DNA of 29,391 nt, taken from the IMG/VR virus record IMGVR_UViG_3300045738_001474, positions 1 to 29,391 of that record. The stretch is one strand, 5' to 3'. A program made the position numbers and the translations under genes. Position 1 is the stretch's first letter. Each line of letters starts with the position of its first letter. Shown here piece by piece: positions 1 to 29,391 of this stretch. Under the pieces are notes generated by a model. That model saw only the letters and a program-made list of their open reading frames with translations, made no database searches and was not told where the DNA came from. This stretch comes from a virus.

Positions 1-3000
1 TCCTCAAATCTTTAGAGCCCCACAACAAGGACTTGGCTAAATCGCTCATCGCTAAAATTCGAGATCACGCAAAGAAGGTGATCGATTATTTCAGGGGCAG
101 GGAGTTGGGGTCTCAGATAGAGGATCTTCTGGATAAGACGGTTCAGGACTTTTACTACCACCCCACCGGAGCCTCCAGGTTCAAGAAGAAGGACGGGTAC
201 GTAAAGGTCGACCTGGCCAAGGTTCTCTCCAAGGATCCGGTAGCCCTCAAGTGGATAAAAGGCATCGCCAATATTCCCGGCATATACCTTACGGGAAGCC
301 CCGCACTCTCCCTGCAGGGAAACATATACCGCCCGAAAGACGAGCAAATCCACGACTTGGACTTCAGTTCTTCCATTCCGCATGAGGAAGCGGTGGCTAA
401 GATAGAAGAATGGCTAAATAGCAACTCCGTCCAAATAATAAGGAGAGGCGGTATTTCGGACACCCACTCCTCGTGGCACGTTATGAAAGACGGTCGGAGA
501 TTTCTGGTTGAAATTCTTAACGGAATCGACGGCCCCACACCTATTCAGGTGGAACTGGACGTTCCCGAGCAGGGTAGAAGCACGAGAACCCAAAATACGG
601 CACCCGAGGGACGGGTGGTCAAGATCGTCGTGGACATACCCGGAAGAGAAGCGGAAACGGTCAGCTTCATGGTTTCTCATTTCTCCCAACCCTTCGAGGC
701 CAAACTCGGTTGGCTCAGGGCCAAGGACATTCTGGATATCCACGGTTTCAAGAACGCCGACCACGATGCCCCGGTATTCACCTCGCCGAAGCAGGAGCCG
801 GAGAAGCAGCGGGCGGAGAAGAGAAGGGAGAAGGCCCTCGCATCCGAATCCAAATTCGTAAGGGCCTTGGTGGATCAGTTCCACCACGTTTCTCATTGGT
901 CTGCAGGCATAATGCAGGATTTACATGACGCAGGTGCTCTTCACGGGCTTACGGGCAAAGAGGTAGACGACCTCAACGTCATCCAAAAAATACGCCTGTA
1001 TTTCGGGAAGACGGGAGACCAGCTCACGGATCTACAGAATGCATTTGAAAACCCTATGCTGTCCCACCTCAGGGATACTAAATGGAAAGACGCCCTCAAA
1101 ATATTCGGCGACTACGCCTATGCCAGATACGCACCGGTCCGCCATAAGAATATGGTGGAATTGCGGAAGCGCTCGGGTCTGGAAGTGGAAGAGGGCCGCA
1201 ACTACTCGGGTCTGTCCGAGAAGAAACGGAAAGCTATCTTGGCGGATTTCAAGGGAAGAGACGCCGAGGGTAAAGCCGCATTCAAAAAAGCCCTCAACGT
1301 TTTCGACGCAATGAATCGAAGAAGTTTAAGGCTACTCCGACAAGGAGAGATCTTATCCAAAGACGGGTACGCCCGTATCGAAAAACACGCCAAGAACGAG
1401 AAAGGCGATTGGGTCTGGGCACCCCTTCGCGGATTAGGGGAGAAAACCTTGGACGTGGATTCCTCTGGAACCTTCCAGGGATACTTGCAGAACTTTCTCG
1501 AGCTAGAGACTAATCCGGAGAGCCTCGAGAAGATGGCTTCCGGCCAGGGTACGGGACAAGGTTTCTCCGAGACTTCCGGTAACTTCGTACTAGCCGCCGC
1601 CAAGGGTAGATATAACGCCGCCGATTCAAAGCAGATCATGGCACACGCCATAAGAGCTGCGAGCGAGACGATCATTCGTACGAATAAAAACGAGATAACT
1701 ACCTCGATCGCGTCGGTACTCGCTCGCGTATTGACCAAGGGTGATAAGGACGCTCGGGAAAAGTACGCCAAGATCGCCCGAGTCATAAACCCGAACTTAG
1801 AAAGTCATAAAAAACATTTCATAAAGGAGACGCTCGTCGAGAAGTTCCAGGAAGTGGACGGCAAGATGGTCAAGATTCTGGAAAAGAAGAAGGAGAATCT
1901 TCTGAACAACGAGGATCTGGTGTTGACCTTTCGCAAGGAAGGCGAGCCACAGTACATCCTCTTCAAAGATACCGAGCTGGGTAGGAAACTGGTACGCCAG
2001 TTCAAGAACGCCGACAACGTCTCTAATCCCAATAGCATAGCCACACTAAAGAGCGCAATGGGCTTCTTCGCCCAGGCTTACACGGTATACTCTCCCAACT
2101 TCGTAGTCTCGAACATGATGAGGGACGTAGGCATGGCCTGGTTTACCTTGAGCAGCTCCGAGGCTACCAAGGACATTGCGAACTCCGTCCTGAACCCCTT
2201 CAACATAAGCACCAACATAAAGGCCATGGTCGTGGTGGCTAATCGTGAGTCACGCGGTGAGAAGATACCTATTCACTTGAAAGCTTTGATCGCCGAGGCG
2301 ATGAAGGAAAACAAGAAGGGGGGCTCTCTCAAGAGTTATGCGGACGATATGGATTTGGTACCGCTCTTATACCAGGCGGCAGGCGGCAGGGTGTCCTTCT
2401 TCGGAATCGAGGACGTCGACCAGCAGACGAACGATATGGCCCGACGCTTGAACAGAATGGGGAAGACTGGAAGTATTTCGGGAGGGTTAAAGGCCTTCAA
2501 CTGGTTGAAGCACGGGATTAAGAACATAAACACCGGAGTTGAGAACGGCGTACGTCTCCAAGTATTCCGGGAAGCGATCAAAAAAGGAATGTCTATGGAG
2601 AAGGCGGCGGCTCTTTCGAGGGACGTTACGGTGGACTTCAATAGAAAAGGTAACCACACCAACTGGGTAAATGCATTGTGGTTGTTCTTCAATGCTAGTG
2701 TTCAAGGCAACTATAAATTGATCCGTGCCTTATTTACCGAAAGGTCGCCTCAAGCTGCAACCGTGCTTATGGCCAAGTTCGTAGCCGGTGCCGCCATATA
2801 CAGTTTCATGTCTCGCATGTGGGCGGGAGACGACGACGAGACCGAGGAGAATCACGTCGACAGACTTTCAGACTACGAAAGAGACCACCAGTTACAATTG
2901 TGGCTCGAGCCGGGAACCGGCAAACACGTGAAGATACACATACCATATGGACTGAACTCCTTCCTGTCCCTGGGTCGCCGCATAGGCGACGTCATGTGGC

Positions 3001-3824
3001 GGGCAGTGCATGGCAAAGGCGGGTCCGATCCCATGGAGGCAGCTCTCGGGTTCTGGGCGAACTCACTGGACGTGTTCAATCCTTTGGGCGCGGCGGGACA
3101 TCCCTTGATATCCGTAACTCCCCACATTGCCCGTCCTCTGGTCAATATGGCGGGGCCGAACGTAAACTACATGGGCAATCCCATCTACCCGGACAAGAAC
3201 GCGTTCGGGGCCAACAAAACGGAAGCCTATCAACATTTCACTAGCGTCAATCCCTTGTCGAGGGAGCTAGCTCACGGATGGAACTCTCTTCTTGGGGGAG
3301 ACGTTTACGAGGAACCTTTCGGTGGAACCGCGTTAGGGTTCAGTCCCGAGACCCTAGACGAGATGGTGAACTTCTTCGGAGGCGGCATGGGTCGTATGGT
3401 TTGGCAGAACCTGGGAAGTGCTCTGAGACCCCAGGAGAGGGAGATCGACGACATCCTTAGGAGTATACCGATAGCTTCCGCCTTTTACCGACACAATACC
3501 CAAGACTACAATCTTCAGAGGAGATATTTCAATCTTCTGGATACGTTGGATAGGAAAAACAAACAGCTTAATATATACAAGGCAGAGGACCCTAAGAGGG
3601 CTGCGCAGTACAAGAAGGAGAACCTTCGATACATAAAGATAGGGCCCCTCGTCGATAAGCAGGATAAGCAAAGAAAGTTCTGGCGTAGGAAATTGGAGAA
3701 AATGGCGAAGGTGAAGCCAGACTCTAAAATAATGCAACAGTTTGAAAAAAAGGCGAAGGAGGATCAACGTAAGGGGATGGGTCGCGTACTTTCCAAGGCG
3801 CGACAGCTGGGCATTAACATATGA
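1..3824 (+). CDS. Large polyvalent/internal virion protein with LPD38-like C-terminus (5' partial)
   Basis: The frame is open to the left edge, so the true start lies outside the window; a TTG at 33 is only the first possible start inside it. Residues below count from that TTG, giving 1263 aa. An N-terminal segment has a nucleotidyltransferase-like signature: LTGSPALSLQGNIYRP (about 86-101) followed by IHDLDF (about 106-111), resembling the G-S...D-x-D pattern of minimal nucleotidyltransferases. Near residues 878-895 the segment NALWLFFNASVQGNYK matches what I know of the LPD38 domain of phage polyvalent proteins, followed by a hydrophobic helix (about 911-930). The C-terminus is Lys/Arg-rich. 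Such giant proteins are usually packaged with the genome and ejected into the host. It overlaps the portal start by ATGA. The LPD38/ejection role is inferred from motif and position; a DarB-like antirestriction role is an alternative. Confidence 0.72.
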   Translation, partial: LKSLEPHNKDLAKSLIAKIRDHAKKVIDYFRGRELGSQIEDLLDKTVQDFYYHPTGASRFKKKDGYVKVDLAKVLSKDPVALKWIKGIANIPGIYLTGSPALSLQGNIYRPKDEQIHDLDFSSSIPHEEAVAKIEEWLNSNSVQIIRRGGISDTHSSWHVMKDGRRFLVEILNGIDGPTPIQVELDVPEQGRSTRTQNTAPEGRVVKIVVDIPGREAETVSFMVSHFSQPFEAKLGWLRAKDILDIHGFKNADHDAPVFTSPKQEPEKQRAEKRREKALASESKFVRALVDQFHHVSHWSAGIMQDLHDAGALHGLTGKEVDDLNVIQKIRLYFGKTGDQLTDLQNAFENPMLSHLRDTKWKDALKIFGDYAYARYAPVRHKNMVELRKRSGLEVEEGRNYSGLSEKKRKAILADFKGRDAEGKAAFKKALNVFDAMNRRSLRLLRQGEILSKDGYARIEKHAKNEKGDWVWAPLRGLGEKTLDVDSSGTFQGYLQNFLELETNPESLEKMASGQGTGQGFSETSGNFVLAAAKGRYNAADSKQIMAHAIRAASETIIRTNKNEITTSIASVLARVLTKGDKDAREKYAKIARVINPNLESHKKHFIKETLVEKFQEVDGKMVKILEKKKENLLNNEDLVLTFRKEGEPQYILFKDTELGRKLVRQFKNADNVSNPNSIATLKSAMGFFAQAYTVYSPNFVVSNMMRDVGMAWFTLSSSEATKDIANSVLNPFNISTNIKAMVVVANRESRGEKIPIHLKALIAEAMKENKKGGSLKSYADDMDLVPLLYQAAGGRVSFFGIEDVDQQTNDMARRLNRMGKTGSISGGLKAFNWLKHGIKNINTGVENGVRLQVFREAIKKGMSMEKAAALSRDVTVDFNRKGNHTNWVNALWLFFNASVQGNYKLIRALFTERSPQAATVLMAKFVAGAAIYSFMSRMWAGDDDETEENHVDRLSDYERDHQLQLWLEPGTGKHVKIHIPYGLNSFLSLGRRIGDVMWRAVHGKGGSDPMEAALGFWANSLDVFNPLGAAGHPLISVTPHIARPLVNMAGPNVNYMGNPIYPDKNAFGANKTEAYQHFTSVNPLSRELAHGWNSLLGGDVYEEPFGGTALGFSPETLDEMVNFFGGGMGRMVWQNLGSALRPQEREIDDILRSIPIASAFYRHNTQDYNLQRRYFNLLDTLDRKNKQLNIYKAEDPKRAAQYKKENLRYIKIGPLVDKQDKQRKFWRRKLEKMAKVKPDSKIMQQFEKKAKEDQRKGMGRVLSKARQLGINI

Positions 3825-5872
3825 AAGAAACTAATTTTAAGTTAAACAAAAAGCAAGAAGAGGAATTAATCAAGTATTCCCTTGATCGCTTGAAGGAACT
3901 TGAAGCGGATAATCTCGAACGCATCGAGGTGGATCGCCTGGCCTGGAAGATATACGCAAACGACCGTTCGGATCGCGTAGGACACGACACCATATACGCC
4001 CAGTCGAATGTGCCTATACCGTTGACTTCCTTGATAGTAGACCATTTCCTGGCTAGGGCTGAGGACGACATCACGGGAACGGCTCCTTACTTCCGATTCG
4101 AGGCCCAGGGCCCGCAGGATATGGAAATGGTCAAGGCGTTCGATAAATATTTCAACTGGAAACTAGACAAGAAAGCTCGTACGCGCGAGCGCCTGGAAGA
4201 GAGTTACCTACATATATTCCTACAAAGGGCCGCCGTATTCAAAGCCGTCTACGAAGAAAACACATCCATCTGGTACGACTATGAGCGAAGCGCTCTCTTC
4301 GACAACGTGGAAGGCGACTTCGTAAAGACGATGGACGACAACTATGTCTTGGAAGGGGAGGCCCAGTTCGAGCCGATCACCGATCCCATGACGGGAGAGA
4401 CCGTGATGTCCATGATAGGAGAGCCGGGTATAGAGGCGATCAAAGGCCGCCACGACTTTCAACCCTTGTCGGAAGGTATACCAACCCAGCTGATCAGGTA
4501 CAAGGGTCCTCGATCCGTAGTGGTCGACAGTGATCGTTTCCTCTGCCCCTCCAATGTGGAGCACATCGAGGAAGCCGATTGCCTGGTGGAGTCCTACGAT
4601 AAGGACATGACTTGGTGCAAGGACATGTTTCTCGAGCGGGAATGGCTATCTTACGGAGACTTCAAGCAGAAGATGAAGAAGGATGCCAACCCCAGGACCG
4701 ACTCCGACAGGAACAAGGAGTACAAGGAGAATCTTTCGTTCGACGACGACAAGAATCCCTTGGTCAAGATCAAGGAGTTCTGGATCCGGAGAGATGTACT
4801 GGGCACGGGCGAACCTCAAGAGTTCTGTATCTTCATAGACCCCGAGACCGAGAATGCAATTTACTACGAGTACGTCGCGAAAGTGACTCCCGACAACAAG
4901 ATCCCCTACTCCTGCGTCTCCATAGGCAAACAGAAGAACAGGTGGTGGGGCCCTTCCCTTCCGGAGAAGATCGGAGTGTATCAGGAGTATCTCGACAAAC
5001 AATTTAACTCACAGTCCTACCGCAACGAGATGGCGGCCAATCCGATAATCGGGGTCAATCCCCAAGCTGTCGAGGACGAGCCGGATGATATAGAGCTTTA
5101 TGCGGGGAAACTATTCGAGCTGAAAGATCAGCACAAGATGGAGGACTTCCTGACTTTTGCGGTTGTGCCCAACGTGGATACGAAGACACAGGAGTTGATA
5201 GACTTCGTCTTCGGCATGGTTCAACTTTGGTTAGGGGTCAGTAATCTGGCCCAAGGGGACTACCAAGCCTTGGCCCCGGCGAACACAGCGACCGGGGTCG
5301 AGGCCACTTTAAAAGAAGCTTCCAAGATCGGGAGACGCTGGATGCGTCGAATCGTTCGAGGCTTCGAGGAACACCTGACTAAGTTGGTGAAGATAGCGAT
5401 GACCACCCTGGATGAACCTGAGGTCTTCGAGTACATGGAGGGCGACGTCACGCAGTTCGGGACGGTAACCCCGGAGATGGTGGAGAAACTGGAGACCAAC
5501 GCCCGAGTCATCCTCTCCCAGAACCAAGACCAGAGAGCTCTCGAGAAAGCCAACATGGCCCTTCAGACCCAGGAAAGATACTTTAGCTACGCCCCCGAGA
5601 TGCAGCAATGGACCCGTCCCCTGCTGGTTGAGATCCTTGGTGCAATGGGCTATGACAATATAGACGAACTTCTCCCACCGGGAGCTCCCCAGGATCCGAG
5701 AGCGGAAGCCGAGATGATGAAACTCATGGCTGATGCCCAAGGAGGAGGGGGAAGTGGGGGCGGCTCCGGTGGGGCGGCTCCGGCTAAACAAGATTCTATA
5801 GGCCCGGCGACACAGGGTATGGGGAATAGTAACCCGCAAGGGCAAAATCAATATCAACAAAGCACAGGATAA
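3821..5872 (+). CDS. Portal (head-tail connector) protein
   Basis: The 683-aa product fits a phage portal protein, the dodecameric ring at the capsid vertex through which DNA is packaged and ejected. Support: an N-terminal Lys/Glu-rich helical region, the segment SNVPIPLTSLIVDHFLARAE (about residues 66-85) typical of the start of podovirus portal cores, and a helical region after 460 containing GVSNLAQGDYQALAPANTAT, resembling the portal stem/clip. The C-terminal tail (about 635-683) is Gly/Ser/Gln-rich and probably disordered. It starts with ATGA overlapping the stop of the polyvalent protein, with no clear Shine-Dalgarno sequence, suggesting translational coupling. Its place upstream of scaffold and capsid genes is usual. 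Confidence 0.85.
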   Translation: MKETNFKLNKKQEEELIKYSLDRLKELEADNLERIEVDRLAWKIYANDRSDRVGHDTIYAQSNVPIPLTSLIVDHFLARAEDDITGTAPYFRFEAQGPQDMEMVKAFDKYFNWKLDKKARTRERLEESYLHIFLQRAAVFKAVYEENTSIWYDYERSALFDNVEGDFVKTMDDNYVLEGEAQFEPITDPMTGETVMSMIGEPGIEAIKGRHDFQPLSEGIPTQLIRYKGPRSVVVDSDRFLCPSNVEHIEEADCLVESYDKDMTWCKDMFLEREWLSYGDFKQKMKKDANPRTDSDRNKEYKENLSFDDDKNPLVKIKEFWIRRDVLGTGEPQEFCIFIDPETENAIYYEYVAKVTPDNKIPYSCVSIGKQKNRWWGPSLPEKIGVYQEYLDKQFNSQSYRNEMAANPIIGVNPQAVEDEPDDIELYAGKLFELKDQHKMEDFLTFAVVPNVDTKTQELIDFVFGMVQLWLGVSNLAQGDYQALAPANTATGVEATLKEASKIGRRWMRRIVRGFEEHLTKLVKIAMTTLDEPEVFEYMEGDVTQFGTVTPEMVEKLETNARVILSQNQDQRALEKANMALQTQERYFSYAPEMQQWTRPLLVEILGAMGYDNIDELLPPGAPQDPRAEAEMMKLMADAQGGGGSGGGSGGAAPAKQDSIGPATQGMGNSNPQGQNQYQQSTG

Positions 5873-5876
5873 CATC

Positions 5877-6203
5877 ATGGCAACGTACACACACTCGACA
5901 CCCGCCCGATACACTCACGGGTCCACCAACCGCGTTCACTCCGTAAAGGGAGCGCGCAACACGGTATTCCTAAGGCATTTGCGGAAGGCTCGAACCCGTT
6001 CGCGACCCACCTCCCTGCTTAAGGTAGCCAAGAGGATATACTCGGAGTCTTTCCCATCCTTTGGCGGGAGCTTCAGAACCGAATTCCAAGACGACGGCCT
6101 TGCGGAAGCTGCGGGCGGAACCGCAGATCCGGATTTCGATCATATAAAGAAATCTACGCGTGTAGTGGATAAATCCAGCAACACAATTAGATCACACACC
6201 TAA
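5877..6203 (+). CDS. Hypothetical basic protein downstream of portal
   Basis: This 108-aa product is not recognised. The N-terminal 65 residues are rich in Arg, Lys, Ser and Thr, with few acidic residues; the C-terminal part is more acidic (DDGLAEAAGGTADPDFD). No signal peptide or membrane segment is visible. The start ATG follows the portal stop by 4 nt and has an AGGA about 9 nt upstream. The basic composition could suit contact with DNA or with a virion surface, but that is only a guess from composition and position. Confidence 0.6.
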   Translation: MATYTHSTPARYTHGSTNRVHSVKGARNTVFLRHLRKARTRSRPTSLLKVAKRIYSESFPSFGGSFRTEFQDDGLAEAAGGTADPDFDHIKKSTRVVDKSSNTIRSHT

Positions 6204-6214
6204 GGTAAATTAAC

Positions 6215-6799
6215 GTGAGTCATCATAAAGTAAGAAAAAGATTTACGGAAAGATTGCGCACTCGCTGGCGCGACATCACCAACTTCGTGACCGTCGAGCG
6301 TGCCTTTGGCGACAACGGTGGCGTAGCTTCGAGGGGTGCCGTAATCGGCTCCTCGGGGTGGATTACGCGAAAAACGAGAGCCTTTATGCCGGTAAAATAT
6401 TCTAAGGGGGTGGTGGACCGCTCAACGGATGTCGTAAGTCTCACCGCCAGTCGGAGGCGACCCAAAATCTACCCTAAAAGCTGGAGAACGAGTCTCCCGA
6501 AACTTACGGTCGAAAGGATTGAAGAAACCAGCATAAAAGTTAAGTTTGAATTTGTTCCAAACAACGGTTTGGCCTTCATCATAGTCTGGGGTGAAACCGA
6601 CGGGGGTACAAGCGACCACGAGAACTGGGACGACTTCGCCACGATGGGGACCGGCGGTGGAACGGTAACTAGAGTTTTAACAGGGCTCTCGGACGACACT
6701 CCTTATTACATAGCATCTAAACACGGAGATCTCGGGGCTAGTCACCATAGAAACAACGGTTTTAGTCCAGTGGAGGGCCCTTTCAAAACACTCCCATGA
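6215..6799 (+). CDS. Structural protein with Fn3-like C-terminal domain
   Basis: This 194-aa protein starts at GTG, with TAAGG about 10 nt upstream. The first 60 residues are basic (HHKVRKRFTERLRTRWRD). Residues about 97-194 look like a fibronectin type III-like beta sandwich: LTVERIEETSIKVKFEF (strands A/B), then FIIVWGETDGG, a T-R-V-L-TGL turn, and DDTPYYIASKHGD, with a terminal GPFKTLP. Fn3-like domains are common on phage surface proteins and may bind carbohydrate. It sits in a run of small coupled genes that look like fibre or decoration proteins. The domain call is by eye and moderate; the role is inferred. Confidence 0.6.
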   Translation: MSHHKVRKRFTERLRTRWRDITNFVTVERAFGDNGGVASRGAVIGSSGWITRKTRAFMPVKYSKGVVDRSTDVVSLTASRRRPKIYPKSWRTSLPKLTVERIEETSIKVKFEFVPNNGLAFIIVWGETDGGTSDHENWDDFATMGTGGGTVTRVLTGLSDDTPYYIASKHGDLGASHHRNNGFSPVEGPFKTLP

Positions 6800-7080
6800 C
6801 CGACATAATAATATTCGACAAATTGGCGGATATAAAGCGTCTCACGGTAGATGAGTCCTTTCTTCATCTTGAAACGCGTTTTGCGAAGGAAAGAGGAAGA
6901 TACCTCGCCAAGATGCTCGACCCCTCGACTAGTTCGGAGGAGACGGTGGCCCTCAAGGCTGTCGTTAATGCACTGGAAAGCTTATCACCGATGGCTCTCG
7001 CGAATACGATCCTCAAGATCGAAGCTAAGAACTCAAAGGTGAAGCATCCCGAAATGTGGAAGATTAAGAAACACGCATGA
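6796..7080 (+). CDS. Hypothetical small helical protein
   Basis: This 94-aa product is unrecognised. It looks largely alpha-helical, with charged and Leu/Ala-rich segments (SLSPMALANTILKIEAKNS) and a Lys-rich C-terminus. No signal peptide or transmembrane helix is visible. It begins by an ATGA overlap with the Fn3-like gene and ends by an ATGA overlap with the next gene, so it is probably translated by coupling. It might be a small fibre chaperone or structural accessory, but nothing in the sequence proves that. Confidence 0.55.
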   Translation: MTDIIIFDKLADIKRLTVDESFLHLETRFAKERGRYLAKMLDPSTSSEETVALKAVVNALESLSPMALANTILKIEAKNSKVKHPEMWKIKKHA

Positions 7081-7220
7081 GCGCTCAAACCATAGCGCAT
7101 ATCCGATGGGTTAGATTAAATGCAGCGGGTCAGCCCGTAGACGCGGCTAACGCGGTCATAAGCGCCCCGCGTCCGCATCCCCTAACACTTGTGGGAAGAC
7201 CTAAACCTCTTAAAGTGTAA
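7077..7220 (+). CDS. Hypothetical 47-aa protein
   Basis: This short ORF encodes 47 aa beginning MSAQTIAHIRWVRLNAAG and ending in a Pro/Lys-rich tail. It overlaps the preceding stop as ATGA, and its own stop shares one base with the next start (TAATG). It fills the only gap between two neighbouring coupled genes, which is the main support that it is real. No function is suggested by the sequence. Confidence 0.5.
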   Translation: MSAQTIAHIRWVRLNAAGQPVDAANAVISAPRPHPLTLVGRPKPLKV

Positions 7221-7516
7221 TGGTCTACAGCGCTACAACGGTTTCTTCGCGTATTATGACGAACGTACCTCGGCCCGTGTTCAGGTTCACGGACGACGAT
7301 TCCGTGGTTATGTCCACGAGAGCAAGCGAGCCGCGATACGATAGCGGTGGCGATAGCGGTGGCGCGACAGGATTCAATATCGACATAAACACGCTAACGG
7401 AAGCGCAGATTTTGATAAGAACGGGGGACGCTATAGGCGTAATTGCGTTCGGAACGGACACTTTAGACCTATACGTTTACGATGGGACGGCTTGGCAAAT
7501 TTACGAAAACTCTTAA
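7220..7516 (+). CDS. Small fibre-like protein
   Basis: This 98-aa product has a central Gly/Asp/Ser stretch (SGGDSGGATG) encoded by a tandem 12-bp duplication near 7340-7363. Its C-terminal segment LYVYDGTAWQIYENS resembles the short beta motifs that end phage fibre or head-fibre domains. The start shares an A with the preceding stop. It probably belongs with the next gene, whose N-terminus has a similar fibre-like pattern. The role in host recognition or fibre assembly is inferred from motif and position. Confidence 0.55.
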   Translation: MVYSATTVSSRIMTNVPRPVFRFTDDDSVVMSTRASEPRYDSGGDSGGATGFNIDINTLTEAQILIRTGDAIGVIAFGTDTLDLYVYDGTAWQIYENS

Positions 7517-7522
7517 AAAATC

Positions 7523-8431
7523 ATGACAAGTACACTAGAAACGGTAGCAGACGAAACCGCAAGAGATGCCTTATCACCGGCGGTAGGAGATACGCTCTAC
7601 CAGATTGACACGAAGCAGGTAATCACCTGCGCTTCTCTCGGCCCGGTAGTTTGGCGAATTTACGATTCCGATGCAGTCGCTTATACGTCGACTGGAGAAA
7701 ACGACCTCAATTATCCAAGCGGACTTTTCACGGACACTGGTGCGACCTACTACGTCTCCACGCAACCCGCTTGGCATTTCGATGCGAGCATCCTCGATGG
7801 GGCGGCGGCGGCCAACAATCCCGCCAATGGGACGGCAGTAGCCGCGTGGGGGGATCGAAGCGGCAATGGACAAGACACGGCGCAGACGACAGGCTCTCGG
7901 CAACCGGCATTCCACACGAAACCGTCTCGACCCTACGGATGGGTAGGAAATTCCCGACCATTTTTAAGGATGGATAACGACACAATGGTATTCGATTCGA
8001 GCTACTCGGTCACGGGCGTGGGGACGCTCTTTACGGTGGCGATGCGTTTCAGCACTCTTGGGCGCTTATTTGAAAGCTACCAGTTCGTGTCTCTTGCCGA
8101 AAGTGTCGCGCTAGGGTCGGCCGGGACGGTTAAGATTTACAACCTCACTACAAGCGGCACTTACGACACCTCTACCACACCTGTGATGATCGCCGCGAAT
8201 CGAGATAGCTCAAACCTCGTGACCGGGTGGATAAACGGGGGGTCTGCGGCATTAGGGCCGACATTGAGAACCTCGGCATTCACAATCACGCAGTTCGGGA
8301 GAAGCTCAAGCGATACAATGGTCTGGGAGCAGATTTACTTCGCCGCCGACCTCTCGCTAGAAGACATGAACGTCGTGCGCGAATATCTTTCAAACAAATA
8401 CGCCTTCCTTTCTACCACGGAAATAGAATGA
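7523..8431 (+). CDS. Fibre-like protein with jelly-roll (LamG/ConA-like) domain
   Basis: The 302-aa product begins with a fibre-type segment (ARDALSPAVGDTLYQIDT, then a V-x-W-R-I-Y step), similar to phage tail-fibre repeats of the VGD...Y..DT...W kind. Residues about 85-300 look like a concanavalin/LamG-type jelly roll: FDASILDGAAAANN, WGDRSGNGQDTAQ, and a final EDMNVVREYLSNKYAF, a usual ending for such domains. These domains bind sugars. The start has no Shine-Dalgarno sequence, only an A-rich leader. It overlaps the next gene by ATGA. A host-surface binding role is likely but unproven. Confidence 0.65.
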   Translation: MTSTLETVADETARDALSPAVGDTLYQIDTKQVITCASLGPVVWRIYDSDAVAYTSTGENDLNYPSGLFTDTGATYYVSTQPAWHFDASILDGAAAANNPANGTAVAAWGDRSGNGQDTAQTTGSRQPAFHTKPSRPYGWVGNSRPFLRMDNDTMVFDSSYSVTGVGTLFTVAMRFSTLGRLFESYQFVSLAESVALGSAGTVKIYNLTTSGTYDTSTTPVMIAANRDSSNLVTGWINGGSAALGPTLRTSAFTITQFGRSSSDTMVWEQIYFAADLSLEDMNVVREYLSNKYAFLSTTEIE

Positions 8432-8655
8432 AATATTCAGTACACACAACTAAAGCCAAAGCGGAAACCGAGAACCAGCGTTTAATGGGCTTGCTGGGCA
8501 TACCGGACGGAAAGGGAACTTTGCGTTACGGAATTCCCGAACAACGTGACGGCAAGTGGTTGTTTCGCATCAAAGAGTCGGGGACGTGGAAAGCGGACGA
8601 CGTCGCAGAGAACGTCGAGTTCCTCGAAGAACCAGAACCTGCTGAACCAGAATAA
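8428..8655 (+). CDS. Hypothetical small acidic-tailed protein
   Basis: I chose the ATG at 8428 because it overlaps the preceding stop as ATGA, as most neighbours do; longer upstream starts would lie far inside the jelly-roll gene. The 75-aa product has a mixed-charge N-terminal half, a compact beta-like middle (DGKWLFRIKESGTWKADD) and a Glu/Pro tail (EEPEPAEPE). No domain was recognised. Its stop shares a base with the next start (TAATG). It may be a small virion or chaperone protein; this is not shown. Confidence 0.55.
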   Translation: MKYSVHTTKAKAETENQRLMGLLGIPDGKGTLRYGIPEQRDGKWLFRIKESGTWKADDVAENVEFLEEPEPAEPE

Positions 8656-9068
8656 TGAACACCGAATCCTTGCGCCGGGCCCTGCTGGCAACGTTAGCCC
8701 TCGGGCTAAGTTCCTGCGGCCTTTCGACTTTCGCCCCGACCTTAGGCGGCGGACTCGGAGCCGGCGTGGGAAGTATCGGCGGTCCTGCGGGTGCCGTGGG
8801 CGGTGGATTGGCAGGAGCGGCATTGGGTCAGATATATAAGGAATCCCAGCACAACGGACATGTACAGGAAGCCGTACAGGCTCTTACGGAAGATGGGGTC
8901 AACGGGCTGGTCATGCAGCAACTGGAAAAGCAGAAGTCCACTTTTGATACGGTCGTCGAAGGTATATACCACACGATCCTGTTGTGTTGCATAGGGGCCG
9001 CACTATACATTTTCATACCAATAATCTGGACGAAGTATCACGTCCAACAACAATTAAACAAGAAATGA
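8655..9068 (+). CDS. Lipoprotein with C-terminal TM helix; u-spanin candidate
   Basis: The 137-aa product starts with a basic n-region (RR at 7-8), a hydrophobic stretch and a good lipobox, L-S-S-C, with Cys21 as the predicted lipidated residue. A Gly-rich zipper-like segment follows (about 30-58), then a hydrophilic region, and a transmembrane helix near the C-terminus (about 105-125) ending in a basic tail. An outer-membrane lipoprotein signal plus a C-terminal inner-membrane helix is the architecture of unimolecular spanins such as T1 gp11, which is of similar length. Spanins fuse the two membranes in the last step of lysis. The next gene is a holin candidate, which supports a lysis role. 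The Gly-rich part could instead insert in a membrane. Confidence 0.6.
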   Translation: MNTESLRRALLATLALGLSSCGLSTFAPTLGGGLGAGVGSIGGPAGAVGGGLAGAALGQIYKESQHNGHVQEAVQALTEDGVNGLVMQQLEKQKSTFDTVVEGIYHTILLCCIGAALYIFIPIIWTKYHVQQQLNKK

Positions 9069-9214
9069 GAGACGCTGCTTTAGCCATTACTGGAACGGGA
9101 GGGACATTCGTCCTCACTGATTTGAACCCCTATCTCGCATTCACGTGCGGAATTCTGACTCTGATTCATATTTCAGTCTCGCTTTACAAGATGTGGAAAG
9201 GGTGGGAAAAGTAA
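9065..9214 (+). CDS. Small one-TM membrane protein, holin candidate
   Basis: This 49-aa ORF begins by an ATGA overlap with the spanin-like gene. It has a short N-terminal part and one clear hydrophobic helix (about residues 23-41, LAFTCGILTLIHISVSLY) followed by a basic/aromatic tail (KMWKGWEK). Small size, one TM helix, a charged C-terminus and a position next to a spanin-like gene suggest a holin or antiholin that times lysis. No endolysin gene lies in the window. Small TM proteins cannot be assigned on sequence alone. Confidence 0.5.
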   Translation: MRDAALAITGTGGTFVLTDLNPYLAFTCGILTLIHISVSLYKMWKGWEK

Positions 9215-9227
9215 CTTTCAATATAAA

Positions 9228-9241
9228 TACAACCGGTTGAA
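9228..9241 (+). promoter_or_regulatory. Near-palindromic motif TACAACCGGTTGAA
   Basis: This intergenic site contains the perfect 10-bp palindrome CAACCGGTTG. It lies 32-45 nt upstream of the scaffold-like gene, in an AT-rich leader. A nearly identical copy (TACAACCGATTGAA) lies upstream of the Fn3 ORF at 17974. It could be a phage promoter element or operator. No sigma70-like pair was obvious. Confidence 0.35.
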
Positions 9242-9251
9242 GATCTCAGCC

Positions 9252-9272
9252 GCCCGACAGTAACGTTCGGGC
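9252..9272 (+). promoter_or_regulatory. Hairpin touching the scaffold-like gene start codon
   Basis: GCCCGA and TCGGGC form a perfect 6-bp stem with a 9-nt loop. The 3' arm ends right before the ATG at 9273, so it would cover the ribosome-binding region. There is no T run, so a terminator is unlikely. A translational control or RNA-processing role is possible. Confidence 0.35.
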
Positions 9273-10289
9273 ATGACAGATCAACTAGGGGAGGTTGAAT
9301 CCCCCCAAAGCGAATCCGTTTCGGACGCGTCATCAAACGACCTTCGAGGCATGTTGGGAACCGAGCAACCGGCGGAAGCCGCGTCGCCCGAGCAGGAGCA
9401 GCACGCTCCCGAGCCGTTAAGTGAAGAAGCTCCGCAAGAAGCTATACCATTCGAGGAGGAAATCCCGGAGGGAGAAGTGGAAGGGGAGCAACTGGCAAAG
9501 CGAAGAATACGTCCGAGAACGCCTGAGGATCAACAGGTCATAGACTTGTATCGATCGGATGGTTTCGACGGAGGTTTCGACGACGCAGCCAGAATCATAT
9601 ACGGAGCGGAAGCCATACCTAGTCACACGCAACCTACGACGGAGCAGCCCCCAAGGGCCAGCTTCTCGGAGCAAGCGGATAGACGGGTCTCCTCAATTCA
9701 ACAGGAAATCGTAGAACTGGAAACGAAGGTAAACGAAGCCACTGAAAATCTGGAGACCGGAGAGGCGTTAGCCCTCCAGCGACAGATCATGAAGAAGGAG
9801 ATGGAAGCACAAGACGTCCGGACCCGCAAGGCTTCTCACCAGCGTGACCTCCAGCGATCAGAAGAAGATGCCTATCGCTCCAAAGCGGTAGAGAGCCGGG
9901 ACAGTGTGTATGTAGCATTTCCTCAATTGTCGGAAGAGAACTCAGTTCCCCGAAGACAGTTCGATGATTTCGTGGCTAGTGCCCAAAACGATCCCGATTA
10001 CGCCGTAATCTTTGATTCACCTAAATGGCCTGAGATCATGGCCAGAGAATTTGCAGGGAAAACTGGAATGGTGCAAGCCGCGCAAGCGCAGCAAGCTCCA
10101 CAACAGATGCCTCAGCAGAGAGCTCCGGTCATGGGAAATCAAGCGAAGGTTTTGACATCGGGAACTACGACGGCACCAACCAACGCTCCGCTTACCTCGC
10201 AGGGGATGGTTGATGGCATGCCCAACATGACGAACGAGCAATTGTATCAAATGCTAGGGAATGCTTCTCAGCCAGCCAATTTGAGGTAA
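9273..10289 (+). CDS. Scaffold-like capsid assembly protein
   Basis: The 338-aa product lies directly upstream of the major capsid gene, where podoviruses keep their scaffold. The N-terminal 90 residues are very acidic and Pro/Gln-rich (e.g. EEAPQEAIPFEEEIPEGEVE), the middle (about 130-200) is a probable coiled coil (QQEIVELETKVNEATENLE), and the C-terminal part is Gln/Ala/Pro-rich with a final helical motif MTNEQLYQMLGNASQ. Acidic, coiled-coil and low-complexity composition with a helical end fits scaffolds, which bind the capsid protein by the C-terminus and leave on DNA packaging. No homologue was recognised; the call rests on position and composition. Confidence 0.65.
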   Translation: MTDQLGEVESPQSESVSDASSNDLRGMLGTEQPAEAASPEQEQHAPEPLSEEAPQEAIPFEEEIPEGEVEGEQLAKRRIRPRTPEDQQVIDLYRSDGFDGGFDDAARIIYGAEAIPSHTQPTTEQPPRASFSEQADRRVSSIQQEIVELETKVNEATENLETGEALALQRQIMKKEMEAQDVRTRKASHQRDLQRSEEDAYRSKAVESRDSVYVAFPQLSEENSVPRRQFDDFVASAQNDPDYAVIFDSPKWPEIMAREFAGKTGMVQAAQAQQAPQQMPQQRAPVMGNQAKVLTSGTTTAPTNAPLTSQGMVDGMPNMTNEQLYQMLGNASQPANLR

Positions 10290-10327
10290 TCGGGATTCAA
10301 CATCCACAATTCGATTATTAAATTACA

Positions 10328-11839
10328 ATGGCTATTAAATCAATGGGAACAGGGGCCGGCCAAGGAGGCTTCCCCGCAGTACCAAACACAAACGTCGACT
10401 TAGCGAATTCCGCTACCGACTACACTACACTATTCAACGACGCCACTAATGATTTGCGCACAAGAGTCTGGTCCGAACTCGTAACGAGGGACGCCCGGGA
10501 AAAAAACACGTTCGCAAAATTCATAGGGGGAGAAGGAAGCGGTAAACCTATCGTCGAAAAACGAGATATCTCCGCAGGAGGAACCGACAAGGTAACCTTT
10601 ACCACAGTCGCTCCTATCCGTGGACAAGGTGTCCGTGGGGAAGAAATCCTAAAGAACGCCACCGGCAAACTCAAGTTCGGTACGTTCTCCGTGGAAGTCG
10701 ACCTCCTTCGTCACGCAGTCGCCTGGACGCAAGTCATCAAATTGATGCGCTTCACCGGCAAGACTCTCGACCAACTCAGCGCCGAAGTCATGTCCGAATG
10801 GGCAGGTCGCACCGAGCAGGACCACCTCATGTACGTTCTTCGGGACACATGCATCGCAAAAGGCCCTTCCAATACGATCTCCGCTTATGGAACAGGTGCC
10901 AGCGGTGCTCTTAAGTACGACGAAGGTATCAGCACGGACATCATTCAGGAAGCCAAGCAAGCCTTGATTTCTCAGGGTGGACAACCTATGAACACGGGTG
11001 CGGACGGCAACCAGGAAATTCCCGGTTACTTGTTCTTCGCTCCCGACGCATGTCTTCGTCCTCTCCGCAGCGATCCCGACTACTTGGAAGCGATCACACA
11101 GGCTGATTCCCGTGGACCCGAAAACAAGTTGTACAGTGGTTCATATGCGAAATGGGACAACAACGTCATCGCCAACCACAACACAATCATCGACACAGCC
11201 GACGGACGCCAAGGTTCTCCCTTGCTGCCGACTCTGTTGTTCGACCTAGCGCTGAACGCCACCGTAGCGCCTACCGGCACTATCGTAGGTACCGGTGATG
11301 CGTGGGCCAACTTCAATGGGGCTACTGTCCGCATACCCGGAGGTGGAGGCGCTCTAATGCCTACGACTCCTTCTGCGGCCGATACCTACATTGTGGTCAT
11401 CGACAACAATCCTCTACTCGGTCTTCTGAACATGTGTTTGTTCAAGGGGACTAGCATCAACGCAGCTCTCAATACCTTCAGCATCGCAACTGATGAGACG
11501 CTCACACTTCCGGTAGCTAACCGAAAGATTAAAACTGGAGCTAACTATGTCTTCGGAGACGGGTCCTTGATCTGTCAAGCGAACTCGATCGGAACTCCGA
11601 TTGGTTATGCGCTGGCTATGGGTGAAGGAGCCTTGTATTACGCTAAGGGCAGTGTCTCGAATGAACAGATTTTTCACTATGACGATTTCGCCAATAGTGG
11701 AAATGACGCTCACTTGAACGCTATCGGCCTTCAGTCGATCTACGGTTTCGGAGCTTACCAGGATACCAGGTCACGCGTACCAGGCGTTCAGTTGGTTGAG
11801 TGCGTACGTCAAGTACCAGGTCTTACTCTTGCGAATTAG
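10328..11839 (+). CDS. Major capsid protein, N4-gp56 family
   Basis: The 503-aa product has features I associate with N4-gp56-type HK97-fold capsid proteins: an N-terminal RTRVWSELVTRDAREKN helix region, KPIVEKRDISAGGTDKVTF, IRGQGVRGEEILKNATGKL, and VDLLRHAVAWTQVIKLMRF, followed by TLDQLSAEVMSEWAGRTEQD. The later region ending with FGAYQDTRSRVPGVQLVE is also typical. At 503 aa it is somewhat longer than the usual size of about 400, with a likely inserted domain around residues 310-400 (GTIVGTGDAWANFNGATVR). The start has an AT-rich leader without a clear Shine-Dalgarno sequence. A strong terminator follows the stop, consistent with high-level expression of this block. Confidence 0.85.
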   Translation: MAIKSMGTGAGQGGFPAVPNTNVDLANSATDYTTLFNDATNDLRTRVWSELVTRDAREKNTFAKFIGGEGSGKPIVEKRDISAGGTDKVTFTTVAPIRGQGVRGEEILKNATGKLKFGTFSVEVDLLRHAVAWTQVIKLMRFTGKTLDQLSAEVMSEWAGRTEQDHLMYVLRDTCIAKGPSNTISAYGTGASGALKYDEGISTDIIQEAKQALISQGGQPMNTGADGNQEIPGYLFFAPDACLRPLRSDPDYLEAITQADSRGPENKLYSGSYAKWDNNVIANHNTIIDTADGRQGSPLLPTLLFDLALNATVAPTGTIVGTGDAWANFNGATVRIPGGGGALMPTTPSAADTYIVVIDNNPLLGLLNMCLFKGTSINAALNTFSIATDETLTLPVANRKIKTGANYVFGDGSLICQANSIGTPIGYALAMGEGALYYAKGSVSNEQIFHYDDFANSGNDAHLNAIGLQSIYGFGAYQDTRSRVPGVQLVECVRQVPGLTLAN

Positions 11840-11885
11840 ACAATTACATTATCCACCGAGCGTTAACTCGCTCTCCACACTTAAG

Positions 11886-11920
11886 GGCCGCCCTCCATTT
11901 GGGGGGCGGTTCCTTATTTT
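11886..11920 (+). terminator. Rho-independent terminator after major capsid gene
   Basis: A 9-bp stem (11888-11896 with 11901-11909, one T-G wobble) closes an ATTT loop: the arms read CCGCCCTCC and GGGGGGCGG. It is followed by TTCCTTATTTT. It sits 48 nt after the capsid stop codon, as expected for a capsid-block terminator, and may allow partial read-through into the tail genes. Confidence 0.8.
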
Positions 11921-11937
11921 AAGAACCCGACCTAACC

Positions 11938-12327
11938 ATGAAAATCACGATAATCGGTAAAAGAAACCAACTCGGAATCAATCCCACCATAAGGCTCAAG
12001 GGTATGTCCCGCTTACCTTACGTCTTTAAATGGGACCCGAAGATCCCCGCCTATGCCTACGAGCCCAAGGACCAAAAGGAAGTGGATGATATCTTCGCTT
12101 CCGCAGGGCGGCTATACAAGACCATGAGATTCTCCGTCAGTCTCGGCGAAACCCAGGCGGCTCCGGAGTGGCGGCTGGAGGAAGTCGAAGACCTGGAAGA
12201 GATAGATCAGAAGTCCGAACTGTTGAAACGCTGCCGGAAGTTGGGCCTGAAAGTGATACCGCAGGACCGGCCGTCTTCCTTGAAGAGGCTTCTGACCGCC
12301 TTCAAATCCGGTTTGAGTTACGCCTAA
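11938..12327 (+). CDS. Hypothetical protein between capsid and adaptor genes
   Basis: This 129-aa product is not recognised. It begins with a beta-rich part (MKITIIGKRNQLGINPTIR), has a middle with many aromatic and charged residues, and ends in an acidic stretch (RLEEVEDLEEIDQKSE) followed by a basic helical C-terminus (KRCRKLGLKVIPQDRPSS). Position right after the capsid gene and before the likely head-tail adaptor suggests a virion or head-completion role. No Shine-Dalgarno sequence is evident. Confidence 0.55.
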   Translation: MKITIIGKRNQLGINPTIRLKGMSRLPYVFKWDPKIPAYAYEPKDQKEVDDIFASAGRLYKTMRFSVSLGETQAAPEWRLEEVEDLEEIDQKSELLKRCRKLGLKVIPQDRPSSLKRLLTAFKSGLSYA

Positions 12328-12328
12328 T

Positions 12329-12342
12329 TACAATCGGTGGAC
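12329..12342 (+). promoter_or_regulatory. Weak match to the TACAACCGRTTGAA motif
   Basis: The sequence TACAATCGGTGGAC matches the motif at 9228 and 17974 in about 11 of 14 positions, and lies 30-43 nt upstream of the start at 12372, a distance like that of the better copies. It may be a diverged copy or chance. Confidence 0.2.
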
Positions 12343-12371
12343 TCGAGGCATCCCCGCGTTGAACATGGGGT

Positions 12372-13379
12372 ATGGCTGAAAATTTAGGACTGGGCATGGC
12401 CCCGACCTTCAAGGCATTGAAGGATCAATTGGCTACTATGCTGGGAGCTGAGTCTGTCAGCGACCTCCCTTTGATCGATGCTGCAAGAGTTGGTATATAT
12501 GTAAACCAGGCATATCGGGAATGCTATTCACCTCTTGACGGCAAGCGTCCTTTATGGGCGGTGGCAAACTTTGGGCTTCATCTGAAGGGGCCCCAAGCCT
12601 TGACGGGTACGACTACCCAAGGATCGACCCTAGTATCCGGACTCTCTGACACGATCTCCTCGAACTACGAGGGTAGTTACATGAAGATAGGAGATGATTT
12701 CCGAAGGGTGGCTTTGTTCGATGGGACGAACGCCTACCTCACGGCCCCCTGGCAACATGCTTCGGGCTCTCAGAGCATGACCCTTTACCACTCCTGCCAT
12801 CGACTGGATCGGGAAGTGATCGACGTAGAGGCCGCACCGGAAGTCGTGGGCTTCGGTCCGCTCTCCCCGATAAGTTCACCGGAACAAGAGGTTCGTACCC
12901 GAGCTTCTTATTCATACGACTTTGCACCCGTGCCTGGCGGCAGTGGTACCCTCCCCTCGATCAAGTACAACGGTAACGACTTTCAGATAGACAATCCTTT
13001 ATTCTACTACATAGACAACTCGGATCTGCTCAACGTAGTCGATACGGTGGATCGAATTAGCGCGGACATGACGGCCGTACGCTGCCGCTTCTCCGTATAT
13101 CCCCTGCCTAAGGAGGATATATCCATCCGCCTTCGTGCGAACATACTGCCTCTCGAGCTTTCCACGGACAATGATCTCCCGAGATTACCGGGGAACGTCG
13201 TGTGGGACATACTATTTCCTATCGCCCAAGCCAAACTTGCATTGACCGATCCTCGCTATAATGGAGACAACAAGGAGATGATTCGCAGTTCAGCAGGGGA
13301 GGCACGGGTCAGGTTATCCACGATGGGTAATGCACAAAAACAAAGAACGCTACGCATGACTCGTAGGTCGGGTTGGTGA
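12372..13379 (+). CDS. Putative head-tail adaptor/connector structural protein
   Basis: The 335-aa product starts with a helical part, FKALKDQLATMLGA...IDAARVGIYVNQAYRECYSP (residues about 13-56), that resembles the N-terminal helices of podovirus head-tail adaptors that dock under the portal. The rest is beta-rich (for example TLYHSCHRLDREVIDVEA and RCRFSVYPLPKEDISIRL), and the C-terminus is again helical and basic (AKLALTDPRYNGDNKEM onward). Position after capsid and before tail genes supports a gatekeeper or adaptor role. The start has GGGGT just upstream. The function is inferred. Confidence 0.55.
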   Translation: MAENLGLGMAPTFKALKDQLATMLGAESVSDLPLIDAARVGIYVNQAYRECYSPLDGKRPLWAVANFGLHLKGPQALTGTTTQGSTLVSGLSDTISSNYEGSYMKIGDDFRRVALFDGTNAYLTAPWQHASGSQSMTLYHSCHRLDREVIDVEAAPEVVGFGPLSPISSPEQEVRTRASYSYDFAPVPGGSGTLPSIKYNGNDFQIDNPLFYYIDNSDLLNVVDTVDRISADMTAVRCRFSVYPLPKEDISIRLRANILPLELSTDNDLPRLPGNVVWDILFPIAQAKLALTDPRYNGDNKEMIRSSAGEARVRLSTMGNAQKQRTLRMTRRSGW

Positions 13380-13380
13380 T

Positions 13381-14772
13381 ATGCCTCCCGTCGATTTCAA
13401 GATAAGGCCGATCGGAAGGCCTCAGGTCTCCGAAGATAGCTCTCTGGGGTACCGGAAACTAACCCGGAGGTTTGTCGTAGAGGGCCCCAAGGTATCCGAG
13501 GCGGGGATAAACTCGGGGACGTCCAAGTTATTCAGGGATGTGGGGGAGAAGGACGAGGAGTTTACTGATTATTATTTAGTAGCACAGCAGGTAGAGCCCA
13601 CCACTTCCGTAGACAAAGCTTACTTGAATAGGACATACGTCCAGTTTAGAAACTCATGGTTCGGGGAATCCCTCTCCGAGAATAAGAATACCAAAAGACT
13701 TTCGAGAAGGTATATGGTCTTGAAGCAGTCGGAAAATGCCCTACCTACGGGGGCCTCGGGATTGGGCTATGGGGACGATGTCTGGAGATTGCACCCAGCA
13801 TCCGCCAACTACTCCGCCGTCGGAGATTCGACGGAACCTTGGGACATGCTTCCCGACTTAATCAAGAACTCGGAGCCTAGCAACCTGGTCGATGTCACTG
13901 CGGCTAAGGCTGCCAGCCACCCGCTCAGCTACGATATAACAAGTTTGAGTGGTATGTTGACTGATGCTTTGGCCTTAAGCCCAGCACCTTGGGTGTCTTG
14001 GGTCAGAGGATCCGCTCAGGTAGATACTTCCAATCCGGGTTTTGACGTATGGAACGTTTCCTGGATAGCCCCCTCTGTGCCTCACTGGTCAATGGGTGCA
14101 GTTGCAGGGTCTCAGCCCCCCGTGATTATAGACATCAATGAGAACGGACTGAGCGTGGTTCCCTCGACGAGCTCTGACACAACGCCGGTAATTTCAAATT
14201 TTACTTTCTTTTTTGTGGGAGAAAACATACCTGCGCCGCTTCTCCCAAACCCCGGAGTAACTCCTTATGTAGTGGTTGACTTCTACATGCAGGGTAAAAG
14301 CGGTGGCATGAGGAGTACTAGCCGAACCTATAAGAACGCAGTGTTCACGAAGGCGGCCAATACGGACGCAAAACTAAGATTTCGGGACACTGCGGGTGAC
14401 CTGGTCGAAGTAGCCTCTAAGACGGGACCGATCGTAGCCGGAATCCCCGCTTACGGCGGAGGAACTATGGCGTTTAACTTCAACGCGGGACCTAAGGACA
14501 AGTTCAGCGTAGGTACCTTTGTGCAAACGAGCAGCGGGAGCAGCGGGAGCGGCGGGAGCGGCGGGACTTGGCAAGGCGGCGGCATACCCATTGGGTGGTC
14601 GACCCCCCTTCCTCTATACCAAGGCCAGGAAATTATATCCGCAGGAGGACACATTAGTTGGACTCACATGTTCCTTAACCAAATTGGGGGTAACCTCGTC
14701 AAGACTACCGTGGAATCTATTCATGCCTATCGAGGTGAGCATATCTGGCGTATCAACTGTACCTTTGCGTAA
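13381..14772 (+). CDS. Hypothetical tail/structural protein with Gly-Ser linker
   Basis: This 463-aa product is not recognised. The first 120 residues are charged and may be an assembly or anchoring domain (LGYRKLTRRFVVEGPKV; RRYMVLKQSEN). The rest is beta-rich with many Ser, Thr, Pro and Trp. At residues about 384-395 a Ser/Gly linker, encoded by four tandem 9-bp units (14530-14565), separates the main part from a short C-terminal beta domain that ends in HAYRGEHIWRINCTFA. Its stop shares a base with the next start. Position among tail genes suggests a tail component. Confidence 0.55.
   Translation: MPPVDFKIRPIGRPQVSEDSSLGYRKLTRRFVVEGPKVSEAGINSGTSKLFRDVGEKDEEFTDYYLVAQQVEPTTSVDKAYLNRTYVQFRNSWFGESLSENKNTKRLSRRYMVLKQSENALPTGASGLGYGDDVWRLHPASANYSAVGDSTEPWDMLPDLIKNSEPSNLVDVTAAKAASHPLSYDITSLSGMLTDALALSPAPWVSWVRGSAQVDTSNPGFDVWNVSWIAPSVPHWSMGAVAGSQPPVIIDINENGLSVVPSTSSDTTPVISNFTFFFVGENIPAPLLPNPGVTPYVVVDFYMQGKSGGMRSTSRTYKNAVFTKAANTDAKLRFRDTAGDLVEVASKTGPIVAGIPAYGGGTMAFNFNAGPKDKFSVGTFVQTSSGSSGSGGSGGTWQGGGIPIGWSTPLPLYQGQEIISAGGHISWTHMFLNQIGGNLVKTTVESIHAYRGEHIWRINCTFA
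14530..14565 (+). repeat. Four tandem 9-bp units encoding a Ser-Gly linker
   Basis: Units AGCAGCGGG (twice) and AGCGGCGGG (twice) run head to tail in frame and encode SSGSSGSGGSGG. The pattern points to replication slippage in a flexible linker. Confidence 0.8.
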
Positions 14773-15653
14773 TGGAAGACCCATTAGAGTGGCAAGAATA
14801 CAAAGACAAGGTTGAAGAGCTAACTCGAGAACTCGAAGAGCTTAAGGACCAAGTCGAAGGTCTTTCCGGTGAGGCGGCAGAGGACTCCGGTCTCATATAT
14901 TTGGGAGAAAATGCGACTGACCAACGACAAATGGTCGTACACTATGCCGGGAATCTGGGCGAGGACCTTTCCGCAGACGACTATGGTGCCGTAAGAGACG
15001 CCTTCGAGGTCTTCGTCAAGGCCGAGGATAACGATCGCGCGCATCTAATGGAAGTTCGTCACGGCGACATGATAGCTGGAACTTTAGGTGCCGACGGGGA
15101 TCGGGTATATGCTCTCGTCACTATAGCGGACGAAGATAAGTTGGCGGGGATGCAAAACATAGGCCCTCCTCCCTATGCGGGCTCGGCTCCTTGGAGTTAC
15201 CACATCTATTCTTTCTCCTCGTGTTGTGAGTGTGCATGTACGGATCCACATGCCGATACTTTGAATTTCGCTACTGAAGTTTCGGATATCGGGTCGAGTG
15301 CCTATGGGGGGCTGGACTGGGGATGTGTTACCTACGATACTGGAGCTTGTGCTTACGTGGCGACGACGACACCCATTTCCCCCGATTCTTACTTTTTCGG
15401 GGATTACACCATGACTTGCGAGTATAAAACGGACAGGGGGTGGACCATCACGGTGACCGGAGAGGGTATCGAGACCTTACCCGATAGTGTGTTCACGGGT
15501 GCAGGGGACGATACCCTCCCGGGCATGGCCGAAAATATAGACTATACTTTTGACTTAAAACCCTGCAACGTGGACATCCCTAACGATGAAGATACGGGGG
15601 GCATTTTTCTGTCTGCGAGCACGTCCATAGCCGTAACCTCTTGCACGCCATGA
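14772..15653 (+). CDS. Tail-associated protein with N-terminal coiled coil and Cys-rich C-terminal part
   Basis: The 293-aa product begins with a heptad-type coiled coil (KDKVEELTRELEELKDQVEG, about residues 12-31), likely for trimerisation. Residues 50-130 form a mixed domain (VVHYAGNLGEDLSADDYG; VRHGDMIAGTLGADGD), as in fibre shafts. The C-terminal 150 residues are beta-rich with many Cys (SSCCECACTDPH, DWGCVTYDTGACAY, MTCEY, KPCNVD, TSCTP), unusual for proteins folded in the cytosol; they may bind metal or form disulphides outside. It starts and ends by short overlaps with neighbours. Trimeric fibre or tail-tip role is inferred. Confidence 0.55.
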   Translation: MEDPLEWQEYKDKVEELTRELEELKDQVEGLSGEAAEDSGLIYLGENATDQRQMVVHYAGNLGEDLSADDYGAVRDAFEVFVKAEDNDRAHLMEVRHGDMIAGTLGADGDRVYALVTIADEDKLAGMQNIGPPPYAGSAPWSYHIYSFSSCCECACTDPHADTLNFATEVSDIGSSAYGGLDWGCVTYDTGACAYVATTTPISPDSYFFGDYTMTCEYKTDRGWTITVTGEGIETLPDSVFTGAGDDTLPGMAENIDYTFDLKPCNVDIPNDEDTGGIFLSASTSIAVTSCTP

Positions 15654-15802
15654 CCAAAGAGGAAACATCCAAGGGTCTAGGTGACACCATTAAGAAGGTG
15701 ACGGATAGGCTGGGCATTAAGCAGTGTGGCTCTTGCGCGAGGCGGCAAAAGAAACTCAACCGGTTGTTTCCCTATAAGCCAAAGACTAAGGTAGTGGAAT
15801 GA
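15650..15802 (+). CDS. Small CxxC protein near tail genes
   Basis: This 50-aa ORF overlaps both neighbours by ATGA. The product has a helical GLGDTIKKVTDRLGI segment (about 9-23) and a CGSCARRQKKLNRLFPY segment (about 26-42) with a CxxC pair. I recall small phage proteins with the same layout (GLGDTI...CxxC...R..LN..FPY) near tail genes, but not their function. A two-Cys knuckle could bind zinc, perhaps as a pair of subunits. The two exact stop/start overlaps support that it is real. Confidence 0.6.
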   Translation: MTKEETSKGLGDTIKKVTDRLGIKQCGSCARRQKKLNRLFPYKPKTKVVE

Positions 15803-17970
15803 GATGGTTTCGCGTACCAACTTTTTCGGGCATCGAGGCGGCAGCCGATGACGCCGATCGGGGCACCCTCCGGCTAGCAGAGGGTTGTCTTCCCATAGGG
15901 CCGGGGGGACTGCACTCGGGGCCCGTTTGGGAAACCATAGGCCCTGTTTCCCGCATATCGACTAGCGAAAGTAACGAACTAGTCGCGGCGGAAGACGCTT
16001 CGGGGAACTCCGTTCTGTTGGCTAGTCGATCGGGTCGGGTGCATGACGTCAAGGTGTTCCCCATAGCGAATACGGATCTCTCAAGCTTATCCCCGTGTTA
16101 TGACGTACCTATCGGCACGGTATATAATTCCGACTTTGCATATCTGTCTGCGGTAGGGAATCGGATGGTGGCTTTTGGGGACGGCTCGAGCGAGGCACTA
16201 TTCATAGGGAGCGGATCCCCTGTAGCTGAGTCCACCTCTAGTACACCCGCCTCTACGATATACCATTTGGAATACTCTAAGTTCCCGAACTGTAAATTTT
16301 TCGTAGTCGGGCCACAAAATACTTTATTTGCTGCAGGAGATCCCGAGAATCCTCTTACTATTTATGTTTCAGAACCTGCTGGATTGACCCAACCGGACCG
16401 TGACTCTCTATATTCCGTAGAAGCCACTAGCTCGGTGGACCTCCTCATGACGGATGCAACCGAAGTAGTCGCTCTTTCCTGCGTAGCGGGAAATGTAGCG
16501 GCTCATACGGACGCCGGGGTCTTTCTACTTTTCGCACCAAGTCCAGACCAAGCGAACACGGGGTACCGAGTTGAGCAAGCCCCGACCTCCGTCGCTTCGG
16601 CGGCAGTGAACTTACAGGTTGTGGCGGGTGAAGACGGGACTCAACCCTACTACTTGGGATTCGATGGTCAGATTTGGAGAGACCCGTCAGGCCCTTCGGA
16701 CGCACAGAAGGCGGGGTATACGGATCCCGTACAACCAAGTGCCGGGGCGAAGGGACGATGGGACACCGAACATCCTGCGGATCTTTCTAATTCTTTCTCC
16801 GCCTACGACCCGGAGTCCGGTCAGTACTGGGTCTATATCGAAAACGAAGACTTCGCGAAATGGGAAGCTCGGTACGTACCCGCCCCGCCCACTGCGTTTT
16901 CAGCGGGGGTAACGCCTCATCCCCCTAAAGATTTTGAGGCAGTAATTGACCCCCTCTCGATCGCACCCCTCGCTCCTGCGGAATTTGAGGCGGTTGTGGA
17001 CATGGCTTCCTACGTTCCGAATGCTCCCATTCTTTTTAGCGCCGTCCACACACTCTTATCACCCTCCGCACCCACAGGCTTCGGGGCTTCCGTAATACCC
17101 GCCGCACCTACGGGCTTTTCGGCCCTTAGTACACCCGCCGCACCCGCAAGCTTTGCGGCCCTTAGTACACCCGCCGCACCCGCAAGCTTTGCAGCTGTCC
17201 AGGCGGTCGGAGTTCCTTCCGCACCCACAGGCTTTGTAGCACTCCAACAACCAGCCGCTCCCACCAGCTTTGCGGCCCTTGCCTCACCTACCCGACCTCT
17301 TCTTTTTACGGCCTTTGCCTCACCCGCCGCACCCACAGGCTTTGCGGCCCTCAGTACACCCGCCGCACCCACAGGCTTTGCGGCTCTCAGTACACCCGCC
17401 GCACCTACCGGCTTTACGGCCCTGCCTCTACTTCCTGCAGCTCCCACCTTATTCTCGGCACTCGAATATCCTTCCGCACCCACAGACTTTGGGGCTACCC
17501 ACACACTCTTATCACCCTCCGCACCCACAGGCTTCGGGGCGGCGCAGCACCCCGCTTGTAACGTCAACGCCCCTTGTGCCGGGTACTATGGTGGGGGGTA
17601 TCCCGCCTTCGTAATGGTAGATGTAAGAACCCAGTTGAGCAGTTCCAACATAACCCACTGGATAGGCAAACTGTACAGGCAAACTACAGTTATAGGGGAT
17701 GATTGGGGGCACCCGGAGTATGCGGGGAACGCATTTATTAGTGGTGCCGGAGGGGGCTTCGTTCCTGTGTATCTTAATTACCCCTTGCTGGGGACTTCCT
17801 CAACTAAGTTAAGAATACACTACGGGAACTGGTTCGGTAATCCCAACTACCTCTATGTAGAGAAACTCTGGAGCGGGACTTGCAGTTCGGAAAGATGTCT
17901 GCCATACGGGGCATACAATGCAAATTACTCTGGGTCTATCCCGTGGCCAGCTTCTGCCGTGATAACTTGA
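15799..17970 (+). CDS. Nozzle-like tail protein, N-terminal half, with Pro-Ala repeat array and appended C-terminal domain
   Basis: The 723-aa product begins MRWFRVPTFSGIEAAADD, with LPIGPGGLHSGPVWETIG at about 31-48. This opening and the following repeated beta blades (to about 359) look like the propeller of podovirus tail nozzle proteins (P22 gp10/T7 gp12 type). Residues about 360-583 are 17 short repeats of the form APTGFAALSTPA. Residues about 584-723 form another, beta-rich, Cys/Tyr/Trp-containing domain. The usual nozzle C-terminus is absent here but seems present at the end of the gene at 18337. AAGG lies 7 nt before the start. Nozzle assignment is by pattern; the split is an inference. 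Confidence 0.6.
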   Translation: MRWFRVPTFSGIEAAADDADRGTLRLAEGCLPIGPGGLHSGPVWETIGPVSRISTSESNELVAAEDASGNSVLLASRSGRVHDVKVFPIANTDLSSLSPCYDVPIGTVYNSDFAYLSAVGNRMVAFGDGSSEALFIGSGSPVAESTSSTPASTIYHLEYSKFPNCKFFVVGPQNTLFAAGDPENPLTIYVSEPAGLTQPDRDSLYSVEATSSVDLLMTDATEVVALSCVAGNVAAHTDAGVFLLFAPSPDQANTGYRVEQAPTSVASAAVNLQVVAGEDGTQPYYLGFDGQIWRDPSGPSDAQKAGYTDPVQPSAGAKGRWDTEHPADLSNSFSAYDPESGQYWVYIENEDFAKWEARYVPAPPTAFSAGVTPHPPKDFEAVIDPLSIAPLAPAEFEAVVDMASYVPNAPILFSAVHTLLSPSAPTGFGASVIPAAPTGFSALSTPAAPASFAALSTPAAPASFAAVQAVGVPSAPTGFVALQQPAAPTSFAALASPTRPLLFTAFASPAAPTGFAALSTPAAPTGFAALSTPAAPTGFTALPLLPAAPTLFSALEYPSAPTDFGATHTLLSPSAPTGFGAAQHPACNVNAPCAGYYGGGYPAFVMVDVRTQLSSSNITHWIGKLYRQTTVIGDDWGHPEYAGNAFISGAGGGFVPVYLNYPLLGTSSTKLRIHYGNWFGNPNYLYVEKLWSGTCSSERCLPYGAYNANYSGSIPWPASAVIT
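17046..17087 (+). repeat. 42-bp perfect direct repeat, copy 1
   Basis: The 42-bp sequence starting CCACACACTCTTATC is identical at 17046-17087 and 17499-17540. Both copies encode HTLLSPSAPTGFGA in the same frame. The copies are 453 bp apart and bracket most of the array, so recombination between them would remove or add 151 codons in frame. Confidence 0.85.
17499..17540 (+). repeat. 42-bp perfect direct repeat, copy 2
   Basis: This is the second copy of the repeat at 17046-17087, identical over 42 bp and located at the downstream edge of array 1. Confidence 0.85.
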
Positions 17971-17973
17971 ATT

Positions 17974-17987
17974 TACAACCGATTGAA
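17974..17987 (+). promoter_or_regulatory. Near-palindromic motif TACAACCGATTGAA
   Basis: This site differs by one base from the motif at 9228-9241. It lies in the short gap between the first nozzle-like gene and the Fn3 ORF, 31-44 nt before the start codon, the same spacing as the copy at 9228. An A-rich tract follows. It may be a phage promoter or regulator site. Confidence 0.35.
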
Positions 17988-18017
17988 AAAACCAAACAAA
18001 ACTAGGAGATTAATCAT

Positions 18018-18308
18018 ATGGCAACAGTAAACTTAACATGGACACCTGGTAGCGGCGGCGGCGCCGTAGCTAGTTATACAATATACCGCAGAGACATCAC
18101 CACCGATGTTGCGATCACGTTGGGTACCGCAGACGCCACGATGTCTGGCATCGCGCATACTGGGTCCGGACAGCATACGCATGCGGATCCGGATTCTTTG
18201 ACTGCGGGCCCCTACTCCTATTCCATTTACGCAATAAATGCCGCAGGAGAGAGCCCCGTTGGAGTCGCGACAGACGGACCCTCCTGCGCGAACGTGACGG
18301 TCGTATAG
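18018..18308 (+). CDS. Stand-alone Fn3 domain protein lacking strand A
   Basis: This 96-aa protein is one fibronectin type III domain: VNLTWTPGSGGGAVASYTIY (strands B and C) near the start, then a longer loop, and PYSYSIYAINAAGESPVG (strands F/G). A normal Fn3 domain starts with a PSAPTNLTA-type A strand; here the ORF begins at strand B. That missing strand is just what the arrays in the two flanking genes repeat. A good AGGAG lies 9 nt upstream of the ATG. No signal peptide is visible; it is likely a virion decoration or fibre protein. Fn3 identity is fairly sure, function is not. Confidence 0.7.
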   Translation: MATVNLTWTPGSGGGAVASYTIYRRDITTDVAITLGTADATMSGIAHTGSGQHTHADPDSLTAGPYSYSIYAINAAGESPVGVATDGPSCANVTVV

Positions 18309-18333
18309 CTTATATAGCTTAAAAGGGTTTTAA
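18304..18333 (+). repeat. Tandem TATAGCTTA and TTAAAA-GGG-TTTTAA inverted repeat
   Basis: The gap before 18337 holds two exact tandem copies of TATAGCTTA (18304-18321) that run into the inverted repeat TTAAAAGGGTTTTAA (18319-18333). The AAGGG in its middle could be the ribosome-binding site for the next gene, so the palindrome might affect initiation. Confidence 0.45.
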
Positions 18334-18336
18334 AAC

Positions 18337-20592
18337 ATGCCCGCAGGATGCGAGACAATCAACGTCTCGGGCACGACCAATGGGGTCGCTGACGGGAACT
18401 ACACTTTCGACGCCACCACTCAGGCGTGGATAAACGACAACAATGTAGAGTGGACCGTCCAAAAAACATGGTGGGAAGCTGACGCTTTAGGCGCGGGAGT
18501 TCCCGCCACTTCCGGTTTCCGCTGGAGTTTCTCGTTTTCCGGAACTACCCAGCCAGCCGGAGCCGTAACGGTTCGGATGCTCAGGCATCCTACGCTCATG
18601 CCCCATGCGTATTCGGGATTGCCCGCCCAATGGACTCCCAATTCGGCGCACGACCTCAACGGTACGGTTCAGACCCCGTCCGTGAATGCGAGCATTAACC
18701 CTATATTTTTAGAGGAATGGGTCCCTGTCCGTGTCAACCTCAAAAGGTATGATGACGCGTGGCATACTAACTTGCTCGACACAGGGACGATGGATATCGA
18801 CTTCAGCAACGTCGAGGGGTACTCCGGTACGGGGACACCCACTACGGTTCAATGGGCTGCTGCGATGGCTGGTCGGTCGTTTATTGGAATCAAATCCGTA
18901 AATAGTTATTCTGGGACGGGTATTCTTGCTCCGACCATGGTGCAGTACACCCTAAGCACGAACAATTTGCACTCTCCCTATTGGCAGAAGACGACACCCA
19001 ACGATACGCGAATATACCGAACGCATAGCTGGCCGCCCGGCAGCGACTCCCTTAGCCTGTATTTTGGTGTTTCGGGGGGAGTTAACACTAATAACTGGAC
19101 CACGTACGATGCGGCGTTGAATACCAAGTATTACTGGCAGGCAGAAGGCGAAATAGTTCCCGGCACTCGGGCCTTTAATGAGTTGATATACCCTGACAAG
19201 AACGCGTCGGGGGCCAACTACGACCTCTTGACGGAGGGCTTTACTTTCGGTACGGGGTGGAGTGCGAGCGCTCCGCTCAACAACTACCCGCTGAATCTAG
19301 TGGACGCCAATAACGGCACATACGTCCAGTGGGTTGGCAACTACCTCGACTTTGGCTACGGCTCCTCATGGGGTATCGACTTGGGTATGGCCCCCGATGG
19401 AGGAGAGACTTGCCCTTCGGAAGCCAACTGGACGGGCACGGGTATAGCTATAATAGCTCCCCCCTCCGCACCCACCGGATTTGCAGCGGTTCAACACCCA
19501 TGGACGCTACCCGCAGCACCCACCAATTTCTCAGCTGGCGTAATACCCTCCGCACCCACCAATTTCTCAGCTGGCGTAATACCCTCCGCACCCACCAATT
19601 TCGTAGCTACCCAGTTAGCGGTACCCTCCGCACCCACGGGATTCGGGGCCGTCCAGACGGGGGTACCCTCCGCACCCTCCAATTTCGTAGCTACCCAGTT
19701 AGCGGTACCCTCCGCACCCTCCAATTTCGTAGCTACCCAGTTAGCGGTACCCTCCGCACCCACTGGATTCGGGGCCGTCCAGACGGGGGTACCCTCCGCA
19801 CCCACCGGATTTGAGGCCCTCGTGGATCTAGATTCCATAGTCCCCAGCGCTCCCGTGTTAGGCACTGCCTCCGTATACCGTTTCGCCGGATGGACTAGGC
19901 CCGCACGCTACAAGGGTTATGTATATAGTGAGCTAGGGAAGTCCCTTACGGGCCCGTTTGTGGGTGGAAATATCACGGCGTTGACTTCCGTACGCGGTAC
20001 GGGGTCACTGGTTTCGGTTTCCGGGGACGATAGTCCATCCGGCGAAACGGTATACGAAATCCGCTCGACCGACCTATCTAAATTCCGGGAAAGGGATTTT
20101 GGGGAGGCACCCGTAGGCGTATGGCCCTATCCGCAACTGGCCCCGCCCAGTACCACCGCCGCTAATTTTATAGTCGGAAGCGAAAACGGGGCGTTCGCAT
20201 ACCGGGGTAGGTACCTGACTTCGCCTTTCAGTGAGTCCTTAGTCGGAAACATAGCGATTGATTCACCGCTGTACTTCGAGGACGGCCACCTGGCGATTGC
20301 CGAGACGGCATGGATGCACCTAGGGAATGAACATAACAACAAGCAGGTTCATCGACTGGACTTTAACTTTTCAACGGGATCCTTCGGCCACCTGTGGGCG
20401 TACATCCAAAGCGACAGCGAGCAGGGCAAGGTTTCCGGACAGTACAAGGGGCCGATAGAGAACAACGTCCGAGTGTTCACGAACATTCGGGGCAGGAGAT
20501 TTCGGGTTAAGCTCTTTATCGCGACGCACAAAGACCACCCCTGGAACCTGCGGGAGATGGCAGTGGGCCACCTTGTTGGGAAATCTTTTTAG
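18337..20592 (+). CDS. Nozzle-like tail protein, C-terminal half, with a new N-terminal domain and repeat array
   Basis: The 751-aa product has three parts. Residues 1-374 are a beta-rich domain (GTTNGVADGNYTFDATTQAW, then a jelly-roll-like region) not recognised. Residues about 375-494 are ten repeats of type PSAPTNFVATQLAV. Residues about 495-751 look like the end of a podovirus nozzle/tail-tube protein: EHNNKQVHRLDFNF, KVSGQYKGPI, VRVFTNIRGRRFRVKLFI, HPWNLREMAVGHLVGKSF. In related phages I expect that ending on the same polypeptide as the MRWFRVPTFSG opening now found at 15799. The last 77 bp overlap the 3' end of the opposite-strand HTH gene. Confidence 0.6.
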   Translation: MPAGCETINVSGTTNGVADGNYTFDATTQAWINDNNVEWTVQKTWWEADALGAGVPATSGFRWSFSFSGTTQPAGAVTVRMLRHPTLMPHAYSGLPAQWTPNSAHDLNGTVQTPSVNASINPIFLEEWVPVRVNLKRYDDAWHTNLLDTGTMDIDFSNVEGYSGTGTPTTVQWAAAMAGRSFIGIKSVNSYSGTGILAPTMVQYTLSTNNLHSPYWQKTTPNDTRIYRTHSWPPGSDSLSLYFGVSGGVNTNNWTTYDAALNTKYYWQAEGEIVPGTRAFNELIYPDKNASGANYDLLTEGFTFGTGWSASAPLNNYPLNLVDANNGTYVQWVGNYLDFGYGSSWGIDLGMAPDGGETCPSEANWTGTGIAIIAPPSAPTGFAAVQHPWTLPAAPTNFSAGVIPSAPTNFSAGVIPSAPTNFVATQLAVPSAPTGFGAVQTGVPSAPSNFVATQLAVPSAPSNFVATQLAVPSAPTGFGAVQTGVPSAPTGFEALVDLDSIVPSAPVLGTASVYRFAGWTRPARYKGYVYSELGKSLTGPFVGGNITALTSVRGTGSLVSVSGDDSPSGETVYEIRSTDLSKFRERDFGEAPVGVWPYPQLAPPSTTAANFIVGSENGAFAYRGRYLTSPFSESLVGNIAIDSPLYFEDGHLAIAETAWMHLGNEHNNKQVHRLDFNFSTGSFGHLWAYIQSDSEQGKVSGQYKGPIENNVRVFTNIRGRRFRVKLFIATHKDHPWNLREMAVGHLVGKSF
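19459..19818 (+). repeat. Coding repeat array 2 (ten units, mainly 36 or 42 bp)
   Basis: In-frame units alternate PSAPTNFSAGVI (36 bp), PSAPSNFVATQLAV (42 bp) and PSAPTGFGAVQTGV (42 bp). Two adjacent 42-bp units (about 19664-19747) are identical in DNA, and the GFGAVQTGV unit recurs. This is the same repeat family as array 1 in the gene upstream. Confidence 0.85.
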
Positions 20593-20881
20593 GTGGGCGA
20601 CCCGGCTTACCTCTCTTAAAGAAGCCTGCCTTCCGTAGCCTAGAACGGATAGCCTCTTCCGACACGGACAACAATCGGGCTATCGTTCCGGGGTGAAAAC
20701 CCTCCTCGAACCGGGCGTATATGAAACCCTCGTATGCCCTGAGCCTCGTTCTAATTCTTCTTTGGTCATACGCGTATAGGTAATTTTTTCGGTCGACGGC
20801 AGTGGTTGACTTCCGTGTGCCGAATGCCGCCCTGACCTGCTCGGCCGTCAGGCCCAGCTTCTCGAGAAGATCTACTGACAT
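20516..20881 (-). CDS. Small HTH DNA-binding protein with AT-hook-like tail
   Basis: The 121-aa product has a helix-turn-helix-type segment GTIARLLSVSEEAIRSRLRK (about residues 64-83), followed by GKPGRPPKK, a basic AT-hook-like patch. The N-terminal half is helical and charged. It may act as a regulator or origin-binding protein. It follows the 81-aa gene by 6 nt and the two may share the promoter near 21175. Its C-terminal ~25 residues, rich in Gly, Pro and Ser, lie antisense to the conserved end of the tail gene and may be less constrained. Confidence 0.6.
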   Translation of the reverse strand: MSVDLLEKLGLTAEQVRAAFGTRKSTTAVDRKNYLYAYDQRRIRTRLRAYEGFIYARFEEGFHPGTIARLLSVSEEAIRSRLRKAGFFKRGKPGRPPKKISQQGGPLPSPAGSRGGLCASR

Positions 20882-20887
20882 CTCATT

Positions 20888-21133
20888 TCATATCGTCACG
20901 GAGGTGGCCTCGACTATGCGGGGAGGCCAAGCCACCGCACCTATCGTGGAGAGGGTCGTCTCCTTGCCGAAGTCAAACTGAATCTCAAGATTCACCTTGA
21001 CCACCTCGCCGGATTCTATAGCACATAAACGAATTTGAGGTATGAGCTGGTCCACCACTTCAACTGCCTGCTGGCAAACTATGTCGAGGGTCTCCTTCTC
21101 AATGCCTTTTTGGTCTTCAAGCCATTCTTTCAT
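20888..21133 (-). CDS. Hypothetical 81-aa protein
   Basis: This product is not recognised. It has an acidic, helical first half (EWLEDQKGIEKETLDIVCQQ) and a beta-like second half (VVKVNLEIQFDFGKE). No membrane segment is seen. No Shine-Dalgarno sequence precedes the ATG; a promoter-like pair upstream would give a leader of only about 12 nt. It lies between the nuclease gene and the HTH gene and is probably co-transcribed with the latter. Confidence 0.5.
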   Translation of the reverse strand: MKEWLEDQKGIEKETLDIVCQQAVEVVDQLIPQIRLCAIESGEVVKVNLEIQFDFGKETTLSTIGAVAWPPRIVEATSVTI

Positions 21134-21151
21134 GGGTCACAATTGGGTTAC

Positions 21152-21180
21152 GATTTATTTAGGTCGAGTGAATATGTCAA
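21152..21180 (-). promoter_or_regulatory. Sigma70-like promoter before the 81-aa and HTH genes
   Basis: On the minus strand a perfect TTGACA (21180-21175) is followed after 17 nt by TAAATC (21157-21152; 4 of 6 match to TATAAT). The TTGACA contains the stop codon of the nuclease gene. Transcription would begin about 12 nt before the next ATG. Confidence 0.4.
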
Positions 21181-21659
21181 AGCCCTATGGGGCTGACCCC
21201 GTAGCCGAAAGTATTCCATTTGCCTTTGTACTTCTCGTACTGACCCTTCGAGTTAATTACGTGGGGTCGGACGGTTACGGTACCCGCCGAGATTTTATGA
21301 ACAGGGATCAGGTACCAAGCCTTTTCAGGGATTACGAATACCGCGAGAGTATCCACGATCGAGTCGCGGAGGTGTAGCTTTTTGTTGAGACAAAGGGCGA
21401 GAGCTTTGTAGGAAAAAGTCGAGTACCTTTTGTCGACGAGCGTACGGTGCCCCACTCCCCGAACCTGGGTCACCTTACATTTCCCATTGAGAGGGTTCAT
21501 CACAATCGTGTCATGACACTGCGGGTCGCCGTCGGGGTTGTGCGGCATGTAACCGTGGGCTAGGCATTCATAACGAAAGAGCACCTCGATTGCGGTGCCC
21601 TTCGATTTATTGTTTTTATTTTGTCGCCAGCTTGCTTCAGCTGGCTCGAAACGTCTCAT
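21177..21659 (-). CDS. Small PD-(D/E)XK-like nuclease
   Basis: The 160-aa product resembles small Holliday-junction-resolvase-type PD-(D/E)XK enzymes (PDDEXK_5 style): G21-T-A-I-E25 in the first helix, a turn HGYMPHNPDGDP, then D50 (HDTIVMNP) and TQVRGVG with Q65-V-R67 where a K is more usual. Asp50, Gln65 and Arg67 would be the active-site positions. Cassettes of this type usually carry a small nuclease (often VRR-NUC) next to the primase-helicase. The start ATG is 11 nt after the primase stop with no clear Shine-Dalgarno sequence. The Arg for Lys change leaves activity uncertain. Confidence 0.5.
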   Translation of the reverse strand: MRRFEPAEASWRQNKNNKSKGTAIEVLFRYECLAHGYMPHNPDGDPQCHDTIVMNPLNGKCKVTQVRGVGHRTLVDKRYSTFSYKALALCLNKKLHLRDSIVDTLAVFVIPEKAWYLIPVHKISAGTVTVRPHVINSKGQYEKYKGKWNTFGYGVSPIGL

Positions 21660-21669
21660 AAGTTATGAA

Positions 21670-23760
21670 TTAATCGGGACTGATAACCCATTTATTTGTG
21701 CCCTTGGCGGGGGCTCTGCGTATCCAGGAAACCCCCTTGTCGTGCATGTTTCGCAAGCCCCACCCAAGTTTTTTCGGGGTGACGTCCTTGATGAGTACGC
21801 GGACTCCTTCCATTCGATCGAGCAGGACGAGGAGCTCGGAGCTCGTGCCCTCCCACTCCTCGAGTTCGTTTTTGTCGAGCCACTTCTCTCTGAAAATCTG
21901 AAGGAACTCCACGATGTGAGCATAGCTTGCGTCAGCCATCCAGAGAGCTTCAATGTCCTTGTTCAAGTAGGCCTTCACGCCGAACCGCAGCTCCACCATA
22001 TCCTCGGGAACCTCGATGGAGTTGAGGTAACTGGCGAAATGGGGAAGCTCTTTGTGTAAAGTATTAGTAAAGCCCGAGAAAAAACCCTTGAACTTACGGC
22101 ACTGAAAAATCATGAGTTTGTCCCTCACTGACATCTCGAGATCGGGTAACAACTGTAGTGATGTCGCGTCTTGGTTGAGCGTGACGCTTATCCTGCCTCT
22201 CCACCGTACCCTGCCGGGCTTCTTGAACTTGCCGTTGACAGAGAACTCATCGTTGGCAACGAACTCTTTTATCTTCGAAGTGAAGGCTATCCGGGCCTGA
22301 GGATTGGCGGTAGGGGCCTCATCGTCGACTGTAAGTAAGCCAAATTCATACAAGTAGTCGTTAAATTCAGTTTTACTGCATAAATACTCCGATGCTTTTA
22401 TGTGACCACCGAATAAGTTTCCTAAAATTTGCGTGTTCCAAAGTGTTTTTCCGCAGTTAGGTGGGCCGACTAAAAACTGTGCATGTCCCGACGCGGGGTG
22501 CCCGGCCCTCGCATTTCGATACGCCCAGCCGAGCCACGCCAACTCGTACTTGAGTTGCTCCTCACCGAACATGGTCTCCGCCCAGTCCGCAATAACTGGG
22601 AACTTCTCACCCCACTTCGCCACACCATCGGCAGGAGCCAAGGGAGTTATGGTCGAGGTGTTGAAGTATCGCTTGTTGCCGAGAGGTACTATGTGTTCCT
22701 TTATGAACACAAACGGCACGGCGGCTTCGACTCTCTTCTCGTTGTGGATCTGGAACAGAGCCCGCTCAACCTCGGAAAGGTTTTCATGCCGACCTCGACG
22801 ATTGTCGAGAGAACACCGAGCTCGAAGGTCGAGGGTAGCCTCCTCTTTAGTGGCGGCTAGGAAAGTTCCATTGTCCATGCGTACGAAGTACTGCTTGCCG
22901 TCGAACCAGTAGCGCTCGATGGCGGCACCTATCCGACCCATCTCGAACTGTGCTACAAACTGGGGGCCAAGAATCTCCGACCATGAGACGAAGGGCTCAG
23001 GCCCGGTGAAACACTGCATGCCCGTGTCTCGAACGACTGCGGCGGTAGTGTTCGTGGCGGTGGAATCCCAGAACCTAGGGCCTCGAGAACCGTCACGGAA
23101 CGCCCCCGGCCAGATGCCGGGATACTGCACTTCGATCTCGGCTTTTATAACCCCCAAGTCAATCTCCGTAGCCTCCTGTGAGAAGTCTGCGCCCGTCGAA
23201 GTTTCGTACTGCCAAAAATGCAGGGTCTTCATCGGGATCGAATCCGGCGAGACCTTTTTCCAGTCATGCCCCGCTAGGAAATAGCGATGCGGGTCGGTCG
23301 AACCCTTGTCGAATCCTCGGGCTAGCTTACTTGCACCCAACTCCTTGACCACTCGGTCGAGGAATCGCTTGGCTATCTTCTTCCCGTGGAACATCACGGG
23401 TTTCTCAAAGAACCATACCGCATGTATCCCTCCGCTGTAGCTTCGGCTGACGTAGCTAAGCGGGTATGCCGACTCGAGGCTTCGGTTTACGAACTCGCCA
23501 ACCTCCTCGTCGGAGAACTTTGCGTCGTAGTCCAGAACTACCCCGTGTATGAAGTGGGGTGAGTTGTTGCCACTCACTCGCTGGCTGGCGTCGAGCCCCT
23601 CGAACACGCTGAATGCACAGTAGTTCGTGTCGGGCTCGGCTGCCCAGTTTTTGAATTGGGCCGTGGTCTCGAACTTGGGAACCTCGAAGGTCTCGTCCCA
23701 GACCGCCTTCCTCTCGACTAGATTAGCCTGAAGGTTCTGTATGGTAAATAACTCATTCAT
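21670..23760 (-). CDS. Primase / SF3 helicase fusion (VapE/DUF5906-like)
   Basis: From the chosen ATG the product is 696 aa. This start overlaps the stop of the 41-aa gene as ATGA and has AAAGGGG 9-10 nt upstream; a longer frame exists but is less likely. N-terminal half: archaeo-eukaryotic primase-type signs, HGVVLDYDAKF (D-x-D, about 76-79) and SYSGGIHAVWFFEKP. C-terminal half: helicase superfamily 3, with Walker A FLVGPPNCGKTLWN (about 427-440), Walker B LLTVDDEAP (about 480) and a sensor-type RISVTLNQD (about 525). It would unwind the phage replication fork and make primers for the adjacent PolA polymerase. Confidence 0.8.
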   Translation of the reverse strand: MNELFTIQNLQANLVERKAVWDETFEVPKFETTAQFKNWAAEPDTNYCAFSVFEGLDASQRVSGNNSPHFIHGVVLDYDAKFSDEEVGEFVNRSLESAYPLSYVSRSYSGGIHAVWFFEKPVMFHGKKIAKRFLDRVVKELGASKLARGFDKGSTDPHRYFLAGHDWKKVSPDSIPMKTLHFWQYETSTGADFSQEATEIDLGVIKAEIEVQYPGIWPGAFRDGSRGPRFWDSTATNTTAAVVRDTGMQCFTGPEPFVSWSEILGPQFVAQFEMGRIGAAIERYWFDGKQYFVRMDNGTFLAATKEEATLDLRARCSLDNRRGRHENLSEVERALFQIHNEKRVEAAVPFVFIKEHIVPLGNKRYFNTSTITPLAPADGVAKWGEKFPVIADWAETMFGEEQLKYELAWLGWAYRNARAGHPASGHAQFLVGPPNCGKTLWNTQILGNLFGGHIKASEYLCSKTEFNDYLYEFGLLTVDDEAPTANPQARIAFTSKIKEFVANDEFSVNGKFKKPGRVRWRGRISVTLNQDATSLQLLPDLEMSVRDKLMIFQCRKFKGFFSGFTNTLHKELPHFASYLNSIEVPEDMVELRFGVKAYLNKDIEALWMADASYAHIVEFLQIFREKWLDKNELEEWEGTSSELLVLLDRMEGVRVLIKDVTPKKLGWGLRNMHDKGVSWIRRAPAKGTNKWVISPD

Positions 23761-23882
23761 GTGCTTAACCCCTTTCTCCAGTCCCACGGGCAGTCGAAGT
23801 TGTTGTTGTCCGGGTCGTCCCATAACTCTGCCAGTGCGAGGCAGGTTAGGGTTTCCACGTCATCGAATTCTAAATTATCCAT
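23757..23882 (-). CDS. 41-aa acidic protein coupled to the primase
   Basis: This short ORF has an ideal GGAG 5 nt before its ATG and overlaps the primase start as ATGA. The product is strongly acidic with an aromatic C-terminal half (MDNLEFDDVETLTC; ELWDDPDNNNFDCPWDWRKG). The tight coupling supports a real gene, perhaps a small replication accessory or DNA mimic. No homologue was recognised. Confidence 0.6.
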   Translation of the reverse strand: MDNLEFDDVETLTCLALAELWDDPDNNNFDCPWDWRKGLST

Positions 23883-23934
23883 TACTCTCCGTAGTTTAAA
23901 GTTGACTAATGCAATACGCTTTGCAATTTAAAAA

Positions 23935-25833
23935 TCACTTGGTGTATACTTTGCTGATCGTTGCCTCCGCTCTGAGTGGAAAACCTGGAGCCCACACCGG
24001 CGGACGGCACATTATCTCTATAATTTTCGCAGACTCTTCGTCCGCTTTTTCCTCGGGCACGGCAATGACTACCTCATCGTGAACATGCATAACTATGTCG
24101 TAACCTTCGTCCTCGAGATTGAGGATAGCCTCGGCCAAAAATTCTCTGGCGTTAGCTTGAATTTCGTTCTCGAAAAGTAGGGGGCCATAGACATAAGACC
24201 TCTTCTTCTCACCCCTAAGGGTCTGGCAGGATGTGCCCGTCAGCTCAGGTCGGATGTTGAAGAACTTGAGCCTGCGCCCAGACATGAGAGGGAAGGCGTA
24301 CTCCTCACTGTTGGCGGCGCAGTGTTTGACTAAATTGTCATGCTGTCGCTGTCGCTGTTGGATCAGGGGATTCGACTGGCGGAAGTCCGACACCTGTATG
24401 TAGGCGTTGACCCAGAGCCTCTTGTCCTCGGCGTTCAGGCGGGGGAATACCTCGGCCTTGGCGGGGTGGTACTTCTCGTTGAACTCCTGAAACCTCAAGG
24501 CATCCGACCTGTTGTAAGGCCTATCCAAGACATCGACCATGCCGAAGGTCTTGACCGTCTCGAGGAAGCGGAACCACCCTGCCCCATAGCCGAGCGCCAG
24601 CACACGAACCTTCGCCAACATGTACATCTGAGGATCCTCCGTCTTCAACTTACCCCCCGTCCAGCCCATGGTGGCGCGGGCGTGGGCTTCGTAAATGTTA
24701 ACCCCCTCCTCTAGGTAGGCTAATGTGTCATGATCTTCCAGTAGATATGCGGTAGTGTGTGGTTCGATGGACGTGAAGTCCACGATGCTCCAGACCTTAC
24801 CCTCGGGTGCCTTGATGAGAGACCTGACGTCGACCCCGTACATAGGTGAACGTGGCAGGTTCTGGACGTTGTTCCCTGCGTCACCACTCCACCTGCCCGT
24901 GTGACCTCCGAAGTATTTCAAATTGTAGGGGATGGTTCCGTCGGGTCGGAGCCTACGCTGAAAGGTTCGTAACCTTTTCAGTTGGGTGTTCATGCGTTGA
25001 TAGTTCTGCATGTGGGCTACGAAAGGGAACTCGTCTCCGTGAAGTCGCATCCATTTCTCAAGCTCGGGATCGTCCTTGGCAAGGGACGTGGGCGGGTCGA
25101 TGTCCTTCTTGCGGCACTCGATGGCGAGAGCCTTCTTGGAGTAGATGACGTAAGGTTTCTTGGTGTCCGGGTCGATCTCCTCGTACCACGGAAGAAGATT
25201 TCTCAGCTCGAACATGTGCTTCTCCAGCTTGTCGAGACTCTCGAGTAAATAGGATTCGTCTATGGGCAGGCCTTTGAAGCCCATCTCCCTAGTGTGGAGG
25301 GAGAGGCGTGCCTCGTTCTCAGGCCACTCCCCACGGCACTTCTTATAAAACTCCCAGCATAACCTAGAATCGTCGAGGCAGTACTGCAAGAGTTCCTTCG
25401 CCTTGTCTTCCGCGATGGCGTCCTCCCAAGACTTGCCCTTCATCCAGTTCCGCATGGTCTTGTCCATCTCGGTGTCGAGTGCGTACTTCACGGCACCTGC
25501 GAGGTTCCTCTGGTAGTGACAGTAGACGGCTAAGTCTGCAGTGCACTCCCACCCCGCGAGGGAGTCCGCGATTTTCCAAGGTACGACCCCCTGCTCCGCG
25601 AGCCTCTCGAACACTACCTGATCGAAGGCGGCGTTGTGGGCGACTAGAGTATGCCCTTTCACTTTATCCCAAGGTGCGTCATTGGGGTGCCCCACCCACT
25701 CGAGGTCGTCGTTCACAAGTGAGACCATGTAGCATTCCCACATGGGGTGGCGGCAGTAGGCGTGAGCGCCCAGAGTTATTATGGAGCAGTCTTTGTCGTA
25801 ATAGGTTTCGAAATCGATGACTGTTGTCGGCAT
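23935..25833 (-). CDS. polA: Family A DNA polymerase with 3'-5' exonuclease
   Basis: The 632-aa product starts at the ATG at 25833, preceded by AAGGA 9 nt upstream; an 18-codon longer frame lacks such a site. Exonuclease motifs: VIDFETYYD (D7, E9), LVAHNAAFDQVVF and YCLDDSRLCWEFY. Polymerase: TGRWSGDAGNNVQNLPR, motif A WSIVDFTSIEPH (about 352), motif B MLAKVRVLALGYGAGW (about 405-418), motif C MHVHDEVVIAVP (about 582). In motif B the position of E. coli Pol I Phe762 is Leu, and that of Arg754 is Tyr. There is no 5'-3' exonuclease domain, as usual for phage PolA. It copies the phage genome together with the adjacent primase-helicase. Confidence 0.92.
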   Translation of the reverse strand: MPTTVIDFETYYDKDCSIITLGAHAYCRHPMWECYMVSLVNDDLEWVGHPNDAPWDKVKGHTLVAHNAAFDQVVFERLAEQGVVPWKIADSLAGWECTADLAVYCHYQRNLAGAVKYALDTEMDKTMRNWMKGKSWEDAIAEDKAKELLQYCLDDSRLCWEFYKKCRGEWPENEARLSLHTREMGFKGLPIDESYLLESLDKLEKHMFELRNLLPWYEEIDPDTKKPYVIYSKKALAIECRKKDIDPPTSLAKDDPELEKWMRLHGDEFPFVAHMQNYQRMNTQLKRLRTFQRRLRPDGTIPYNLKYFGGHTGRWSGDAGNNVQNLPRSPMYGVDVRSLIKAPEGKVWSIVDFTSIEPHTTAYLLEDHDTLAYLEEGVNIYEAHARATMGWTGGKLKTEDPQMYMLAKVRVLALGYGAGWFRFLETVKTFGMVDVLDRPYNRSDALRFQEFNEKYHPAKAEVFPRLNAEDKRLWVNAYIQVSDFRQSNPLIQQRQRQHDNLVKHCAANSEEYAFPLMSGRRLKFFNIRPELTGTSCQTLRGEKKRSYVYGPLLFENEIQANAREFLAEAILNLEDEGYDIVMHVHDEVVIAVPEEKADEESAKIIEIMCRPPVWAPGFPLRAEATISKVYTK

Positions 25834-25988
25834 GTAATTATATCCTTGATTTTGGGTTGTTTGGTAAGACACGTTCGTCTGACCCATTTATAGTAGCCCA
25901 TTCGCGACACACCGCTGATCTCGCAGGAGGCTTTCACGTCTAGGTACTTGGCGAGCTGATGTGCTCTCTGAAAATTCGTAGCTTTCAT
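25779..25988 (-). CDS. Small HTH-like protein, IS3 OrfB N-terminus-like
   Basis: This 69-aa ORF overlaps the start of the polymerase gene by 55 bp, and the polymerase ribosome-binding site lies inside it. Residues about 8-40 (LAKYLDVKASCEISGVSR, then MGYYKWVRR) resemble the short helix-turn-helix found at the start of IS3-family transposase OrfB (C.vlgVSrsgYYkW.kR). No transposase catalytic part follows, so it is a small DNA-binding protein or a relic. It has no clear Shine-Dalgarno sequence; a GC hairpin lies just upstream. A longer frame beginning at 26117 is mostly antisense-type sequence and is not favoured. Confidence 0.45.
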   Translation of the reverse strand: MKATNFQRAHQLAKYLDVKASCEISGVSRMGYYKWVRRTCLTKQPKIKDIITCRQQSSISKPITTKTAP

Positions 25989-25992
25989 TATA

Positions 25993-26008
25993 GGGGGCCG
26001 TAGCCCCC
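25993..26008 (-). terminator. GC hairpin between ssDNA-binding-like and HTH-like genes
   Basis: A perfect 6-bp GC stem (GGGGGC with GCCCCC) with loop CGTA sits 9-24 nt after the stop of the gene ending at 26017. No T run follows, so it may be a weak terminator, a processing site or an mRNA-stabilising end. Confidence 0.35.
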
Positions 26009-26016
26009 AAGCGAAT

Positions 26017-26760
26017 TTACGCAGAGAACTCGGCCAACCACTCCTTGAACTCAGGAGTGTTGATCGCACCCTTCTTGAGCATAGGCACGTAGGTCGTGTT
26101 GCCTGTCTTAAAGGCACGCTTCTCGGTAGTCAACTCAAACGTACCCGTGGTCAACCCCGCTCGGTAGTAGGTACCGGCGGCGGAGATGATGTCCGTGGCG
26201 GCGGAGAAGTACGCTGTGTTGCGCAGTTTCCAGCGAGCGAAGGCGAACTTCTTGTCACCGTGGTCAAACGGGAAGTAGGTCGACGTCTCGTCGTCGCAAG
26301 CGATGCAGACGAGGGCATCAGCCATGGGCTTCCACGTAGGTGCAATGCGTTCACTATCAGGGCCTGAGCTCCAACCAAGCGTACCACCTAGCTCGAGAAC
26401 CTCGGCTTTGGTGTTGACCAAGCGAGGGATCTCGTCAGTGCCCCAAGGAAGGTTTTCCTCGTAGAGTTTGGCGAGGCGGATTACCGTGATGTTCGCGGGT
26501 TGCTTGAGCTTGTACTCGCCGTCGAGTACGAGGTCGCCCTTGGCTAGCCCGTCCACGTCGGACAACTTGCCCATGCCCGAGACGATCTGGACTAGCGGGA
26601 ACTTGATGTCGTCGCTGTCGATGTCTCCGCTGATGCCTGCGGCTGATGCCGTAGACGTGGCGGCCAGCTCGTCGGCAGTGGCGATGATGTCCGTAGTTGA
26701 GATAGTCTCGGCGACTTCCTCGGCGTTTTCGATTTCGGATGTTAATGATGTCTTAGCCAT
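26017..26760 (-). CDS. Putative ssDNA-binding protein
   Basis: The 247-aa product lies between the DUF2800 nuclease and the polymerase, where this cassette normally encodes an ssDNA-binding protein (DUF2815 or gp2.5-like). The first 45 residues are Ala/Thr/Glu-rich and likely disordered. From residue 50 the protein is beta-rich (DIKFPLVQIVSGMGKLSDVD; ITVIRLAKLYEENLPWG; SAAGTYYRAGLTTGTFELTT), which could be an OB fold. The C-terminus (FKEWLAEFSA) ends with aromatic and acidic residues. I do not recognise the exact family, so the role is inferred from position and fold type. Confidence 0.45.
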   Translation of the reverse strand: MAKTSLTSEIENAEEVAETISTTDIIATADELAATSTASAAGISGDIDSDDIKFPLVQIVSGMGKLSDVDGLAKGDLVLDGEYKLKQPANITVIRLAKLYEENLPWGTDEIPRLVNTKAEVLELGGTLGWSSGPDSERIAPTWKPMADALVCIACDDETSTYFPFDHGDKKFAFARWKLRNTAYFSAATDIISAAGTYYRAGLTTGTFELTTEKRAFKTGNTTYVPMLKKGAINTPEFKEWLAEFSA

Positions 26761-26818
26761 AATATAACTTGATCTGATTTGTTTATACTGAGTGTAGTGT
26801 CCTCCGGTGTGGCGGACG

Positions 26819-27775
26819 TTACGTTAGGTTTCTTTGCTTCCTTAGATAAGGTAGCAGAAGCTGATCTTCATCCTCTGGGATGAGGTCGTTTGCAAGTAAC
26901 GCCGACTCTACCGAGGGTCGTGCGTCTTTCTTGGAGCCGTGCGGCAACTTGGTCGCATAGGCTTTGGCGATGTCCGATAGGGATGCCTTGCACACCGACA
27001 TGAATTCCTCGGGGGTGAACTTGTCGGACAGTGCGTTGTACACGTCACCCATTTCTTCGCCCGAAAATTTAGTCGTGGTCTTTCTGTGGTGGAGGGAGTA
27101 ACCCGGAATCTGCTCACCCTCTTGGTGCACCATGCGGAGGGCTTCCTTGCGCACCTGCTTGCCCCAGTTCTCCACCACTCCCGCAACCTCCAGCATCTTC
27201 CCGATCATGACGGGGTCGTCGATGGCGAGGGGATCGAGGTTGTCCCAGAGAGACACCTCGAAATTGGCGGCACCTGCGGCATATTTCTTGGCGAGAGGTA
27301 GTAACTTGGACTGGAGCGCGGGACAGGCGACCCTCTCGCCACAGAACTTGCAGGCCTCGGTGTTGGGGGAGAGATCCTTCTCCTCGGCGAGGGCTCTGAG
27401 TATTATCATCTCAAGCCTCATGAGCATGTCCGTGTAATCGTCCTCTCTGGAGAACGTGTGGGTACTGACCTCATCCCGACGTGGAAGTATGAAGTGAACC
27501 TTCACGGTTTCCGCCCAAGAAAATTTCTGGAAGCACCCCAAGGCGTAGGCTACCCCTTGGATATTTATTTCGGCATCGTCGACACTGTTGTAACCGAACT
27601 TATAGTCAATCATGTCGACGTGGTTGTCGGCATGATGCTCGGCCACTACGTCAGCGGTTCCGAAGATGAATAAACTTTTCATAGAACTTACAGAAGTTGT
27701 CATTGTATTTGAATTCGTATATAGGTATCCGTTTTCGCGAGGAGCACAGCGTCGTGGCGTAGAGCAACCCCTCAT
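26819..27775 (-). CDS. DUF2800/RecB-Cas4-like nuclease, C-terminal catalytic part (frame-broken gene)
   Basis: This part holds the catalytic core of a RecB/Cas4-like PD-(D/E)XK nuclease: FGTADVV, HVDMIDYKFGYNSVDD (D and the D-Y-K pair), NIQGVAYALG (Q-x3-Y) and a Cys cluster CKFCGERVACPAL that may bind an Fe-S cluster or zinc. The N-terminal part is in another frame (27808-28122). Upstream of FGTAD the codons look poor, so the formal ATG at 27775 is doubtful; internal ATGs at 27703 and 27682 exist without good ribosome-binding sites. In related phages this nuclease is one ORF before the ssDNA-binding gene. It may process DNA ends in recombination-dependent replication. Confidence 0.7.
   Translation of the reverse strand: MRGCSTPRRCAPRENGYLYTNSNTMTTSVSSMKSLFIFGTADVVAEHHADNHVDMIDYKFGYNSVDDAEINIQGVAYALGCFQKFSWAETVKVHFILPRRDEVSTHTFSREDDYTDMLMRLEMIILRALAEEKDLSPNTEACKFCGERVACPALQSKLLPLAKKYAAGAANFEVSLWDNLDPLAIDDPVMIGKMLEVAGVVENWGKQVRKEALRMVHQEGEQIPGYSLHHRKTTTKFSGEEMGDVYNALSDKFTPEEFMSVCKASLSDIAKAYATKLPHGSKKDARPSVESALLANDLIPEDEDQLLLPYLRKQRNLT
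27651..27658 (-). repeat. 8-bp direct repeat ACCGCTGA, distal copy
   Basis: The same 8 bp occurs at 27842-27849, 191 bp away, both in the coding phase that reads T-A. Removing 191 bp between copies joins the two DUF2800 frames exactly. Confidence 0.4.
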
Positions 27776-27854
27776 CCTCGGCCACCCCGTCGCAGAGGAC
27801 TACCGAGTTAGAAAGGATAATCGTCAGAGGATAAGCGGTGTTCAGCGGTGTCAT
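27651..27854 (-). CDS. Third-frame ORF inside the DUF2800 gene
   Basis: Between the two DUF2800 parts a third frame is open for 67 codons, from an ATG at 27854 (TTGGAG 7 nt upstream) to a stop inside the ACCGCTGA site. Over its middle about 21 of 23 third positions are G or C, so it looks coding. The peptide (VVLCDGVAEDEGLLYATTL; IPIYEFKYNDNFCKFYEK) is not recognised. It may be a displaced loop of the nuclease (two indels), or a small insert gene. See findings. Confidence 0.4.
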   Translation of the reverse strand: MTPLNTAYPLTIILSNSVVLCDGVAEDEGLLYATTLCSSRKRIPIYEFKYNDNFCKFYEKFIHLRNR

Positions 27855-28122
27855 AACTAATCTCCAATCGTAGTTCTCGGTGAATTTTGTCGGCCTTCTT
27901 GGTGTGGTGGTCGACATAGTCCAGGCACCTACCGACTAAGACCATCTGGTCGTCGTCGCAGGTACTCATATCCCCCGTCTCGCAGGCTTCGTGGAGCAGG
28001 GTGCCCTCCACGGCCACGGGATGGGGCTCGTCATCGTCGGTGTTGCGGAAGCCGGGGCAGATCTCGACGTACTTGAGACTGCTCGGCCCTAGCTTGTGGT
28101 GCTTGGGTTTCTCCTCGCTCAT
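27808..28122 (-). CDS. DUF2800 nuclease, N-terminal part (frame-broken gene)
   Basis: From the ATG at 28122 this frame encodes 104 aa. The start overlaps the previous stop as ATGA and has GGAGGA 7 nt upstream, a strong site. The segment HHKLGPSSLKYVEICPGFRN and then VAVEGTLLHEACETGD are typical of the start of DUF2800 proteins (S...W.. CP..., EGT..H...E), and KIHRELRLEI matches the strand before the catalytic core. The frame then ends at TAA near 27808, before the GTAD motif, which lies in another frame. The break could be real, programmed or an assembly error. Confidence 0.7.
   Translation of the reverse strand: MSEEKPKHHKLGPSSLKYVEICPGFRNTDDDEPHPVAVEGTLLHEACETGDMSTCDDDQMVLVGRCLDYVDHHTKKADKIHRELRLEISYDTAEHRLSSDDYPF
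27842..27849 (-). repeat. 8-bp direct repeat ACCGCTGA, proximal copy
   Basis: This is the partner of the copy at 27651-27658. A tandem partial copy (ACACCGCTGA ACACCGCTTA) lies beside it. Confidence 0.4.
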
Positions 28123-28262
28123 CGCAGTTCCTCCGCATCGCAGAGCCAGCAAGGGCCGTGGCCGGGAGCGGGGCAGACGTGTAGCGTTTTGCTACACTCG
28201 GGGCGTACCGTGGGGCTACAGCCAAAGGTCGTTAGGCTCAGTAGTATTAGTATCTTAATCAT
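28119..28262 (-). CDS. Small Cys-rich lipoprotein-like or secreted protein
   Basis: This 47-aa ORF overlaps the previous gene by 8 bp and the DUF2800 start by ATGA. Its first 14 residues, MIKILILLSLTTFGC, look like a short signal with a weak lipobox (T-F-G-C). The remainder has five Cys and many Pro/Gly (PECSKTLHVCPAPGHGPCW, then LCDAEE). An exported small protein in the replication cluster is odd; an o-spanin-like or host-surface factor is possible. If translation is real it may also be a coupling peptide for the nuclease. Confidence 0.45.
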   Translation of the reverse strand: MIKILILLSLTTFGCSPTVRPECSKTLHVCPAPGHGPCWLCDAEELR

Positions 28263-28578
28263 TTTCTTTATGCTGCTGGGTTACTAGGAGGGCGGAGACC
28301 TCGAAGAGGTCGTTGATCATAATCTGCAAGTGCGCCATGAACTCGACCATGCAAGCCATGTAGACATGCTGGGGGTCGATGTCCTTGAAGTTTGGGTCAC
28401 CCACCTTGGACTTCATCCTCTCGGTTAGGATGTCGGTGACCTGCTTCGCACACTTCTCCAGTCGCTCCTGAAGGGCGGTCGGGAGGTCACCGAAGGAGGT
28501 GAAGGGGGCGTTGGTGAAGTCCTTGCCCTTGCCTGTGTTCTCGGGGCTGGAGCCGTTTGAGTTGATTCTGAATCCCAT
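28255..28578 (-). CDS. Hypothetical protein between helicase and nuclease genes
   Basis: The 107-aa product starts in the TAATG shared with the helicase stop. The first 25 residues are Gly/Ser/Asn-rich; the rest is helical (DLPTALQERLEKCAKQVTD; HVYMACMVEFMAHLQIMIND). No domain was recognised. Its place in the replication cluster suggests a replication or recombination accessory role. Confidence 0.5.
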   Translation of the reverse strand: MGFRINSNGSSPENTGKGKDFTNAPFTSFGDLPTALQERLEKCAKQVTDILTERMKSKVGDPNFKDIDPQHVYMACMVEFMAHLQIMINDLFEVSALLVTQQHKEND

Positions 28579-29391
28579 TACAATATAGGGTTAAGCTCAT
28601 CGTCATTGATGAGGTCTATGTTGTTGAGTTTTTGCCGAACACGACTGCACACCTTCTCTTCCACTGTATTAGCGGCGAATACGATGCGTTGAACGCTTTT
28701 GGTCTTGGCTCCGGCTCTGTGTACCCGACCGAGAGCTTGCTTTAGCTCGATAGCTGAGAACGATGGTGAAATTATACTGACCCTAGGGAAGGTTCCGTGT
28801 TCGTCGTGAAGGTTGATGCCTAGGCCCCCTGCGGACAAGGTGCAGACGACGCACCTGCTGAAGACCCCGAAGGAATCGATGGCGTTCTGGCGTTCCTTCA
28901 AGGTGTCCCCGCCCTTTATGACGAGGGGTTTGTACTTCTCGAGCAGCTCGACCACCTTCTCGAGGGTAGCCCTGAAGGAAACGAAGACGGCGACGGCACC
29001 GCCCTCCTCTATCGCATTGGCGGCGAGGTCGGCGAAGATCGGAGCCTTCATCATCTCGATCTCCTGCCGAAGCCTCAGTTGCTTGGTCAAGGGATTATCG
29101 GGATCGGTGTCGCCGATCGAATGCTCGAAGAGGTCGGCCAGTTCCTTGTACACTATGTCTATGTGCTCGGGGAAGCCCACCTCGTAGCCCTCGGCTGTGA
29201 TCAGCGTCTCGGGAAAGTCGGGTATCTCCTTGGTGCGGAGGCGGGAACCCTTCTCCGAATAGATTTGATCGTGGAGCTTCTTGAGGTGAAGCCTGCCACC
29301 TACGAAGTCGAGACCCCCGAAGTGACCACGGGCACACCCGTTCTTGAGGCACCAGTTCCACCAGTCGGAACCTTTATGAAGACCTAACGCG
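28578..29391 (-). CDS. SNF2-type helicase, C-terminal part (5' end outside window)
   Basis: The frame stays open to the right window edge, so the N-terminal Walker motifs are not seen. The visible 270 aa cover the second RecA-like lobe of an SNF2 helicase: AVAVFVSFRATLEKVVELLE (motif IV region), a VIKGGDTLKERQ step, VVCTLSAGGLGINLHDE (motif V) and KQALGRVHRAGAKTKSVQ (motif VI arginine finger). A start in the window (GTG at 29180) would drop upstream sequence that fits the family, such as GSDWWNWCLK, so it is not used. Such helicases remodel or clear DNA during phage replication. It shares its stop with the start of the next gene. Confidence 0.82.
   Translation of the reverse strand, partial: ALGLHKGSDWWNWCLKNGCARGHFGGLDFVGGRLHLKKLHDQIYSEKGSRLRTKEIPDFPETLITAEGYEVGFPEHIDIVYKELADLFEHSIGDTDPDNPLTKQLRLRQEIEMMKAPIFADLAANAIEEGGAVAVFVSFRATLEKVVELLEKYKPLVIKGGDTLKERQNAIDSFGVFSRCVVCTLSAGGLGINLHDEHGTFPRVSIISPSFSAIELKQALGRVHRAGAKTKSVQRIVFAANTVEEKVCSRVRQKLNNIDLINDDELNPIL

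Follow-up and report, generated by a model that had tools for sequence, protein, structure and literature searches.

Organization of the locus

The window, by which we mean the whole stretch of DNA analysed, is a phage fragment (G000) given by a virus record of 29,391 bases. As placed by Pfam, its genes run in the order SU10_portal, capsid protein (Phage_capsid_3) and weak SU10_adaptor, followed by gene A, and this order matches the portal, capsid, adaptor and nozzle succession of podoviruses, the adaptor match being a weak one. Neither gene A nor gene B, which lies downstream of it, matched any PHROG or Pfam family. The features considered here are the following.

3821..5872, + strand: portal protein of the SU10 type (Pfam SU10_portal, E 1.7e-31)
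12372..13379, + strand: probable SU10-type adaptor, the expected neighbour of a nozzle (Pfam SU10_adaptor, E 0.013, weak and below cut-off)
15799-17970, + strand: gene A, 723 aa
15799..16863, + strand: gene A core, residues 1-355 (profile match E 2e-187; aligned to the unsplit relatives L030 and L104)
16876..17553, + strand: array of about 17 repeat units in gene A, of the PSAPTGFxA type and resembling Fn3 A strands (limits approximate)
17554..17967, + strand: domain at the C-terminus of gene A, Cys-containing and about 138 aa long, with a homologue at the same place in L007
18018..18308, + strand: stand-alone Fn3 ORF between genes A and B, 96 aa (Pfam fn3)
18337-20592, + strand: gene B, 751 aa
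18337..19464, + strand: N-terminal domain of gene B, no Pfam match (boundary approximate)
19465..19863, + strand: array of about 9 repeat units in gene B (limits approximate)
19894..20592, + strand: gene B core, residues 520-751 (profile match E 8e-109; aligned to L030)

The gene A core corresponds to the N-terminal part of a nozzle protein, comprising the start of the platform and most of the propeller, and the gene B core to the remainder of the propeller plus the platform at the C-terminus. A sequence-only reading of this DNA had proposed that one nozzle-like tail protein is divided over these two genes, and this is largely right, with residues 1-355 of gene A and 520-751 of gene B representing its two halves. 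One correction concerns the boundaries: the gene A half stops near residues 355-359, the gene B half starts at residue 520, and whatever lies in between, with both arrays, is variable insert. The extra domains that had been assigned to each half at the cut are present in the layout of both genes beyond their cores; the N-terminal domain of gene B is of a type conserved in L006 and L007, and gene B of L002 and L014 opens similarly.

Split and unsplit relatives

Relatives of genes A and B were taken from IMG/VR, all of them uncultured contigs. In four of these contigs (L030, L104, L105 and L010) both cores lie within one ORF, which is the unsplit form that had been sought and which confirms that a single protein is encoded by two genes in the window. 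The unsplit ORF is 653 aa long in L030 and 586 aa from stop to stop in L104 and L105 (about 580 aa from Met in L104), and in L010 the contig ends within the C core; the earlier figure of about 616 aa for the two halves comes close to the lengths in L104 and L030. The cores are 36-39 bp apart in the unsplit contigs and the sequence is continuous across the joint (VENTEYEAWLNAGSPTSWAPPSKYKAYIYSE in L030), both edges of which are retained in the window as ENEDFAKW in gene A and AGWTRPARYKGYVYSE in gene B.

The cores are separate ORFs in 32 split contigs, including the window, with 95-6734 bp between them, the cut being always at the same hairpin and the cores strictly complementary. Splits are almost bare in L021 and L135. 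In L001 a loaded gene B goes with a bare gene A, and in L017-L019 it is gene A that is loaded, gene B being bare at 220 aa; the smallest versions found are of 355 aa (gene A) and 216 aa (gene B). Because the 126-nt gap between the halves of L021 holds three in-frame stops and genes A and B of L026/L027 overlap by 4 nt, the two chains are translated separately. A family with unsplit, minimally split and heavily loaded forms amounts to a natural experiment. No match was obtained in a tblastn search of both halves and the unsplit protein against 50,697 phage genomes or in a scan of GTDB genomes, and a partial literature search found no report of a nozzle encoded in two genes.

Predicted fold of the unsplit protein

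The structure of the unsplit L030 protein was predicted with AlphaFold2, using an alignment whose rows were the N halves and C halves of the relatives, and the model obtained is of moderate confidence (pLDDT 62, pTM 0.54). In Foldseek searches of the PDB with this model, ranks 1-16 were all phage tail nozzle or head-closure proteins (best E 2e-10), the matches including Pa223, VP1, PhiM1, Kp7, A4, HRP29, T7 gp12, P22 gp10 and Sf6 gp8, with SU10 matched at 3e-5, and against BFVD the model matched P22 gp10-like and tail tubular protein B-like proteins. The nozzle identity proposed from the opening and ending of the two genes thus finds support in the predicted fold, with the proviso that TM-scores of the model to nozzles are 0.2-0.4, which makes its domain arrangement and blade number unreliable. 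According to the predicted secondary structure, the cut falls between the L030 strands 414-420 and 442-448, which form a hairpin, and one propeller blade therefore appears, as far as the model goes, to be divided between two chains.

The comparison of profiles with known nozzles that had been suggested gave a different outcome, as hhalign found no profile-profile match to the single T7, SU10 and Sf6 nozzle sequences. However, the SU10 and T7 nozzles are likewise without detectable mutual similarity (PMC9509320), so that missing sequence similarity is no strict criterion for a nozzle.

In the unsplit L030 protein, residues ~147-218 form a different insert, located early in the propeller. An insert at an early position is likewise present in L099, a gp10-like protein from a Vibrio phage; it precedes the position of the cut described here, and the protein is a single chain. 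The early insert of L030 may correspond to the site of the tip domain in T7 and SU10.

Comparison with known nozzles

SU10 gp17 (Kuravirus) resembles the protein described here in its propeller and platform fold, as predicted here and matched by Foldseek, in the presence of an SU10-type portal upstream, and in having material inserted into the propeller, in its case Ig-like domains that are exposed at the tail tip. It is one chain in which nozzle domains are inserted between blades 2 and 3 (PMC9509320), while in the present family the chain is interrupted, late in the propeller and apparently within one blade. T7 gp12 is also alike in fold by Foldseek and its propeller is open at the blade-3 loop leading to the inserted tip domain (PMC6702177), but it is a single chain without arrays, and no sequence similarity to it was found. 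P22 gp10 and Sf6 gp8 are again alike by Foldseek, with a single chain of 472 aa. In place of the one polypeptide per subunit of these nozzles, the present family has two ORFs in 32 contigs, against one ORF in four; to our knowledge, all solved nozzles are single chains.

Shared history of the two cores

The distance matrices of the N and C cores are strongly correlated (Mantel r 0.924, with none of 5000 permutations as high) and the trees of the two cores are broadly congruent. The unsplit forms constitute a single clade with 100% ultrafast bootstrap, so that one split suffices to account for the distribution, or one fusion if the polarity is reversed. The core tree is unrooted and the polarity is our inference: a split is favoured over a fusion since the solved nozzles cited here (T7 gp12, P22 gp10 and SU10 gp17) are all single chains. 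In close pairs, the dN/dS values of both cores are 0.03-0.12 and show purifying selection, which speaks against gene decay. Given that the unsplit gene persists in related phages, the split is judged to be real and old.

A probable composite nozzle subunit

The best explanation for these observations, to which we assign a probability of roughly 0.87, is that one nozzle subunit of a podovirus whose portal is of the SU10 type is encoded in two parts by genes A and B. Homology, co-evolution and selection make it reasonable to suppose that both chains are present in the virion and together rebuild one propeller. Three other explanations were considered. An intron, an intein or translational bypassing could join the halves again ahead of assembly, giving a single nozzle chain in the virion, and the fixed cut site and strictly complementary cores speak for this; nevertheless, no Rfam intron was found in 15000-21500, the inserts consist of long, open coding domains that have starts of their own, the Fn3 gene has a clear ribosome-binding site, the halves of L021 are separated by the three in-frame stops, some pairs overlap by 4 nt, and an insert length varying from 95 bp to 6.7 kb is unlike that of an intron or intein, all of which leaves this explanation very improbable. 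Still less probable is that the two genes encode full, mutually unrelated tail proteins having only the repeat in common, as could be suspected from their size in the window (both above 700 aa) and from the domains that each has of its own, because both cores share a single ORF in L030, L104 and L105, the shortest gene B has 216 aa and the shortest gene A 355 aa, and their histories are congruent. We consider equally implausible that the split is a decayed gene with one half unused: nothing was found in favour of decay, both cores are intact in the 32 split contigs, and the tested pairs have the low dN/dS values given above.

For the composite subunit, we postulate that the two chains co-fold and that six such subunits would form a ring below the adaptor. 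Nozzle rings keep the packaged DNA in place and open to let it be ejected, and the composite ring would hold and release DNA as in other podoviruses. The opened hairpin would provide two free ends, each able to carry a long surface arm consisting of an array and a terminal domain while the propeller stays unbroken, and the cut could thus serve as a port for fast-changing modules of host contact or of the virion surface, a function of the arms that we infer. Less certain is a further step, in which the adjacent Fn3 protein lacking strand A would bind the A-strand-like segments of the array, so that the arm becomes coated by Fn3 copies. If the ring does work with two chains, the nozzle fold tolerates a break inside its propeller, and such a break can be an insertion port for rapidly changing surface modules.

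Repeat arrays on the free ends

The repeat unit PSAPTGFGA, or PSAPTGFxA, occurs in chains in both genes, with 17 units detected in gene A and 9 in gene B (example of an array peptide: VPSAPTGFGAVQTG), in agreement with the earlier observation of one repeat family shared by the two. Chains of at least 4 units were found in 27 of the 4381 ORFs of these phages, compared with 0.1 in shuffles, and the DNA itself is tandemly repeated with periods of 36 and 42 bp. It had also been suggested that the insert was placed within a repeat, and this finds no support, given that no array is present at the cut in the unsplit L030 and L104 or in the minimal splits L021 and L135; the arrays are accordingly part of the inserted material and would therefore have grown on the new free ends. 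Across phages, arrays are found on gene A alone, on gene B alone or on both: in L017-L019 only gene A has one, and in L001 and L013 gene A stops at its core and repeats occur only downstream. Arrays of genes A and B within the same phage are alike at 5.7 of 10 positions in the window and 6.2 in L006, against 3.0 between phages, whereas in four other phages the values are 3.0 to 4.2 and the excess is small or absent.

Fn3 ORFs without strand A

The Fn3 ORF of the window has its own ribosome-binding site in the upstream DNA (TAGGAGATTAATCATATG), and its match to Pfam fn3 begins at residue 3 of the ORF and at position 15 of the 84 in the profile. With a derived profile, 27 Fn3 ORFs of this type were found, near-identical phages included, and all 27 begin at strand B without strand A. 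They start with Met, mostly Met-Ala, right at strand B (six residues more in L012), and when read from stop to stop have at most 15 residues ahead of strand B. Since Pfam likewise matches the Fn3 domains that lie within longer chains in L004 and L005 from position 13, a match starting at 15 is in itself no proof of a lost strand; strand A was judged to be missing because the Fn3 ORFs have no upstream residues to supply it.

In records with such Fn3 ORFs, 18 of the 22 arrays with at least 6 units lie within 200 bp of one, compared with a mean of 2.5 for random ORFs and none of 5000 draws as high, a count that is no true probability because the phages are related. In G006, G007, G011 and G016, independently of the nozzle, there is a second array gene near the portal with an A-less Fn3 of its own. 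The portal-side array genes with their adjacent A-less Fn3 are located as follows.

L048 1489-2935: array gene and A-less Fn3
L053 506-1424: array gene and A-less Fn3
G006 24989-26554: array gene and A-less Fn3
G011 46069-47475: array gene and A-less Fn3

In L026 (13544-15742), a 734-aa protein begins with an A-less Fn3 that is followed by array units in the same chain, and another stand-alone A-less Fn3 starts at 15816, after this protein.

Are the array units donor strands?

Strand A of Fn3 domains typically follows the pattern P-x-x-P-x-x-L-x-A/V, also P-x-x-P-x-x-[LF]-x-A, and the array unit PSAPTGFGA, which fits the latter, resembles this first strand in its sequence. The unit and the Fn3 ORF look like complementary pieces of a single fold, a point that the sequence-only reading did not make. 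The pairing of array and Fn3 also away from the nozzle, at the portal locus and in the L026 chain, suggests that the units act as donor strands. We tentatively consider, as a possible though not the favoured reading, that each unit is a detached Fn3 A strand able to capture one copy of the neighbouring A-less Fn3. When a unit was prefixed to the Fn3 ORF of the window, the Pfam match extended to position 1 and rose from 20.5 to 23.3 bits, against 20.0 with a shuffled unit, but units prefixed in L013 and L017 did not extend it. We folded the natural L026 chain with AlphaFold2 instead of a read-through construct of L017, whose linker could mimic strand A, and the Fn3 came out with six strands, at pLDDT 82-87 over most of its length, and no array unit docked in cis.

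The other reading, to which we would give an even chance, is that the arrays are plain flexible spacers and the Fn3 an ordinary decoration protein able to fold in the absence of strand A; they would then be neighbours through inheritance of the operon and not because they bind. It is compatible with a split nozzle and is favoured by the AlphaFold2 model, in which the six-stranded A-less Fn3 folds without any unit, and by the fact that the adjacency of arrays and Fn3 at the nozzle is in part common ancestry. Against the spacer explanation stand the return of the pair at the portal-side locus and within the L026 chain, and the agreement of the unit with the strand A pattern. In the folding of Fn3 domains, strands B, C, E and F make up the core and strands A and G are the last to pack (PMC4330816), and there is a crystal of an A-strand-swapped FN3 (PDB 4m6a); both set a precedent for Fn3 A strands being mobile and also speak against plain spacers. 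By its title, 4m6a is an N-terminal strand-swapped consensus FN3, an engineered scaffold in which the A strand can come from another molecule, as a reciprocal swap and with no donor array.

If the donor-strand reading is true, the nozzle and a second, portal-side protein would each carry a peptide rail coated with Fn3, a phage counterpart to donor-strand complementation with partners encoded side by side, and the pair of array and strand-less Fn3 gene would be a possible new way of assembling phage surface fibres. In chaperone-usher pili, which use donor-strand complementation, an Ig-like domain without strand G is found beside the segments that supply it; here it is strand A that is missing, and the candidate donors lie in tandem arrays on a separate protein. 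Neither a chaperone nor an usher was found, and a partial search of the literature returned no report of donor-strand docking in phage tails.

Other features around the cut

Inserts of other kinds occur in gene A. In L012 (11066-12706) the insert consists of cysteine-rich repeats rather than a Pro-rich array, and in L026 (11063-12223) it is array-free, has no Pfam match and contains RHEMVH, a metallopeptidase-like HExxH motif. Upstream of gene A in the window, a 50-aa ORF (KGLGDTIKKVTDRLGIKQCGSCARRQKKLNRLFPYK, 15650-15802, + strand) overlaps the gene A start by 4 nt; its homologues in L012 and L020 sit between genes A and B, so that the place of this small gene has shifted across the split. 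At the other end, a conserved helix-turn-helix-like ORF (LLSVSEEAIRSRLRKAGFF, 20516-20881, - strand) overlaps the end of gene B, and in L001, L007 and L026 the same ORF is on the + strand, downstream of gene B.
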